Shown here one piece after another: positions 1-64,000 of a stretch of DNA of 64,000 nucleotides. The notes beneath the pieces were generated by a model, which was given only the letters and a program-made list of their open reading frames with translations, searched no databases and was not told where the DNA came from. The DNA lies in contig NC_011899.1 of assembly GCF_000020485.1 (NCBI RefSeq), positions 2,364,501-2,428,500 of the forward strand. Direction: 5' to 3'. How positions within the stretch are numbered: the stretch's first letter is position 1; every line of letters begins with the position of its first letter. This DNA is from Halothermothrix orenii H 168 (lineage in GTDB: Bacteria; Bacillota; Halanaerobiia; Halanaerobiales; Halothermotrichaceae). A program made the translations under genes and the position numbers.

Positions 1-452
1 ACCATTAAGGAAAATGTTATGTTAGATTCTAGCAACCCCATAATAACCGGGGTCGTGATGTAATATGGTAAATTGGCCAGTACTTTAACGCTCCTGTCAG
101 AAATACCTCTACTGTCAAAGAAATGTTTCCAGTCAACCTCAAGAACATCCTGACCAATTACTTCCAGGTGGTTGTAACCATTAAAAAGCTCTCTTAAAAC
201 CTTAACCAGCCTCTTGTCTTTTTCAAAGGCAAAAACCCGACCAGACCGGGGGACTATTTTCTGGGTTAAGGACCCTATCCCCGGTCCAATTTCAATTACT
301 ATATCCTCATTATTGAGGTCAGCTGTATTTATTATTTTATCAACAATGTTCTGGTCTATTAAAAAATTTTGTCCCAGCCCTTTATGTAGTTTTAAGTTGT
401 ATTTCCTTATTATTTCATTTGTACCACCGGGTGTTGCTATAACTTTATCCAT
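1..452 (-). CDS. rsmA: 16S rRNA dimethyladenosine transferase RsmA (KsgA), N-terminal part
   Basis: Partial gene, cut by the window edge; about 150 N-terminal residues are present. RsmA dimethylates two adjacent adenines near the 3' end of 16S rRNA during small-subunit maturation, using S-adenosylmethionine. Reading the complement gives the family signatures in order: GLGQNFL near residue 27, the SAM-binding loop EIGPGIGSLT, an acidic strand end (FEKD), and the catalytic NLPYYITTP motif near the break. The ATG at 450-452 is preceded by GGAG. The plus-strand reading over the same bases is a shadow. Assignment is firm; only the C-terminal domain is unseen. Confidence 0.95.
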   Translation of the reverse strand, partial: MDKVIATPGGTNEIIRKYNLKLHKGLGQNFLIDQNIVDKIINTADLNNEDIVIEIGPGIGSLTQKIVPRSGRVFAFEKDKRLVKVLRELFNGYNHLEVIGQDVLEVDWKHFFDSRGISDRSVKVLANLPYYITTPVIMGLLESNITFSLM

Positions 453-651
453 TATTATTTCTCCTATTATTTGTATTTATTTTATTTTAACACAATTTAG
501 AAGAACTCGCAAAATTATAAAAAAGGGATTATTACATAAACATAGAGCCTCCATTGCTAGTTTTTCTGGTAGCAAAAGTGTCACATTAATTTTTACCATG
601 AAATTCACTTTAAGCTCAGTTAGTAAAACCTATCTATTTCAAGTATATTAA

Positions 652-666
652 ATTACCCCGGGTAAT
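652..666. promoter_or_regulatory. 15-bp palindrome upstream of the SASP-like gene
   Basis: ATTACCC-C-GGGTAAT is a perfect inverted repeat in the AT-rich space between the divergently read rsmA and the gene at 725, about 60 bp before that start codon. It could be an operator or a chance palindrome. There is no second copy in the window to support an operator family. The rest of 453-724 shows no gene. Confidence 0.25.
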
Positions 667-724
667 ATAATATTATTAGGCATAATGTTAAAAATATATT
701 AAATTTACAACGGGGGATACTATA

Positions 725-1009
725 ATGAGCAAAAACAAAGAAAAAAATAATAATACAGAAAAATTGAAAAAAATAAACAAGGAAATAAACGAAACTGAAA
801 TTAATTTTAATCAGGTGGTAAGTGATGAAGTCGAATCAGAAAAAATTAAGCGGGATACAGCCAGGCAGATGGGAATGGTTAGTGATCAGGTTATGCTCAA
901 CTCACCGGCTGGAGAATATGGGGCTACAGGAAAATCACAGTTAAAAAATATAATTAAAGCCTCCAACAAAGTTACAGAAAAAAACAAAGACAAGGATAAT
1001 AAAGAGTAG
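725..1009 (+). CDS. Small acid-soluble spore protein-like (alpha/beta-type) hydrophilic protein
   Basis: A 94-residue, highly charged protein with a Lys/Asn/Glu-rich tail at each end. Residues about 35-80 resemble the alpha/beta SASP fold, whose members coat spore DNA: a helix with the pattern E-K-I-K-R-D-T-A-R-Q-M-G-M can be laid over the usual KYEIASEFGV protease-site segment, and a later GATGKSQLKN segment sits where the second conserved helix lies. The germination-protease site (Glu before Ile/Phe-Ala) would read Asp-Thr-Ala, so cleavage is doubtful. GGGGGAT precedes the ATG. A monocistronic unit ending in its own terminator fits a spore protein. The similarity is weak and judged by eye. 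Confidence 0.45.
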   Translation: MSKNKEKNNNTEKLKKINKEINETEINFNQVVSDEVESEKIKRDTARQMGMVSDQVMLNSPAGEYGATGKSQLKNIIKASNKVTEKNKDKDNKE

Positions 1010-1031
1010 AGAATAATTTCTCTACTCTTTT
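1001..1031 (+). terminator. Rho-independent terminator of the SASP-like gene
   Basis: A perfect 13-bp stem (AAAGAGTAGAGAA with its complement) closes a four-base loop and runs into T-rich sequence. The stop codon (1007-1009) lies in the 5' arm of the hairpin. Confidence 0.8.
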
Positions 1032-1084
1032 CTTGCTCTATCAAATTTTAATTTTATCTAAATTATATTAAAAAAACTTTAATC

Positions 1085-1318
1085 TTATATATCCAGTTCC
1101 TTCATTACTTTTTGAGGAGCTTCAACGGCTCCCTGTAATCCCTGAGCTGTTGCAGATAGGGCTTTAAAAATTCCATTTACTTTATTGACTTGCTGATTAA
1201 ATAATTCAAAATAGGAATTGAAGGAATTTCCATTCTGTAATAAGAGAAGTATCAGGATTACAAAAAATATAAATCCAGCTTTGTCATCTCTGTTCTGAGA
1301 AAGCTGTTCTTCCGCCAC
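1085..1318 (-). CDS. Small single-helix membrane protein, unknown function
   Basis: 77 residues from a GTG start (1316-1318) preceded by AAGGGGGTG. A charged N-terminus (about 14 residues) leads into one hydrophobic helix, GFIFFVILILLLLQNG, followed by an amphipathic C-terminal half with no recognised domain. The charged-then-hydrophobic design (DDKAGFIFFVILILLLL) matches the divergent neighbour at 1489 (NEYNPFILFLILILLIL), so the two may be distant paralogues. Tiny hydrophobic proteins of this kind (YjcZ-like) are common in spore formers, but I see no sequence that assigns it to that family with certainty. Confidence 0.6.
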   Translation of the reverse strand: MAEEQLSQNRDDKAGFIFFVILILLLLQNGNSFNSYFELFNQQVNKVNGIFKALSATAQGLQGAVEAPQKVMKELDI

Positions 1319-1488
1319 TTAATACACCCCCTTATTTTCAGGTTTTCTTTTAATATCATACGTTTTTCATTCCCCTTCGTTACTATAATTTTAATATCAA
1401 TAAATATTATATTGTATTGAACAAAAATCCGTTTCTACTCATATATTATGATAGCATTAACATTTTTGACACGGGGGTGAAACTAAAA

Positions 1489-1710
1489 ATGCCTATGGTG
1501 GTTTTCAATGGAGAAAAAGACGACGATTTTAATGAATATAATCCCTTTATTCTATTCTTAATCTTAATATTACTTATCTTAACTCAAAATGTTTTATCAG
1601 ATAAAGATGATGACCATAAAAAAGACTACAAAGATAAACGAAAAATGTTTAAAACATTACCTGCTGAGCCTGTTAAAGCGGAAGCCAAAGCGGTTTCAGG
1701 TGGCAATTAA
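1489..1710 (+). CDS. Small single-helix membrane protein, unknown function
   Basis: 73 residues (MPMVVFNG...) from the ATG at 1489, chosen because GGGGGTGA lies 8 bases upstream; a longer in-frame reading from 1417 has no ribosome site. An acidic stretch (EKDDDFNEYN) is followed by the hydrophobic helix PFILFLILILLILTQN, then a highly charged K/D segment and an Ala/Lys-rich tail. It shares its layout with the divergent gene at 1085-1318 and is followed 17 bases later by the gene at 1728, so those two are probably cotranscribed. No function can be assigned. Confidence 0.6.
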   Translation: MPMVVFNGEKDDDFNEYNPFILFLILILLILTQNVLSDKDDDHKKDYKDKRKMFKTLPAEPVKAEAKAVSGGN

Positions 1711-1727
1711 ACCAGGGGAGGGTTATA

Positions 1728-2201
1728 ATGAGTGAAAATCAGCTTTTAACAGTTTTGGCCACTATCCTCCAGAAAAAAGGAAATGAAATGAATAACAATG
1801 AATTATTCGGTATTTTAAGCCTTATGCTATTACATGAAGTAATTGATATTTATAAAGTCCATCAACAGTCATCACTGCCAGCAATACCAGATAAAGAAAT
1901 TACCGGTAACAATTCTTCAATAAGTAATATAACCAGCTTATTAAGTAAAGCAAACACCGGCACAGGAAATTCTTCAGGGATCCAGGAACTACTTCCTTTA
2001 TTGATAAGCACCCTTGGTAGTAGCAAAAGTGGTAGCAATAATTCCGGGTCTGACATTGATGTAGGAACCCTTCTAACCCTTATTAATTCCCTTAATACTG
2101 GCAAAAAAGAAAATGAACCAGAATCTGATAATGAAATAGAAACAGAAAAAACAGGAGAAAATAATGTTAACAGGGAATTTCCTAAAAAAAAAAGAGCCTA
2201 G
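1728..2201 (+). CDS. Hydrophilic Ser/Asn/Gly-rich protein, unknown function
   Basis: 157 residues; the ATG follows GGGGAGGG. The first 45 residues look helical and hydrophobic (QLLTVLATILQKK, ELFGILSLMLLHEVIDIYK), the middle is low-complexity Ser/Asn/Gly/Leu (two NSSxIxxxxxLL-type repeats, then SGSNNSGSD), and the tail is acidic and basic (ESDNEIETEK). No domain is recognised. The position directly after a tiny membrane protein and the repeated small-protein context suggest a lineage-specific surface or spore-coat component, but this is a guess. The TAG stop is inside the 5' arm of a hairpin. Confidence 0.6.
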   Translation: MSENQLLTVLATILQKKGNEMNNNELFGILSLMLLHEVIDIYKVHQQSSLPAIPDKEITGNNSSISNITSLLSKANTGTGNSSGIQELLPLLISTLGSSKSGSNNSGSDIDVGTLLTLINSLNTGKKENEPESDNEIETEKTGENNVNREFPKKKRA

Positions 2202-2251
2202 ACTGGAGTAGGCTCAAACTTTAAGCAGAAGGGGATCCCTTCTGCTTTTCC
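2194..2251 (+). terminator. Two consecutive hairpins, the second a Rho-independent terminator
   Basis: The first hairpin pairs GAGCCTA (2194-2200) with TAGGCTC (2209-2215). The second pairs AAGCAGAAGG with CCTTCTGCTT (2223-2247) and is followed by TTCCTT. Together they end the 1489-2201 unit. Confidence 0.75.
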
Positions 2252-2440
2252 TTAATATGGTAGCTATATTTTCAGTTAACCTTAACCATACTTATTAATA
2301 GTATTTATTTTTTTCCTCTATATATTCAGGGTTGTTACTAACTAAATTTTCTTGCCAGCTGCACAACGTCTTCAGCTAAATTATTGCAAAATATTAACAA
2401 TGCGAATAATAAAAACTATATGAAAGGAAATTCAATACAT

Positions 2441-3643
2441 ATGAAGAGTAAATATAAACTAATGATGGTTGCCTTCAGTGGAGTACCATTTATCATGGTC
2501 CTCGGAAATTCCATGTTAATACCTGAATTTCCCCAGATCAAGGCTGCTTTAGACATCGACCAATTTCACGTTGGTCTTCTTATTACGGTTTTTTCTATAT
2601 CAGCTGGTATTACAATCCCTTTTCTCGGTTATCTGTGTGACCAGATCGGTAGAATAAAAGTAATTGTACCCTCACTCCTGTTATATGGGCTTGGGGGAAT
2701 TATTTCCGGGGTAGCTGCCCTGATTATGGATAATCCCTATAATATTATTCTTATAGGAAGGGTCGTCCAGGGTGTCGGGGCAGCCGGAACAGCCCCCATT
2801 GTTATGGCTCTGGTAGGTGATATTTTCCAGTCCGAGCAGAGAAGTGAGGCCCTGGGGATAATCGAGGCCGCTAATGGAATAGGCAAGGTAGTCAGTCCCA
2901 TACTGGGATCAGCCATCGGTTTAATCAGCTGGATTGCCCTCTTTTTCTTTTATGTCTTTTTAGCTATCCCTATTGCTGCAGGGGTCTGGTTCTGGGGTAA
3001 GGAAGTTAAAGAAAAAGGGCAGCAAAGTTTAAAGAAATATCTTAGAAATGTGGGAGAAATATTCAAAGAAAAAGGCCTGTCACTTATAATGACAATTCTC
3101 TCTGGAATGCTTGTCCTCTTTATCCTGTTTGGACTTCTCTCCTATTTTTCGGATTTTCTGGAAGCAAAACATAATATTAAGGGTTTTGTTAAGGGTTTAG
3201 TAATTGCCATACCCATTCTGTTTATGTCAACAACCTCTTATATAAACGGGTATATCCTTAAAAAAGTAAAAAAATACTTTAAAGCCTCCATTATTACTGG
3301 TTTAATTATAATTCCCCTTGCCCTTATAATCCTCAGTTTTATAAAATCTTTAACCACCTATCTGGTTTTGTTCTCTCTGCTCGGCATCGGGACCGGGCTT
3401 GTTTTACCGGCTATTAATACGCTGGTTACCAGTTCCACAAAAGCTGACCAGAGGGGGGTTATCACCTCTATTTACGGCAGTGCCCGTTTTGTCGGGGTTG
3501 CTATTGGGCCACCGGCTTTTTCCTTTCTCGAAGAATTAAGTCTGAAAACCATGTACTATGGGGGAAGCCTTATCGCTGGAATAATTATGGTTTTAGCTCT
3601 GATTTTTATTTCAGAGAAAGGTATGACTCCTAACCAGGGTTAA
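2441..3643 (+). CDS. MFS drug/metabolite efflux transporter
   Basis: About 400 residues with some 12 hydrophobic segments, an inner-membrane secondary transporter of the major facilitator superfamily. The family loop 2-3 motif is visible as GYLCDQIGRIKV, and a motif-C-like stretch with several glycines follows (GRVVQGVGAAGTAPIVMALVGD). These fit the drug:H+ antiporter type (TetA/Bcr-like), but the substrate cannot be read from sequence. I chose the ATG at 2441 because AAAGGA lies upstream; in-frame ATG 2420 and TTG 2384 are alternatives. It stands alone; its 3' end overlaps a small opposite-strand ORF by four bases. Confidence 0.85.
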   Translation: MKSKYKLMMVAFSGVPFIMVLGNSMLIPEFPQIKAALDIDQFHVGLLITVFSISAGITIPFLGYLCDQIGRIKVIVPSLLLYGLGGIISGVAALIMDNPYNIILIGRVVQGVGAAGTAPIVMALVGDIFQSEQRSEALGIIEAANGIGKVVSPILGSAIGLISWIALFFFYVFLAIPIAAGVWFWGKEVKEKGQQSLKKYLRNVGEIFKEKGLSLIMTILSGMLVLFILFGLLSYFSDFLEAKHNIKGFVKGLVIAIPILFMSTTSYINGYILKKVKKYFKASIITGLIIIPLALIILSFIKSLTTYLVLFSLLGIGTGLVLPAINTLVTSSTKADQRGVITSIYGSARFVGVAIGPPAFSFLEELSLKTMYYGGSLIAGIIMVLALIFISEKGMTPNQG

Positions 3644-3786
3644 GGTTTGGTTTCCTTGTTTTTAGACCTTAAATTTTCCTTGATTCTCCTCATGAAATAA
3701 AGATAACTATCATACTTTTTTTCCGGGAGAAAAACATATAAAACTATAATTATAAGCACTACAGAGAGACTGTATAATAAATCCAT
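3640..3786 (-). CDS. Small membrane protein ORF downstream of DUF441
   Basis: A 48-residue reading frame starting at the ATG at 3784-3786. One hydrophobic helix (LLYSLSVVLIIIVLYVFLP, residues 3-21) is followed by a strongly basic tail (RRIKENLRSKNKETKP), as in a small inner-membrane protein with a cytoplasmic tail. AAGGG lies 12 bases upstream, inside the last codons of the DUF441 gene, so the two could be translationally coupled (8-base gap). The stop codon overlaps the MFS stop on the other strand. Codon use and the membrane pattern support it, but no homologue is recognised. Confidence 0.45.
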   Translation of the reverse strand: MDLLYSLSVVLIIIVLYVFLPEKKYDSYLYFMRRIKENLRSKNKETKP

Positions 3787-3794
3787 TTATAAAA

Positions 3795-4253
3795 TCAGCC
3801 CTTAATTATCTCTATTATTTTAAATAAAACAGCCCCGATTCCTGCAGCCATAAGGGGCCCGACCGGTATTCCACCAAAAAAAACTATTCCTACTAAAGAA
3901 CCCATGATTATACCCAAAATAAACTGAGGGGATTCCTGAAGTAAATCAAGTCCCATTCCATTAAACTTAGTAGCCAGAACCCCGGCTATTATGGCAACTG
4001 TTCCCTGCCAGCTTAGCAAATTATCCTTAATTACTTCCCCGTCTACAGGTGATAAAACCAGGGATGACAGGATAGCCATCAATAAAAAAATTAACCCGAT
4101 TTCAATACCCTTATTCCCCAGGAATTCGAATACAAAATCTATTTCAAACTCATATATGGTCAATAATAAAAGTCCGGCTATTACCAGAACACGGGAGCGG
4201 GCTAAGAAACCAAGGATAGTTATTATAAGTAGAAAATATTTAATATTCACCAA
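3795..4253 (-). CDS. DUF441 family membrane protein (YtwI-like)
   Basis: 152 residues and about four to five membrane segments with the family pattern: an N-terminal LLIITILGFLARSRVLVIAGLL region, a central GIEIGLIFLLMAILSSLV segment, and the Gly-rich C-terminal GIIMGSLVGIVFFGGIPVGPL segment. DUF441 proteins are inner-membrane proteins of unknown function found across Firmicutes and proteobacteria. It lies 61 bases downstream of comB on the same strand, so it may be read with comA-comB, though there is no known functional link. Confidence 0.85.
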   Translation of the reverse strand: MVNIKYFLLIITILGFLARSRVLVIAGLLLLTIYEFEIDFVFEFLGNKGIEIGLIFLLMAILSSLVLSPVDGEVIKDNLLSWQGTVAIIAGVLATKFNGMGLDLLQESPQFILGIIMGSLVGIVFFGGIPVGPLMAAGIGAVLFKIIEIIKG

Positions 4254-4314
4254 TTCCCCCCCATTCTACTGTTTTTATGAATATACTTATGTATGCAGAG
4301 GGGAAATTAGTATT

Positions 4315-5043
4315 TCATCGTCTACTTATTCTAATCTTGATTCCATCCCAGTAAGGAACTATGGAAAAAATATCACGACGGGCAGCGAATTTAATATCCT
4401 CTTTATAACCGAGTTCTCTTAAATTCTGACCATTCTGGGAATGGTGAAACAAATTAATCGTTTCCTGATAACTGCTATTATCTTCAAATATTCTTGCTGC
4501 AGCAAACTCCAGATCGCCACCATTCCATCCTTCATTCATAAGTAAAGAAGAAAACCTGCCGGCTGCAAAAAAATCTTCCAGTGAAAACTTGCCTCTAGTA
4601 CCTGCACAGACAAGGTAAACATCTTTCTCTTTCTTTTTAACCTCTTCGACGACAGCACAACTGTTAACAAGAGCCCCTATGTAAACCCTGTTATCTGAGC
4701 TAATATCCTCAAGGACCCTGGTGCCGTTTGTTGTTTTAATCAGCATAATTTTATCCATAACCATTCCTGGACTTATTTCAGAAGGAGAGTTACCGAGGTC
4801 AAACCCCGGTATTTTTTCTCCTCCTTTCTCTCCACAGAGCATATAATGGGCCGAAGGATTTTTTCGATAATACTCCTGTAATTTGCTGCTGGTGGCAAAT
4901 GGTATGACCTTCCTGGCCCCGTTGGCCAGGGCAGTAACTATAGTTGTACTGGCCCTCAGGGTATCAATAACTACTACTATAACTCCCTTATCAGGGATAT
5001 TTTTGAGTTCATCTGGCGTTAGAGTAATATATATATCAGGCAC
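4315..5043 (-). CDS. comB: 2-phosphosulfolactate phosphatase (ComB)
   Basis: 242 residues. ComB removes phosphate from (2R)-phosphosulfolactate to give sulfolactate, the second step after ComA. Family marks are the N-terminal VVVIDTLRASTTIVTAL, GEKGGEKIPGFDLGNSP, LIKTTNGTR and a Gly/Ala-rich LVCAGTRGKFSLEDFFAAG. The start overlaps the end of comA by eight bases, the usual sign of coupled translation. In methanogens this pair feeds coenzyme M; in spore-forming Firmicutes it makes sulfolactate, and no other coenzyme M genes are visible here, so sulfolactate as an end product is the simpler reading. Confidence 0.92.
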   Translation of the reverse strand: MPDIYITLTPDELKNIPDKGVIVVVIDTLRASTTIVTALANGARKVIPFATSSKLQEYYRKNPSAHYMLCGEKGGEKIPGFDLGNSPSEISPGMVMDKIMLIKTTNGTRVLEDISSDNRVYIGALVNSCAVVEEVKKKEKDVYLVCAGTRGKFSLEDFFAAGRFSSLLMNEGWNGGDLEFAAARIFEDNSSYQETINLFHHSQNGQNLRELGYKEDIKFAARRDIFSIVPYWDGIKIRISRR

Positions 5044-5878
5044 CGATCATCCTCTCCTCACCTTCTTTTCCTTCATCAGGTAAGGTACTCTTAAAGGTAT
5101 CCCCTCGTAACCCCCTTCTCAACGCTTCCAGGGCTATAACTTCATCAACTCTAATATTTCCCAGGTTAACATTGGGACCAAACTGATTTATTAAAACCGC
5201 CTGTTGTTTTTTCAAAGGTGCCTCCCAGATAATTACATCCAGGTTATGGGGAACCGAAGAAACAATCCCTTCAAGCATTTTCATATCAATTGAACCATCA
5301 TCACGGTAAATTGAAATACCTTTTCCGGATTCCCGGCCTTCAATAATAACTTTAGTGGCCCCGTTTTCTATATCCTCTTTGATCTGGGTCTTCATTTCTT
5401 CCAGGGTTAAAGGATTATTCCGGTCTTTTTTCCCTACTTCAGTCAGCACTTTAAATCCCAGGGAACTGGCTTTAATAATAGATTCCTGCCTCAGTTTTTC
5501 GCCAATATCGAAAGTGCCATTTGATATTTCAACAGTGGTAAAGCCAAGCTGTTTGGCTCTGAATAAAAACTCGTTAACCTTGCCCTGACTGGCAGCTACC
5601 TCAAAAAGGGTTCCCCCTGGAAAAACCTCTATACCATATAATCTTGCCAGCTTAATTTTTTCAATTAAAATATCATGGGGATACACAAAAGAAGTACCAA
5701 AACTAAATTTTAAAAAATCTATGTAGTCACCGGCAATTTCCAGTAAATCCTTAAGGGCCCTGATACCAAGCCCTTTATCAAGAACCATGGTAACTCCTTT
5801 ATGACGAGGTTTTAATACCCGACCCTCAATCGGGCAATCCATCTCCAGTTCCCATCCATTATACCTTCTGTCATCCAT
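5036..5878 (-). CDS. comA: Phosphosulfolactate synthase (ComA)
   Basis: 280 residues. ComA adds sulfite to phosphoenolpyruvate to give (2R)-phospho-3-sulfolactate. The TIM-barrel enzyme is recognised by KPRHKGVTMVLDKGLG, DYIDFLKFSFGTS, VFPGGTLFEVA, TVEISNGTFDI and KVIIEGRESGKGI, in family order. It is the first gene of the comA-comB pair. ATG 5878 is preceded by GGGGTGG. Upstream on the coding strand is CATATTAT (5915-5922), which resembles the -10 of forespore or mother-cell sigma factors better than TATAAT, but the -35 is poor; sporulation control is only a hypothesis. Confidence 0.92.
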   Translation of the reverse strand: MDDRRYNGWELEMDCPIEGRVLKPRHKGVTMVLDKGLGIRALKDLLEIAGDYIDFLKFSFGTSFVYPHDILIEKIKLARLYGIEVFPGGTLFEVAASQGKVNEFLFRAKQLGFTTVEISNGTFDIGEKLRQESIIKASSLGFKVLTEVGKKDRNNPLTLEEMKTQIKEDIENGATKVIIEGRESGKGISIYRDDGSIDMKMLEGIVSSVPHNLDVIIWEAPLKKQQAVLINQFGPNVNLGNIRVDEVIALEALRRGLRGDTFKSTLPDEGKEGEERMIGA

Positions 5879-5964
5879 ATTTCCACCCCACTTTTTATAT
5901 TATTCAACATTAGTATAATATGTTTTTGACTTATAAAGTGTGCAGGTAGAAATATGGAATGCTG

Positions 5965-5995
5965 AAAAAGGCCTGTTCTTAATGAGAACAGGCCT
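5965..5995 (-). terminator. Rho-independent terminator of talC
   Basis: AGGCCTGTTCT and its perfect complement (11 bp) around a five-base loop, followed on the minus strand by TTTTT. It lies 50 bases after the talC stop and separates talC from comA. Confidence 0.9.
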
Positions 5996-6045
5996 GAATT
6001 AACTTCAATTGTTAACAATTATATTTTTCAGTAAACTACCTGAAA

Positions 6046-6687
6046 TTACCTCTTATTCCAGTCAGCCAGAAACTTCTCAATTCCCTCATCTGTTTTCGGA
6101 TGCTGTACCATTTTCTTGAAAACGGCATAAGGAATAGTAGCTATATCGGCCCCGGCTTTAGCAGCCTCCAGCACATGGAGCGGGTGTCTGATACTGGCTG
6201 CAATTATTTCAGTTTCAATATTATGTATCTTAAATACCTGAGCAATATCCCTGACAAGCTCCATTCCGGTATGCCCAATATCATCCAGGCGTCCAATGAA
6301 TGGACTGACATAGGTAGCACCAGCTCTGGCTGCCAGTAAAGCCTGATTGGCAGAGAAAACCAGAGTAACATTGGTTTTAATACCCTCACTGGATAAAATA
6401 TTTACCGCCTTTAAGCCCTCCGGGGTCATCGGAATCTTAATAACAACATTATCAGAAATACTGGCCAGTTTCCGGGCCTCTTCCACCATGCCCTCAGCCT
6501 CTGTACTTATTACCTCGGCACTGATAGGGCCGGGAACCAGATCAGTAATCTGTTTGATTACATCTTCAAATTCTACCCCACCTTCTCTGGCAATAAGGCT
6601 GGGATTTGTAGTGACCCCTGATAATACACCCCATTCCTTAACTTCTGAAATTTCTTTTACATTAGCAGTATCAATAAACAGCTTCAT
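6046..6687 (-). CDS. tal: Transaldolase, TalC/fructose-6-phosphate aldolase-like short type
   Basis: 213 residues, the length of the short transaldolase subfamily. It transfers a dihydroxyacetone unit in the non-oxidative pentose phosphate pathway. Signatures: [23 protein letters not shown], Schiff-base lysine in NVVIKIPMT (Lys84), [25 protein letters not shown], and IIAASIRH. Single-gene unit with its own terminator. GGGGTGA precedes the ATG. Sequence alone does not exclude aldolase instead of transaldolase activity, but the Firmicute short form is usually a transaldolase. Confidence 0.93.
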
Positions 6688-6732
6688 AATTTCACCCCTT
6701 GTGTAGTATTTTAGTTTTTAAAAATTATTTTA

Positions 6733-6759
6733 AAACCTTATAGACTTAGTATAAGGTTT
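6733..6759. promoter_or_regulatory. Inverted repeat upstream of talC
   Basis: AAACCTTATA (6733-6742) and TATAAGGTTT (6750-6759) form a perfect 10-bp inverted repeat with a seven-base spacer, 46 bp upstream of talC. It contains a TATACT hexamer on the talC-coding strand, so it could be an operator covering a promoter. A weak terminator is the alternative. The remainder of 6760-7011 is AT-rich with no gene or RNA that I recognise. Confidence 0.35.
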
Positions 6760-7011
6760 AAGCAGGCCATTTTAATTTATGGTATATACTGACTCTGCTG
6801 TCATAATTAGTGTGTTGAACCATTCCTTCTTTATTAATATAATTAACTATGGCCTGTATTATATTATAAAACCATTACCTAAATTATTATAGCTTAAATC
6901 CACTGGAAAAAACAACTCTTTTAACAAAATATTTTGGATTAAAATACTTTAAACATAATTTAATCCTGCCTCACGGGGGTTGGCAACCATAAATATTAAG
7001 CAGCCCCTGAT

Positions 7012-7087
7012 TTCTTAATGGATTATATTAATCTAAATGATTTATATTATTCTTAATGGATTATATTAATCTAAATGATTTATATTA
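7012..7087. repeat. Perfect 2 x 38-bp tandem duplication
   Basis: The 38 bases at 7012-7049 are repeated exactly at 7050-7087, just before the ribosome site of the GH18 gene. The AT-rich unit contains GGATTATATTAATC, itself nearly palindromic. The duplication doubles any promoter or operator element upstream of the hydrolase. Confidence 0.9.
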
Positions 7088-7110
7088 TATTGAAAGGATG
7101 TTACTTAAAT

Positions 7111-8310
7111 ATGAAACCATCTTATCAACGTAAAAAGTTCATTACTATGCTCCTTCTTGTGTCTATTATAACTCCTTTCTTACTTATGTTAGTATCTCCG
7201 GTTATATACTGTGCTGCAACATCCAGTGAAGAAGGCCCCGGTACTTTTGACTGGTTAAAAGGTATTCTGTTATTAATTATTTCTTTTTTTATTAATAACT
7301 TTGTTGATAAAAATGAAGAAGATCAGGAAGCAAGACCCGGTGAATCGCCTCTGGATGAAGATATTATCTCAAATCGGGAAATACTGGGCTTTTATGTCAA
7401 CTGGCTAACCCCATATGCTAATTCATATGATGCCATGGTTTCTAACCACAGGTATGTTGACATGGTAGCACCCTTCTGGTTTACAGCCAACCCTGATGGT
7501 ACAATCAAGAGTAGATACGGGGGGCACCAGTATGAGGTAGATTCCTTTTCCAAAAGACAGGGTCTTGAATTACTACCTCTGATTAATAACAACCAGAAAA
7601 ATAACATGATCCTGGTTGATTCAGATGTCAGGAGTAAGACGATAAAAAATATAGTTAAGCTGGTGGAAAAATATAATTATAATGGAGTAAATATTGACTT
7701 TGAATTTATTCCACCCTGGACCCGTAATGGTTATACCCAGTTTATTAAAGAGCTTTCCAGTGAGTTAAACAAGAAAAACAAAAAACTTACAATCTCCGTT
7801 TTTCCTAAAATAGATGTCCCGATGGAGTTACAGGGAGCCTATGATTATGCAGCCCTGGGAAAACTGGTTGACAGGGTAGTTATCATGACCTATGACCACC
7901 ACTGGCCCTCCGGTGACCCCGGACCGATTGCCCCCATAAACTGGGTCGAAAAGAATATTAAATATGCACTGGAATATATACCAAATGAGAAACTTCTAAT
8001 AGGAGTAGCTAACTACGGCTATGACTGGCCTGAGGGGGGACCCGGTAGGCCCATCAGTGCTAAAGAAGCAATGAACCTGGCCCGGGAAAAGGGCGTTAAA
8101 GTTCAATGGGATACACCTTCCCAGAGCCCCTATTTCTATTACCAGGATAACAGTGGCATTAAACACGAAGTCTGGTTTGAATCAAGTAGTAGCCTTGCCT
8201 TCAAACTGGAGCTGGTTAAGAAATATAATCTGAAAGGTATAGCCATCTGGCGGCTGGGAAATGGTACTGACCGGTTCTGGGAGATTATAGACAATAAATT
8301 AGGTCAGTGA
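7111..8310 (+). CDS. Glycoside hydrolase family 18 protein (spore-cortex hydrolase type)
   Basis: About 399 residues from ATG 7111 (GAAAGGATG upstream; a longer frame from 7075 runs into the repeat). An N-terminal signal/anchor (residues about 10-35) and a second hydrophobic stretch (LLLIISFFINNF) are followed by an acidic linker and a GH18 TIM barrel of about 300 residues. The active-site strand reads GVNIDFEF, with the catalytic glutamate at about residue 198, and the barrel closes with GIAIWRLG. This form resembles SleL/YaaH- and YdhD-type peptidoglycan hydrolases but lacks LysM domains. It is probably a membrane-anchored N-acetylglucosaminidase or muropeptidase. Its 3' end overlaps degU convergently by 12 bases. 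Confidence 0.88.
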   Translation: MKPSYQRKKFITMLLLVSIITPFLLMLVSPVIYCAATSSEEGPGTFDWLKGILLLIISFFINNFVDKNEEDQEARPGESPLDEDIISNREILGFYVNWLTPYANSYDAMVSNHRYVDMVAPFWFTANPDGTIKSRYGGHQYEVDSFSKRQGLELLPLINNNQKNNMILVDSDVRSKTIKNIVKLVEKYNYNGVNIDFEFIPPWTRNGYTQFIKELSSELNKKNKKLTISVFPKIDVPMELQGAYDYAALGKLVDRVVIMTYDHHWPSGDPGPIAPINWVEKNIKYALEYIPNEKLLIGVANYGYDWPEGGPGRPISAKEAMNLAREKGVKVQWDTPSQSPYFYYQDNSGIKHEVWFESSSSLAFKLELVKKYNLKGIAIWRLGNGTDRFWEIIDNKLGQ

Positions 8311-8934
8311 TACCAGACCTCTTTTAAGAGCAACTATAACAGCCTGGGTTCTGTCATTAACTGATAACTTCCTTAAAATATTGCTGACATGATTCTTAAC
8401 AGTTTTTTCACTAATGAACAGTTCCTGGGCTATCTGTTTGTTGCTCATACCCTGGGCCAGAAGCTCCAGTACTTCCTGCTCTCTACTGCTTAATTCACAG
8501 ACTTCATATTTTTCATTAACAACCTCACGCACTTCATTCTCTGTTGACCGGGGAAATACTTTATCCCCTTTTATAACCTTATCTATAGCTCTTTTTAATT
8601 CTTCAGGCTTGACATCCTTTTGAATATAACCCTCGGCCCCGGACCTTATTACCTCATAAACATATTCTTCTTCATCATGGATGGTCAGTATTAATACCTT
8701 TATCCCGGGGCTTATTTCCTTTATTTTCTTTATGGCTGTTATTCCCCCCATCCGGGGCATATTTAAATCCAGTAAAACCAGATCCGGAAAATGATCCCTG
8801 ACTCCTTTCACGGTTTCCAGGCCATCTCCAGCCTCTCCCACTACTTTAATATCTTCATATAATTCGAGGAGTTTACAGATCCCCTCTCTTACCAGATCGT
8901 GGTCGTCAGCTACTAATACCTTTGTCGGCTTCAT
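8299..8934 (-). CDS. degU: Response regulator, NarL/DegU family
   Basis: 211 residues from the ATG at 8932-8934, preceded by GAGGTGG; a GTG three codons earlier is the alternative. Receiver domain, residues 1-120: acidic pair DD at 10-11, phospho-acceptor Asp56 in LLDLNMP, and the conserved Lys in VKPEEL. C-terminal LuxR-type helix-turn-helix, about 145-205: LSSREQEVLELLAQGMSNKQIAQELFIS and KTVKNHVSNIL. It is the partner of the overlapping DegS-type kinase. DegU-type regulators steer secreted enzymes, motility and biofilm genes in Bacillus; the target set here is unknown. Confidence 0.92.
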   Translation of the reverse strand: MKPTKVLVADDHDLVREGICKLLELYEDIKVVGEAGDGLETVKGVRDHFPDLVLLDLNMPRMGGITAIKKIKEISPGIKVLILTIHDEEEYVYEVIRSGAEGYIQKDVKPEELKRAIDKVIKGDKVFPRSTENEVREVVNEKYEVCELSSREQEVLELLAQGMSNKQIAQELFISEKTVKNHVSNILRKLSVNDRTQAVIVALKRGLVSLT

Positions 8935-10081
8935 CTTTCCCACCTCTTTGTTTTATTGGTAATGTTATTTTTATTTTTGTCCCTTTGTTTTTTTCAGAAA
9001 AAAGATCAAGTTTACCTCCTAACAACTCACACCTCTCTCTCATACTTACCAGGCCAAATTTATTGGCCCCCACCTCTTCAGGTTTAAACCCGATACCATC
9101 ATCACTGATTAAGATATTGATTTGTTCAGGAGTATATTCCAGGGTAACAGTCCCTGTACTGGCTTTAGAGTGTTTATAAATGTTATTAAGACCTTCCTGA
9201 ATTAAGCGAAATATTGTAATTTCATATGTATTTGGCAGCCGCCTTTTTGGACCCAAAATATTAAAATCTATAATGATTTTAGTCTGTTCATTGAATTTAT
9301 TTATATAACGCCTTAAAGTAGGAATTAAACCAAGGTCATCAAGAGACATGGGCCTCAGGTCGTAAATAATTTTTCTGACTTCCTGCATACTTAATCTTAC
9401 CAGCTCTTTAACATCCTCAAGTTCATTCCTGGCCTTTTTTAAATCCTTGTCCATAAGTTTCTGAGCAAGTTCCACTCTAAAGACAAGATTGGCAATTGAC
9501 TGGGCCGGTCCATCGTGAATTTCACGGGCGACCCTCTTCCGTTCATCTTCCTGGGCCTGAATTATTTTAATGGCCAGCTGTTGTTTTTGTCTTAAATCAT
9601 CAAATTGCTCACTTAAATTGGATAATTCTCCAAGTAAATAATCATGAACAACCCCTACTCTGGAAACCATATTTTCTGCCTTTTCAATATTTCTTTTTAA
9701 ATTAATTAACCTGTTTTCAAGTTCGGCCCTTCTCTTCTTTAACTGTTCTTCTTTTTCCCTTAATACCGCTATCTGGACAGAAGTATCCTCAGCCTGTTGA
9801 TAGGCATATTTGATATCATATTCACTATGTTTTTCAAAATCCCGGCTAACTTCCATAAGCCTTATTCTCGCAATTCTGTTAACCTCCTGGAGCTTATCAA
9901 CTTTAGCTACAACTTCATTTATTTCCTCATTAATCAAATCTAGTTCTCTCTTTATATTATCATATTCCCGGCGGATTGATTCGGCTATAGTAAATATCTC
10001 CTTCTTGCTCTCGGCTAAAACTTCTACTGTCTTTTCAAGAATCTTTTCCAGAGATCTGGACGGGTCAATATTCTGTCCCAC
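8906..10081 (-). CDS. degS: Sensor histidine kinase, DegS-like
   Basis: 391 residues with no membrane segment, so cytoplasmic. Residues 1-180 are a long coiled coil of the DegS sensor type. The HisKA_3 dimerisation helix holds the phospho-accepting His189 (VAREIHDGPAQS), the same position as in Bacillus DegS. A GHKL ATPase domain follows: QEGLNNIYKHSKA (N box), DDGIGF (G1), and FGLVSMRERCELLGG (G2). The start is GTG (10079-10081) with GAGGGGG seven bases upstream. The 3' end overlaps degU by about 29 bases, so the pair is translationally coupled. Confidence 0.93.
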   Translation of the reverse strand: MGQNIDPSRSLEKILEKTVEVLAESKKEIFTIAESIRREYDNIKRELDLINEEINEVVAKVDKLQEVNRIARIRLMEVSRDFEKHSEYDIKYAYQQAEDTSVQIAVLREKEEQLKKRRAELENRLINLKRNIEKAENMVSRVGVVHDYLLGELSNLSEQFDDLRQKQQLAIKIIQAQEDERKRVAREIHDGPAQSIANLVFRVELAQKLMDKDLKKARNELEDVKELVRLSMQEVRKIIYDLRPMSLDDLGLIPTLRRYINKFNEQTKIIIDFNILGPKRRLPNTYEITIFRLIQEGLNNIYKHSKASTGTVTLEYTPEQINILISDDGIGFKPEEVGANKFGLVSMRERCELLGGKLDLFSEKNKGTKIKITLPIKQRGGKDEADKGISS

Positions 10082-10555
10082 CTGTGTCCCCCTCTATCCC
10101 CAATTCCCGGTTGTATAATTTATGACCTGACAAATCCACAAAACTCATTAATAACCCCACTTCTACAAAGTTAAATATTCTACAAATTTTAAATAAAACC
10201 TGCTAATGTCGTCCGTTTCTCTACATTTAGTTACATATTACTATTTCCTGAACAAAGGTTCTATACCGGAGGAATGTTTTGAATTTTTAATAAATTTAGA
10301 CCCACTGGTATTTACACTTCCCTTGAAACTCTATATCTTAATATATCAAGGTTTTAAACTACCTACCGTTTGAAATGTAAAAGAAGTTATATCCTCCATT
10401 AAAATTATAAAATATAACAGGGTAAATTACAAACATTTTAAAGTATATAATATTTTTTTATATATTCCAAATATTACATAAAGCAAGCCCCTGTCAGGAC
10501 TTGCTTTAATTTAACCTAAGTTATTTAATTTAGCATGTCATCCCGGGGATACAAT
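10082..10555. other. Long AT-rich intergenic region upstream of degS
   Basis: No gene, RNA family or clear sigma-A promoter is visible over about 470 bp. A sequence GGAGGAATG at about 10269-10277 is followed at once by a stop codon and is not a gene. The right end holds the terminator at 10480-10506. It presumably contains the degS promoter. Confidence 0.5.
10480..10506 (-). terminator. Hairpin terminator after the hydroxyacid dehydrogenase gene
   Basis: AAAGCAAG...CTTGCTTT arms with paired CCC/GGG around a short loop, 50 bases beyond the 10556 stop. The U-tract is weak on either strand, so efficiency is uncertain. Confidence 0.6.
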
Positions 10556-11548
10556 TCAATTCTTATAGACTCCTGGATTAACCAAATTTGCTGGTCTTTT
10601 TCCTTTTAAAACAGCAATAACATCTTCTGCCACCATAACCGCCATTTTATCCCTGGTCTCAATGGTACCACTCCCGGTGTGAGGGGTTAACACAACATTA
10701 TCAAGCTCCATAAGACCCGGATGTACTTCTGGTTCTTCTTCATAAACATCGAGGCCGGCCCCGGCTATTTTCCCCTCTTTTAAAGCCTCGACCAGGGCAC
10801 TTTCATCTATTATTGGACCCCGTCCGGTATTTATAACTATAGCAGTATTTTTCATAAGTTCAAATTCCTGCAGGCCAACCAGATGGTATGTTGACTTATT
10901 CAAAGGAGCATTTATGGAGATATAATCTGCCCTCTTAAGCAATTCATCAACCTCAGCATACTGAACTCCCAGTTTTTCTTCCCGGTCCCGGGAAAGGCGG
11001 GTTCTTTTATTATAAAGAATCTCCATATTAAAACCCCGGGCCCGTCTGGCCACAGCCTGCCCGATCCGGCCAAAACCGATAATCCCCAGTGTTTTTCCAT
11101 AAACATCACTTCCCAGCATTAACCTCGGTCCCCATCCTTTAAACTGTCCCTGCCTTACAAACTGGTCTGATTCTATTATCCGCCTGGCCACAGCCATTAA
11201 TAAAGCCCAGGTCAAATCAGCAGTTGCTTCAGTTAAAACACCGGGAGTATTGGTCACAGCCACCCCCTGTCTGGTAGCGGCTTCAACATCAATATTGTTA
11301 TATCCTACCGCATAGTTGGCAACCACTTTCAGATCAGGGTTGCTTTTAATTACTCCCCCGTCAATGGGGTCACTTAACATAGAGACCAACCCGTCGATTC
11401 CTTTTATGTTATTAATTAATTCCTCCCTTCCCAGACTCCTGCTATTCCTGTTAACAGTCACATGACATTCTTTTTCAAGTAGTTTAAGACCTTTTTCAGG
11501 GATCTCCCTGGTTACATAGACAGTCGGTTTATTTTTTTGTCCGGAAAT
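10556..11548 (-). CDS. D-2-hydroxyacid dehydrogenase (glyoxylate/hydroxypyruvate reductase type)
   Basis: NAD(P)H-dependent oxidoreductase of the D-isomer family (GyaR/SerA-like), about 330 residues. The nucleotide-binding loop is LGIIGFGRIGQAVARR; the catalytic trio is the Arg of INTGRGP, the Glu of VYEEEP and the His of TPHTGSGT. It lacks the C-terminal ACT domain of many SerA proteins. The first conventional start (GTG 11459-11461) would remove the first beta strand; the frame continues upstream with family sequence (PTVYVTREIPEKGLKLL) and a perfect AAAGGAGG is placed 8 bases before an ATT at 11546-11548, one base after the chemoreceptor stop. I take ATT as the likely start. Exact substrate unknown. 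Confidence 0.85.
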   Translation of the reverse strand: MSGQKNKPTVYVTREIPEKGLKLLEKECHVTVNRNSRSLGREELINNIKGIDGLVSMLSDPIDGGVIKSNPDLKVVANYAVGYNNIDVEAATRQGVAVTNTPGVLTEATADLTWALLMAVARRIIESDQFVRQGQFKGWGPRLMLGSDVYGKTLGIIGFGRIGQAVARRARGFNMEILYNKRTRLSRDREEKLGVQYAEVDELLKRADYISINAPLNKSTYHLVGLQEFELMKNTAIVINTGRGPIIDESALVEALKEGKIAGAGLDVYEEEPEVHPGLMELDNVVLTPHTGSGTIETRDKMAVMVAEDVIAVLKGKRPANLVNPGVYKN

Positions 11549-11549
11549 T

Positions 11550-13004
11550 TTAGCTACCTCCTTTAGTTAAACTCTGTAACTTATTAATTAGTTTATCCAG
11601 TTGTTTAAAGCTTTCTACTATATTTTTAACTTTATTTGTCTGTTCTTCACTCCCGGCCAGTACTTCTTCAACAGAAGCAGATGTTTCCTCGATAATACTG
11701 GAAATAGAAGATATTTCTTCAACAATTGCCTGTGATTCCTTCTCCAGGCCCCTTACTGATTCTTCCAGGTATTGAGCCTGTTCTACTACATTTTTAGTAT
11801 TATCATCAATCTCTTTAAATACTCTTTTTACTTCTTCAGTAGAGTTCTTGCTTGATAAAACAGCATCATGACCGATATTTATCTGCTCAGTTACCTGTCC
11901 TGTTTTGGCTTTAATATCCTGCAGTATAGAGGCAATTTTATCAGTAGAACGGTGAGAATCTTCAGCCAGTTCACGTATTTCGTCGGCCACCACAGCAAAA
12001 CCCTGACCTGCTTCCCCGGCCCGGGCTGCCTCTATAGCTGCGTTTAAAGCCAGAAGATTAGTCTGTTTGGCTATATTATTAATGGTTTCTACAATATCAC
12101 CTATTTGCTGGGCCTGTTCATTTAATCTATTAATAAGGTCAACACTCTCATTTATAATCTGATCAACATCCTGCATCTTGGTATCAAGAAGGTCTACCTG
12201 TTCATTCCCCTTTGAAGTAGCATTCACTGTTTTATTAGATAAATTAAGCATTTCATTTGAAGCACTGGCAAGGGCCCGGACATTATGGTTGCTGGACCGG
12301 GCTGATTCATTTATTTCATTTACACTATGGGCCTGATCTTCAATACCTTTTGCAATATCAGTAAAAGCTTTAGTAACTTCACTGGAAATACGGTCTGTTA
12401 CCTTAATGTTTTCCTTCAAACTGGAGTTAAAGTTGCTCAACTCTTTAACAGTAGTCATTATTTCCTCTAAGAGAGATTCTTTTTCCTTTTCAGTCTTGAT
12501 GACCTGCTGATGTTTTTCATCTATTCTTCTCTGAATTTTAATCCGGAGATGGGTCTGGGTCAATACCAGGACAGTTATTAAAACCAGATATAAATCAATA
12601 ATTAAAAGATTGTTCCTGCCTATCCCTCCCAGAAGAGAATTAACAATAATCAAATTGCTTATCCCCATAATCAAAGTTGGCCAGTAGTTAGTATAAAGGG
12701 CAATCAACACCAGATTGGCAAATAAAATCAGGTAACTATAAAAACTATTAGAAGTGGAAATTAATAACCATGCTAGAACCGATAATCCGACAATAATGAA
12801 ATACTGTATGTACTGGGTAAGGATATTTTTCCACATTAAAAATGTTAGTAATATATTTACAATCAGGCATGTTATGGTAAAACCAGTGATCATAATCACA
12901 GGAGCACTTCTATAAAGTAAAAACACGACTCCAATTACGGTTATTAACCACATGATTTTTAATAACAAAAGATTTTGTTGGTATAACTCGTTTTTCTTAT
13001 CCAT
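11550..13004 (-). CDS. Methyl-accepting chemotaxis protein with a six-helix membrane domain
   Basis: 484 residues. The N-terminal 155 residues contain about six hydrophobic helices and no periplasmic sensing domain, so the input is probably membrane-linked. From about 195 on it is a cytoplasmic coiled coil. The hairpin tip is canonical: [20 protein letters not shown] and [19 protein letters not shown]. There is no C-terminal pentapeptide for CheR tethering. Its last codons form the AAAGGAGG ribosome site of the following dehydrogenase gene, suggesting coupled translation. AAAGGGGTGG precedes the ATG. Confidence 0.9.
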
Positions 13005-13104
13005 AGACCCACCCCTTTATATTGAGAAAATTGTTATTATTTTTTAAATATTATACCAAAAATAATCTTTTTTGTGAAGTATGTAGAATTCCTGCCATAA
13101 CCAG

Positions 13105-13134
13105 ATAAAAAATAAGGCCCGGGGGATTCCGGGC
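13105..13134 (-). terminator. Rho-independent terminator of the ferredoxin-domain gene
   Basis: GCCCGG (minus strand) pairs with CCGGGC around a six-base spacer and is followed by TTATTTTTT. It lies 15-45 bases after the stop at 13149. Confidence 0.85.
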
Positions 13135-13148
13135 ATTATTTACTATTA

Positions 13149-13877
13149 TTATCTTTGCCGTTTATTGCCGTCAATAGTTATTATTACTTGTTCAAAATCA
13201 AGTTTTTTCCCACTATCCTGAACTGCTTTCTGAACTGCCTGAATCAATCCATTACAACAGGGTACTTCCATAACAGCAACAGTAACGCTGTTAATATCAT
13301 TTTCCTTTATAATGGAAGTCAGCTTCTCTACATAGTATCCGGTATTATCCAGCTTGGGACAACCTATCACAGCTGTCCGGTTTTTCAATAGGTCAAGGTG
13401 AAAATTCGGATAGGCAAAGGGTACACAGTCAGCTGTTACCAGCAAATCAGCATTATTAAAATATGGTGCCTTATCTGGAACCAGCATTAACTGGACTGGC
13501 CAGTTTTTTAACTGGGATTTAATCTTAAGTTCAATGTCATTTGAAGTGATACTTGAGTTATTATTATCACTTTGACTTAAATCCCTCATACTGGCCCCAG
13601 GACAACCTCCTTTTACCTTCATATTACTCGATTCAAGATTATTTAAACGTTCCTGTACAGCTTCTTTATCGTACTCTCTGGCCTCTCTTTCAATAATCTT
13701 TATCGCACCCTGAGGACACTCTCCAATACAATCCCCAAGACCATCACAATATTTATCATCAACCAGTTTGGCTTTACCATTAACTAACTGAATGGCGCCT
13801 TCATGACAGGCAGGAATACATAAACCACAGCCGTTACATTTTTCCTCATCAATGTGAACAATTTTCCTTGTAACCAT
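13149..13877 (-). CDS. 4Fe-4S dicluster ferredoxin-domain protein
   Basis: 242 residues from ATG 13875-13877, preceded by GCGGAGGTGG. Residues 1-65 form a two-cluster ferredoxin: CNGCGLCIPACHEGAI and the slightly altered CDGLGDCIGECPQGAI. A middle linker contains GGCPGASM. The C-terminal 120 residues hold further cysteines (TADCVPFAY, IGCPKLD, VPCCNGL) as in soluble oxidoreductase-associated proteins of anaerobes, where they probably bind another cofactor or partner. No catalytic subunit lies next to it. Cytoplasmic electron carrier is the safest description. Confidence 0.85.
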   Translation of the reverse strand: MVTRKIVHIDEEKCNGCGLCIPACHEGAIQLVNGKAKLVDDKYCDGLGDCIGECPQGAIKIIEREAREYDKEAVQERLNNLESSNMKVKGGCPGASMRDLSQSDNNNSSITSNDIELKIKSQLKNWPVQLMLVPDKAPYFNNADLLVTADCVPFAYPNFHLDLLKNRTAVIGCPKLDNTGYYVEKLTSIIKENDINSVTVAVMEVPCCNGLIQAVQKAVQDSGKKLDFEQVIITIDGNKRQR

Positions 13878-13990
13878 TAAAACCACCTCCGCTTAATTTT
13901 CCTGATTCCTTTTTCCTATTTAGTTGACTACTATAAACCCTGCATAACAATTATAAACTAAAAATAAACACTGGTCTGTGATTTATATCA

Positions 13991-14021
13991 ATAAAAAAAC
14001 TGCTGTCCTTGACAGCAGTTT
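13991..14021 (-). terminator. Rho-independent terminator of the butyrate kinase gene
   Basis: AAACTGCTGTC (plus strand) pairs perfectly with GACAGCAGTTT around a three-base loop; on the minus strand the stem runs straight into seven T residues. Confidence 0.95.
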
Positions 14022-14042
14022 GAAATCAGTTAATTTTTATTA

Positions 14043-15122
14043 TTATAATCTTGTTTTATCATAATCCCGTGGACTTTCTTCTCCCAGTAAAACCCTGGTG
14101 ACACCGGCAGCCAGATGTTTCATTTCTTCAGCCCCGGGATAAACCATAACCGGTGCGATAAAGCTGACCCGTTCTTTAATCCCTTGAACAACATACTCTG
14201 AATAAGCCAGGCCACCGGTAAGGTAAACCGCCGCAACCTTTCCCCTGAATACAGTTGCCATTTTTCCGATTTCCTTTGCAATCTGATAGATCATGCCATC
14301 ATAGGCCAGTTTTGCCTCCCGGTCCCCTGACTTAATCCTTTTCTCAATTTCTCTTCCATCATTAGTCCCGGTATAGGCTGACAGTCCTCCCTGACCCAGT
14401 AATTTCTTTTTTAATTCATGATAGGGTGGTTTATTCTTATATATATAGTTTACAAGCTCCAGTGAAGGCAGGCTGCCAACCCTTTCCGGTGAATAGGGAC
14501 CTTCCTGGTTGGCATTATTTACATCAATGATCCGTCCGCCCTTGATAGCAGCAACAGAAATACCACCACCCAGGTGAACCCCTATCAGGTTTATGGTATT
14601 TAAATCCTTTCCTAAATCTTCAGCGACCCTCCGGGCTATAGCTTTAAGGTTAAGGGCATGGGATTGACATCTTCTTTTTAGTTCCGGCATTCCCGAAAAT
14701 CTCGATTCATCTATAAACTCGTCTACAGCTACAGGATCTACGGTATAGGCCGGAACATTATATTCCTGACCAAGCCGATAGGCAATAATACCGGCCAGAT
14801 TGGAAGCATGTTCTCCATTCTTACCTTCATATAAATGATCAACCATTAAAGAATCTACTATATAGGTTCCCCCCGGTATAGGGTCAAGCAACCCACCCCG
14901 GGCAGCAATAGCCCCGAAATCATTAATTAAAAACCCGGCCTCTTTCAATTCTTTTTGAATTAATTCCTGTCTCCATTCCAGCTGGTCAATAATTTTTTTA
15001 AACCGGGATAACTCGTCCGGTTTATGGTCAATGGTAGTAGCCCATAATTCCTCTATTTTATCAAAAACTGCTATCTTTGTTGAAGTTGAACCGGGATTTA
15101 TAACGAGAATTTTGGTATTCAT
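14043..15122 (-). CDS. buk: Butyrate kinase
   Basis: 359 residues of the acetate/butyrate kinase fold, forming butyrate and ATP from butyryl phosphate (or acting on branched-chain acyl phosphates). Signatures: ILVINPGSTSTKIAVF at the N-terminus, the catalytic ARGGLLDPIPGG region, IGVHLGGGISVAA, and VAAVYLTGGLAYSE. ATG 15120-15122 follows GAAAGGGG; a TTG six codons earlier is less likely. There is no phosphotransbutyrylase gene alongside, which is unusual because ptb and buk are commonly paired; the partner may lie elsewhere. Confidence 0.92.
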   Translation of the reverse strand: MNTKILVINPGSTSTKIAVFDKIEELWATTIDHKPDELSRFKKIIDQLEWRQELIQKELKEAGFLINDFGAIAARGGLLDPIPGGTYIVDSLMVDHLYEGKNGEHASNLAGIIAYRLGQEYNVPAYTVDPVAVDEFIDESRFSGMPELKRRCQSHALNLKAIARRVAEDLGKDLNTINLIGVHLGGGISVAAIKGGRIIDVNNANQEGPYSPERVGSLPSLELVNYIYKNKPPYHELKKKLLGQGGLSAYTGTNDGREIEKRIKSGDREAKLAYDGMIYQIAKEIGKMATVFRGKVAAVYLTGGLAYSEYVVQGIKERVSFIAPVMVYPGAEEMKHLAAGVTRVLLGEESPRDYDKTRL

Positions 15123-15222
15123 TATGAGAACCCCTTTCAAAAAAGTATGAATTGTCTCCTTTTTTTAATAATTATCTATCGACTCTTTAATTTCCTCCCT
15201 CTTTTTACTGGAATTTTGTCCC

Positions 15223-15918
15223 TTAATCCACCCGGTTAACAAATTCAGTAAATATTTTTAAACTGACACTATCATTAACCATCTGTTCCGGATGCCATTG
15301 AACCCCGAAAACAAATCCATCTCCTGATTTTTCAATAGCCTCTATAACCCCATCTTCTGCCAGAGCAGTGGCTTTATAACCTGGAGCGACCTCCTTAATC
15401 GCCTGATGATGAACACTGTTAACACGAAAATTAGTCATTTTGGAAATTGAGTATAGCCAGGACTCTTTTTTTACATGTACGGTATGAAACGGGTATTTTC
15501 CCGGAGAAGACTGATTATGTTTCAGGGGATTAGGGTATTCTTTTTCCAGGTCCTGATAAAGGGTACCCCCTTCAACTATATTGATCAACTGGCAGCCACG
15601 GCAGATTCCCAGTAGAGGTAAACCTGTATTTAAAGCAAGGCCTGTAATTAATATTTCAAATTCGTCCCGCTGTGGATCAACCTCTCCCAGGCCAGGACGG
15701 GGTTCTTCATAGAAATAACGGGGATCCGGGTCACCACCGCCGGTCAACAAAAGCCCGTCTATTAGCTCTATATATTTCTTTAAGATATCTTTATTTGTCA
15801 ATACCGGCAGGACCAGTGGTACCCCCCCGGCCCTGACAATAGCCTTAACATATGTTTTAGGTATGCGGCATTCGGTTCCATTTTTCTGCTGGCCTGATGT
15901 GATTCCAATAACCGCCAT
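15223..15918 (-). CDS. Class I glutamine amidotransferase-like hydrolase (peptidase C26, PuuD-like)
   Basis: About 231 residues. The family cleaves gamma-glutamyl compounds such as gamma-glutamyl-GABA. The nucleophile elbow reads GICRGCQLIN and the His-Glu pair is in VQWHPEQ; LLTGGGDPDPRYF marks the oxyanion region. ATG 15916-15918 is chosen (AAGGAG 12 bases upstream); GTG 15925-15927 is too close to that site. It follows the solute-binding protein gene on the same strand by about 100 bases. No polyamine-catabolism genes are nearby, so the physiological substrate is open. Confidence 0.85.
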   Translation of the reverse strand: MAVIGITSGQQKNGTECRIPKTYVKAIVRAGGVPLVLPVLTNKDILKKYIELIDGLLLTGGGDPDPRYFYEEPRPGLGEVDPQRDEFEILITGLALNTGLPLLGICRGCQLINIVEGGTLYQDLEKEYPNPLKHNQSSPGKYPFHTVHVKKESWLYSISKMTNFRVNSVHHQAIKEVAPGYKATALAEDGVIEAIEKSGDGFVFGVQWHPEQMVNDSVSLKIFTEFVNRVD

Positions 15919-16018
15919 AAATTTCACCTGCTCCTTAATTTTTTTAATTGCTGCTTAAGCTTTTTTAAAAAACTTTTTAATTACTTCAATAACCGGGATA
16001 AAAACCTGATATTTTCCC

Positions 16019-17242
16019 TTAATTATTTTTTATTATAGTAGCCAGGGCTTCTTCAGGGCTTAAGTTGTCTTCCCAGAACTGTACCCAGAGTGGAATAATG
16101 TTTTTATACCAGTAATCCCTTTCCTCAGGGGTTAAAGTTATGACAGGTTTATACCTGTCTATAGAAATATCCCCTGATTGCTCTACTTCCTTTTTCATTC
16201 TGAAGGCCGGGATAAGGCCTAAATCACTGGCCATTATGTAAGCCTTTTTCTGAGCAATGATTCTCGCCACCTCTACTGCTGCTTTAGTATGATCATCCCC
16301 CCGATAAGGTTCCTGTCTAAATATGGTCAGAGTATAAACCCTGACCAGGTTATCAAGCTTAACTTCCACAATGGAATCACTTAATCTATTGGACAATACT
16401 TCTTTTAGCCAGGGATTAACCGGGCCCAGCAGGACAGTTTTACCTTGAAAAAAACTCTTCAACATTGTGATATCAACCTGACCTGCTTTCCCGTATATCT
16501 TTGCCTGCCTTAAATTATGGGCCAGTTTAAAAACAGCTCTCAGGGCCTCCAGGGTTTTATTGTCGAGGGTCTTTCCGTTATATTCAATATCACTAATACC
16601 ATAGAGTGATAATAATTGTAATAAAAGGGTGGGATCATAATAGTTTAATATTAAGCTATCATCTTTCAAATCATCAAACCTATTAATTGTCAGGACCGGT
16701 TCTGCCAGACCGGGTAAGTTGTTTCTGGCCAGCCAGACCTGTCTCTCAATCAGGAAGGGAAAACCCCATAGCCTGCCTTCCTCCATAAAAGGGGGTAGAA
16801 GTTCATAATCCTCCCGGGTCAGATATAAATGGGCCGGCACCTGTAACTTTTTTGTTATATATGGCTGGTTACTAAAATTAAAATAAATATCGGGGGGATC
16901 ACCTGCTTTGAGTGCCCTATCGAGGGTAGCCCGCCCCTTCCTGAAATCAAGTCTGCCAATTTTTAGTTGTATATTGGGGTATTTCCTCTCCACCTCTTTA
17001 GCTACCTCTTTAAAAAACTCTTTTTCATCCTTACCTTCCTTTGTGATTACCCGTTTATAGGGATAATACCAGATCCTGACCTTATACACTCTATCAGGCC
17101 TGATTTCTGCTTTAGGGTTTATCGCAAATTCTCTCTTAATATATATCCGATAAAGATACCTTAAATCATATATTTTATGAACAGCACTTACTGCAGCTGC
17201 CAGTACAACTAAAACAAGGAACCAGATGGCAAAACGTTTCAT
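16019..17242 (-). CDS. Orphan extracellular solute-binding protein (family 1-like), membrane-anchored
   Basis: 407 residues. One N-terminal hydrophobic helix (residues 4-22) without a lipobox cysteine suggests a signal anchor. The rest resembles sugar-binding proteins of ABC importers: an early strand KVRIWYYPY, DPPDIYFNFSNQP, a hinge region WGFPFLIERQVWL, and late IIPLWVQFWEDNLSPEEALATI, typical of the family's C-terminus. No permease or ATPase gene is adjacent. It starts 12 bases after the L,D-transpeptidase gene and so is probably cotranscribed with it, suggesting a cell-envelope role rather than ordinary sugar uptake. Confidence 0.75.
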   Translation of the reverse strand: MKRFAIWFLVLVVLAAAVSAVHKIYDLRYLYRIYIKREFAINPKAEIRPDRVYKVRIWYYPYKRVITKEGKDEKEFFKEVAKEVERKYPNIQLKIGRLDFRKGRATLDRALKAGDPPDIYFNFSNQPYITKKLQVPAHLYLTREDYELLPPFMEEGRLWGFPFLIERQVWLARNNLPGLAEPVLTINRFDDLKDDSLILNYYDPTLLLQLLSLYGISDIEYNGKTLDNKTLEALRAVFKLAHNLRQAKIYGKAGQVDITMLKSFFQGKTVLLGPVNPWLKEVLSNRLSDSIVEVKLDNLVRVYTLTIFRQEPYRGDDHTKAAVEVARIIAQKKAYIMASDLGLIPAFRMKKEVEQSGDISIDRYKPVITLTPEERDYWYKNIIPLWVQFWEDNLSPEEALATIIKNN

Positions 17243-17254
17243 ACCAACACCCCC

Positions 17255-18046
17255 TCAATCATCAGGAAGATTCAAGATATAGAGGACACTCCAGTCAGCT
17301 ATACCATCTACCTTCAACCCAAACTGGGACTCGAGTTCTTTAACTGCTTCCACGGTAGTCGGGCCATATCGGGCATCCATATAACCAGGATTAAAACCAT
17401 ACTCCCGTAAGTTATCCTGGAGCTGCATTACCGATAAGCCGGTCATACCCGGTTTTAAGATCCTGTTAACTGTAATAGGAATTCTTCTACCGATAATTTT
17501 AACCCTGGTCTTAACCGGTACTATGTCATATAATTCTTCAACATCCCGGTTAAACATCCTGATGCAGCCATGGCTGGCTGCCCGGCCGATGGAACCTGGT
17601 TTATTGGTACCATGAATTCCGTATATCCCCCAGGGGACATTAAGACCGAGCCACCTGGTCCCGAAACCACCACCCCAGTCTTTACTTTTACCAATTATAG
17701 CCCATTCTCCAACCGGTGATCTCGTTGTTGGCTTCCCTATTGCTACCGGGTATCTTTTATATGGTTTACCGTCCTTGTAAAGGGTTAAAGTCCTTTGATA
17801 AGTATTGATTATTATGTAATACTTTTCACCTTCCGGTATTTCAATTTCAGCCAGTACACTGAAACTACCAGTTATTAAAAATAAAGATAACCAGATCAGA
17901 AAAACTCCTGAACATATACGAAGGTTAGTTATTATCCCAACAGATCTTTTCCCCCTTATGATACCTTTTCCTGTCTTTAGGATATTTTTATTTTTATCCA
18001 GGGCAAAATATTCTTTAAATCTTTTGAAGCAAAAGAAACAGGACAT
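17255..18046 (-). CDS. L,D-transpeptidase (YkuD) with C-terminal peptidoglycan-binding domain
   Basis: Secreted or anchored envelope enzyme forming 3-3 peptidoglycan crosslinks or attaching proteins. After a hydrophobic signal (about residues 43-66) the YkuD domain spans about 75-185 with the catalytic HGTNKPGSIG and SHGCIRM motifs (nucleophile Cys). Residues about 195-260 are a PG_binding_1 domain (LKPGMTGLSVMQLQDNL, YGPTTVEAVK). The start is unsure: the only in-frame ATG (18044-18046) lies in the 3' arm of a terminator-like hairpin and leaves about 40 residues before the signal peptide. A frameshift or non-AUG start is possible. Confidence 0.88.
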   Translation of the reverse strand: MSCFFCFKRFKEYFALDKNKNILKTGKGIIRGKRSVGIITNLRICSGVFLIWLSLFLITGSFSVLAEIEIPEGEKYYIIINTYQRTLTLYKDGKPYKRYPVAIGKPTTRSPVGEWAIIGKSKDWGGGFGTRWLGLNVPWGIYGIHGTNKPGSIGRAASHGCIRMFNRDVEELYDIVPVKTRVKIIGRRIPITVNRILKPGMTGLSVMQLQDNLREYGFNPGYMDARYGPTTVEAVKELESQFGLKVDGIADWSVLYILNLPDD

Positions 18047-18064
18047 GGTTTAACCATGCCCTGT
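18030..18064 (-). terminator. Terminator-like hairpin covering the L,D-transpeptidase start
   Basis: On the minus strand ACAGGGCATGG pairs with CCATGTCCTGT (11 bp, one G-U) around TTAAA and is followed by TTTCTTTT. It may end DUF2905 transcripts or attenuate the transpeptidase gene. An ATG at 18055-18057, preceded by AGAGG, opens a 26-codon frame through it. Confidence 0.7.
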
Positions 18065-18110
18065 CCTCTTATACTATCCTAGATACATTATTATATTTAT
18101 ATTTAATTAA

Positions 18111-18168
18111 TATATTTGTATTGTATTACTATATTTGTATTATGTCATTATCTTGTATTACGTAATTA
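18111..18168. repeat. Three degenerate ~20-bp AT-rich repeats
   Basis: Copies starting at 18111, 18130 and 18151 share the core (TAT)TTGTATTRYGTMATTA with increasing divergence. They lie in the 160-bp space between DUF2905 and the L,D-transpeptidase. No function is evident. Confidence 0.4.
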
Positions 18169-18208
18169 TATTTATCTTCCCTTATACTGACTTCAGGTAT
18201 TACGGATG

Positions 18209-18430
18209 TTAACGAAAAATCCTGACGAGAATATTAATAATTAAGCTAATGATGATCATGGTAGTCAGGGGGAAATAAAACGTGAAATTCCCCTTTTCAA
18301 CCTTTATATCCCCGGGAAGGTTTCCAAACCAGGCAAAATTGCCTCCAAGAAAATATATTATGGCTCCCAGGACAGCAATAAACAGACCAAAGAAAATTAA
18401 AATCCTTCCCAGTTCATTAAAACCATCCAT
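18209..18430 (-). CDS. DUF2905 family small membrane protein
   Basis: 73 residues from ATG 18428-18430, which follows GAGGTGATATTG; the longer frame has no better site. Two hydrophobic helices flank the family core GNFAWFGNLPGDIKVEKGNFTFYFPLTTMIIISL, written here as separate parts GNLPGDI and FYFPLTTMI. The family is widespread, of unknown function, and often lies near DNA-repair or queuosine genes. Here it follows tatD on the same strand at about 180 bases. Confidence 0.85.
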   Translation of the reverse strand: MDGFNELGRILIFFGLFIAVLGAIIYFLGGNFAWFGNLPGDIKVEKGNFTFYFPLTTMIIISLIINILVRIFR

Positions 18431-18607
18431 CAATATCACCTCAACCTTATTATACCACAATCTGCCAGCAATAAGTATAATTCAGGTCTACCCCTGTTAT
18501 TATTTTTTAAAATTATCTTTTAAATATTATTCTTTTACCCAGCAATCTAACCACAATAAAATCATACTACATTACCACTATATAATGACCGTACCCCTTA
18601 ACCGTTC

Positions 18608-19381
18608 CTACAATGATAAGTTAAAGGCATTAATGGCATTTGCAGTAGTTATCCGGGTAATTTCCTCCATAGACTTATCCTTAAGTTCAGCAATCTTTTC
18701 GGCAACAAATCTGACATAAGAAGGTTCATTTCTCTTTCCACGGTAGGGGTGAGGGGTAAGATAGGGGCTATCAGTTTCAATCAGAATCCTGTCAAGTGGA
18801 ATCTCTCTGACTACCTCCCTGGTCTTATCAGCATTTTTAAAGGTAATTACCCCTCCAAAAGCCAGGTACATATTTAAACTCAAACATTCCCTGGCCATTT
18901 CTAAATGACCGGCAAAACAGTGCATTACTCCCCCGAGTTCACCAACCTCCATCTCCTTCAGAATTTCCAGGGTATCCTCATCAGCCTCCCGGCTGTGGAT
19001 AACAACCGGTAATTTAAGTTTGTGGGCCAGCTCAAGTTGCCTTTTAAAGGCCTCCTTCTGAACATCACGGGGGGAATTATCATAATAATAATCCAGACCT
19101 ATTTCTCCAATAGCTACCACTTTATCTGCCTTAGCCAGATCCTTTAAAACCTTGAGGGCCCGGCCATCAACCTGATCAGCATCATGGGGATGAATCCCTA
19201 CAGTTGCAAAAATATGATCATACTCCTGACTCAATCTCAGGGAACGGTGACTCGAGGCCAGGTCAGCCCCGACGTTTATAATATACTTCACACCATCTTC
19301 CTCCGCCCGTTTGATAACCTTAACCCGGTCTTTCTTAAAACGGGGAAAATCAAGATGGGCATGGGTATCTATTAACTGCAT
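18608..19381 (-). CDS. tatD: TatD family metal-dependent deoxyribonuclease
   Basis: 257 residues from ATG 19379-19381 (AGAGGTG upstream). A TIM-barrel metallo-hydrolase with all metal-binding motifs: DTHAHLDF, GEIGLDYYY, VIHSREAD, MHCFAGH and IETDSPYL, then HPYRGKRNEPSYV near the end. Members are 3'-5' DNA exonucleases involved in repair; some act on D-aminoacyl-tRNA. It often lies beside metG and rsmA; here it does not. Confidence 0.93.
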   Translation of the reverse strand: MQLIDTHAHLDFPRFKKDRVKVIKRAEEDGVKYIINVGADLASSHRSLRLSQEYDHIFATVGIHPHDADQVDGRALKVLKDLAKADKVVAIGEIGLDYYYDNSPRDVQKEAFKRQLELAHKLKLPVVIHSREADEDTLEILKEMEVGELGGVMHCFAGHLEMARECLSLNMYLAFGGVITFKNADKTREVVREIPLDRILIETDSPYLTPHPYRGKRNEPSYVRFVAEKIAELKDKSMEEITRITTANAINAFNLSL

Positions 19382-19580
19382 TGGCTTCACCTCTGTTTAC
19401 TTATAATAACTGTCAGTTTTATCAAAATTTATTATACCACCGTTTTTACAAAACATAAAGTATCTGGTCAGTTATATACAATATTTTCAGTTTTATTTTT
19501 GCTAACATTAAAAATATATTAACATCAATAACAGACCAATTATAAAAATTACAATAAATGCAGCATAACTTTATTATTTA

Positions 19581-20879
19581 TTAGATTTCCTTAACAACTT
19601 TTACCCTCCCCATTGCTATAGACAAAACCAACATTATAATTCCACAAGTGATAGGTAAAATCCAGGGAGATATTAAGTCAACAAGTACACCAGCAACTAT
19701 AACACCTATTGGCGATAAAGCCTCAGATAGGGACCCTAAACTCCCCTCAACCCTACCACGTTTATCATCTGGTACAAGCCGTTGTAATGTCACTTCAAGG
19801 GGGACATTAATAAATATGGCAGATACTGATATAATAAAGTATAAACCCATTAAAATAAACAAATACTGCAGGTTGTTCAGTTCAAAAATCATCTCTGAAG
19901 TAATTATACCAACTGAAATAACAGCAATTGAAAAAACCATAGTAAAAAACATAAACCTTTTAAATTTCTTTCCCTTTTGCGGCAAAATAGCCAGCAAAAG
20001 AGAGCCAACTAATATTCCCATCGGAAACATTGAATTTAAATAACCATATTGTTGGGAGGTAAATCCCCAGATTTCCCTTACAATATAGGGAACTGGTACC
20101 AGTAAACCCATCATGACCAACATATTTAATATTACAAAAAATGAACTGAGGACAATAAGCCATTTCTGACTAGCTATATATCTTATGCCTTCCTTTAAAT
20201 CAACAAAAAAGGATACCTTTTCTTTCTCCATATTACTTTCTTCAAGAACTCTTCCACGACTATTCAATTTGAAATCTATAAATAATTCTGATATCCCTGA
20301 GATTATAAAAGATATTCCATTAATAACTAAAAATGTTTTAATATCCATAATTGCATAAACAATACCGCCAATAAAAGGTCCGGCAATTGACGATATAGAT
20401 TCTATAGTTTGACTCAATGAATTGATCCTTGTAAGATTTTCATCATCCACAATGTTTGGCAGGGATGCAGTTAAGGGGGTGTTAAAAAAGATACTACACG
20501 TAGAAAGCAAAAATGTAGTTGAATAAATATAGACTAACCTGAGTTCATCAATTATACTTAGGGAAAATAATCCAATTACCACTAATCCACTAATAATATC
20601 CATTGCTACTACCATTTTCTTTCTATCAACCCTGTCAGCTATTACCCCCGAAATGGGACCAAAAATAACCCTGGGTAAGGTAGAAAGTGCCAGGGTAAGA
20701 GAAAAACTAAGACCCGAACCAGTTATTGATAAAACATAGAGGCTGATTGCAAAAGAATAAATTTGACTACCCAGTACAGAAACGAATTTCCCCATTAATA
20801 AAAACATAATATTCTTTTTTACTGATTTTTTCATTTCTTTTTCGGGTAGTGTTTTTTCCAAACCTTTTTGTGTATTCAA
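19581..20879 (-). CDS. MFS transporter (MFS_3/macrolide-efflux type)
   Basis: 432 residues with about 12 membrane segments, an inner-membrane exporter. Loop 2-3 reads GPISGVIADRVDRKKMV; a conserved QRLVPDDKRGRVEG loop between the two halves fits the MefA/enterobactin-exporter group. The start ATG 20879 is preceded by GGGAGAG. The gene seems intact, but it sits immediately after a broken radical-SAM gene and a broken regulator on the same strand, so it is probably the survivor of a small peptide or antibiotic export module. Substrate unknown. Confidence 0.85.
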   Translation of the reverse strand: MNTQKGLEKTLPEKEMKKSVKKNIMFLLMGKFVSVLGSQIYSFAISLYVLSITGSGLSFSLTLALSTLPRVIFGPISGVIADRVDRKKMVVAMDIISGLVVIGLFSLSIIDELRLVYIYSTTFLLSTCSIFFNTPLTASLPNIVDDENLTRINSLSQTIESISSIAGPFIGGIVYAIMDIKTFLVINGISFIISGISELFIDFKLNSRGRVLEESNMEKEKVSFFVDLKEGIRYIASQKWLIVLSSFFVILNMLVMMGLLVPVPYIVREIWGFTSQQYGYLNSMFPMGILVGSLLLAILPQKGKKFKRFMFFTMVFSIAVISVGIITSEMIFELNNLQYLFILMGLYFIISVSAIFINVPLEVTLQRLVPDDKRGRVEGSLGSLSEALSPIGVIVAGVLVDLISPWILPITCGIIMLVLSIAMGRVKVVKEI

Positions 20880-20906
20880 ATTTATCTCTCCCTCTCTAAA
20901 TTAAAG

Positions 20907-21130
20907 TTATAAATAATCTTTTACTTTATAAAATTCTCCTGTTTCAGGAGTAATTGTTAATTTATGCAATTGAATATTGAAAATACCGTGTGCTAGCAAT
21001 TTATATATAAATTGCATTGTTTCACGTAAATCATCTATCGTTTCTTCATAAAACCCATATATAAAGGAAATCGTTGGAATAATATCTTTAGCAATTTAAT
21101 TATTTTTAAAGCTTGATTTAAATTATAATG
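20907..21130 (-). pseudogene. Remnant of a radical-SAM enzyme (C-terminal part)
   Basis: The minus strand from about 21086 to a stop at 20907-20909 reads PTISFIYGFYEETIDDLRET, then FIYKLLAHGIFNIQLHKLTI and a TPETGEFYKVKDYL tail. SFI-x-GFPEET followed by a Thr-rich helix and N-I/V-QLHxLTxxPGT is the typical second half of B12-type radical-SAM proteins. The upstream part continues in another frame (NQALKIIKLL) and is interrupted by stops; the CxxxCxxC cluster region is absent. It lies between the frameshifted regulator and the MFS gene. Confidence 0.65.
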
Positions 21131-21176
21131 AACCTTGCCAATGCATGTTGGTTTCCAGGATAGGGTATTAAAATAC

Positions 21177-21992
21177 CTAGAGAAGCTTTAATTGAATAGC
21201 CTTTAATACTGCCTCGGTTCCACAGTTTACATCTAACTTCTGGCATATAATTTTCTTATGATATTTTGTAGTATTAATGTTTATTTCCAACTCAAGGGCA
21301 ATTGCTTTTTCTGTTAAACCATTTGAGATCAATTTCAATACATCTATTTGTTTTTCCGATAATTTAATTTTTTTTACTTTAGTATATAGCTTTTTATTAT
21401 TTTCCATTTCATTTCTTATCTGGTAAGCTAATAATTTTGCTATTGCCATTAATTCACCTATTAATGGTTCACTAATTGTTGACACGTCCAAATATCCTAT
21501 GATTTCATCCGCTTTTTTCTAATGGAAGCGCAAAACAATACCATGTTTTCAATATTTCACAATAATGTTGTTCAGGTCTTACAATGACAGGTTTTTTAAG
21601 TTTAATTAGCAGGTCTATGGCATTTGTTCTGACACTGTGTTCCCTGAATAACATACCGTTTTTTAATTATAGGTATAGCTTTTTGTATCTTGTCCACTGA
21701 TATGTGATAGCATTATTCCATCAGGGTCAGTTAATATAAAAATACACTCACTTGAAATATATGAGTAAACTTTTTTAACTACTTTATTAAATACTGATAT
21801 TAACTTTTTTTGTTTGAGTATATTATCTAGTTGAATACTATTTACAATTATTAGTGGTTGATTAATGTCTTGAGGAAGTATGTTTTTACAATTACTATTT
21901 GATTTTTTAATTTGTTGGTTAGTATTTATTTGATACAAACTAACCATAACTATTACACCCCAACAGGCTTTTATATATATTTCTTTCTTCAC
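21177..21992 (-). pseudogene. Frameshifted GAF-domain/LuxR-type transcription regulator
   Basis: Three reading-frame segments join into one gene. The N-terminal piece (21663-21992) ends with a GAF start, YISSECIFILTDPDGIMLSHI. A middle piece (about 21510-21659) reads GMLFREHSVRTNAIDLLIKL, then EQHYCEILKTWYCFALPLE, matching the SVGTNAI and EHYC marks of AcoR-type GAF domains. The C-terminal piece (21177-21509) continues DEIIGYLDVS and ends in a LuxR helix-turn-helix (LSEKQIDVLKLISNGLTEKA). Both shifts fall at or near runs of six A. It was probably the local regulator of the decayed radical-SAM/MFS unit. Confidence 0.75.
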
Positions 21993-22171
21993 CTTATATT
22001 TCCTTCATTTTTTTAAATTTTATGTAATTTATGTATATTAATCTAGAAATAATGGAGCACCCATTAGGTAAAGTAAACCCTTTATAATTTTTTGCTGCGA
22101 CAATTTCTTATGTGAAAACTTCATAATCCTAATTATTAATTACTAACCTTGTGTATAACTCTCCGGGCATT

Positions 22172-22205
22172 AAAAAAGAACAATTATATCGATAGATACA
22201 ATTGT
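22172..22205 (-). terminator. Rho-independent terminator of the LUD-domain gene
   Basis: ACAATTGTATC pairs with GATATAATTGT (one G-U-type mismatch) around a short loop; on the minus strand it is followed by TCTTTTTT. It is 43 bases past the stop at 22248. Confidence 0.8.
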
Positions 22206-22247
22206 CTTTAAATATTTACATTATTTTTATTTGTTAACTAGAATATG

Positions 22248-22883
22248 TTAATAACTCAGTTCCTCGCCAACCAGTATTACCTTTATCCTGTTTTTTGTCC
22301 TTGATTTCCTTGTTACAAGCACCTGACAACAGATACAAGCATCTGACAGGCAGTCATGACATTCACCGGTAGCAGCACAGGGTGTATTTTGACTGAGCCT
22401 TAGCGCATTAACCGGTGAAGCATAGTTCCTTATCCTTTTCATAGCACTCTCTTCATCTGTTGTAACCTTATTCATACCTGCAACTACAATAACATTCTTA
22501 GGTCCATATATTAAAGCTGCAATCCTGTTACCATTCCCGTCAATGTTAACAAGCTTACCGCCGAGGGTGATGGCATTTGAGCTCATAAGATAAAAATCAC
22601 TGTTTAGTGCCTTATGGTATATCTCTTCCTTTTCTTTATTATTATTTGCCTCTGCCCTGTCATAAACAACATAGTCACCATTTTTTATTTTCTCGTGTAG
22701 TCCCAGTTCCTTTAACGTCATTGAACCTCCCCATGACACACTGGCTCCCTCATCAATCAGCTCAAATACCTTATCTACCGCCTGTTCTCCGGTCGGACAG
22801 TAATAACCTTCAATACCACGTTTGGCAAACCTTTCAATCAATTTTTCTGCAGTAATCTGATAATACTTTTCTTTTGGCAACAT
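22248..22883 (-). CDS. LUD-domain protein (LutC-like, DUF162)
   Basis: 211 residues. LUD domains occur in lactate-utilisation subunits and in stand-alone cytoplasmic proteins of anaerobes. The family pattern is visible: YYCPTGEQAVDKVFELIDEG, SWGGSMTLKELGL, SSNAITLGGKLVNIDGNGNR, and YGPKNVIVVAGMNKV. A C-terminal cysteine group (CAATGECHDC, CICC) suggests metal or cluster binding, as in many stand-alone forms. AAGGGAGGG precedes the ATG. lutA and lutB are not adjacent. The upstream aldolase-like remnant could once have been in the same unit. Confidence 0.88.
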   Translation of the reverse strand: MLPKEKYYQITAEKLIERFAKRGIEGYYCPTGEQAVDKVFELIDEGASVSWGGSMTLKELGLHEKIKNGDYVVYDRAEANNNKEKEEIYHKALNSDFYLMSSNAITLGGKLVNIDGNGNRIAALIYGPKNVIVVAGMNKVTTDEESAMKRIRNYASPVNALRLSQNTPCAATGECHDCLSDACICCQVLVTRKSRTKNRIKVILVGEELSY

Positions 22884-22967
22884 TATATAACCCTCCCTTA
22901 TTAACTATTAGATTATTAATAAAATTTTTTCCACACAAACCTTTCTGTTTTTAACCTTTTACTTTCA

Positions 22968-23123
22968 TTATTTCTGACCATAACCTGTCCGGATAAATTC
23001 CTGCATAGTTTTAATATCACCATCAGGAATGATCCGCGGTTCTCCCAACAAGCGGCTGAGTATAAATACATATGTAGGGTGTGTATGAATTACCGCATAA
23101 CATCTTTTATGTCTAATTATATG
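22968..23123 (-). pseudogene. Gene remnant with HTHP motif, class II aldolase-like
   Basis: A 51-codon open stretch without a start codon ends in TAA (22968-22970). It reads CYAVIHTHPTYVFILSRLLG and then PRIIPDGDIKTMQEF. The AVIHTHPxYV pattern resembles the metal-binding segment of class II aldolases/epimerases (AVIHTHSPYA). A stop codon precedes it directly. The rest of 22884-23344 has no gene; it should contain the promoter of the P-type ATPase gene. Confidence 0.4.
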
Positions 23124-23344
23124 TTATATTTCACCGGGTGTAAACTGAAATATGTGAATTTATAATAAATAAAAGGACCAAAATAAATACTGATACCCAA
23201 TCTTCTGTTATTATAAGGTCCTTAGATAATTATATTTCCCTGCATAAACCCATATTAATTTGCTGGTGGTAAGAAACAATAAAGGAATTATACATAAATT
23301 AGAGAAATAATAAACAGTAAAATATTTGTAGAGGGTGTGTATAT

Positions 23345-26029
23345 ATGGAAACATGGTATAACAAATCTATTGAAGAAGTATCAAAGGATCAAAAAACAAA
23401 TATTGATCAGGGGTTAACAGTTGAAGAGGCAAAAAAACGGCTGGATGAAACAGGCCCCAATAGGTTAAAAGAAAGCAAAGGACGTTCCCCCTGGCAGATG
23501 TTTATCGACCAGTTTAAAGATGCGCTGGTCATTATCCTTTTATTTTCTGCTATAATTTCAGCAGCAGTCGGTGAAATTAGTGATTCGTTGGTTATCGCCG
23601 TTATCCTTATTTTAAATTCAACCCTGGGGGTTATTCAGGAATATAAAGCCGAGAAATCGCTGGCGGCCTTAAAGGAACTCGCTTCTCCCAGGGCCCTCGT
23701 TCTCCGGGACGGGAAACAACAAAAAGTCGAAGCCAGCCAGCTGGTACCCGGAGATATTGTCCTGCTTGATGCCGGTGATTATGTCCCGGCAGATTTAAGG
23801 CTTATCTCCGTAACAGATTTAAAAATTGAAGAATCAGTCCTTACCGGTGAATCGGTCCCGGTTGAGAAAACCGATAAGATAATTAAAGATGAAAAACCAC
23901 CCCTCGGTGACCAGAAAAATATGGCCTTCATGGGGACTATTGTTACCTATGGAAGGGGTCGCGGAATTGTTACCGGAACTGGAATGGATACAGAAATGGG
24001 TAAAATTGCTGAAGCCCTGAAAGATGATAAACGGGAGCCCACTCCCCTGCAAAAAAGACTGGATAGAATGGGGAAAAAGCTTGGCCTTGCTGTTATTGGC
24101 ATAGCTGCCATTATCATTCTGATGGGATGGCTGCGTGGTATTGATTTACTGGAAATGTTTATGACCGGAATCTCCCTGGCTGTAGCGGCAGTTCCCGAAG
24201 GCCTTCCTGCCGTTGTCACCATCGTCCTCGCCCTCGGGGTCCAGCGTATGATTAAAAGACACGCCATAATTCGTCGTCTCCCGGCTGTTGAGACCCTGGG
24301 AGCCACTACTATTATATGTACAGATAAAACGGGAACACTAACTAAAAATGAGATGACCGTTAAGTCCATTTTCCTTCCCGGACGAAATATCAAGGTAAGT
24401 GGTGAGGGGTATAAACCGGAAGGCAAGTTTATAGAGGGCAACACAGAAGTCAAAACTAATTCCGACAAAGACCTGGCCCTTTTACTTAAAGCTGCCTCTC
24501 TCTGTAATAATGCAGAATTAACCCGTAATAAGGATAATAACCGGGATATTATTGGTGACCCCACTGAAGGGTCCCTAGTAGTAGCTGCTGAAAAAGCAGG
24601 TTTTACAAAAGAAAGGCTTAATAATGATTATGAGCGTATTAAAGAATTCCCTTTTGACTCAGAAAGAAAACGAATGTCAACCGTTCACCGGACTCCTGAT
24701 AAAAAAGTTATAGCATTTGTTAAAGGGGCCCCTGATCAGATACTAAAACGGTGCATCGGTTATCAAATTAACGGTAAGGTTAAGGACCTTGATGATAACG
24801 TGAGAGAAGAAATTGTAAAGCAGAATAAGGAATATGCCTCACAGGCTTTGAGGGTCCTGGCAGTTGCCTATAAACCACTGGACGGAGAAAATAATTTACA
24901 TATTGACAATGTTGAAAAGGGGTTAATTTTCCTCGGTTTGATGGGTATGATTGACCCACCACGGCGGGAGGTCGCTGATTCAGTTAAGTTATGCAAACAG
25001 GCCGGGATTCGCCCGGTTATGATTACCGGTGATTACTCTCTGACGGCACGGGCCATTGCTGAAGAACTCGGTATATATAAAAATGGGGATAAAATCATTA
25101 CCGGCAGTGAACTGGAAGATATGAACCCTGAAGAACTTAAAGAAGCTGTTTCCCTGACAACTGTCTATGCCCGGGTATCACCCCACCATAAGAGCAAAAT
25201 AGTTCAGGCCCTTAAAGATAGTAATGAAGTGGTAGCTATGACCGGTGATGGTGTTAATGATGCTCCGGCCCTTAAAAAGGCAGATATAGGGGTAGCCATG
25301 GGTATTACAGGTACCGATGTAGCCAAAGAAGCGGCGGACATGGTCTTAACCGATGATAATTTTGCTTCAATTGTCTCGGCCGTTGAAGAAGGCAGAGGGA
25401 TTTACTCCAATATCAAGAAATTTATTCATTTTCTACTATCATGTAATGTCGGAGAGATAATAACCCTCTTCCTGGCAATCATAGTCGGTTTGCCACGTCC
25501 TTTAATCCCAATCCAGATCCTCTGGGTAAACCTGGTGACCGATGGGTTCCCGGCCCTGGCCCTGGGGGTTGACCCGGCTGCTCCCGATTTAATGGAAAAA
25601 CCACCCCGTGACCCTGATGAGGGGGTCTTTGCCGGAAAAATGGGGGTCAATATAATAAGCCAGGGACTTTTTATCGGACTATTAACACTGGTTATATTTT
25701 TCCTGGGGTTACACTATTTTTCCCTGCCGGTAGGCCAGACTATGGCTTTTGCCACCCTGAGTTTTTCCCAGCTAATTCAGGCTTTAAATGCCCGTTCCCG
25801 GGAGTATTCTCTCTTCAGACTGGGTATTCTCACCAATAAATATCTAATTCTGGCCATAATGATATCAGGCCTGTTACAGCTTGGGGTAATGTTTATCCCC
25901 TTCCTCCAGGCTGCCTTTAAAGTTATCCCCTTAACCGGAACCCAGTGGCTTATTGTTTTACTGGCCTCACTAACCCCCTTGCCCTATGTTGAAATCCTGA
26001 AAGCCCTGGGTATAACCCGGGAAGAATAG
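23345..26029 (+). CDS. Calcium-transporting P-type ATPase (SERCA/PMR1-like, PIIA)
   Basis: 894 residues, about ten membrane helices. It pumps Ca2+ out of the cytoplasm with ATP. Motifs: actuator LTGES (near 165), phosphorylation site CTDKTGTLT, nucleotide-domain KGAPD, hinge MTGDGVNDAPALKKADIG. The Ca2+-site residues of SERCA are retained in M4 (VAAVPEGLPA), M5 (LLSCNVGE) and M6 (LWVNLVTDGFPALALG), which argues for Ca2+ over Mn2+ or Na+. GAGGGTG precedes ATG 23345. It is a single-gene unit sharing a terminator with the convergent CPBP gene. Confidence 0.94.
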   Translation: METWYNKSIEEVSKDQKTNIDQGLTVEEAKKRLDETGPNRLKESKGRSPWQMFIDQFKDALVIILLFSAIISAAVGEISDSLVIAVILILNSTLGVIQEYKAEKSLAALKELASPRALVLRDGKQQKVEASQLVPGDIVLLDAGDYVPADLRLISVTDLKIEESVLTGESVPVEKTDKIIKDEKPPLGDQKNMAFMGTIVTYGRGRGIVTGTGMDTEMGKIAEALKDDKREPTPLQKRLDRMGKKLGLAVIGIAAIIILMGWLRGIDLLEMFMTGISLAVAAVPEGLPAVVTIVLALGVQRMIKRHAIIRRLPAVETLGATTIICTDKTGTLTKNEMTVKSIFLPGRNIKVSGEGYKPEGKFIEGNTEVKTNSDKDLALLLKAASLCNNAELTRNKDNNRDIIGDPTEGSLVVAAEKAGFTKERLNNDYERIKEFPFDSERKRMSTVHRTPDKKVIAFVKGAPDQILKRCIGYQINGKVKDLDDNVREEIVKQNKEYASQALRVLAVAYKPLDGENNLHIDNVEKGLIFLGLMGMIDPPRREVADSVKLCKQAGIRPVMITGDYSLTARAIAEELGIYKNGDKIITGSELEDMNPEELKEAVSLTTVYARVSPHHKSKIVQALKDSNEVVAMTGDGVNDAPALKKADIGVAMGITGTDVAKEAADMVLTDDNFASIVSAVEEGRGIYSNIKKFIHFLLSCNVGEIITLFLAIIVGLPRPLIPIQILWVNLVTDGFPALALGVDPAAPDLMEKPPRDPDEGVFAGKMGVNIISQGLFIGLLTLVIFFLGLHYFSLPVGQTMAFATLSFSQLIQALNARSREYSLFRLGILTNKYLILAIMISGLLQLGVMFIPFLQAAFKVIPLTGTQWLIVLLASLTPLPYVEILKALGITREE

Positions 26030-26076
26030 TTTCCCCGGAAAAAAGCCGGGTTCAGGAAATACAAAAACAACCCAAA

Positions 26077-26113
26077 AAGACCACAGTCCTTCTCTAAAGG
26101 GAACTGTGGTCTT
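26077..26113. terminator. Bidirectional terminator between the Ca2+-ATPase and CPBP genes
   Basis: AAGACCACAGT pairs perfectly with ACTGTGGTCTT; a T tract follows on both strands (TTTT on plus, TTTTT on minus). The CPBP stop codon lies in its loop. A short CCCGG/CCGGG hairpin (from 26034) precedes it. Confidence 0.9.
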
Positions 26114-26888
26114 TTACATATTCCTTATTATCATTAAGTTTATTCATATTTTCAAACCTATTTACATTGGTATGGACTAAATAAAAACCTGCTATAGTTA
26201 ATAATACTCCACTCAGGGTCAACCATAATGGTTGAAAACTACCTTTAAAATTACTGAAACCATCTATCTCCGTATACCTTGACCCGAGAATAGCCATACT
26301 GTTAACTATTATATGGCCTATAACCGGTAACAGAAAATACTTTGTTCTATAATAAATCCAGCCAAAAACAAGACCTGTTATCAGGGCCGTAATACCCTGG
26401 GGAATATTAAGGTGAACCACACTAAAAATAATGGCAGACATAAAAATAGCTGTTCCCACCCGGTAGTGTCTTAATAAGCCATTCAGTATTATTCCCCTGA
26501 AAATTATTTCTTCTAAAACTGGCATAATAAAACATATAACCGTCCAGACAAGCAGTATATTGACCCTCTGAAGCCCAATTAGACCATAAAGATCAGTATT
26601 CAGATCAAAAAACCACATGATAAAATTATAAACCCCTGATATTACAACAGGTAACCCCAGGAACAGGATAAGGGCCGGCCAGATTAACTCCACCTTAAAT
26701 TTCAGGGAAAGAAATTCTTTCAAGCTCTGTTTTGATTTAACAAGGCCAATCCAGATTACAGGAAAACATGGTATAACCATGGCAATGGCCAGAACTGAAA
26801 ACACTATTAACTCATTTAATTCCGTAAACTCCCCGATAAAGCCCAGAACAATTCCGGCCAATCCTCCAGTTATAACCTGAATAATCAA
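26094..26888 (-). CDS. CPBP (CAAX-type) intramembrane protease, with a nonsense codon near its N-terminus
   Basis: 264 residues in six to eight membrane helices. The Abi/CPBP motifs are intact: EEIIFRG (motif 1), FSVVHLN (motif 2) and HIIVNS (motif 3), which form the metal-free or metal-dependent glutamyl protease site. TTG 26886-26888 is the first possible start after an in-frame TAA (26892-26894). The frame upstream of that TAA also reads as family sequence (KTEYPDIYQAIGLPI) from a TTG at 26940-26942 with GGGAGTGG at the right distance. So the gene is either a recent nonsense mutant or restarts after the stop. Confidence 0.8.
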   Translation of the reverse strand: MIIQVITGGLAGIVLGFIGEFTELNELIVFSVLAIAMVIPCFPVIWIGLVKSKQSLKEFLSLKFKVELIWPALILFLGLPVVISGVYNFIMWFFDLNTDLYGLIGLQRVNILLVWTVICFIMPVLEEIIFRGIILNGLLRHYRVGTAIFMSAIIFSVVHLNIPQGITALITGLVFGWIYYRTKYFLLPVIGHIIVNSMAILGSRYTEIDGFSNFKGSFQPLWLTLSGVLLTIAGFYLVHTNVNRFENMNKLNDNKEYVKDHSSL

Positions 26889-26983
26889 TAGTTAAATTGG
26901 CAGACCGATAGCCTGGTATATATCAGGATATTCTGTTTTCAATAGATACCACTCCCGCTTTTTTACTTACCGTTTTTCATTCA

Positions 26984-28987
26984 TTACTGGCCTAAATTTG
27001 TATCTTCATTTTCCTCTGGTTCCTCTACCCCCTCTCCTGCACTAACCTCCTCTTCTATATCAGTCTTCATTAGTTTATTTTTCTTTATAATAATCTGGTC
27101 CCTTTTAATTACCTTAAGCCACCTGACTAAATCATTAAACAGATAACATTCATCGGGAGTAATCCACGGCTTTTTGATAACAAAATTAAAATAAAGATAA
27201 ACCATACCTTCTTTTACTTCCCGGTTTAACTTAATACTACCGACTTCATTTGACCTGTTTATTTGCTGGGGAAGATAGGTGACTTTATACCCTTCAGGTA
27301 AAATTAACTTTAATTCCCGGACAATATTTGAAGTCGTTCCCAGATATAGAGGAGTCTTCCTGTTCTCATCTATAGTAAATTGTTCAAATCCTACCGGAAA
27401 CCTCAGGGGATGAAAAATCAAAGAATCATCGAGTTTTTTAGCATAACCCTCTACTTCCAGAGAACGGGCCCAGGACGAAAAATTATTATCCAGTCCTGTA
27501 ACCCCCGAAACATTATATTCATCCACTATAACCCTGTCATAGGCTGTTTGAATATAACTATTGAGTAAATTTTCCCATTGTTCCGGGGAATATTGACTGT
27601 ATATTTTTTTATAATATGTTGAAAAAGAACCACCGGTTGTCTGATAGATATTAACAGTAGCAGTACCTCCCGGTAAGAGGTTTACTTCCTGATTTATAAC
27701 TTCTTTGTTAAACTCAGGTGGTAATACCGGAACCTCCTCTGTCTTATTGTGATAGGGCAATAATACTTTTTTTCCCTGTATATAGGGAGATAATTCCCCA
27801 AAACCAGTATAACCTGGTGACGGGTCCAGGAAAAGTTTAAATTCTGGAACATAGACCACCATATATTTAAACAGAGCGGGATTTGGAACGTCCAGGTCAA
27901 GATTAACATTATTTCTCAAACATACCAGCCCCGGTTCAGCCTCTATCCCCAGCCTTCTTAATAAAGATATAAGCAAAATCGCCAGATCTTTACTGTCTCC
28001 GGTCGGGTTTTTATAAACTCCGGCTGCCTCCCTGGGGATAAAATGATAATCATATTGTATATCAATATAATTGGACCTGCTTTTTACAAAATTATAAATA
28101 CTTTTAGTTATTTTCTGCCTGTTTTCCATACCTTCGGTCAGTTCCAGAATGGAAATAAACTGTTCACCTGTTATATTGTATCTGTTCTCAAGCTTTTGTC
28201 GATACCAGTTCGAAAATTTATCCCATGAGTCAAGAGAAGATACAGAAACTACATCAACCATGTCTTCTAAAGACGGGGACCCTACTTCCCCGGTAACAGG
28301 CAGTATATTCTCCTTAGACCAGGTATAATAAACCTTTAATCCGTCTTCCTCTATTTCAGGCTCAATACTTCCTTCATAATTTATATCTTCATTTACCCAT
28401 GTAATTACCCTCAGAGTAGCCTCTTTTACAGGTTCCCGGCCTCCAAAATCTCTTACAAGCCAGAATTCCTCCTCAAGGGGCGGAGACCAGATCTCCCTCA
28501 GGTATGAGAGATAAATTGTGGTTCCTTTTTTGAGGTCAGGAATGTTTATAACCTTCTGCTTCAGGTGTGGATGCATCTTTGAAATTTCTGCCTCTGTAAC
28601 CTCAATTTCATACTTGCTTTCTAAAAAAGATGTATCCAGCTCTATGTAATCTTCAATCACTTCACCATCCAGAACCCTGGCATCAAGGATTTTTAATTCT
28701 TCCCTGAGATTGTTATAATCCAGGGTGATATTCTTATATTTATCTACACCCTTATTATTTAAAACCTTTATAATTACCGTTTCCCTGATTTTATAGGGAA
28801 TAATAGTATAATTGGCTACCGTCTCCCGTTTAACAATAAAGGCAGAAGCATGGGGAAAACCATCAGGAGCGAAATCTTCCTCTTCGGCCCGGACTGCCTG
28901 TCCCCACACTATAACTATTGATAATACTAACATAAAAATTATTAATCTCCACTTCGTCATATCTAAATAACGGTTTATTTTTATCAT
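26984..28987 (-). CDS. DUF3857/transglutaminase-like exported protein without the catalytic cysteine
   Basis: 667 residues. Signal peptide or anchor at 12-34, a DUF3857 beta domain at about 50-240, a transglutaminase-like domain at about 290-400 and a C-terminal beta region. Family proteins carry GDCKD at the nucleophile; here it reads PTGDSKDLAILL, with Ser332 in place of Cys. The downstream His/Asp region (FLDPSPGYTGFG) is partly kept. It is therefore probably a non-enzymatic binding or structural domain, possibly acting on peptidoglycan or proteins outside the cytoplasm. GGGGTGG precedes the ATG. It may be read together with the downstream CPBP gene. Confidence 0.82.
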   Translation of the reverse strand: MIKINRYLDMTKWRLIIFMLVLSIVIVWGQAVRAEEEDFAPDGFPHASAFIVKRETVANYTIIPYKIRETVIIKVLNNKGVDKYKNITLDYNNLREELKILDARVLDGEVIEDYIELDTSFLESKYEIEVTEAEISKMHPHLKQKVINIPDLKKGTTIYLSYLREIWSPPLEEEFWLVRDFGGREPVKEATLRVITWVNEDINYEGSIEPEIEEDGLKVYYTWSKENILPVTGEVGSPSLEDMVDVVSVSSLDSWDKFSNWYRQKLENRYNITGEQFISILELTEGMENRQKITKSIYNFVKSRSNYIDIQYDYHFIPREAAGVYKNPTGDSKDLAILLISLLRRLGIEAEPGLVCLRNNVNLDLDVPNPALFKYMVVYVPEFKLFLDPSPGYTGFGELSPYIQGKKVLLPYHNKTEEVPVLPPEFNKEVINQEVNLLPGGTATVNIYQTTGGSFSTYYKKIYSQYSPEQWENLLNSYIQTAYDRVIVDEYNVSGVTGLDNNFSSWARSLEVEGYAKKLDDSLIFHPLRFPVGFEQFTIDENRKTPLYLGTTSNIVRELKLILPEGYKVTYLPQQINRSNEVGSIKLNREVKEGMVYLYFNFVIKKPWITPDECYLFNDLVRWLKVIKRDQIIIKKNKLMKTDIEEEVSAGEGVEEPEENEDTNLGQ

Positions 28988-29224
28988 TATTCCACCCCTT
29001 CAGGTTTGAAAAACCCTGAACATTAATTAATGTAAATTTATTTTACCGTATTTTGCCTTAATAATCAATTAAATTAAATTACAATAACTGAAAAATGTTT
29101 GTAATTTAATAAATCCTTAGATAATTTGAAATAAAAAAAGGTTTTTTCTGTATTTATGTCTAATATATATTTAACCAAAATAAATGTCTATTTATTCTAA
29201 TCTTTAAATTAAAGGAGGTCTTCG

Positions 29225-31039
29225 ATGAAAGGAACTGTAGTTTCAACCTGGATTAATACCCTTAACGAAATATACGGGGAGGACCTGGTAAACCAGGCCA
29301 AAGCTGACTCAAGCTGGAATGAAGAACTTATTATCACCTCCCTAATGGATATTGAAGATAAAAAAGTTTTTGATCTAATTAACACAGTAGCCAACCTGGT
29401 CGATAAATCACCAGGTGAGTTATGGCAGGAAATTGGTCGCCATAATATAAAATCCTTCTCCAAATGGTTTCCATCATATTTTGAAGGTAGAACCCTGAAA
29501 AATTTTTTAATGATGATGGATACTGTACATAAACAATTAACCCAGATGATTCCCGGGGCTAACCCTCCCCGAATCATAGCTGAACAAACCGGTGATCGAA
29601 CCCTGGAAATCACCTATATATCCCCACGGGGAATGTATGACTACTTTCTGGGGCTGATTGAAGGGAGTTCTGAATTTTTCTCTGACCCCATTGAAGTAAC
29701 TGAACTGGGTCGAGGAGAATCAGAGCAGGGAAAATATTTAAAGGTAAATATTGAATTCTCTCACAGTTTATCAGATAAATATAACTACAGAATCAGTAAG
29801 CTCTTTTCCCTGGGTATATTTAAAAGTATTAAATTAAAGGCTACAATTATGGTTATGCTGGCATCCCTGGGTGTTTATTATGGACTAAGTTTTACCTCAG
29901 GGAATTGGTGGTCTCCTCTATTGCAGACTGCCTGCTTAGGATTAATTACCTTTGTCTTCATGGGATTTTTCACTTCACCCTTCAAAAAATTAAATAAAGC
30001 CCTTGTTAGTCTGAGGGGCTTAAAATTTGGTGAAACCCTCTCTATATCTACCAATGATGAATTTGAAAGGATCTTTAAACAGCTGGATGGGATAAAAAAT
30101 GAAATAAAGGAAGACATCCTCTTTTTAAAGGGTGGAACCGATGATATGTATAACTTTACAAACCAGTTTGTAGAAATTGCCGATAAAATGAATGTTGTCT
30201 CTGATAACATTTCAAAAGTAGTCGAGGAAGTAGCCAACGGGGCCCAGGAGCAGGCAGCTGAAACTGAAAACTCAGCCTATATAGTTGATAATAATATAAA
30301 GAAGATTGAAGAACTTGTAGAATCCGGTAATGATAGCAAGAAAAACCTGGAAGAAGCCGTTGAAAATATAAAACAGTCAGCCCGGGAAGTCCAGAATGTG
30401 AACGAAATGATTGATTCAGTTAAAAATGCCTTTTCCAATGTAAATAGCCTTGGTAAAAAACTGGCCCAGAGAATCAGTGACATTATGGAAATTGTAAATA
30501 CCGTCTCTGATATTGCCAATCAAACCAATCTATTATCACTAAATGCTTCTATAGAGGCTGCCCGTTCCAATGATAACAGCCGGGGCTTTGCTGTAGTTGC
30601 AGAAGAAATCAGGGAATTGGCCGAAGATTCCAAACAGGCCGGTAACACCATAAATGAAAATCTGGCCCAGTTTACCGAGCAGGTCCAGGAGTTAATTGAT
30701 GGCATCAGTTCCCAGTTTGCTAACCTTGAACACAGTAATAAGGTCTTATCTGAAGTAGCCAGTTCAAATAAAAAATCCAGTGAAAATATCCAGGAAGCTA
30801 CCGATAATGTAGTCAGTATTGTTGAAAATCTTGATACAGAAACCAAAAAAATAATTAAAGTTATTGAAAATATTAATTCATTAGCTGCTATTGCCCAGGA
30901 GAATTCAGCATCCTCTGAGGAAATGAGTGCCAGTGTTAACGAATATTCAGAAAAAATCAAAGAGATGACTTCATATATTAACCAGATGGAAAAACTGGTG
31001 GAAAACTTTAAAGAAAACCTTAAAAAATACAACATCTAG
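29225..31039 (+). CDS. H-NOX (heme) methyl-accepting chemotaxis protein, predicted O2/NO sensor
   Basis: 604 residues. Residues 1-185 are a heme-nitric-oxide/oxygen-binding domain: Trp9, Asn74, proximal His102 (MMMDTVHKQL), the YxSxR heme-propionate motif (Tyr131, Ser133, Arg135) and Tyr140. Two membrane helices follow at about 205-225 and 230-250, a HAMP-like linker, and a chemoreceptor cytoplasmic domain with hairpin tip SDIANQTNLLSLNASIEAAR and RGFAVVAEEIREL. The Trp/Asn/Tyr set is the hydrogen-bond network that lets the Caldanaerobacter (Thermoanaerobacter) protein bind O2 stably, so O2 sensing is predicted. AAAGGAGG precedes the ATG. Confidence 0.95.
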   Translation: MKGTVVSTWINTLNEIYGEDLVNQAKADSSWNEELIITSLMDIEDKKVFDLINTVANLVDKSPGELWQEIGRHNIKSFSKWFPSYFEGRTLKNFLMMMDTVHKQLTQMIPGANPPRIIAEQTGDRTLEITYISPRGMYDYFLGLIEGSSEFFSDPIEVTELGRGESEQGKYLKVNIEFSHSLSDKYNYRISKLFSLGIFKSIKLKATIMVMLASLGVYYGLSFTSGNWWSPLLQTACLGLITFVFMGFFTSPFKKLNKALVSLRGLKFGETLSISTNDEFERIFKQLDGIKNEIKEDILFLKGGTDDMYNFTNQFVEIADKMNVVSDNISKVVEEVANGAQEQAAETENSAYIVDNNIKKIEELVESGNDSKKNLEEAVENIKQSAREVQNVNEMIDSVKNAFSNVNSLGKKLAQRISDIMEIVNTVSDIANQTNLLSLNASIEAARSNDNSRGFAVVAEEIRELAEDSKQAGNTINENLAQFTEQVQELIDGISSQFANLEHSNKVLSEVASSNKKSSENIQEATDNVVSIVENLDTETKKIIKVIENINSLAAIAQENSASSEEMSASVNEYSEKIKEMTSYINQMEKLVENFKENLKKYNI

Positions 31040-31098
31040 GTTGCTTCACCTTTTTTAATTATGGTCAACAATTGCAAGAACAACTGAATATAAAAAAC

Positions 31099-31128
31099 AG
31101 GCCCCGGCCATTACCGGGGCCTTTATTA
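31099..31128 (+). terminator. Terminator of the H-NOX chemoreceptor gene
   Basis: AGGCCCCGG and CCGGGGCCT (9 bp, perfect) around a six-base loop, then TTATTATG. It ends 83 bases beyond the stop. Confidence 0.85.
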
Positions 31129-31189
31129 TGTGAATAAATCCACTCTCTTTAATGTACCTCAGCTATTCCCCCCCTTTAAATAATCCCTT

Positions 31190-31261
31190 CTAAAAGACAC
31201 CAATAAATAAACAAATTAAAATAATACAAATTAACAGGGTGAAATCATCAAATTTTCCCAT
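31190..31261 (-). CDS. Possible 23-residue hydrophobic peptide
   Basis: ATG 31259-31261 with GGGGGG nine bases upstream encodes a charged start (MGKFDDF) and one helix (TLLICIILICLFIGVF). It has the same acidic-then-hydrophobic layout as the small proteins near 1.1-1.7 kb. It is too short for statistical support. The remaining intergenic sequence, 31129-31429, shows nothing else clear. Confidence 0.35.
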   Translation of the reverse strand: MGKFDDFTLLICIILICLFIGVF

Positions 31262-31429
31262 ACCGGCCAACCCCCCTTTTCCCTATGTTAAGTTCTCTAA
31301 ATTATCTTATGAATTAATTCTGAAAATTGTTAATAAAACCTTGTAATTTAGTCATATACAGCAAAAAAGAAAACTTTAAACATCTTATCATACCCTGATG
31401 CATATACATGTTTTAGGAGGTGGGTGTAT

Positions 31430-31759
31430 ATGGAAAATAACATGAACATGAATGATATTCTGGGAAAGATTGAAAATATTAAGAATCAGCTGGCCCGGTT
31501 ACAGGTAGAATTAAAGAAAACAACAGTAAGGGGTGAAGATGAACAGGGACTGGTAACAGCTATTGTTAGTGGCAAGGGTAAAATAGTAGATTATGAATTT
31601 AATTTCAGGGAATTTAAAAAAATACATCCAGCTGAACTAAAAAAAGCCATTATTGAAGCAACCAATAACGGAGTAAAAAAAGCAGAACAGCTCGAAACTG
31701 ACAGAAAAAAAGAGATTATAGGGGATTTCAATCTACCCGATATACCCGGAATTTTATAA
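31430..31759 (+). CDS. YbaB/EbfC family nucleoid-associated protein
   Basis: 109 residues from ATG 31430, nine bases after TTAGGAGG; a GTG two codons earlier is not needed. The helix (NDILGKIENIKNQLARLQVELKK) and beta core (TTVRGEDEQGLVTAIVSGKGKIVDYEF) match the family, although the usual GGGxVxVxxxG stretch is divergent. EbfC-type dimers bind DNA and influence nucleoid organisation. Most Firmicutes carry ybaB between dnaX and recR; this copy stands alone, so it may be an additional paralogue. It has its own terminator. Confidence 0.85.
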   Translation: MENNMNMNDILGKIENIKNQLARLQVELKKTTVRGEDEQGLVTAIVSGKGKIVDYEFNFREFKKIHPAELKKAIIEATNNGVKKAEQLETDRKKEIIGDFNLPDIPGIL

Positions 31760-31802
31760 AACATATGGATAAGAAGAGGTTGACCATCCTTGCCAGGAAA
31801 TT

Positions 31803-31831
31803 AAAAAAAGGCCGCTTTATGGCGGCTTTTT
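31803..31831 (+). terminator. Terminator of the YbaB-family gene
   Basis: AAAAG-GCCGC pairs with GCGGC-TTTTT around a six-base loop, followed by T-rich sequence. Confidence 0.85.
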
Positions 31832-31944
31832 AAAATTTAATGTATAACAATTTTTATTTATGGAAATAATAGTAACATCAGTAATTTGCATCCATAAAAA
31901 CAAAGGTCATTTAAATAGACTGTATGGAGGAGGATATACCAGTT

Positions 31945-32304
31945 ATGAAAAGATTAACTACATTTGAAGATATCTTCAATAAGCTTATTAAAGAATATAA
32001 AGGAAAAAGGGTCGAAATTCAGACCAGTCAAAATGGCGTCCCCATAGCCAGTTTAACTACCAGAATTGAAGACATTGTCATTAAACCGGTAAACCGTAAA
32101 AAAATAAAAAAATGGAATAGTGATGGCAGAAAAATAGGATTAATGGTTATCCAGGAAAAAAATAAGCAAAACAGAATTTCCATTCCATTTAAGCTCGGTT
32201 ATAACACCATGGAAGCCATATTTTTAAAAAATGGAGTCACCATTAAATCCCTGGATATGAAGTTTATTATTAAAAGGTATGGCCGAAAAAAACGTCTGGC
32301 TTAA
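31945..32304 (+). CDS. Conserved-looking hypothetical protein, basic, cytoplasmic
   Basis: 119 residues from ATG 31945, preceded by GGAGGAGG 11 bases upstream; ATG 31924 has no ribosome site. The protein is rich in Lys/Arg (KRVEIQTSQNG, NRKKIKKW, KRYGRKKRLA at the C-terminus) with alternating hydrophobic strands, suggesting a small beta-rich, possibly nucleic-acid-binding protein. I recognise no family. It is convergent with the HD-GYP gene and overlaps its stop by four bases. Confidence 0.65.
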   Translation: MKRLTTFEDIFNKLIKEYKGKRVEIQTSQNGVPIASLTTRIEDIVIKPVNRKKIKKWNSDGRKIGLMVIQEKNKQNRISIPFKLGYNTMEAIFLKNGVTIKSLDMKFIIKRYGRKKRLA

Positions 32305-33389
32305 CCACTACCTTTAGATAGCTGTTCTTCCATAAAGTCAGGGTCAATTTCATTATTTTTTAAAAGCATATCATCTATCCCTATTTCACTGTTATAAAGA
32401 TCGACATATTTATTGTCAACCTTAACAATAGGGGCTGAAACATGATGGGGATTAACATAGACAATTTCCCCCGTCTGTCCATTGGTTAATCTGACTTTTT
32501 CCCCTATATAGAATTTAGCCATCTCATTCATAAAGATCTTACTCAGGGAAATATCATAGGAATTAACATTTTCCTCAAGGACTTTAAAAACCTCAAAGGG
32601 AGGACGGTGTTCTCTATAAACCCGGTCAGAAGTCATGGCATCATAAGTATCAACAATGGCCAGAACCTTGGCTATGAGTGGTATCTTATCCCTCGTAAGC
32701 CCCAGCGGATAACCGCTGCCGTCATTACGTTCATGATGGAGCAAAACACCGAGGGCAACCTTTTTAGAAATAAATTTACAATCTTTGACCAGTTCATAGC
32801 CATATACAGTATGTTTTTTTATAATATTGAATTCACTACCTGTTAGTTTACCTTTTTTATTCAAAATTTCAATAGGAACTTTGGCCTTTCCAATATCATG
32901 CAGAAAACCGGCATACATCAGGGATTTAATCTCTTTTTCAGGGAGTTTTAACCATCGCCCAAACATCATTGCCAGTAGGCCAACATTAACAGAATGGGTA
33001 TAAGTATACTCATCCACATCCCTGACCCTGGTAAGTAAACCAACAATGTCACGGTTGGTATCAACACTGGCAACTTCATCAGCTATTTTCCTGATATTAT
33101 CAAATTCAAGAGAATTGCCTCTGTTTACATCCTTAAAAATTCCCTTTATATTCCCCACGTTTTCCTGATACTTTTCTTCAAATTCCTTTATGTTCCGTTC
33201 TATCATTTCATCAGATTCCTTATAAACCGTAACTTCTGTTATTCCCATTTTACTTAGCTTATTAATAAGGTTATCATCCAAAATCATTCCCGGTTTAACG
33301 AGGCAGGCTCCAAATTTATTTTCAATTGTCCTGGCTACACGCATCCCCGGCTTAACCCGACCAATTTTTAGTTTAACCTGCGCTGGCAT
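32301..33389 (-). CDS. HD-GYP domain protein, predicted cyclic-di-GMP phosphodiesterase
   Basis: 362 residues from ATG 33387-33389 (GGGGAGG upstream). The N-terminal 80-90 residues are a small beta domain (VKPGMRVARTI, LVKPGMILDD) as in DUF3391-type proteins. The HD-GYP domain at about 125-300 has its metal-binding set: HSVNVGLLAMMFG, FLHDIGKAKVP, HTVYGYEL, HHERNDGSGYP. A C-terminal segment (GEKVRLTNGQTGEIVYVNP) is typical of stand-alone HD-GYP proteins. It is cytoplasmic and should degrade c-di-GMP to GMP or pGpG, tuning motility, attachment or exopolysaccharide. Confidence 0.92.
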   Translation of the reverse strand: MPAQVKLKIGRVKPGMRVARTIENKFGACLVKPGMILDDNLINKLSKMGITEVTVYKESDEMIERNIKEFEEKYQENVGNIKGIFKDVNRGNSLEFDNIRKIADEVASVDTNRDIVGLLTRVRDVDEYTYTHSVNVGLLAMMFGRWLKLPEKEIKSLMYAGFLHDIGKAKVPIEILNKKGKLTGSEFNIIKKHTVYGYELVKDCKFISKKVALGVLLHHERNDGSGYPLGLTRDKIPLIAKVLAIVDTYDAMTSDRVYREHRPPFEVFKVLEENVNSYDISLSKIFMNEMAKFYIGEKVRLTNGQTGEIVYVNPHHVSAPIVKVDNKYVDLYNSEIGIDDMLLKNNEIDPDFMEEQLSKGSG

Positions 33390-33527
33390 GTTTTTTCCTC
33401 CCCTGGATACAGTTTTACCCTGAATTAACAATTCTATATTATATATTTAATTATTTATATTATTTTTCCTTCTTTTAAACAAAATTAATTGTCCTCCTGA
33501 CCTGTTTTTTTAACCATTATTTACAGG

Positions 33528-33556
33528 TTGGTTACTGCACTTATATATGTTATACT
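33528..33556 (+). promoter_or_regulatory. Sigma-A-type promoter of the LysM gene
   Basis: TTGGTT (33528-33533), a 17-base spacer and TATACT (33551-33556), 45 bases before the ATG at 33601. AAGGAGG follows in the short leader. Confidence 0.6.
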
Positions 33557-33600
33557 AACTAACATAATTAATACATTTTATAAGGAGGAATTCTATTAAC

Positions 33601-34830
33601 ATGACAAAGAAGATAATTGTTTTAAGTCTATTGCTTCTCTTCCTGGTAAGCCTGATACCACTCCATACGGCCGGTGCTGCAGTTATTTATCAGGTTAAAA
33701 GTGGAGATACCATCTGGGAAATTTCCCGGGAATTTAATGTGCCTGTCGAAATAATAATCCAGCAGAATAATATTTCAAACCCTGCCAGTATTTATACCGG
33801 TCAAAAATTATTAATAACTTCTGAAAATGATAAAATAATTATTACCATTGGAGACAACCAGACTGGTCAGAACCAGAATACCCATAAATATACGGTAAAA
33901 CCTGGTGATACTCTGTGGAAACTGGCCCAGAAATTTAATACTTCTATTACTGAACTCGTTGACCTCAATAATTTAGAACAGTATAGTATCTATATCGGCC
34001 AAAAACTCCAGATACCATCCAGTAATGCACCTGAGAATGATAACAATTTTATCTATTACACCATTCAACCCGGTGATATTCTCTGGAATATAGCCCAGAA
34101 ATATGATACTACAGTCGAACAACTTATAGAGTTAAATAACATCAAGGATGCCTATGACCTTTATCCTGGAAGGAAACTCCTGGTTCCTCTCTCCGGAGGA
34201 AACACACCTGCCGGGCAGGAAACCAGTAATCCCTCCAGTGTCCCCTATACAGCGTATTATTTCTATAAAATACAGGAAGGGGATAAAATCTGGAAAATAG
34301 CCGATACTTTCGGAGTCAGGGTCTCAGAACTGGTGGGTTATAATAATATAGAAAATATTAATCAAATACAAACAGGCCAGATCTTAATAATTCCTCTAGA
34401 AAAATCGACTAAGCTCTCCTATGTTCAAAAAGCAGCCGCTAAATTAAAGAATTATTACCGTGTAAAAAATAATGAAACCCTCGTTGATATTGCCAAATAC
34501 TTTATGGTCCCGGAAGAAGGGTTGAGGGCCATCAACCATCTTCAGGAAGATGAAACTGTATACCCGGGACAACTGCTTTTAATGCCTGTTAGTAAGGCTC
34601 TGTTTAACAAACATGAATTGTATAAAGTTAAGAGTGGTGGCGAGTATATTTTCGACATTGCCTACCATAAAGGAGTATCTATCAAATCTATCTTAAAAGT
34701 CAATTACCTTAAAAATCCTAATCAGAAATTTGATGAAGAAAAAGTTATTATTATCCCCCTTGATGAAGAAAGTAAGGTTACCTGGATTGACTATGAAAAC
34801 GGCAAGCCCCAGAATTCCTGGCTTAATTAA
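33601..34830 (+). CDS. Exported protein with six LysM repeats
   Basis: 409 residues. Signal peptide at 1-27 ending near AGAA, then six LysM modules: the first four are canonical (YQVKSGDTIWEIS, YTVKPGDTLWKLA, YTIQPGDILWNIA, YKIQEGDKIWKIA) and the last two are degenerate (YRVKNNETLVDIA, YKVKSGGEYIFDIA). There is no catalytic domain, so it should bind N-acetylglucosamine-containing polymers such as peptidoglycan. It could be a spore-envelope or sacculus-binding protein. AAGGAGG is 11 bases before the ATG. It is the only gene between its promoter and terminator. Confidence 0.88.
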   Translation: MTKKIIVLSLLLLFLVSLIPLHTAGAAVIYQVKSGDTIWEISREFNVPVEIIIQQNNISNPASIYTGQKLLITSENDKIIITIGDNQTGQNQNTHKYTVKPGDTLWKLAQKFNTSITELVDLNNLEQYSIYIGQKLQIPSSNAPENDNNFIYYTIQPGDILWNIAQKYDTTVEQLIELNNIKDAYDLYPGRKLLVPLSGGNTPAGQETSNPSSVPYTAYYFYKIQEGDKIWKIADTFGVRVSELVGYNNIENINQIQTGQILIIPLEKSTKLSYVQKAAAKLKNYYRVKNNETLVDIAKYFMVPEEGLRAINHLQEDETVYPGQLLLMPVSKALFNKHELYKVKSGGEYIFDIAYHKGVSIKSILKVNYLKNPNQKFDEEKVIIIPLDEESKVTWIDYENGKPQNSWLN

Positions 34831-34866
34831 ACATTTATTAAATAAGGTAACTTGCTCCTTCTACCC

Positions 34867-34901
34867 GGCTCTGCAACCTAATTGCAGGGCCTTTTCTTTT
34901 T
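34867..34901 (+). terminator. Terminator of the LysM gene
   Basis: GGCTCTGCAA pairs with TTGCAGGGCC (10 bp, one G-T) around a five-base loop, followed by TTTTCTTTTTT. Confidence 0.9.
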
Positions 34902-35094
34902 TAATAAATACAGTCTCCTGTTCTACCGTCCCTATAATTTCATATATATAACAATAGTAGTATATATCTTTTGTGAGCTTTTACATTAATATCATCAGTA
35001 GACAATAATTTTTACATAATGTGTACCAGGTGGCGGTAGTCCCAACGACTTCCGTTATTTTAAATTTAATAGTTCGAGATAAAAAGGTGATGGA

Positions 35095-36648
35095 ATGGAA
35101 AAACAATCACTGTTAAAAGGGGCTTTTATCTTAATAATTGCGGGTTTTATAAACAGGGTGCTGGGTTTCATACTAAGGATAATACTCGTCCAGATGATCG
35201 GTGATGAAGGACTGGGCCTTTTTCAGATGGTTTATCCCTTTTTTATAACCCTCCTTCTTATCAGTACCGCCAGTTTTCCCACGGCAATATCAAAACTTAT
35301 ACCGGAAAGGCTGGCCCGAAATGATAAAAAAGGAGTCTATCAATTACTCAAGACTTCATTACTTTTTGTTGGAGGGATGGGGCTACTTACCGGCACTCTT
35401 TTATACTTTTTATCTGGTTTTGTATCACAGAACATATTCGGTGATCCCAGAACCAGGATTATTTTAATGACGTTAACCCCGGCCCTTTTTATAACCCCTC
35501 TGGCCTCAAGCCTCAGGGGGTTTTTTCAGGGACACCATACTATGATTCCTACTGCTGTATCACAGATTACAGAACAAATTAACAGGATGGGCTCCACCCT
35601 GGTTATGGTCAGTATAACCGGCTATCTCGGTCTTAAATATCAGGCAGCCAGTATTGGGCTGGGAATCAGTATCGGGGAACTATCCGGGTTAATTATCCTC
35701 CTATACTTTTTTGTTACACATATCAAGACCGATAATAAAAAGATAACCCCCCTGAGAATCAAAACCGGGGTCTTCCACTGCTTTAAAGAAATTACTAAAA
35801 TTGCCTTTCCAATCACAGCAGGGCGTCTAATCAACTCTCTGATGTTAAGTGTGGAAGCTATTCTAATTCCCAGACAACTTCAAAACAGTGGTCTGGGGGT
35901 CAGAGAAGCCACCTCCCTGTTCGGTCAATTGAGTGGTATGGTAGAACAGATTATCTTCTTTCCCACAGTGGTAACCATCGGTCTTACTACCAGCCTTATT
36001 CCAAATATATCAGATGCCCATGCCCGGAATAATATAACTAAAATAAGGAAAAACTATCAGGATGTTATCAGGGTAACAACGTATCTTGGTTTTCCACTGA
36101 CGGTAATCTTTTTTCTAAGGGGACGGGAAATATGTAATCTTTTATTCAACTTCCCTGCTGCTGGCCCTATTCTATCAGCTATGGCTCTGACCGCCACCTT
36201 TATCTATTATCTTCATGTCTCTTCAGGAATGCTCAATGGCCTCGGAAAACCTCAACTGGCCTTATTAAATCTGGGAATCGGCTCTGCCATAAAACTTACT
36301 GGAATTTACTTTTTAACCCCCAGACCAGAGCTTAGAATAATTGGCTCTATAATAAGTATAACTCTGGGTTATATTGCAGCTGCCATCCTTAATTTCTTTA
36401 CCATAGGAAATACAATTGGTTATGACCTTGATATTAAACAGACCCTGGTAAAACCACTATTTTCCAGTTTTCTTATCTTCATAATAACTCCGTACCTGTC
36501 CCGTATTTTACATCCCCTTTATAACCTTTATAATATCCGGTTGGTTACACTATTAGAACTTGTAATACTCGGCTTTGTTTACCTGATAACCATGTTTGCC
36601 ATAAAAGCTATCACGGCAGATGATATCAAGAGGTTTACCGGTAACTAG
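35095..36648 (+). CDS. spoVB: Stage V sporulation protein B-like flippase (MOP superfamily)
   Basis: 517 residues with about 14 membrane helices. SpoVB-type proteins of the MurJ/Wzx superfamily move lipid-linked cell-wall precursors across the membrane, in spore formers mainly for cortex synthesis. Typical segments: FINRVLGFILRIILVQMIGDEGLGLFQ (seen in parts), FPTAISKLI, LRGFFQGHHTMIPTAVSQITEQ, and MVEQIIFFPTVVTIGLTTSLIP. AAAGGTGATGGA precedes the ATG. Vegetative flippase paralogues of this class exist, so a strict sporulation role is not proven. Confidence 0.88.
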   Translation: MEKQSLLKGAFILIIAGFINRVLGFILRIILVQMIGDEGLGLFQMVYPFFITLLLISTASFPTAISKLIPERLARNDKKGVYQLLKTSLLFVGGMGLLTGTLLYFLSGFVSQNIFGDPRTRIILMTLTPALFITPLASSLRGFFQGHHTMIPTAVSQITEQINRMGSTLVMVSITGYLGLKYQAASIGLGISIGELSGLIILLYFFVTHIKTDNKKITPLRIKTGVFHCFKEITKIAFPITAGRLINSLMLSVEAILIPRQLQNSGLGVREATSLFGQLSGMVEQIIFFPTVVTIGLTTSLIPNISDAHARNNITKIRKNYQDVIRVTTYLGFPLTVIFFLRGREICNLLFNFPAAGPILSAMALTATFIYYLHVSSGMLNGLGKPQLALLNLGIGSAIKLTGIYFLTPRPELRIIGSIISITLGYIAAAILNFFTIGNTIGYDLDIKQTLVKPLFSSFLIFIITPYLSRILHPLYNLYNIRLVTLLELVILGFVYLITMFAIKAITADDIKRFTGN

Positions 36649-36654
36649 ATTTGT

Positions 36655-36682
36655 TTTATAAATGCTTTATTTATGTTATAAT
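36655..36682 (+). promoter_or_regulatory. Candidate promoter of the cysteine desulfurase-thiI pair
   Basis: TATAAT at 36677-36682 with a weak TTTATA 16 bases upstream, about 80 bases before the ATG at 36761. The -10 is perfect and the -35 poor. Confidence 0.4.
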
Positions 36683-36760
36683 ACAGGTAATGGTTAATTT
36701 TAAATAAAGGTAATACGCAGATAAAACTGGAGGCAAAGTAGCTTAATAGGGGGTTTAATT

Positions 36761-37906
36761 ATGAAAGAAATATATCTGGATAACAGTGCTACAACCCGTC
36801 CCCTCCCTGAAGTAGTGTCTCAAGTTGAGGAAGTATTGACAACAAACTACGGAAATCCCTCTTCACTACATAATAAAGGCCTTTCCGCTGAAAAAATTTT
36901 AAAAGAAGCCAGGCAGACCATTGCCGGAAAATTAAACGTTAAACCAGATGAAATTATTTTTACATCCGGTGGTACTGAAAGTAACAACCTGGCTCTTAAA
37001 GGGACTGCCTATCTATATAAAAACCGGGGGCGACACTTGATTACTACCAAAATAGAACACGCTTCGGTTATTGATACCTTCAAAGCTCTGGAAGATGAAG
37101 GCTTTGAAGTCACCTATCTAAAACCCGATAAAAGGGGCATAATCTCCTTAGAAGAACTTAAAAGGTCAATAAGAGATGATACCATCCTGATAAGTATTAT
37201 GCATATTAATAATGAACTGGGAAGTCTACAACCCATTGCTGAGGCCGGATCCATTATTAAAGATATCAATAAAAAAACCATTTTTCACGTTGATGCCGTC
37301 CAGTCATTTGGTAAAGTGCTAATAAAACCTGCTGACTGGAATATTGACCTTCTAACAATAAGTGCCCATAAAGTTCATGGCCCCAAGGGAGTAGGCGCCC
37401 TCTATAAACGGAAAAACCTTGACATAAAGCCCCTGTTAAACGGGGGAGGTCAGGAAGATGGCCTGAGGTCCGGAACGGAAAACATCCCCGGGATTGCCGG
37501 TTTTATTCCTGCTGTAAAGGCCCTTCCAGACTTTAATGAAAGGAATACCTTTAACCGGAAACTGGACAGGCTTAAAAATCATTTAATAGATATGATTAAA
37601 GAAAAACTACCTGATGTAAGGCTAAATACCCCGGAACAATCGGCCCCCCATATCGTCAATATCTCCATCCCTCGAGTAAAGGGAGAGGTAGTTGTTCACA
37701 GCCTTGAAGCAAAAGGTATATATGTATCAACCGGTTCAGCCTGTCATTCCCGGGAAAGAGAAAAAAGCCATGTCTTAAGGGCCATTGGACTACCTTCTGA
37801 ACTAATAGATGGTACAATAAGAATCAGTCTGTCTGAATATAACACAGAAACAGACTTAAACACTGCAGTAAAAACCCTGGCAGAACAGTTGCGGTATTTC
37901 TTTTAA
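36761..37906 (+). CDS. Cysteine desulfurase (NifS/IscS family)
   Basis: 381 residues, PLP-dependent enzyme that takes sulfur from cysteine as a persulfide. PLP lysine Lys204 in SAHKVHGPKG; catalytic Cys328 in STGSACHS; SGGTESNNLAL and IEHASV are further class-I marks. The first residues (EIYLDNSATT) match the family. It is 21 bases upstream of thiI, so its persulfide most likely feeds 4-thiouridine formation, like NifZ in Bacillus, rather than general Fe-S assembly. Confidence 0.94.
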   Translation: MKEIYLDNSATTRPLPEVVSQVEEVLTTNYGNPSSLHNKGLSAEKILKEARQTIAGKLNVKPDEIIFTSGGTESNNLALKGTAYLYKNRGRHLITTKIEHASVIDTFKALEDEGFEVTYLKPDKRGIISLEELKRSIRDDTILISIMHINNELGSLQPIAEAGSIIKDINKKTIFHVDAVQSFGKVLIKPADWNIDLLTISAHKVHGPKGVGALYKRKNLDIKPLLNGGGQEDGLRSGTENIPGIAGFIPAVKALPDFNERNTFNRKLDRLKNHLIDMIKEKLPDVRLNTPEQSAPHIVNISIPRVKGEVVVHSLEAKGIYVSTGSACHSREREKSHVLRAIGLPSELIDGTIRISLSEYNTETDLNTAVKTLAEQLRYFF

Positions 37907-37927
37907 CACTATAGGGAGGTGAACCAT

Positions 37928-39118
37928 ATGTACAAAGTTATTCTGATTCGCTATGGAGAGATAGCCCTTAAGGGTCAAAACAGGCATGTTTTTATCAATA
38001 AACTGATTGAAAATATAAAAGAAAGCTTAAAAGGAGTCGGTGAATACAAACTTAAAAAAACCCTAGGCCGAATCTATGTTTTTCCTAACGATAATATAAA
38101 TCAGTTTATAGAAAAACTTAAAATGGTACCCGGTATAGTATCCCTGAGTCCCACAGCTGTCTGTCCGCTTGATTTTGACAGTCTTAAAGAAACATCAGTA
38201 AAGGTCTTAAAAGATGCTATTAATGATTACCCGGCCACTTTTAAAGTAGAAACCAGACGGGCCAACAAACAATTCCCCTATAAAAGCCCGGAGGTCAGCC
38301 GGGAGATCGGAGCTCATCTTTTAAGAAGCATAAATACCCCTGACCACAATATCCTGACAGTTGATGTCCATAACCCCCGGTACACTTTAAAAATAGAAAT
38401 TAGAAAGAAAAATATATATGTCTTCACAAGATCTATTTCAGGGCCGGGTGGGTTGCCGGTCGGTTCCAGCGGTAAGGGGCTTTTACTCCTGTCGGGGGGA
38501 ATTGATAGCCCGGTAGCCGGCTGGCTGGCCATGAAAAGGGGAATTGAGCTTGAAGCTCTATATTTCCATAGCTTCCCCTATACCAGTGACCGGGCTAAAG
38601 AAAAGGTTATTGACTTAACTAAAGTATTAAGCCGCTACTGTAAAAAAATAAAATTATATGTGGGTTATTTTACAGATATTCAGAGGGCTATCCAGGAAAA
38701 CTGCCCTCAGAAATACTATATCACCATCATGAGGAGAATGATGTACAGGATGGCTGAGAGAATCGCCAGGAAAAACGGAGATCTGGTTTTAATTACCGGA
38801 GAAAGTGTCGGCCAGGTGGCCAGTCAGACCCTGGAAAGTATGAATGTCATAAATGAAGTAACCAATATGCCTGTCCTCCGTCCCCTGGCAACAATGAATA
38901 AAACTGAAATTATGGACCTGGCCCGGGAGATCGGAACCTATGATATCTCAATTCTTCCCCATGAAGACTGCTGTACCATCTTTGTCCCCAGACATCCGGT
39001 TACCAGGCCCAGGCTTGACAGAACCCTCAAGGCTGAAGAAAAATTAAAAGCCGAAATAGACGGTCTCCTTGAAGATGCCATAGAAAAAACCGAAATCCTT
39101 GAAATAAAACATGGTTAA
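37928..39118 (+). CDS. thiI: tRNA 4-thiouridine synthase ThiI
   Basis: 396 residues from ATG 37928, preceded by AGGGAGG eight bases upstream; GTG 37919 is the alternative. N-terminal ferredoxin-like and THUMP domains (GEIALKGQNRHVF, FKVETRRANKQFP, GLPVGSSGKGLLLLSGGID seen in parts), then the PP-loop ATPase motif SGGIDSP at about 183. No C-terminal rhodanese domain is present, as usual in Firmicutes, so sulfur is passed directly from the adjacent desulfurase. Makes s4U8 in tRNA. Confidence 0.95.
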   Translation: MYKVILIRYGEIALKGQNRHVFINKLIENIKESLKGVGEYKLKKTLGRIYVFPNDNINQFIEKLKMVPGIVSLSPTAVCPLDFDSLKETSVKVLKDAINDYPATFKVETRRANKQFPYKSPEVSREIGAHLLRSINTPDHNILTVDVHNPRYTLKIEIRKKNIYVFTRSISGPGGLPVGSSGKGLLLLSGGIDSPVAGWLAMKRGIELEALYFHSFPYTSDRAKEKVIDLTKVLSRYCKKIKLYVGYFTDIQRAIQENCPQKYYITIMRRMMYRMAERIARKNGDLVLITGESVGQVASQTLESMNVINEVTNMPVLRPLATMNKTEIMDLAREIGTYDISILPHEDCCTIFVPRHPVTRPRLDRTLKAEEKLKAEIDGLLEDAIEKTEILEIKHG

Positions 39119-39153
39119 TATGACTTGAAAATTAAAACATGGTTACTATAAAA

Positions 39154-39180
39154 TTACCCCGGGGAATCTCCCCGGGGTAA
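39154..39180. terminator. Strong GC-rich hairpin after thiI
   Basis: TTACCCCGGGGA and TCCCCGGGGTAA form a perfect 12-bp stem with a three-base loop. There is no U tract, so it may act as an mRNA-stabilising stem or a poor terminator. The rest of 39181-39494 is AT-rich and holds no gene or RNA that I recognise; it should carry the DUF421 promoter. Confidence 0.65.
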
Positions 39181-39494
39181 CGTATATGAAGAGGTATGAT
39201 GTTATGGATGAGGCCTCAAAATTCCATATACATAATACAAGAAAATTTGACTCCTGTCAACCATTTATTTAAACTACTACAGCCATTCTACAAAACTTCC
39301 CATTCTACAGGTCTTCCTCCAATATTCTCCCCTGGAATAAATTAATAAGAATTGCTTTATAATATATCCTGAACTATATCCTGAAAACATCCCTGTTACA
39401 AATCCCTGTAATTACACAACATTATCATAATTACCTGACCTGTTATTCCACAACCAATTTCTACACAACCAACCAGAAGGAGCTTTCAAACATT

Positions 39495-40181
39495 ATGCTT
39501 ATTGTAATTGCCAGAACCCTGATCCTTTATATCCTGGTCCTGCTTGTATTAAGATTAACAGGCAAAAGGCAGATCGGTGAACTACAGCCCTTCGAATTTG
39601 CAACAACAATAATGGTATCTGCCCTGGCGGCTATTCCCATGGAGGATATTGAGATTCCCCTTCTATACAGCATCTTTCCTATTTTATTAATCCTGTCTTT
39701 CCAGGTCATAACCTCTATCCTGTCCATGAAAAATACCAGGATAAGGTCTTTTATCTGCGGTAAACCAAGCATTTTGATCGAGAATGGAAAACTGGTTGAA
39801 TCTGAATTAAGACACCTCAGGATGAACATAAACGATCTCCTGGAACAACTGAGGGTAAAAGGATTTTATTCGATTGAAGATGTAGAATTTGCCATTATGG
39901 AAACCAGTGGGGATTTAAGTGTTATTCCCAAATCCCAGAAAAGACCGGTCACCCCTGAAGACCTCAACCTCCCGACCGGTTATGAAGCCCCACCTCACCC
40001 CTTAATTATAGATGGAGAAGTCCAGAAACACAACCTCAGGAAAATAGGTCTTGATAAAGAATGGTTAATGAATGAACTAAAAAAATTTAACCTTAACAGG
40101 CCTGAAGATGTTTTTTTTGCAGCTTTAAGCAGTGATGGAAACCTGATCTACCAGAAAAAGAATGAGGGATTGCATAAATGA
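39495..40181 (+). CDS. DUF421/YetF-type membrane protein
   Basis: 228 residues. Three N-terminal membrane helices (LIVIARTLILYILVLLVLRL, FATTIMVSALAAIPM, IFPILLILSFQVITSIL) are followed by the cytoplasmic YetF domain (LTGKRQIGELQPFEF, then KPSILIENGKLVESELRHLRM). YetF/DUF421 proteins of unknown biochemical role are abundant in spore formers; some are linked to germination. AAGGAG lies 11 bases before the ATG. It overlaps the next gene by four bases (ATGA), so they form an operon. Confidence 0.9.
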   Translation: MLIVIARTLILYILVLLVLRLTGKRQIGELQPFEFATTIMVSALAAIPMEDIEIPLLYSIFPILLILSFQVITSILSMKNTRIRSFICGKPSILIENGKLVESELRHLRMNINDLLEQLRVKGFYSIEDVEFAIMETSGDLSVIPKSQKRPVTPEDLNLPTGYEAPPHPLIIDGEVQKHNLRKIGLDKEWLMNELKKFNLNRPEDVFFAALSSDGNLIYQKKNEGLHK

Positions 40182-40558
40182 AGATCGCCTATGGAGTTTT
40201 TATTATAATCTCACTAATTATTATCCTCTCGGTGGGGTCCTACTATATAATAAGCTATTATTCTGAAAAAATTACTCAAGATCTGGACAGGTTAAACAAC
40301 TATATCCTCCAGGAAAAATGGGGAAAAGCCCAAAATCTTATGGATAATTTAAATAAAACCTATAACCGGGGTGAACTCTTTTTTACTGTATTTATAAACC
40401 ATGAAGAATTTAAAGACCTGAAAACAATTATAGCCAGACTCTCCAGTCTGGTTAAACTCGAAGATAAAAAAGAAATCCTGCCCGAAATTACTGTAGCCAG
40501 AGAGCTGGTCAGATCTATTCCCGAGCAGGAGATATTAAATATTAAAAATATATTTTAA
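40178..40558 (+). CDS. DUF4363 family protein
   Basis: 126 residues with one N-terminal membrane helix (VFIIISLIIILSVGSYYIISYY) and an extracytoplasmic helical domain (LDRLNNYILQEKWGKAQNLM). It matches the DUF4363 pattern, a family that accompanies DUF421 proteins in Firmicutes. The start overlaps the DUF421 stop, so the two are likely made together. Function unknown. Confidence 0.82.
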   Translation: MKIAYGVFIIISLIIILSVGSYYIISYYSEKITQDLDRLNNYILQEKWGKAQNLMDNLNKTYNRGELFFTVFINHEEFKDLKTIIARLSSLVKLEDKKEILPEITVARELVRSIPEQEILNIKNIF

Positions 40559-40585
40559 GCTAAATTTTCAGTTTTTAAATATAAA

Positions 40586-40613
40586 TTGACTATAGATTTA
40601 CTTACTGTATAGT
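40586..40613 (+). promoter_or_regulatory. Candidate promoter directed antisense to purH
   Basis: TTGACT, a 16-base spacer and TATAGT on the plus strand between DUF4363 and purH, pointing into the purH 3' end. The hexamers also form an imperfect inverted repeat (ACTATA/TATAGT), so a weak hairpin is an alternative reading. Confidence 0.3.
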
Positions 40614-40674
40614 TCTAACTAATTTTCAGGATTTTAAAATATACTGGCTTAATACATTTTCTAATTATTAGAAG

Positions 40675-42282
40675 TTAATGCCTGAAATGCCTTCTCCCGG
40701 TAAAGACCATGGCAATTTTATGGTCATTGGCAGCTTCAATCACCTGGTCATCCCTGATTGAACCACCGGGCTGGATGATAGCCTTAATCCCTCTGGCAGC
40801 CGCCTCCTCAATGGCATCCGGGAAGGGGAAGAAAGCATCTGAAGCAACAACCCCGCCTTCCTGCCTTCCTTCTGACTTACGACCGGCAATAATCATGGCA
40901 TCCACCCGGCTCATCTGCCCGGCCCCGACACCTACTACCATCTCGTCTTTAGCCATAACGATTGCATTGGACTTAACATGTTTTACAACCTTCCAGGCAA
41001 ACAACAAATCCCTTAACTGTCCTTCAGTTGGTTTCACTTCAGTAACTATCTTAAGGTCGTCCTCATTTATAATAGCAAGGTCCCGTTCCTGAACAAGTAA
41101 ACCACCGGTAACTTTCTTCATGTCATAGCCAGGCTTCTCCCGGTTAATAAAAAGATCTCCTGTCCTTAAAAGCCTGACATTTTTCCATCTATTTTTAAGG
41201 ATTTCGAGAGCCTCCGTCATATAGTCAGGGGCAATAACAACCTCGACAAACTTATCTTTGCCGGCAATCTCCCGGGCTACTTCTGGTGAAACTTCACGGT
41301 TTAAGGCCACAATACTACCAAAAGCTGACAGGGGATCCCCGGCATGAGCCTTCCGGTAAGCCTCTTCCAGGGTATCGGCTACTGCCATTCCACAGGGATT
41401 GGCATGTTTAATAACTGCAGCGGCTGGCCGGTCGGTAAACTCCTTAACCAGTTCCAGGGCCCCGTTAGCATCATTGATATTGTTAAAGGAAAGCTCCTTG
41501 CCATGAAGCTTTTCAGCAGTAGTAATAGAGGGCTCTTTTAAATTTGTTTCCCGGTAAAAAACAGCCCTCTGATGAGGGTTTTCCCCATACCTCAAATCCT
41601 GTTTCTTTATATAATTTAAGCTAATAACTTCCGGGAAAACAATATCTGCTTCTTCTTTACTGCTTTTAGCCTTACTGGTCTCTTTTTTGTCCCGTTCATT
41701 TCTACCCTGTAGATAATCAAAAATAGTTGTATCATACTCTGCTGTCATTCTAAAAGCCTTAACTGCCAGCCTTTGCCTTGTTTTTAAAGAGAGGTCTCCA
41801 TCATTTTCATTAAGTTCAGTAAGAATTTTATCATAATCATCAGGATCGGTCACTACAGCAACACTACAATAGTTTTTAGCAGCTGATCTAATCATACTGG
41901 GACCTCCGATATCAATATTTTCAATGGCTTCCTCCAGGGTTACTCCCGGACGGCTAATGGTCTCAGCAAAGGGGTAAAGGTTGACCACTACCATATCAAT
42001 GGGTTTAATCCCCTGCTCTTCAAGCTGTTCCATATGACCGGAGTTATCCCTTAAAGCCAGAAGACCACCGTGAATAGCCGGATGAAGGGTTTTAACCCGT
42101 CCATCCATCATTTCAGGAAAACGGGTTATCTGGCTGACATCAATAACCTCCAGACCACCTTCACGGAGTTTACGGGCCGTACCCCCGGTGGATATTATTT
42201 CATAACCCAGGTCAACAAGCCCCCGGGCCATTTTCACTATTCCCCTCTTATCAGAAACACTCAATAAGGCTCTTTTAGCCAT
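40675..42282 (-). CDS. purH: Bifunctional AICAR formyltransferase/IMP cyclohydrolase PurH
   Basis: 535 residues; the last two steps of IMP synthesis. The N-terminal cyclohydrolase (about 1-195) has RALLSVSDKRGIVKMA and VKTLHPAIHGGLLA. The C-terminal transformylase begins with LRYGENPHQRAVFYRE and has IKHANPCGMA and AGQMSRVDA. A Lys/Glu-rich insertion of about 25 residues (NERDKKETSKAKSSKEEADI) joins the two domains and is longer than usual. It is the last pur gene of the operon; purD does not follow. A 50-bp tandem array separates it from purN. Confidence 0.96.
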   Translation of the reverse strand: MAKRALLSVSDKRGIVKMARGLVDLGYEIISTGGTARKLREGGLEVIDVSQITRFPEMMDGRVKTLHPAIHGGLLALRDNSGHMEQLEEQGIKPIDMVVVNLYPFAETISRPGVTLEEAIENIDIGGPSMIRSAAKNYCSVAVVTDPDDYDKILTELNENDGDLSLKTRQRLAVKAFRMTAEYDTTIFDYLQGRNERDKKETSKAKSSKEEADIVFPEVISLNYIKKQDLRYGENPHQRAVFYRETNLKEPSITTAEKLHGKELSFNNINDANGALELVKEFTDRPAAAVIKHANPCGMAVADTLEEAYRKAHAGDPLSAFGSIVALNREVSPEVAREIAGKDKFVEVVIAPDYMTEALEILKNRWKNVRLLRTGDLFINREKPGYDMKKVTGGLLVQERDLAIINEDDLKIVTEVKPTEGQLRDLLFAWKVVKHVKSNAIVMAKDEMVVGVGAGQMSRVDAMIIAGRKSEGRQEGGVVASDAFFPFPDAIEEAAARGIKAIIQPGGSIRDDQVIEAANDHKIAMVFTGRRHFRH

Positions 42283-42312
42283 ATCCAGTATATACCTCCT
42301 TTTAATATTTAA

Positions 42313-42512
42313 GGTTGTGCCACAGGCACTCCGTATTTAAAAAAACCGTACAGGAACATTATGGTTGTGCCACAGGCACTCCGTATTTAAAAAAACCGTA
42401 CAGGAACATTATGGTTGTGCCACAGGCACTCCGTATTTAAAAAAACCGTACAGGAACATTATGGTTGTGCCACAGGCACTCCGTATTTAAAAAAACCGTA
42501 CAGGAACATTAT
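42313..42512. repeat. Four perfect 50-bp tandem repeats between purN and purH
   Basis: Units start at 42313, 42363, 42413 and 42463 and are identical over 50 bases; a fifth copy begins (GGTTG) and stops. On the transcribed strand each unit holds GTGCC-TGT-GGCAC (a small hairpin), TTCCTGTACGG and seven T residues. The purN stop codon lies in the first transcribed unit. There are no unique spacers, so this is not a CRISPR array. Confidence 0.97.
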
Positions 42513-43126
42513 GGTTGATTTATATATACCTTTCTACCCTGTATTGTTAACCTGTTTTCAGCAAAAAGCTGAATAGCTTCCGGGTAAAGTTCATGTTCTT
42601 TCTCCCTTATCCGGGAAGCCAGTCTTTCTTCTGTATCGTCACTGTAAACCGGGACTGGAGCCTGTAAGATGATGGGGCCAGTATCCATTCCTTCATCTAC
42701 AAAATGAACTGTACAACCACTGACCTTAACCCCGTATTCCAGGGCCTGCCTCTGGGCATGAAGCCCCGGAAAACTGGGCAGCAATGAAGGATGTATATTC
42801 ATAATCTTTCCTGAAAACTGATTAATAAAATAGGGGCTTAACAAACGCATAAAGCCGGCCAGGGCTACCAGGTCTATATTCTTTTTATCCAGATAATCCA
42901 GCAATTCCTTCTCATACCCCTGGCGGGAGTTAAAATCAGCTGGATCAATAAAGATATTTTCAATGCCGGCCTTTTCGGCCCTGACCAGGCCATAGGCGTT
43001 CTTTTTGTCACTGATCACCATTTTTAATTCAGCCTCAACCCTGCCAGCTTTAATAGAATCTATAATTGCCTGAAGATTGGTTCCATTCCCGGAAATAAAT
43101 ACAGCCAGATTAATTTTATTGCCCAT
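42509..43126 (-). CDS. purN: Phosphoribosylglycinamide formyltransferase PurN
   Basis: 205 residues; transfers a formyl group from 10-formyltetrahydrofolate to GAR. Marks: AVFISGNGTNLQAIIDS, the catalytic region MNIHPSLLPSFPG with its His, and GCTVHFVDEGMDTGPII. It overlaps purM by 11 bases. The last residue codons and the TAA stop reach into the 50-bp tandem array, so the reading frame's end was shaped by the repeat boundary. Confidence 0.96.
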   Translation of the reverse strand: MGNKINLAVFISGNGTNLQAIIDSIKAGRVEAELKMVISDKKNAYGLVRAEKAGIENIFIDPADFNSRQGYEKELLDYLDKKNIDLVALAGFMRLLSPYFINQFSGKIMNIHPSLLPSFPGLHAQRQALEYGVKVSGCTVHFVDEGMDTGPIILQAPVPVYSDDTEERLASRIREKEHELYPEAIQLFAENRLTIQGRKVYINQP

Positions 43127-44168
43127 TGTAGATAACCACCTTACCCTCTTTTTTACCGATACTATTTATTTCTCCAATATGGTATACTTTTTCTCCCCGG
43201 GCCTTTATATCTGACATAACATTTTCTAATATATCCGGAGAAACAACCAGCACCATACCGATCCCCATATTGAAGGTTCTCTCCATTTCAACTGTAGCAA
43301 TATCCCCCTTGGCCTGAATATAGGTAAATACTGGGGGACACGACCAGCTTTCTCTGTTTACCCTGGCCTGAAGGCCATCAGGAATAATCCGGGCTATATT
43401 TTCCGGCATTCCCCCACCGGTAATATGAGCTATTCCCTTTACTTCATATTTTTCTAGCAACGGAAGAACCACAGGTACATAAATACGGGTTGGTTTTAAA
43501 AGCTCCTCACCAAGGGTACAGTCTAGCTCTTTTATTCTATCATCTACTTTCAACCCCTCTTTTTCAAGAAGTACTTTCCTGACCAGGGAATAACCATTAC
43601 TATGTATCCCAGATGAAGGAAGGCCCAGTAGCTGATCCCCTGCTTTTATTTTCGAACCGGTAATTATATTCTTACGGTCAACGATCCCAACTGCAAAACC
43701 GGCCAGGTCATAGCTCCCCTGCTGATAAAAGCCCGGCATCTCCGCTGTCTCCCCACCGAGCAGGGCAACACCGGCCTGTTTACATCCCCTGGTAATTCCG
43801 GTAATAATCTCCTCTCCGGTCTCGAGCTCAAGTTGCCCGGTAGCCATGTAATCAAGGAAAAAAAGGGGTTTTGCCCCCTGGGCCAGGATATCATTAACAC
43901 ACATGGCTACCAGGTCAATCCCGATGATATCATGTTTATTAACAAGCTGGGCAATTTTCAGTTTAGTACCAACCCCATCGGTTCCAGAGACAAGAACCGG
44001 TTTTTGGTATTGTTTAAAATCAGGGGCAAAAAGCCCCCCAAATCCCCCCACCCCACCGATAACCCCGGGAAGGTGGGTTTCTTTTACTTTATCTTTAATG
44101 CGATCCACAAACTCGTTACCTTTATCAATATTTACCCCCGAATCAGCATAGGTTATGCCCTTTTTCAT
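43116..44168 (-). CDS. purM: Phosphoribosylformylglycinamidine cyclo-ligase PurM
   Basis: 350 residues; ATP-dependent closure of the imidazole ring (FGAM to AIR). Marks: TYADSGVNIDKGNEFV, VSGTDGVGTKLKIA, CVNDILAQGAKPLFFLDY, GGETAEMPGFY, and GLPSSGIHSNGYSLVRK. Ordinary length. It lies 41 bases after purF with an AGGGG ribosome site. Full-length and apparently functional. Confidence 0.97.
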   Translation of the reverse strand: MKKGITYADSGVNIDKGNEFVDRIKDKVKETHLPGVIGGVGGFGGLFAPDFKQYQKPVLVSGTDGVGTKLKIAQLVNKHDIIGIDLVAMCVNDILAQGAKPLFFLDYMATGQLELETGEEIITGITRGCKQAGVALLGGETAEMPGFYQQGSYDLAGFAVGIVDRKNIITGSKIKAGDQLLGLPSSGIHSNGYSLVRKVLLEKEGLKVDDRIKELDCTLGEELLKPTRIYVPVVLPLLEKYEVKGIAHITGGGMPENIARIIPDGLQARVNRESWSCPPVFTYIQAKGDIATVEMERTFNMGIGMVLVVSPDILENVMSDIKARGEKVYHIGEINSIGKKEGKVVIYNGQ

Positions 44169-44209
44169 TAAACCCCTCCATTTTTAAATATTTCTTGCCC
44201 GGTATCAGA

Positions 44210-45652
44210 TTATTGTCCTGATTTAATCTCAGGGACGTTTTTTTCTAAAGCCAGTTTCCCATTTCCGGTCCTGGTAGGGTAATCACCCGAAAAACAGGCG
44301 ACACAGCAACCTTTTTCTTTTCTCTCAACAGTAGATAATAATCCCTCGATACTGAGATAGGTTAACGAATCAGCTCCAATTTCCCGGGCAATATCTTTGA
44401 CATTTAGCCGGGAAGCAATTAATTCCTGCCTATTGGAGGTATCAAGACCATAATAACAGGAATGGGTTACCGGAGGTGAACTGACAAAGAGATGAACGTC
44501 CCGGGCCCCGGCCTCTTTAAGCATATTAACGATCTGACGGCTGGTTGTTCCCCTGACAATTGAATCATCTATCAGAGCAATATTCTTCCCCCTTATAATA
44601 TTCTTAATAGGATTTAATTTCATTCTAACCTTCAGATTCCTCATTTCCTGGGTAGGATTAATAAAGGTTCTACCCACATATCTGTTTTTAATAAGGCCAT
44701 ATTGAAACGGAAGGCCGCTTTCTTCAGCAAAACCCTGGGCTGAAGAAATTCCCGAATCAGGTACAGGAACGACTACATCTATTTTTTTCAGGAGGTCACC
44801 GGCTTCCCGGGCCAGCTGCCTCCCCATATCTTTACGGATCAGATGGACGTTATTTCCATTAAAAGAGCTGTCGGGACGGGCAAAATAGATATACTCAAAT
44901 ATACAGAACCGGGGTTCAACCTCCGGATTAAAGGAATAGCTCTGAACACCATTTTCATCTATCACTACCATCTCCCCGGGTTCAATATCCCGTACATATT
45001 CAGCCCCGATTATATTCAGGGCACAGGTTTCTGAAGCCAGGACTATGCCCTCACCCAGCTTTCCCATGACCAGAGGCCTGAAACCCCGGGGATCCCGGAC
45101 GCCAATAAGCTTATCCCTTGTTAAAACTACAAGAGAATAGGCCCCTTCAATTGTTTTTAAACTATCGAGAAGAGCACTGGGGATATCGTTGTATTGAGAA
45201 CGGGCAATAAGGTGGGCAATCACTTCCGTATCCAGGGTAGAATGAAAAACAGAACCCTTTTTCTCGAGGGCAATCCTTAATTCATAACCATTAACAAGGT
45301 TACCATTGTGGGCCAGGGCTACCTGACCCTTGATTGAATTAATCAGGATGGGCTGGGAATTAGCAGCCAGGCTGGAACCGGTAGTTGAATACCTGACATG
45401 ACCAATCCCTGCCCAACCCGACAGGGTCTCAATGATGGATTTATTAAAAACATTATCTACCAGACCCATCCGCTTATAGAGGTTAATCCCTTTATCCTGG
45501 CTTACAGCAATACCGGCACTCTCCTGCCCCCGGTGCTGTAAAGAATGCAACCCGAGGTAGATAAGACTACCGGCATCATTCCTGTCCGGTGAAAAAATAC
45601 CAAATACACCACACTCTTCCCTGGGTTTTCCGCTCATTATTTCATATGGCAT
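44210..45652 (-). CDS. purF: Amidophosphoribosyltransferase PurF
   Basis: 480 residues from ATG 45650-45652 (AGAGG eight bases upstream; GTG 45668-45670 less likely). First committed step: PRPP plus glutamine to phosphoribosylamine. A short propeptide precedes the Cys nucleophile (EECGVFGIF, Cys14 by this start). The PRPP loop is [17 protein letters not shown]-terminal cysteines ([12 protein letters not shown]) fit the Fe-S-containing Bacillus type. Its start overlaps purL by 16 bases. The enzyme uses PRPP, the probable ligand of the leader riboswitch. Confidence 0.96.
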
Positions 45653-47838
45653 GGTATTGTCCTCTCCCACCTATCTTTTATTTCAGTGAGCTCCAGGTCA
45701 ATATAACTATCAATTATTAGTCGGTTCCCACCCGTTTTACCGATATTTCTATATTTTAAGCCAGATTCTTGTAAAACAGATTCCGCCTTTTCTTTATCTC
45801 CAGGTGAAATTGTTATCAATACCCTGGAAGCCGATTCTCCGAATAACATCGCATCAGGCCTTATCTGGAAATCACCCAGCTCAATTATGGCACCGAGATC
45901 CCCGGTGAGACAACATTCAGTAAGAGCTATAGTCAGACCACCTTCGGCACAATCATGGGCAGACTTAACTAACCCCTCCTGGATAAGAGTCAATAAAGAT
46001 GACTGTAACCTCTTTTCTTCTTCAAGGTCAAGAGTCGGGGGTAACCCCCTGTCTTTATCGTGTATTACCGATAAATATTCACTGCCCCCAAGTTCTTCTC
46101 TGGTCTCTCCAATGAGGTAAACTAGATCTCCCTCATCTTTAAAAGCAATATCGGTAGCATACTCCTGCTTTTCCAGTACTCCAATCATACCTACAATTGG
46201 AGTTGGATAAATGGCCTTTCCTTCGTGTTCATTATAAAAGCTGACATTACCACTAACCACCGGTGTGCCGAGGGCCAGGCAGGCCTCACTGATTCCGGCC
46301 ACCGCCTCTTTGAACTGCCAGTAAATTTCTTCTTTCTCGGGATTTCCGAAATTCAGACCATCTGTAATTGCCAGGGGCTGACCACCACTGCAGACTATAT
46401 TCCGGGCTGCCTCGGCCACAGCCAGTTTACCCCCCTGCCTGGGGTCAAGATAAAAATAGCGCCCGTTGGAGTCAGTGGTAACCGCAATAGCCCGTTCAGT
46501 GCCCTTTATCCGTAAAACAGCTGCATCAGATCCGGGTAAGACCATTGTATTGTTCTGGACCATATGATCATACTGACTATAAATCCATTCCTTACTGGCC
46601 AGGTTTGGTGAATCCAGCATTTCCAGCAAAACTTTATTATAATCATCTGGGAGTGGTAACGACTCCAAATCCAGTTTATTCTCCTCATCCAGCCAGGCAG
46701 GCCTCTTACCTTCCCTGACATATTCGGGAGCCTCAGCCAGATAATGGGCTGGCACTTCAGCCACAACATCTTCTCCATTTTTTATCCTTAAAATACCGTC
46801 ATCGGTTACCCGGCCAATAACCCGGGCATTAAGGCCCCAGTGTTTAAAGATCTTTTTAACCTCATCTTCACGCCCTTTTTTAGGGACAACCAGCATTCTC
46901 TCCTGGGATTCCGATAACATAATTTCATAAGGAGTCAGGCCCGGTTCACGCAGGGGAACCTGGCTGACATCCAGCTCCATACCACTACCGGCCCGACTTG
47001 CCATTTCACAGGAAGAACTTATCAGACCTGCTGCCCCCATATCCTGGATACCAACCACTGCATCGGTCTTATATAATTCAAGGCAGGCCTCCAGTAACAG
47101 TTTTTCCATAAAGGGGTCACCAACCTGAACCGAGGGACGCCTTTCCTCCGAATCTTCACTCAGTTCTTCGGAGGCAAAACTGGCCCCCTGGATACCATCC
47201 CGACCTGTGGTTGCACCAACAACCATAACCGGGTTTCCAACACCCCGGGCCACAGCTTTTATGATATCTTTGTGATCAACCAGACCAACACACATGGCAT
47301 TTACAAGAGGATTCCCTTTATAGGCTTTATGAAAATAAGTCTCACCACCGACGGTGGGGATCCCGATACTATTCCCATAGTCACTGATCCCACTGACCAC
47401 CCCTGAAAAAATATATCGAACCCGTTCCTCATCAAGGGGACCAAACCTGAGGGAATCAAGTAAGGCTATAGGGCGGGCTCCCATGGTAAAAATATCCCTG
47501 ATTATACCACCAACACCGGTCGCTGCTCCCTGATAAGGCTCAATGGCAGACGGATGGTTATGACTCTCAATCTTAAAAACAACCGCCTTGTTATCACCGA
47601 TATCGACTATACCGGCATTCTCACCCGGACCCTGAAGGACCTGCTCCCCTTCGGTGGGGAAATTCCTTAAGACTGCTTTGGAATTTTTATAACCACAGTG
47701 TTCGGACCACATAACCCCGAAAAGACCCAGCTCCAGTTCATTGGGCTCTCTCCCCAGTTTTTCAACAATCATGTGATACTCTTTTTCAGTAAGTCCGTGA
47801 AATTTTAGCTTTTCTAATAGTTGTTCCCGGGATTTCAT
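45637..47838 (-). CDS. purL: Phosphoribosylformylglycinamidine synthase II PurL
   Basis: 733 residues; the small PurL type that needs PurQ as glutaminase and PurS as bridge. Marks: [20 protein letters not shown] (in part), [24 protein letters not shown] (in parts), [18 protein letters not shown], and [19 protein letters not shown]-type IQDMGAAG. It overlaps purQ by four bases and purF by 16, giving a tightly coupled central block of the operon. Confidence 0.97.
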
Positions 47839-48542
47839 AGTTTCACACCACCAGCCTTAAGAATTGATTGAAATATTTTAAGTCCATCGTCACTCCCATT
47901 ACCGAGAATGGTTTCACTGGCCCTTTCAGGATGGGGCATAAGCCCAAATACATTATGATTTTTATTGGTAATGCCGGCAATATTACCGATTGAACCATTA
48001 GGATTGGCTTCATCTATAACCTCTCCCCCCGGCGTTGCGTACCTTAATATAATCTGGTTATTTTCCTTCAATTCCTCTAAACCCCTGTCATCTATATAAT
48101 AGTTACCCTCTTTATGGGCAACAGGGAGATTTATTATATCTCCTTTATTGAACTTACCTGTAAAGGGAGTCTTATTATTTTCAACCCTTAAATAAACATA
48201 CCGGCAGTTAAAATTAAGGTGGGCATTATGATGCATGGCCCCGGGCAAAAGCCCTGCCTCCAGTAAAATCTGAAAGCCATTACAGATACCGATTACTAAT
48301 CCTCCCTTTCGGGCAAATTCCTTAACCCGTTCCATAACCGGGGCAAACCTGGCAATGGCGCCTGCCCTGAGGTAATCCCCGTAGGAAAAACCACCGGGGA
48401 TAATGATACAATCATAACCGGCAAGGGAACGATCATCTTCATGCCAGATAAACTCGGTCGGCTCTCCCAGTACCCGGGCAGTCACATGATAACAGTCCCG
48501 GTCACAGTTGGAACCTGGAAATACAATTACTCCAAATTTCAT
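47835..48542 (-). CDS. purQ: Phosphoribosylformylglycinamidine synthase I PurQ (glutaminase)
   Basis: 235 residues; releases ammonia from glutamine for PurL. Class I amidotransferase with nucleophile GICNGFQ and His-Glu in LMPHPERA; the N-terminus [15 protein letters not shown] is typical. It starts 14 bases after the purS stop and overlaps purL by four bases. Confidence 0.97.
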
Positions 48543-48556
48543 AAAACCACTCCCAT

Positions 48557-48811
48557 TTAATTGGCTTTTTTTACTTCAACTTTATAATCTTCGATAACTG
48601 GATTGGCCAGAATTCGGCCGGCGGTCTCCTCAGCCCTTTTAACTACATCCTCCCTGTTTTCTCCCTCCATAAAGAAGGTTATATCTTTACCAACCCTGAC
48701 TTTACTGATATCTTTATAACCCAGGGAATGAAGAGATTTTTCAATGGTACTCCCCTGGGGGTCCAGAATCCCCTCTTTAAGATTTACCTTAACCTCTATC
48801 TTCCAGCGCAT
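48557..48811 (-). CDS. purS: Phosphoribosylformylglycinamidine synthase subunit PurS
   Basis: 84 residues; bridges PurQ and PurL. Family marks: [32 protein letters not shown], and [20 protein letters not shown] precedes the ATG. The 156-bp gap to purC upstream is the largest between the operon's early genes and contains two imperfect 18-bp copies of a CTAAACYAGTTCTA motif (about 48937-48970) but no clear promoter. Confidence 0.96.
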
Positions 48812-48967
48812 AACAGGCCTCCTCTTTTAATTATTTTAATGTAATCAGTCTGCCCCTGACTATCCTGATTTATTTCCTTATTTCTAATCCAGTAAATTTC
48901 ATAAAAAGTTTACATTAGTTTAATGGGAGCCTAAATCTCTAAACTAGTTCTAATCCCTAAACCAGTT

Positions 48968-49672
48968 CTATTTAACCCGGGACCAGACTTCCCGGTAGGC
49001 ATTCTCGACACCGCCTAAATCCCTACGGAAGCGGTCTTTATCAAGCTTTTCTCCACTACTTTTATCCCAGAACCGGCAGGTATCCGGAGATATTTCATCA
49101 GCCAGTAAAATATTACCATTATTCTTCCCAAACTCAAGTTTAAAGTCAACCAGTTCTATACCTTTATTTGAAAGATAATTTCTCAAAATATCGTTAACTT
49201 TAAAACCCATAGCTGTAATTTCCTTAATTTCTTCTTCATCTGCCAGCTTCAGAGCTCTAATGTGTGAATTGTTTAGTAAAGGATCACCCAGGTCATCCCG
49301 CTTATAGTAAAATTCAATAATGGGCTCTTCAAGAACATAACCTTCTTCAAGACCCAGCCGCTTTGAAAGGCTACCGGCCACTATATTCCTGACAACTACT
49401 TCCAGAGGAATTATATCCACATAGGTTGTCAGCTGCTCTCTGTCACCAAGCTTTTTTATAAAATGGGTTTTAACTCCATTATCCTCGAGTAGATTAAATA
49501 GAGCTGCACTTATCTGGGCATTATAAAATCCTTTTTCCTGGATAGTTCCCTTTTTCTTCCCATTAAAAGCAGTAGCATCATCCTTATACTCAATAATAAC
49601 CCTGTCTTTGTCCTCGGTCCGATAAACCTTTTTAGCCTTTCCTTCATAAAGCATTTCCAGTTTTGTTAACAT
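48968..49672 (-). CDS. purC: SAICAR synthase PurC
   Basis: 234 residues; ATP-dependent joining of CAIR and aspartate. Marks: [39 protein letters not shown], and [10 protein letters not shown] with [15 protein letters not shown] overlaps the purB stop as TAATG, so the two are coupled. The substrate-producing genes purE/purK are not in this operon. Confidence 0.97.
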
Positions 49673-51060
49673 TACAAACCCCTCTCCTTCCTGATTTTAG
49701 TCACAATCTCTTCAGTCCTTTCCCGGGCAATACCGGTATACTGCTCCGGATTATAGAGAATATCCTTCTGGCGTTTATCGAGTTTAGCCAGGTAGGTTTC
49801 AATTTCTTTGTCGGCTTTAATTAATTCAACCAGATCCTTACCCTCTTTATCAGCCTTCAGGGTAAGTTTTCTTACATATTCATGGGCATCGGGGTGGCCA
49901 GCAGCTGCCAGGAATATATAGAGTGGTTCAGCAATTATCATATTTTTACTTAAGTTAAAATTATTCTTCATTTTCCGGGAATTAATTTTCATCCGTGAAG
50001 ATACTTTATACAGCCGGTCTACCGTCATCATTAATCCTGAGGCTATTTCAGCAATAAAACGACCTGAGGCTGAATTGGTTAGATCTCTCTGGTGTTCAGA
50101 AAGCTGATCCAGATACATGGTCACCATCCGGGGCATAAAGGTTTTCCACATGCTTTTAACATTCTCATAATTAATGGGGTTTCTTTTATGGGGCATGGTC
50201 GAAGAACCGACCTGGTCTTTAGCAAAATACTCCCCTGTTTCCCCTATTTCTGTCCTCTGCAGGTGCCTCATATCATCACTGAAGTCAGCCAGAACCCCAA
50301 AAACAGTAATCAGGGAATGGACATAGTCGGTCATATATTCGGGAGGGACTATCTGGGTGGAAACGGGAGCGGGCTTCAGGCCCAGTTCCTTTAATACTTC
50401 TTTTTCGAATTCTTCCGGATCTTCAAAAAATAGACTGCTGGCATTATAGGCTCCTACCGCCCCGGCCATCTTACCACACAGGCTGGAAACCACCTTCTCC
50501 AGGTTAACAATCCGCTCATGAAGCCGGCTGGCATAATAAGCCATAACCAGCCCAAAGGTAAGGGGTTCAGCATGCTGCCCGTGGGTACGGCCAATCTGGA
50601 GTGTATCCCTTTCCTGTTCGGCCAGATTAAGCCACTGCTCCAGTAACCGCTCCAGTGCCGGTACAATCAATTTTTCTGTAGCTTCTTTATATCGAAGGCT
50701 ATTGGCCGTATCTACAATATCAAAGGAAGTTGCCGAAAGATGGACAAAGGGACGGGCCTCAGCACTTATTTTCTTTCGAATACAGTTAACAAGAGCCCTT
50801 ATATTATGCCTGGTCCGGGCCTCTTCTTCATATACTTCCCCTACCTTTATCCCTTTAACAGCCTCTTCAACCTCCTTAACCACATCAAAACTACATACCC
50901 CACGCCCGGCCAGGGCCTTAACCAGGGCCAGCTCAACTCTAGCCTGAAAATAAATTGTAGCCTTTTCCGAAAAGTATTTGCCGAGGTCATTAAACAGATC
51001 TTTTTTTAAAGAATATCGGTGATCAAGTGGACAGATATTTTCAAAAATATTTCGTTCCAT
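49672..51060 (-). CDS. purB: Adenylosuccinate lyase PurB
   Basis: 462 residues from ATG 51058-51060, preceded by AAGGGAGGG; the longer open frame has no ribosome site. It acts twice in purine synthesis (SAICAR to AICAR, adenylosuccinate to AMP). Marks: RTHGQHAEP, signature [12 protein letters not shown], and Lys/His residues of the fumarase-aspartase superfamily. It is the first gene behind the guanine/PRPP-type leader. Confidence 0.97.
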
Positions 51061-51218
51061 TATACCCTCCCTTTCCCTGAAAACCTGTAATATGATAAGA
51101 ATGAAATAATATTGTCTGAAAATCCTTACCAGACAACCATGAACGATAGCCATTATAAATCAGATTTTAGAAAATCAGTTATGAAACATTTTAATTTTGT
51201 GAAAAACACTGAAATATC

Positions 51219-51281
51219 AAAAAAGCCCGGACAGATAGATCCCCTTAAAATAACACAGAGGAACCTACCCGTCCAGGCTTT
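51219..51281 (-). terminator. Long intrinsic terminator in the purine operon leader
   Basis: On the minus strand the arm starting AAAGCCTGGACGG (51281 downward) can pair over about 23 positions, several G-U, with the arm ending CTGTCCGGGCTTT (51222), followed by TTTTTT. Its 5' arm includes the conserved AAAAGCC 3' end of the ykkC-class aptamer, so ligand binding there should block terminator formation. Confidence 0.88.
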
Positions 51282-51377
51282 TATCCTTCCGGTGTAGTAT
51301 ACACCAAAAGTGCATACCTGCACCACTCGGACCAGACCAGGTCAGCAGACAGCTGAACAGCGGAACCCTAGGTGCAC
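51268..51377 (-). ncRNA. ykkC-class riboswitch, PRPP type by context
   Basis: Minus-strand RNA contains the ykkC hallmarks in order: CTAGGGTTCCG (P1a side), CTGGTCTGGTCCGAG, and CACCGGAAGGATAAAAGCC at the 3' side. These conserved elements are shared by guanidine-I, ppGpp and PRPP subtypes. Location in front of de novo purine genes and directly after a guanine aptamer is the published arrangement of PRPP riboswitches, so PRPP is the expected ligand. PRPP binding should sequester the 5' terminator arm and turn the operon on. Subtype cannot be proved by eye. Confidence 0.85.
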
Positions 51378-51380
51378 TTC

Positions 51381-51449
51381 CCCCGTAGTCAGATGGTTTA
51401 CGGCCATCTGGTAGAGACTTGTGGACCATATTTCCACAGTTATACGAGG
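51381..51449 (-). ncRNA. Guanine-type purine riboswitch aptamer
   Basis: All three helices can be drawn: P1 CCTCGT/ACGGGG, P2 TGTGGA/TCCACA with loop AATATGG, P3 CAGATGG/CCATCTG with loop CCGTAAA. The junction reads AGTCTCTACC and ends GACTAC; the base that selects the ligand is C (GAC, not GAT), so guanine or hypoxanthine is predicted, not adenine. It abuts the ykkC-class aptamer with only three bases between them. Guanine binding should favour shut-down. Confidence 0.95.
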
Positions 51450-51471
51450 TAATAATTTTCAGTTTGTTTTC

Positions 51472-51501
51472 ATTATACCGAACCCAGCTAACAAATGTCA
51501 A
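51472..51501 (-). promoter_or_regulatory. Sigma-A promoter of the purine operon
   Basis: TTGACA (51496-51501) and TATAAT (51472-51477) on the minus strand with an 18-base spacer, both perfect consensus hexamers. Transcription should begin about 51465, some 16 bases before the guanine aptamer. No PurR box is obvious, consistent with riboswitch control. Confidence 0.92.
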
Positions 51502-51571
51502 TAATTTTTTCGAACATTTTATTGTTATTTTAGTTTAACGTTCGCTTTTGATATTCAACCTTATTTATTTA

Positions 51572-52516
51572 TCATAAACTATTATTCTTCCTGATACCCT
51601 CAATAAGGTCTGCTACCTTTTTGTTTTTCAATTCCGGTACCATAATCTCCATAAGCTGATAAATATATAGAAACTCATCAATCAGGCTTTCCTTAATATC
51701 TTCATCGGGAACCCCTGCTTTTTCCATAACTTCTTCCATGGTTTGACCTGTTTTGTTAAAGGATTTTAATAACCTGTTAAAGGGATTAGGGTTCCCACGG
51801 CCAGACCCATCCTCTTCTCTAAGCCGATCAGATAACTTCTGTCTTTCCCGCCTCAGCAAAATAACACTGACAGCTTCATCCATGGGCATATGAAGATACT
51901 TTCGGTAGAGGTTAACACTCTCTTTGGTTTCCTTACGATTCAAATTATATTTAAGAACTACATCCAGTAACTGTTTCAATTTGGTTGGGTCACCGGTCCG
52001 ACTGGCCAGGGCTTTGGCAATACTTATATGGGATAAGGTAAGGGGAGAATCTTCATCTATTACCTCTTCCCGATATCTAGGGGGTACTTCCAGGATATTT
52101 AGCCACTCGGTCAGGGTTGTCCGGGGAACCCCCAGCTTTTTGCTGGCTTCCTTCTTGGTAAGGTTATTTTCATCTATAAACCTCTTTATTGAAAGGGCCC
52201 TCTCCAGGGGATTTAAATCTTCCCGCTGCAGGTTTTCAATAAGCTGAATTTGTTTTAACAACGACTCTCCCGTATCTTCTTTTAAAATCAGGGCAGCTAT
52301 TTTCTCCCGACTACTTGATTTTTTAACAGCCCGATAACGCCTTTCTCCAGCAACAAGCCTGTATTCATCCCCGTTCTTTTTAACGATTACAGGCTGGAGC
52401 TGCCCCACTTCATCGATAGACCGGGCCAGTTGTTTTATGCCCTCTGCATCAAACTCCTGACGGGACTGATTTTTATCTATCTTAATCTTATCCAGGGGAA
52501 TCCGGGCAAAATCCAT
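51572..52516 (-). CDS. ParB/Spo0J-family protein, solitary
   Basis: 314 residues from ATG 52514-52516 (AAGGTGG upstream). N-terminal ParB/Srx-type CTPase-like domain: IDKNQSRQEFDAEGIKQLA, QLQPVIVKK, LVAGERRYRAVK and ENLQREDLNPLERA. Central helix-turn-helix: TKKEASKKLGVPRTTLTEWL. The C-terminal part is helical and not the short canonical dimer domain. There is no parA, noc or gidB gene next to it, and no parS consensus is evident nearby, so it may be a second ParB-like DNA-binding protein rather than the oriC-proximal segregation protein. Confidence 0.88.
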   Translation of the reverse strand: MDFARIPLDKIKIDKNQSRQEFDAEGIKQLARSIDEVGQLQPVIVKKNGDEYRLVAGERRYRAVKKSSSREKIAALILKEDTGESLLKQIQLIENLQREDLNPLERALSIKRFIDENNLTKKEASKKLGVPRTTLTEWLNILEVPPRYREEVIDEDSPLTLSHISIAKALASRTGDPTKLKQLLDVVLKYNLNRKETKESVNLYRKYLHMPMDEAVSVILLRRERQKLSDRLREEDGSGRGNPNPFNRLLKSFNKTGQTMEEVMEKAGVPDEDIKESLIDEFLYIYQLMEIMVPELKNKKVADLIEGIRKNNSL

Positions 52517-52627
52517 GGTATACCACCTTCCCATTCTTATATAATTATATCTTTTATTTATTTGTTCTACCTGAGAAAATTATTTCCTGCTTACAGGATG
52601 GATTCCGTTTACCCCTTCCAGAACCTC

Positions 52628-52656
52628 TTGGTTCATTATTTAAATTATGGTATTAT
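52628..52656 (+). promoter_or_regulatory. Candidate promoter upstream of murB
   Basis: TTGGTT, 17 bases, TATTAT on the plus strand, about 200 bases before the murB start. The divergent 52517-52853 region holds no other gene that I recognise; the parB promoter must also lie here. Confidence 0.45.
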
Positions 52657-52853
52657 AAATAAGAACAGGTAATAATATAATATCAGTAAGCAAACAATTA
52701 ATATGAGATTATATAAGGTTATATGAAAGTAAAGTTTACATTATATGAAAGCACCATTACAGGGAGTCATTTATTATAAGAATTAAATATAATTTTTAAG
52801 AAAGGTCGGAAAAAGTCCAGATCTTACTAAAATATTCGGGGAGTGTCCACTAT

Positions 52854-53768
52854 ATGTCCATCAATAACAAGTTATTAGATATATTAAAAGAAATTAATGG
52901 CCTTGAAGTCAAAAAAGGGATCCCATTAAAACAATACACATCATTTAAAATAGGGGGTCCAGCGGAACTCTTTCTGGTACCATCAAATATTACTGCCCTC
53001 AAAAAGGCAGTAAAAATCCTTTTTAATAATAACTTACCTTATTTCGTACTGGGCCGGGGCAGTAATATTATCGTCAGTGACAAAGGTTATAATGGAGTTG
53101 TTATTTATCTCGGCAAACTTGATAAAATTACAGTTGAGGAAACCCGGGTTACTTCTGAATGTGGGGTTACCCTGGCCCGCCTGGCGGGACGGGTTGCCGA
53201 GGCAGGGCTTACAGGACTGGAGTTTGCCAGTGGAATACCCGGCTCCCTGGGTGGAGCCCTTTACATGAATGCCGGGGCTTACGGTGGAGAAATGAAAGAT
53301 GTTGTAAAGGAAGTAGTAGTCGTTGATAAAACCGGAAAAGAGATTAGTATCAAAGCACCGGAACTTAAATTTTCTTACCGCCACAGCGTCCTCCAGGAAA
53401 AACACTATATAGCTGTCAAAGCTGTTCTTGAATTAAAAAAAGGTAACAGGGAAAAAATAAAAACCAGAATGAAGGAACTGAATGAAAAACGAAAACAAAA
53501 ACAACCCCTGGAGTGGCCCAGTGCCGGAAGTGCTTTTAAACGTCCTGAAGGCTATTACGCCGGAAAACTTATCGAAGACGCCGGCTTAAAGGGCCTGAGG
53601 GTAGGGGATGCCCAGGTGTCTACCAAACATGCCGGATTTATTATCAACCTGGGAGAAGCCACCGCAAGCGATGTCAGGAAGTTAATGAATAAAATTCAGC
53701 AGAAAGTATATGACAAAAACGGGGTTCTTCTGGAACCTGAACCTAAATTTATCGGTGATTTTGAATAA
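52854..53768 (+). CDS. murB: UDP-N-acetylenolpyruvoylglucosamine reductase MurB
   Basis: 304 residues; NADPH/FAD reduction giving UDP-MurNAc. FAD-binding region: YTSFKIGGPAELFLVP, VLGRGSNIIVSD, GLEFASGIPGSLGGALYMNA (in part). Catalytic serine in PSAGSAFKRP and the C-terminal Glu in LLEPEPKFIG. GGGGAGTG precedes the ATG. Not clustered with other mur or div genes; it forms a single-gene unit with its own terminator. Confidence 0.96.
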   Translation: MSINNKLLDILKEINGLEVKKGIPLKQYTSFKIGGPAELFLVPSNITALKKAVKILFNNNLPYFVLGRGSNIIVSDKGYNGVVIYLGKLDKITVEETRVTSECGVTLARLAGRVAEAGLTGLEFASGIPGSLGGALYMNAGAYGGEMKDVVKEVVVVDKTGKEISIKAPELKFSYRHSVLQEKHYIAVKAVLELKKGNREKIKTRMKELNEKRKQKQPLEWPSAGSAFKRPEGYYAGKLIEDAGLKGLRVGDAQVSTKHAGFIINLGEATASDVRKLMNKIQQKVYDKNGVLLEPEPKFIGDFE

Positions 53769-53773
53769 ATTCC

Positions 53774-53800
53774 ACCCCGGGAAACCGGGGTCTTTTCTTT
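53774..53800 (+). terminator. Terminator of murB
   Basis: ACCCCGG and CCGGGGT (7 bp) around GAAA, then CTTTTCTTTTTTT. The stem and T tract are both strong. Confidence 0.93.
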
Positions 53801-53862
53801 TTTTCTATCCTGACCCGACCCCGGGTATATTCTGAGATAAAATGAAGCATATCGGGGTTATA

Positions 53863-53909
53863 ATACAACATATTGTATTTATAATAATTAACACTACTAT
53901 ATATTGTTA
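53863..53909. promoter_or_regulatory. Paired NrdR boxes upstream of the ribonucleotide reductase gene
   Basis: ATACAACATATTGTAT (53863-53878) and CTACTATATATTGTTA (53894-53909) match the NrdR consensus ACACWATATATWGTGT at 13 and about 11 of 16 positions. They are 31 bp apart start to start, three helical turns, the usual spacing of NrdR box pairs. They lie 150 bp before nrdJ. This predicts repression by NrdR when dATP is high. No cobalamin riboswitch is present in this leader. Confidence 0.7.
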
Positions 53910-54057
53910 CACCCCCCCTTTACTCCCCTTATATAAAATGCTATAATTATATTACTGTTTAATAAAACAGGTATAAAGCAACATACATATCTTATTTTTC
54001 ATGTATAGCTTTTAATGGATACTTTTTTAATTATTTTACTAAAAATGAGGTGATAAT

Positions 54058-56358
54058 ATGGCTGATATTAAGCTTACCAGAAATGCCATTAAGGTCCTTA
54101 AAGCACGGTATCTTAAAAGAGATGCCAGTGGGGAACTTATTGAAACCCCGGAAGAAATGTTTAAAAGAGTAGCAAACAATATTGCCAGTGCCAATGAAAA
54201 ATATGGTGAAGATCCCGAAAGAGATAAAGAGGCCTTTTTCAACCTTATGGCCAGCCTTGATTTTTTACCCAACTCTCCAACCCTGATGAATGCCGATAAC
54301 GACCTCCAGCAGCTGAGTGCCTGTTTTGTCCTCCCTATCGAGGATAGTATGGATGGTATTTTCGATGCCCTCAAATATACCGCCCTTATTCAAAAAAGCG
54401 GAGGCGGAACGGGTTTTAGTTTCTCCAGGCTCCGCCCTAAAAGTGATATTGTAAAAACAACCGGTGGGGTTGCCAGTGGTCCTATCTCCTTTATGGAGAT
54501 TTTTGACGCAGCAACCAATACTGTTAAACAGGGTGGTAAACGGCGGGGAGCTAATATGGGTATATTAAGGGTTGACCACCCGGATATTATGGAGTTTATA
54601 ACCGCCAAAGCGGACGAAAACCGGCTTAATAACTTTAATATCTCTGTGGCTGTAACTGATGAATTTATGGAAGCAGTTAAAAAAGATGAAGAGTATGACC
54701 TGGTCAATCCCCGGAGTGGACAGGTTGTTGGTCAGCTGCGGGCCCGGGAAGTGTTTAATAAAATTGTTGAAATGGCCCACAAAAACGGTGAACCGGGAAT
54801 AATCTTTATAGATGAAATAAACAGACATAACCCCACCCCCCATCTGGGTGAAATTGAAAGCACCAACCCCTGTGGTGAACAACCTCTCCTGCCCTATGAG
54901 GCCTGTAACCTGGGGTCTATCAATCTCTCCCACATGGTTAAAAATGAGGGTGATAAGCCTGAGGTAGATTTTGAGAAATTAGAAAATACGGTGAGAACAG
55001 CTACCCGCTTTTTAGATAATGTTATTGATATGAATCGTTATCCCCTTGAACAAATAAAGGAAATGGTTTATTCAAATCGAAAAATCGGGCTTGGAGTCAT
55101 GGGCTGGAGTGACCTCCTAATAAGACTGGGTATCCCCTATAACAGTGATAGGGCTGTAAACCTGGCTGAAAAAGTAATGAAGTTTATTAATGAAATCTCT
55201 CATGATGAATCCCATAAAATTGCCAGGAAAAGAGGTTCCTTCCCCAATATTGAAGGAAGTATCTATGATAAGTCCATGAGAAATGCTACCACGACTACCA
55301 TTGCCCCGACCGGATCTATAAGCATTATTGCCGGGTGTAGTAGTGGTATTGAACCTCTCTTTGCCATTAACTACGAACGTCATGTCCTTGATGATACTTT
55401 AATCGAAGTCCACCCCTATTTTGAGAAAATAGCCAGAGAAAGGGGCTTTTACAGTGAAGAGTTAATGGCTAAAGTCGCTGAGAGGGGTTCAATTCAGGGA
55501 ATGTCCGAAATACCGGAAGATGTCCAGAAGATATTCGTTACCGCCCATGATATTGAACCAGAATGGCATATCAAAATGCAGGCCGCCTTCCAGAAATGGG
55601 TTGATAATGCTGTCAGTAAAACAGTCAATTTCCGCCATGAAGCCACTAAAGAAGATGTAGCCAGGGTATATACCCTGGCCTATGACCTGAAGTGCAAGGG
55701 AGTTACTATCTACCGTGATGGGAGCCGTTCTGAACAGGTTCTGGCCACAGGTCGAAGTAAAACTTACGGTAATAACGGTTTTAAAAAACGTCCCCGTCCC
55801 AAAATAACCTATGGGACCACTGAAAAAACAAAAATAGGCTGTGGCAAACTCTATATTACCATTAATGCCGATGACAAAGGAATATGTGAGGTCTTCACCA
55901 CTACCGGTAAAGGTGGAGGCTGTCATGCCCAGTCAGAAGCGATAAGCCGGCTGGCCTCCCTGGCTATTAGAAGCGGTATCTCTATCAAAGAAATAACAGA
56001 CCAGTTAAAGGGAATAAGGTGTGAAGCAGCCCTTATCCGAAAAGGGGTTAATAATACTTCCTGTCCTGACGCTATCGGACGAGCTATTGAAAAATTTGTC
56101 AGGGCCACCGATAATGGCAGGCTATTTCAACAAAACCTGAGCCTGGCTACTGATGAAAATAATTCGGCTTCCAACAATAGTAGTAAACCCGGTAAATCAT
56201 CAAAAAATAATAAAACCGGGGGAATATCTCTATCTAAAGAAGATGATGGAAGCAGCAAAACCACTACAGGTAGTACCTGCCCTGAATGTGGTTATAAACT
56301 GGAACATGAAGGTGGCTGTACCGTCTGCCGTAACTGTGGTTTTTCCAAATGTGGATAA
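54058..56358 (+). CDS. nrdJ: Adenosylcobalamin-dependent (class II) ribonucleoside-diphosphate reductase NrdJ
   Basis: 766 residues; makes deoxyribonucleotides without oxygen by B12 radical chemistry. The barrel contains the substrate-side LSACFVLP, the NPCGEQPLLPYEACNLGSINL region (in part; thiyl-radical Cys and Glu), and TTIAPTGSISIIAGCSSGIEP (in part). A TSCPD domain follows at about 600-690 (GGGCHAQSEAI, NNTSCPDAIG), then a Ser/Asn/Lys-rich linker and a C-terminal zinc-ribbon-like tail with redox Cys pairs (CPECG, CRNCGFSKCG). No intein. GAGGTGA precedes the ATG. Confidence 0.95.
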   Translation: MADIKLTRNAIKVLKARYLKRDASGELIETPEEMFKRVANNIASANEKYGEDPERDKEAFFNLMASLDFLPNSPTLMNADNDLQQLSACFVLPIEDSMDGIFDALKYTALIQKSGGGTGFSFSRLRPKSDIVKTTGGVASGPISFMEIFDAATNTVKQGGKRRGANMGILRVDHPDIMEFITAKADENRLNNFNISVAVTDEFMEAVKKDEEYDLVNPRSGQVVGQLRAREVFNKIVEMAHKNGEPGIIFIDEINRHNPTPHLGEIESTNPCGEQPLLPYEACNLGSINLSHMVKNEGDKPEVDFEKLENTVRTATRFLDNVIDMNRYPLEQIKEMVYSNRKIGLGVMGWSDLLIRLGIPYNSDRAVNLAEKVMKFINEISHDESHKIARKRGSFPNIEGSIYDKSMRNATTTTIAPTGSISIIAGCSSGIEPLFAINYERHVLDDTLIEVHPYFEKIARERGFYSEELMAKVAERGSIQGMSEIPEDVQKIFVTAHDIEPEWHIKMQAAFQKWVDNAVSKTVNFRHEATKEDVARVYTLAYDLKCKGVTIYRDGSRSEQVLATGRSKTYGNNGFKKRPRPKITYGTTEKTKIGCGKLYITINADDKGICEVFTTTGKGGGCHAQSEAISRLASLAIRSGISIKEITDQLKGIRCEAALIRKGVNNTSCPDAIGRAIEKFVRATDNGRLFQQNLSLATDENNSASNNSSKPGKSSKNNKTGGISLSKEDDGSSKTTTGSTCPECGYKLEHEGGCTVCRNCGFSKCG

Positions 56359-56359
56359 A

Positions 56360-56376
56360 GCCCGGTCCTTCCGGGC
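56360..56376 (+). terminator. Hairpin just after nrdJ
   Basis: GCCCGG and CCGGGC around a five-base loop, directly after the stop codon. No U tract; probably the first of two tandem structures. Confidence 0.5.
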
Positions 56377-56410
56377 AATCCCCCTTTAGGATTATGGGTA
56401 TCTTTCTGGT

Positions 56411-56440
56411 AATCCCCTTTTATAGGGGGATTTATTTCTT
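56411..56440 (+). terminator. Main terminator of nrdJ
   Basis: AATCCCC pairs with GGGGATT around TTTTATAG, followed by TATTTCTTT. It is 53 bases beyond the stop. Confidence 0.75.
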
Positions 56441-56553
56441 TAAGCAAAATTAACTAAATATTGTTATTACTTTTACAATATCGTGTTTTTATGACATTAT
56501 TCCCCATATTACCCAACGAATCACCCGGTTATAACTATTTTTGGGCTTTTTTC

Positions 56554-56569
56554 TGTGACCCAGGTCACA
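56554..56569. promoter_or_regulatory. Perfect TGTGA-N6-TCACA palindrome (Crp/Fnr-family type operator)
   Basis: TGTGACCCAGGTCACA is a 16-bp perfect palindrome, 47 bp upstream of the exopolysaccharide export operon start. It equals the Crp half-site consensus on both sides. The factor in this organism is unknown; HcpR- or Crp-like members of the family are candidates. Confidence 0.6.
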
Positions 56570-56616
56570 TTAACCCCTAGCATTTTCAAGATATAATGGA
56601 AGCAGGTGACAAATTT

Positions 56617-57504
56617 ATGGGAAGAGAACACAATCATTTAATATATATTGTCCTGGTTATACTATTTTTAACCCTGTTAATAACAGGTCCAGTCCTGGCC
56701 TCCTATACCATTAAAGAAGGCGATACTGTTGAAATTTCAGTATGGGGACATAATGACCTTAGGAAAGTTATAACTGTTCCTCCTGGAGGAATTATATATT
56801 TCCCCCTTATTAAGAAAATTAAAATAAGTGATAAAGAAGTAGATTTATTAGCAAACGAATTTGAAAATAAATTATCCAGATATATAAAAAATCCCATGGT
56901 AATTATTAATGTAATTAAAACCAAAAAATTGACAGCTACTATATCAGGAAGTGTTAATACCAGGGGAATTCTTAAATTTGATAAACCCCTCTCCCTCCAG
57001 GAGGTTTTTAGCAGGGCCGGAGGTTTTACACCAGAGGCTGATCTTTCCAGTATTATAATAAATACTACGGAAGGCAAGAGGGTCTTAAACCTTATTGAAA
57101 ATCCCTATCTGGCAACTACCTTTAAAATAAAGGATCATTATTCTATTTATATCCCTTCCAAAACCAGACTGATTACCGTAATGGGACAGGTAAAAAAACC
57201 CGGGTCTTTTCCCTATAAACCGGATATAAGGTTATTCGATGCCCTGGCCAGAGCCGGTTTTATAACAGACCGGGCCGACCTGACCCAGATTGTAATTAAC
57301 AGGGATTCACCCCATAAAAAGAAATTAAAAATTAAAATTGACAGAGCAGACTTATATAATTTAAATATTGATGATACCAGTAACCCGGTACTCAAGCCCG
57401 GTGATATAATATATATACCTGAAAAACCATACCCGGATTTTGAACACCTGCTATCCCTTATACCCTTCTTAAATTCCCTGAAGAATCTGTTGGGTGTGAA
57501 CTAA
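56617..57504 (+). CDS. Polysaccharide export protein (Wza/KpsD-like) with SLBB domains
   Basis: 295 residues from ATG 56617 (AGGTGA eight bases upstream; ATG 56596 lacks a ribosome site). A signal peptide or anchor (IYIVLVILFLTLLITGPVLA) leads to the Poly_export domain (YTIKEGDTVEISVWGHNDL, GIIYFPLIKKI), then two SLBB domains (ISGSVNTRGILKF; VMGQVKKPGSFPY). There is no lipobox cysteine and no C-terminal amphipathic helix like the E. coli Wza outer-membrane pore helix. It is the periplasm-spanning secretin-like exporter of a capsule or EPS system in a diderm. Confidence 0.88.
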   Translation: MGREHNHLIYIVLVILFLTLLITGPVLASYTIKEGDTVEISVWGHNDLRKVITVPPGGIIYFPLIKKIKISDKEVDLLANEFENKLSRYIKNPMVIINVIKTKKLTATISGSVNTRGILKFDKPLSLQEVFSRAGGFTPEADLSSIIINTTEGKRVLNLIENPYLATTFKIKDHYSIYIPSKTRLITVMGQVKKPGSFPYKPDIRLFDALARAGFITDRADLTQIVINRDSPHKKKLKIKIDRADLYNLNIDDTSNPVLKPGDIIYIPEKPYPDFEHLLSLIPFLNSLKNLLGVN

Positions 57505-57505
57505 T

Positions 57506-58930
57506 ATGGATAATATACCCCATAATTATGAGTATGAGATTGATCTCACTGAATACCTCGGAATTTTAAATAAAAGAAAATGGCTGATACTGGCTATAAC
57601 TATCCTGGCAGGTGTTATGGGTTATATCCTTACCTCATACAAACCGGCGGTATTTCAGTCAGATGCCCTGTTAATGATAGATGAAACTCCTACTACTTTA
57701 AATCAAATTGAACTATCCCCTTTTAACAACAATAACAGGGATCTTATCACTTACAGTAAATTGTTAAAAACTAGGAAACTCCTTAAAAAAGTCAGTCAAC
57801 ACTTTGACGAAAATAAGGTTTCAGTTAAGTATTTAATTACTAACTTAAACATTGAGATTATACCTGATACCAGGTTAATTAAAATTTCCATAAAACATAC
57901 AGACCCGGTAATAGCCCGGCAGATTATATCATATCTAATAGAAGAATTTATTATAAATAATAGGAATTTAAAAAAATCAGCAACGGTTAATGCCCGAAAC
58001 TATGTAGCCCGGCAACTGGAGAAGGTCTCCAGGGATTTAAAAAATATTGAGGCAGAAGTCAGACATTATAAAGAAGAAAACAAAAGCCTTGTTCTCTCTA
58101 ATTTTACCCAGAAAATTATGCAATCAATGCTGGACCTGGAAGAAAATCTGGCAGAAGTGGAAATCAATATAAAAACACATCGGGCTGCCCTGAACCACTT
58201 ATATAACAAATTACAGTCGTCCCGGGAGCTTATATTATCATCTAAAACCCTTTCCAAAAACCCTGCTTATACAGAACTTAAAAATAGACTGACAGAACTG
58301 GAAATCGAGCTAGACTCTTTGACAACAGTCTATACGGACAAACACCCTGAGATTATTAAATTAAAAGCTGAGAAAAAATCAATCCTTAACGAAATTTCTA
58401 ATACTCTTGGTGAAGTTATAACCTCAACCATCTATACGACAAACCCTGTTTATAATAATCTAAAACAGGAATTAGTCAAACTGGAAACAGAGTTAACCTC
58501 CCTGAAAGCGCAAAAAGAGTCTCTGAATATCCAGTTTCAAAAGATTAAAGCAAAAACAGAGCAGTTACCCAAAAAAGAACTGGAGTACTCAAGGTTACTC
58601 AGGAAACTGGAGGTTTCTGAAAAACTATATACCATGCTTTTGACCAGATACCAGGAATTAAAGATAACTGAGGCCATGAAGGTCTCTGATATTATTACAG
58701 TCGATCCCCCGGTCGTGCCCGAAAGCCCGGTCGGACCCAATATGAAATTAAACCTTGCCATTGCCATTATAATGGGTCTCTTTGTTGGTGTCTTTATAGC
58801 TTTTATTCTTGAATTTATAAATAATACTATTCAGCGGGTTGAAGAAATTGAGGAAATAACAGATGTACCAATAATAGGTTATATTCCTTATATAGACAAA
58901 AAAAATGATGGACGTGATCATAATAATTAA
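57506..58930 (+). CDS. Chain-length determinant protein (Wzz/PCP-type)
   Basis: 474 residues. N-terminal helix at about 27-47 (WLILAITILAGVMGYIL), a large helical periplasmic coiled-coil domain (to about 405, GNVR-like region near ETPTTLNQIELSP), and a C-terminal helix at about 410-435 (LNLAIAIIMGLFVGVFIAFILE). It controls polysaccharide chain length and activates the separate tyrosine kinase that follows. It begins one base after the exporter stop and lies four bases before the kinase frame; strongly coupled operon. No kinase domain of its own (unlike proteobacterial Wzc). Confidence 0.88.
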   Translation: MDNIPHNYEYEIDLTEYLGILNKRKWLILAITILAGVMGYILTSYKPAVFQSDALLMIDETPTTLNQIELSPFNNNNRDLITYSKLLKTRKLLKKVSQHFDENKVSVKYLITNLNIEIIPDTRLIKISIKHTDPVIARQIISYLIEEFIINNRNLKKSATVNARNYVARQLEKVSRDLKNIEAEVRHYKEENKSLVLSNFTQKIMQSMLDLEENLAEVEINIKTHRAALNHLYNKLQSSRELILSSKTLSKNPAYTELKNRLTELEIELDSLTTVYTDKHPEIIKLKAEKKSILNEISNTLGEVITSTIYTTNPVYNNLKQELVKLETELTSLKAQKESLNIQFQKIKAKTEQLPKKELEYSRLLRKLEVSEKLYTMLLTRYQELKITEAMKVSDIITVDPPVVPESPVGPNMKLNLAIAIIMGLFVGVFIAFILEFINNTIQRVEEIEEITDVPIIGYIPYIDKKNDGRDHNN

Positions 58931-58942
58931 AGGATGATGCCC

Positions 58943-59596
58943 ATGGTTAATTACTCCAGATATACAAATGATCCAGCCCTTGAGGCCTACCGACTCCTCA
59001 GGGCTAACCTGGAATTTGTTGCAAAAAAGAATGAAGCCCGGACCGTTTTGATTACCAGTACCGGCCCCGGTGCTGAAGGAAAATCCACTATATCTGTAAA
59101 CCTGGCCTTTGCCTTTGCAGAAATTGGTAAAAGGGTCATGCTGGTTGATGCTGATTTAAGGAAACCACGGCTGCATAAGATTCTCAGCATAAATCCAGAC
59201 CCGGGATTAAGTGACATCCTTAAAGGCCAGACGACCCCCACTGAAGTTACAAGAAAATACTTAAACCCACATGAAATCGAAATAGTTCCATGTGGCACCA
59301 GAGAGAAAAAAAGTGCTCCCATTATTGACCGTCTCTCTTTTACCAGGCTTTTAAAAGACCTTTCTAATAATAGAGACCTGGTTATTGTCGACTCTCCTCC
59401 CCTGGTAATTTCGGATAGTCTCAGTATGGCAGCTTCCGTTGACGGGGTCATCCTGGTAGTTTCAATCGGTGAAAGCAACAAACGGGGTTTCAGAGATGGA
59501 TTAAAGATGCTGGAAAATGCAGAAGCTAATCTCCTGGGAATAGTAGCCAACAAAATACCACATAAGCAAAAAGAATATTACTACTCCTACTATTAA
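58943..59596 (+). CDS. Tyrosine-protein kinase, CpsD/CapB type (BY-kinase)
   Basis: 217 residues from ATG 58943 (AAAGG nine bases upstream). A P-loop ATPase: Walker A STGPGAEGKST, Walker A' MLVDADLRKP, Walker B VIVDSPP. The C-terminal tyrosine cluster YYYSYY is the autophosphorylation tail. It works with the adjacent Wzz-type membrane adaptor, as in the CapAB/CpsCD systems of Gram-positives; this two-gene kinase layout together with a Wza-like exporter is a mixture of Gram-positive and Gram-negative patterns, as expected for a diderm Firmicute. Confidence 0.92.
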   Translation: MVNYSRYTNDPALEAYRLLRANLEFVAKKNEARTVLITSTGPGAEGKSTISVNLAFAFAEIGKRVMLVDADLRKPRLHKILSINPDPGLSDILKGQTTPTEVTRKYLNPHEIEIVPCGTREKKSAPIIDRLSFTRLLKDLSNNRDLVIVDSPPLVISDSLSMAASVDGVILVVSIGESNKRGFRDGLKMLENAEANLLGIVANKIPHKQKEYYYSYY

Positions 59597-59634
59597 TTCA
59601 TTTCTGATATGTTATTAACCACATTTAACCAAAG

Positions 59635-59670
59635 AAAGGGCAGTCCCCGGGGAACTGCCCTTTCTTTTTT
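59635..59670. terminator. Terminator between the EPS operon and the LysM/barrel gene
   Basis: AAAGGGCAGT pairs with ACTGCCCTTT around CCCCGGGGA, followed by CTTTTTT on the plus strand. The opposite strand lacks a good U tract, so it mainly ends the EPS operon. Confidence 0.9.
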
Positions 59671-59689
59671 ATTAATTTTATATTTTTTC

Positions 59690-59729
59690 TTTCTTATTCT
59701 ATAATTACATTTCTTATTCTATAATTACA
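59690..59729. repeat. 2 x 20-bp tandem repeat
   Basis: TTTCTTATTCTATAATTACA is present twice in direct succession (59690-59709, 59710-59729) between two convergent genes. A short intergenic duplication of no evident function. Confidence 0.75.
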
Positions 59730-59765
59730 GTTGCCTTTTATACCAGTACCTCCCGTCATTGACAC

Positions 59766-61634
59766 TTAAAACCGGAATTCTAACCCCATGCCCATATATT
59801 CTAATTCCGGAAGAGCAACCCCGGATTTTACCTTTTCTTTTGTATATGCCAGCTCTGCTTTAAGGTAATCTGTTAGTTCAAGGCCTACTTCTGTCATGTA
59901 ACGATTTGTCATCAGTGTTTCATCAGCCCAGGTGTAATAGAGGTCTAAACCAAAGTTAAATAAGGCATATTTAAAATTAAACTCTGAACGCAGGGTCCGG
60001 TCCAGTAAGGCCTTATCCTCCCAGAACAGGTAGTCAACCCTCATGTCCCATGGTTTGCCTTCTTTTCTCAACCCAATAACGGTTCCACTCAGACCATCCA
60101 TCTCTTCCAGCCCGGCTGTAATTCGATATACATCCTTAACAGGGAGCATAAGATTTAAGACGCGGTGATCTTCAACCACCAGGGGCGAAACAACTTTATA
60201 CCCCATAAAATCAATTTCTTCAAGGATAAAGTCCCTGAAATACCTCTCCCCGGGCAAATAATCTCTTCCGATGATGAGATAATTCAGATTGTAATCTTTA
60301 TTATAATAATCAGCTTCAAACTCCATAATCGGGGTTTTAAAGAGTGCCCTGGCAGAATTCAAAGAAGCCTGCGCGGTTTTATAATTACCATGGGCAGTCA
60401 GGACATTGAGATCCATAAATTTAGTTGTCAAGAGATAATTCAGGTCAACATAAGTCTGCTTTTCAGTAGAAGTATTAAAGGGCTGTTGATGAGCAAAGGT
60501 GAAATTAAATTTATTGTGTTTATTTAGGGTAAAATCCCCGTTACTTCCGATTTTAATATCTGTTCCCTGATCCAGAATATAATCAGCCTCGAGGAAGAAG
60601 TTTATTTGCTTCTGGCTACTTAAAACAGTATTGGCATTGAAGAAGAAAGTCTGGCTTATAGCCGGGTCAAGATTATTATTTATCAGGTCTTTAGTATAGT
60701 CCAACCTGGTAAAACCACTTATCCTAAACTGATTATAATTCCTTGTAATCTCCCGCTCTTTCTCCACTTCCTTTTCAATTAAGCCAACATCACTTTTAAG
60801 GCCAGTAACATCCTGTTTAACACCGGTAAGTTCTTTACCCATTTCTGTATCCAGGGTTTTAAGGTTTTTCTCAACTTTATTTACCTTAACCCCCATTTCA
60901 ACGAGCTCATCATGTAAAAGCTGTACAATACTGTAAAGCTGGTCAACATTATCCCGGTCCAGGGTTATTTTCTCTTCCAGGGTATTATCCATCTCTTCCT
61001 GTTCTTCCAGCCTGTCCAGTATCTGCTCTACCATAACAGCCAGTTCTGCTCTGGTCAGGGAATCTTTCCTTGTTATCCGGTCGTCCAGCTGTTCTTTTGC
61101 CTTCTCATCAGGGGTTAATTCTTTTATTGTCTTGATAATCCAGTAATTTTCCTTCCAGTTTATAAAAACTTCTTGCCAGGTCGGTAGCTCTCCAGTGGGA
61201 TAAAAGTTATCTGGTTTATCCTTAATTAAAACCAGGTGCTGTCCCGGGTAAATTGTATTAACGGTAAGGCTGTTAAACTGCTTTATCTCCTCTACTGTAG
61301 TCTTAAACTGGCGGGAAACAGACCAGAGGGTATCCCCTTTATTTATTTTAATTAAATATAGTGTTTTAAAATACGGTATTTTAAGTGTCTGACCCTGCTT
61401 TATCCTGGTGCTCTTTAGACCATTAAAATCTTTTATATGCTTTATAGGAACTCCATATTTGCCTGATAAAAACCACAGGGTCTCTCCTGATTTGACTTTA
61501 TGTAACTGATAATCAACTATATCCTGTTTTTTAACCATTTCAGCTGCATGGCTGACGGAAGTAACACACAAAAACATTATTATAATTAATAACAACAACT
61601 CTGACCTATTCTTAAAGAAAAGCAAAAACTTCAC
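59766..61634 (-). CDS. LysM and SLH-like outer-membrane beta-barrel protein
   Basis: 622 residues, exported. Signal peptide 1-30 (ends SVSHAA). Two LysM domains at about 42-88 (HKVKSGETLWFLSGKYG) and 92-137 (IKINKGDTLWSVSRQF) should bind peptidoglycan. Residues about 158-215 resemble a single SLH motif (NWKENYWIIKTIKEL...SLTRAELAVMVEQIL). A coiled coil of about 90 residues (to about 305) follows and then some 310 residues of alternating beta strands ending in GLEFRF with terminal Phe, the signature of an outer-membrane porin-like barrel. The layout parallels OmpM (SLH-coiled coil-barrel) but with LysM at the anchor end. It most likely tethers the outer membrane to the cell wall. Confidence 0.85.
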   Translation of the reverse strand: MKFLLFFKNRSELLLLIIIMFLCVTSVSHAAEMVKKQDIVDYQLHKVKSGETLWFLSGKYGVPIKHIKDFNGLKSTRIKQGQTLKIPYFKTLYLIKINKGDTLWSVSRQFKTTVEEIKQFNSLTVNTIYPGQHLVLIKDKPDNFYPTGELPTWQEVFINWKENYWIIKTIKELTPDEKAKEQLDDRITRKDSLTRAELAVMVEQILDRLEEQEEMDNTLEEKITLDRDNVDQLYSIVQLLHDELVEMGVKVNKVEKNLKTLDTEMGKELTGVKQDVTGLKSDVGLIEKEVEKEREITRNYNQFRISGFTRLDYTKDLINNNLDPAISQTFFFNANTVLSSQKQINFFLEADYILDQGTDIKIGSNGDFTLNKHNKFNFTFAHQQPFNTSTEKQTYVDLNYLLTTKFMDLNVLTAHGNYKTAQASLNSARALFKTPIMEFEADYYNKDYNLNYLIIGRDYLPGERYFRDFILEEIDFMGYKVVSPLVVEDHRVLNLMLPVKDVYRITAGLEEMDGLSGTVIGLRKEGKPWDMRVDYLFWEDKALLDRTLRSEFNFKYALFNFGLDLYYTWADETLMTNRYMTEVGLELTDYLKAELAYTKEKVKSGVALPELEYMGMGLEFRF

Positions 61635-61758
61635 TCCCTTCTATAAAATATATCTAAAAAAATACTATAAAAACATACAATAATACAACCTTACTTCTAA
61701 TACTTCTACAACTTATTATATTTTTCCTTTTTTGAAAAACATTTTTTGTCAAATTACC

Positions 61759-62055
61759 TCATTCTATTTCATAATCACCCCTGTCCATATCTACCGTATC
61801 CTCATCCCTGGAATCATTGCCAGAACCCTCTCCGGGTTCATAGCCACTTATCAAACTTTTTAAGATAGGCCACATGAGCACAAATACCGCCACATCATCT
61901 AACTGGCCCGCCACTGGAAAAAAGTCTCCAACCACGTCAAAGGGCATTATCAGGTATAAAAACGGCACCAGGAATAATAACTTCTGCCCTGTCTTCACAT
62001 CATTATCCCTTAAAAACTTTATTATCTTCCACAGGGTAAACAGACTTTTCCTCAT
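61759..62055 (-). CDS. DUF1232 family small membrane protein (YkvA-like)
   Basis: 98 residues with the conserved core FLYLIMPFDVVGDFFPVAGQ (residues about 33-52) then LDDVAVFVL, which names the family, plus a charged C-terminal tail (GEGSGNDSRDEDTVDMDRGD). Function unknown. GGAGG precedes the ATG. It lies between the barrel gene and a hemerythrin-like gene on the same strand. Confidence 0.9.
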   Translation of the reverse strand: MRKSLFTLWKIIKFLRDNDVKTGQKLLFLVPFLYLIMPFDVVGDFFPVAGQLDDVAVFVLMWPILKSLISGYEPGEGSGNDSRDEDTVDMDRGDYEIE

Positions 62056-62109
62056 TTTAAAATGCCTCCTGTTTTAAATACCTCCTGTAACCTTTATATA
62101 TATTATACC

Positions 62110-62538
62110 TCAATCAACTATCGGAAGAAAATCATTCTTTAACTCCATTTTTTCCATGAGGAGTCCAAGCTGTTCTTCAGTTAGAAAATTATCAACCATA
62201 AAGTAAACGGTTTCTTCCTCTTTTTTCATGTGTGACATAATTTTTCTGGAAAAGTTATGGATATCTCCATCTCCTTTAAGCTTCTCCATCAGTTTCTTTA
62301 TCTTCTCATGGTCTTCAGTTATAAAATTGATTGTCCTCTCTTCTATATCAACCAGGGTACTTAACATCTCAAGCATGGGCCCTTCTTCAAGAGCAAAATG
62401 TTCGTTAACCCTTTGCATAAGACTCCCGTATTCTGGTGTCAGCTCTCCTTTTTTAAAATCTTTACTCTCTGGTTCAAATTCTTTTATCATCTTTTCTATC
62501 TGGTTATGCTGCCATTTTAGAATTTCTACTGGTCCCAT
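62110..62538 (-). CDS. Hemerythrin HHE cation-binding domain protein
   Basis: 142 residues from ATG 62536-62538, preceded by GGGGTGAT. A four-helix bundle with the di-iron ligand pattern: WQHNQIEKMI, NEHFALEEGPML, EDHEKIKKLM and MSHMKKEEETVYF. HHE proteins bind oxygen, NO or iron and often protect anaerobes against oxidative or nitrosative stress. It is a small stand-alone unit divergent from the splB-like gene. Confidence 0.9.
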   Translation of the reverse strand: MGPVEILKWQHNQIEKMIKEFEPESKDFKKGELTPEYGSLMQRVNEHFALEEGPMLEMLSTLVDIEERTINFITEDHEKIKKLMEKLKGDGDIHNFSRKIMSHMKKEEETVYFMVDNFLTEEQLGLLMEKMELKNDFLPIVD

Positions 62539-62775
62539 TATAATCACCCCTGTTTTAGTTTTTACCTCCTGGCTTTAAAATATATAAAGAAATATTTATT
62601 AAATTATATTTTGCTCTGTAACCTTTATTTAATCCCCTTTCAGGAAATATTAATTAAAGAGAATTTTTATGAAAAGAAACCCTCGCTCAGTTTTATAACC
62701 AGAAAATCAATTGCAAAAATAATTTAAGCAGGAAGTTTACTATAACCCTAACCTTTACTCAAGGAGGTAAATATC

Positions 62776-63798
62776 TTGCCAGACTTCACACCACAGACGG
62801 TATTTGTCCGGGAAAACGCCATGGATTATCCCCTGGGGAAAAAATTATATAATAAATTTAAAGAAAGTGGCATTGATACCAGAATAATAGCCTCCCGGGG
62901 CCCTTTTCCCTTAAACCCCAATGTGTCTTTCCAGAAGAAGTTTATCAGGGCCAAAAGGACGGTAGTCGTGTCAGTCCGTTCCCTGGGGCAATTTCAATCC
63001 TGTAAACCCTCTGCCCATTATCAATTACCCCTGGTCACGGGTTGTCCTGCCCATTGCCATTATTGTTATCTCTCTACCAATCTCGGGAAAAACCCCTATA
63101 TCAAAATATATGTAAATATTGAAGAAATCCTGAAAAAGGCCGAAAAATATATGGAAGAACGAAAACCGGATATTACTATTTTTGAGGGTTCAGCCACTTC
63201 AGACCCGGTTCCTGTTGAAGAATGGAGCGGTTCCCTGAAAAGAACTATAAATTATTTTGCCGGGACAAAGCTGGGCCGGTTCAGATTTGTAACCAAATTC
63301 AGTAACATAGATTCTCTGCTCCACATAAAGCATAATAATCATACTGAATTCCGTTTTAGTATAAATAGCAGCTACCCCATAAAAAAATTTGAACCAACCA
63401 CACCCTCTCCCCGGGAAAGGATTGAGGCTGCTACCAGGGTTTTTAAGGCCGGTTATCCGATGGGTTTTCTAATAGCCCCTATTTTTATATACGAAGGATG
63501 GCAGGAAGAATACGGTATTCTTTTTAAAGAATTAAAAGATAAACTTAAAACCAGTGGTAAAGGAATATTTTTTGAGCTCATTACCCACCGCTTTACCAAA
63601 CGGGCCAAAGAGATTATAGAAGAAATATACCCCAATACCAGACTCCCCATGAATGAAGAAACCCGCCAGTTTAAATATGGACAATTCGGGTATGGAAAGT
63701 ATGTTTATCCCCCGGAGACAATGAAAAAAATTGAGTCATTTATGAGGGAGACAATTAATAAATACTTCCCTGAGGCAGAAATAAAATATTTTGTTTAA
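62776..63798 (+). CDS. splB: Spore photoproduct lyase-like radical SAM protein, H-donor Cys replaced by Ala
   Basis: 340 residues from TTG 62776 with AAGGAGG eight bases upstream. The radical-SAM cluster motif is CPAHCHYCYL (Cys90, Cys94, Cys97), and the neighbouring Tyr96 and Tyr98 match the family. The rest of the barrel is close to B. subtilis SplB (YVNIEEILKKAEKYMEER, RFVTKFSNIDSLL, FEPTTPSPRERIEAA, FELITHRFTKRAKEII). In known SplB enzymes residue 140/141, in FEASCTSD, is the Cys that donates H; here it reads FEGSATSD, Ala140. So it may repair spore photoproduct poorly or with a different donor, or act on another substrate. Confidence 0.92.
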   Translation: MPDFTPQTVFVRENAMDYPLGKKLYNKFKESGIDTRIIASRGPFPLNPNVSFQKKFIRAKRTVVVSVRSLGQFQSCKPSAHYQLPLVTGCPAHCHYCYLSTNLGKNPYIKIYVNIEEILKKAEKYMEERKPDITIFEGSATSDPVPVEEWSGSLKRTINYFAGTKLGRFRFVTKFSNIDSLLHIKHNNHTEFRFSINSSYPIKKFEPTTPSPRERIEAATRVFKAGYPMGFLIAPIFIYEGWQEEYGILFKELKDKLKTSGKGIFFELITHRFTKRAKEIIEEIYPNTRLPMNEETRQFKYGQFGYGKYVYPPETMKKIESFMRETINKYFPEAEIKYFV

Positions 63799-63871
63799 AT
63801 AAGGGTTATTCATATCAAGGGCTTTCGGAATTGATATTTATAATATATCAGAACTTATTAAAAAATTTACT

Positions 63872-63916
63872 CAAAAATAAAAAACCGGGCGGAACCATAA
63901 CAGTTTACCACCCGGT
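63872..63916 (-). terminator. Minus-strand terminator near the window end
   Basis: ACCGGG-T-GG and CC-G-CCCGGT (9 bp, one mismatch) followed on the minus strand by TTTTTTATTTTTG. It should end a minus-strand gene that lies beyond position 64000; only about 85 bp precede it here. The 63917-64000 sequence is too short to identify that gene. Confidence 0.7.
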
Positions 63917-63957
63917 CACTATCCATTCAATATTCGGTCACTACCCAGTTCAATATA
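63913..63957. repeat. Imperfect 22-bp direct repeat
   Basis: CGGTCACTATCCATTCAATA (63913) recurs as CGGTCACTACCCAGTTCAATA (63935), tail to head. A further short duplication in intergenic DNA. Confidence 0.5.
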
Positions 63958-64000
63958 ATGTAATTAAGATTAAAACCTGGTGTTAATTAATGCCCAAATC

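Follow-up and report, generated by a model that had tools for sequence, protein, structure and literature searches.

Organization of the purB operon and its leader

The DNA analysed in the present study, referred to below as the window, is a 64,000-nucleotide stretch of the genome of Halothermothrix orenii H 168, which consists of one contig of 2,578,146 bp. On the minus strand of the window lies a run of nine genes of purine synthesis, in the order purB, purC, purS, purQ, purL, purF, purM, purN and purH, and matches to TIGRFAM-type profiles bear out the count of nine, from purB through to purH, that was given in the initial annotation of this DNA. The first gene, purB (49672–51060; TIGR00928, 331 bits against a cut-off of 326), encodes adenylosuccinate lyase and has its most probable start at 51060, where the ribosome-binding site GGGAGGG precedes it, and not at the first ATG of the ORF (open reading frame) at 51153. 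It is followed by purC (48968–49672, TIGR00081), purS (48557–48811, TIGR00302), purQ (47835–48542, TIGR01737), purL (45637–47838, TIGR01736), purF (44210–45670, TIGR01134), purM (43116–44168, TIGR00878), purN (42509–43126, TIGR00639) and the last gene of the run, purH (40675–42282, TIGR00355).

The leader of this operon is likewise read from the minus strand and is flanked by purB on one side and by a gene for a ParB/Noc-like protein (51572–52534) on the other. The control region reaches upstream to about position 51549, and the ParB/Noc-family gene, which lies on the same strand, ends only ~22 bp before the PurBox-like sites described below. In addition, a perfect 7-bp inverted repeat (TTGTCTG-N11-CAGACAA, 51136–51112) lies in the leader downstream of the terminator and ahead of purB, and this repeat had no match in Rfam.

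The leader had been described as the single control point of the whole purine operon, and neither part of this description is supported. The purD, purE and purA genes and a second purB all lie elsewhere, and an operator for the repressor PurR is very probably present at the same promoter. Both purD and purE (G000:C1:2520937-2522818) are found ~105 kb away within the run purB2-purA-purD-purE on the minus strand (G000:C1:2517000-2527500; L292: 3920-8529), where purB2 encodes a canonical adenylosuccinate lyase, the second of the genome, with 33% identity to the product of purB in the window, and where an Rfam search found no riboswitch.

The promoter and the guanine aptamer

Transcription of the leader is predicted to start from a perfect sigma-70-type promoter, in which the −35 box TTGACA (51501–51496) and the −10 box TATAAT (51477–51472) agree with the consensus at 12 of 12 positions and are separated by a spacer of 18, in line with the consensus promoter of the initial annotation. 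A search of the window with Rfam then places a purine aptamer at 51467–51366 (RF00167; 89.2 bits against a gathering threshold of 37, E=6.4e-15), which can be delimited from P1 to P1 as 51381–51449 on the minus strand. According to the pair list from the fold, P1 is formed by 51449–51443 with 51387–51381. The selector position is a C (51388, within GACTACG), where a U would mean adenine, and both this C and the score on the Rfam purine model agree with the guanine specificity that had been assigned to this element. The leader of the Bacillus subtilis pur operon also contains a guanine riboswitch, which the guanine aptamer here resembles; that leader is not known to have a PRPP aptamer, whereas here PRPP would be sensed by RNA too.

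The second aptamer is most probably of the PRPP type

Immediately downstream, Rfam reports an aptamer of the ykkC fold at 51382–51268 under the name Guanidine-I (RF00442), with a score of 64.5 bits that lies just above the gathering threshold of 63. No PRPP or ppGpp family was among the Rfam matches to the leader, even at E values up to 5, and further RNA families gave chance matches only within the same limit. The Guanidine-I label is assigned because no PRPP model is among the Rfam matches; here it is a naming artefact that says only ‘ykkC fold’ and, in its present form, it misnames the leaders of purine operons.

The subtype was assessed with two covariance models, of which R1 represents subtype 2b and was built on 31 tandem loci, none of them from the order, and R2 represents guanidine-I riboswitches and drew on RF00442 loci of the phylum, namely the 25 best among those with definable limits. 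The aptamer of the window (51255–51385, minus strand) scored 93.6 bits on R1 (E=2.6e-24) and 45.8 bits on R2, which puts subtype 2b ahead by 48 bits, whereas three held-out guanidine-I controls (L147, L167 and L253) scored 104.5, 86 and 81.9 bits on R2 against 51.8, 36.3 and 33.8 bits on R1. It had been stated beforehand that a covariance search returning guanidine-I would count against a PRPP aptamer, and formally RF00442 does return it, but the contest between the two models overturns that result.

Residue-level markers point the same way. When residues are numbered by reference to the primers given in PMC6031431, position 49 of the aptamer is a U (51325), whereas the guanidine-I set has mostly A and in a few cases G, and the tandem loci nearly all have C or U. 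Position 96 is a G (51273), G104 and G105 correspond to 51265 and 51264, and the PRPP-contacting residues that could be placed (G48, G96 and G104) are all present. The window reads ACACCG where guanidine-I riboswitches have ACACGG, and the conserved ends of the P0 helix are present as in the tandem loci and as published, with P0 formed by 51383–51378 and 51263–51258 (minus strand; pair list from the fold). A guanidine pocket has A46 and lacks P0; in the window, a U replaces the A and P0 is present. The published markers of PRPP aptamers are a pyrimidine at position 49, G96 and the P0 helix, and the G96A exchange switches the specificity between PRPP and ppGpp about 40000-fold (PMC6031431).

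The possibility that this element is a guanidine-I riboswitch, as its Rfam name implies, thus draws on the RF00442 score and is opposed by the 48-bit deficit on the guanidine-I model, by the U in place of A at the guanidine marker position, by the purine genes downstream and the adjoining guanine aptamer, and by the finding that a tested subtype-2b RNA does not bind guanidine (PMC5912903); we regard it as hardly credible. With true guanidine-I riboswitches (RF00442), the element shares the overall ykkC fold, but differs from them in the pocket residues, the P0 ends, the gene context and its score.

A second alternative is a ppGpp sensor (subtype 2a), and R1 is blind to the difference between PRPP and ppGpp, as a ppGpp-like control situated before ilvE scores 86.3 bits on this model. 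The distinction rests therefore on G96 and on the gene context. This control (L265, 2279-2406, minus strand) is a ykkC aptamer whose position 96 is an A, the residue to be expected in a natural ppGpp riboswitch, and it can serve as an internal control. The aptamer of the window instead carries the G that decides for PRPP over ppGpp (PMC6031431), and it stands in tandem with a guanine aptamer in the context of a purine operon, so that a ppGpp ligand appears very improbable. Slightly less probable still is an intact element of subtype 2c or 2d with another ligand, an idea that gains from the closeness of 2c to 2a and 2b (PMC5912903) and loses from the presence of G48, G96 and G104, from a gene neighbourhood that is that of 2b, and from the occurrence of 2c and 2d before NUDIX and phn_DUF6 genes. 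These three readings of the second aptamer were rejected on model scores, marker residues and gene context. Given U49, G96, P0 and the model scores, the second aptamer is, as judged from its sequence, of the PRPP type by every published marker that could be applied here, which is the subtype that the initial annotation had deduced for a ykkC-class element from its context.

Overlapping helices and a shared terminator

Only three bases (GAA, 51380–51378) separate the P1 helices of the guanine and ykkC aptamers, exactly as had been noted, and three further nucleotides (51381–51383, minus strand) are common to the 3′ strand of the guanine P1 and the 5′ strand of the PRPP P0. The fold also places an intrinsic terminator at 51219–51282 (minus strand) with a tract of six U residues (51224–51219). 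Its energy of −38.4 kcal/mol compares with −15.6±2.5 kcal/mol for shuffled sequences (z=−9.1), of which none equals it. The terminator stem had been described as ~23 bp long and as sharing the 3′ end of the ykkC aptamer; the sharing was confirmed, whereas the length is in fact 24 uninterrupted pairs. As the 3′ strand of P0 and the region of G96 lie inside the 5′ arm of the terminator, P0 and the terminator compete for one strand. The guanine aptamer is thus situated directly upstream of the PRPP aptamer, with one terminator that overlaps the PRPP aptamer and none between the two aptamers.

Forced folds of the aptamer region gave near-equal energies of −67.7 kcal/mol with P1 and −67.3 kcal/mol with P0, values that take no account of ligands, tertiary contacts or folding kinetics. 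With the terminator arm included, and with the same factors ignored, the fold with P1 (−105.8 kcal/mol) is close to the minimum free energy of −106.1 kcal/mol, whereas the fold with P0 (−82.3 kcal/mol) costs 24 kcal/mol. As P1 is nearly free and P0 is costly when the terminator is formed, termination can go together with guanine binding but not with PRPP binding. The overlap between P1 and P0 is conserved: of 52 tandem sequences, 49 have one of exactly 2 nt when a fixed measure is applied. A crude terminator test was passed by 40 of 79 tandem loci, although its rule for the stem end and the T-rich tail looked unreliable on the listed failures and the figure was accordingly set aside.

The leader is predicted to bind both ligands and to switch. 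While transcription is under way, binding of guanine would lock P1 of the first aptamer, which would deprive P0 of the second aptamer of three bases and leave the 3′ strand of P0 free, so that the terminator could form and the transcript would end. Binding of PRPP would instead stabilize P0, which would break the guanine P1 and remove one arm of the terminator, allowing read-through even with guanine present (IMPLY logic). The mutually exclusive P1 and P0 and the shared terminator thus favour the proposal, made in the initial annotation, that guanine should switch the operon off and PRPP switch it on. A competing-helix model of this kind has been proposed for Thermoanaerobacter mathranii (PMC6031431), and an IMPLY gate has been demonstrated for Bacillus megaterium (PMC5912903).

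Tandem guanine–PRPP riboswitches have been described for B. megaterium codA and for T. mathranii (PMC5912903, PMC6031431), with 127 examples listed in 2018 and 192 in PMC9481103. The leader of H. orenii shares with them the order of the aptamers, the near-zero spacing, the overlap between P1 and P0, the one shared terminator and the purine genes downstream, but differs in a spacing of 13 nt between the cores (usually 14 nt; a trait of the order as a whole), in having purB as the first gene and in a pair of PurBoxes at the promoter. The riboswitch is therefore an ordinary and sound member of the published class, of which it provides one more example; what could matter is the layering of controls considered next.

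PurBox-like sites at the promoter

Two PurBox-like sites lie upstream of the −35 box. Site 1 (AAAAGCGAACGTT, 51537–51549, minus strand) matches AWWWCCGAACWWT, which we take to be the PurBox consensus and used for scoring, at 11 of 13 positions, and site 2, which is inverted (TTTTTCGAACATT on the plus strand, 51506–51518), also matches at 11 of 13. Together they form an inverted pair of 13-bp boxes, of which Markov shuffles would give ~0.01 per 64 kb. In B. subtilis, PurBoxes are 14-bp sites with a central CGAA, separated by 16–17 bp and located shortly before the −35 box (PMC8789054), and the pair in the window is similarly arranged, with its boxes 18 bp apart and ending 4 bp before TTGACA. 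The two systems have in common two inverted PurBoxes just upstream of −35 and a PurR with a PRPP motif. The stretch between the two promoter boxes contains a weaker half-site (9 of 13; 51473–51485), again at a distance of 18 bp from the next site, which makes three sites at a regular spacing of ~31 bp; this third site may have arisen by chance.

A Bacillus-type PurR is encoded in the genome (G000:C1:2323132-2323920; TIGR01743, 356 bits against a cut-off of 258.7), and it matches a chain of the Pur operon repressor (1p4a, E=1.4e-80) with the PRPP motif IDDFMKAGGT aligned. PurR exceeds the cut-off in only 2 of the 38 genomes of the order, and in the other of these (G030) no PurBox pair was found at its tandem riboswitch. 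In H. orenii, PurBox-like pairs are present at all three purine promoters examined and are each followed by TTGAC. One of these belongs to the only other purine riboswitch of the genome (L229, G000:C1:539313-540930; 84.3 bits), which precedes a permease of the xanthine/uracil family and has a pair with 12 and 11 matches of 13, set 17 bp apart, ahead of its promoter; at purB2-purA-purD-purE, the pair is weaker and degenerate and stands directly before a TTGACA promoter. Genome-wide, the pattern CGAAC-N19-27-GTTCG occurs in four places, against four for a reversed-pattern control. Two of the four directly precede the only two purine riboswitches of the genome, and the other two lie inside long reading frames. 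As the count equals that of the control, the argument is one of location and spacing, not of number.

The leader promoter thus very probably contains a PurR operator, which PurR is predicted to occupy. When PRPP is scarce, PurR bound to the inverted PurBoxes would block initiation, and PRPP would therefore have two effects of the same sign, one on initiation by way of a protein and one on termination by way of RNA. A PurR regulon of three promoters would also tie the split pathway together. On this sequence evidence, we consider it highly likely that a tandem guanine–PRPP riboswitch acting by transcription attenuation heads purBCSQLFMNH and that PurR very probably represses the promoter in front of it as well.

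Recurrence of the combination in other lineages

The same combination was sought in those tandem loci whose upstream sequence was long enough, 82 in all with the window counted, and a PurBox-like pair was present in 12 of them, where 0.14 loci were expected in shuffles; among control windows, 3 of 1453 had such a pair. With boxes of at least 10/13, there were 12 pairs at a gap of 18 and one at a gap of 58, and the pairs at a gap of 18 end 2–5 bp before a TTGAC −35 box. Besides H. orenii, the hosts include Sporomusa (three records), Tumebacillus (two) and a MAG (metagenome-assembled genome) of the Alicyclobacillaceae.

The locus could also be read as the published guanine–PRPP gate alone, with an inactive PurR and a PurBox-like pair that is a relic or due to chance. 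In most relatives in the order, indeed, the tandem is present but PurR and PurBoxes are not, and the genome-wide count of the pattern gives no excess over its reversed control. Against this, the spacing of the pair is exactly 18 bp and the pair adjoins the −35 box, such pairs occur at each of the three purine promoters, and their frequency among tandem loci far exceeds that in shuffles, so that the gate alone seems an unlikely account of the locus. We therefore favour composite control, in which a PurR operator and a tandem guanine–PRPP riboswitch would act on one purine promoter with PRPP read twice, and consider its recurrence in several lineages of Firmicutes likely.

No paper naming both ‘PRPP riboswitch’ and ‘PurR’ was found in the searchable literature outside subscription journals, and the two main papers on the tandem do not mention PurR. 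Composite control, which was not found in that literature, is a well-supported prediction from the sequence. In Bacillus, (p)ppGpp is an anti-inducer of PurR and holds it on DNA (PMC8789054), whereas the tandem gate has been proposed to promote purine synthesis in the stringent response, when PRPP piles up (PMC5912903). The two layers would thus oppose each other under amino-acid starvation and, if this is true, loci with both layers make the purpose of the RNA gate directly testable.

Distribution and variants of the tandem arrangement

A search of GTDB contigs with a pattern of guanine core and ykkC core gave a sharp peak in the spacing between the two, which was 14 nt in 65 matches and 13 nt in 8, the rest being chance scatter. 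Nine matches were found in viral contigs, none with the length of 30–31 bases of true tandems, and these are therefore attributed to chance. The core spacing of the window, 13 nt, is also that of many members of the order (L171–L248; 12 nt in one copy of G015), as opposed to 14 nt elsewhere, and the overlap between P1 and P0 is shifted accordingly. Of 38 genomes of the order, 33 contain a match to R1, and for 41 of the 44 matches a purine aptamer lies directly alongside. The gene behind these tandems is in most cases purD (followed by purE, purB and others), in one case purE and in another purS, and second copies stand before a permease.

The position of purB as first gene had been singled out as notable, and this holds for tandems but not for ykkC aptamers in general. 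Among 62 sampled tandem loci with a readable first gene, this was a permease in 27, xpt in 13, purE in 10, purD in six and others in a few, and purB in none, whereas purB came first at 12 of 38 further ykkC loci, all of them without an adjacent guanine aptamer. A singlet PRPP riboswitch before purB is known from Heliobacterium modesticaldum (PMC5912903), where the aptamer likewise precedes purB and competes with a terminator, but where the guanine aptamer is absent. A start with purB is nothing out of the ordinary for a singlet, but it is for a tandem. The idea that it represents a special design was rejected, as purB comes first here because purD and purE lie elsewhere.

Two variants were observed among relatives. 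In G013, a genome of the same order, a tandem-type ykkC aptamer before a permease (L173/L236; L173:1488-1617) has G at position 49 and an altered guanine core, and this copy is possibly a specificity variant or a decayed copy. In two relatives of the same class (L139 and L140), the tandem PRPP aptamers are 196–220 nt long owing to an extended P2 arm.
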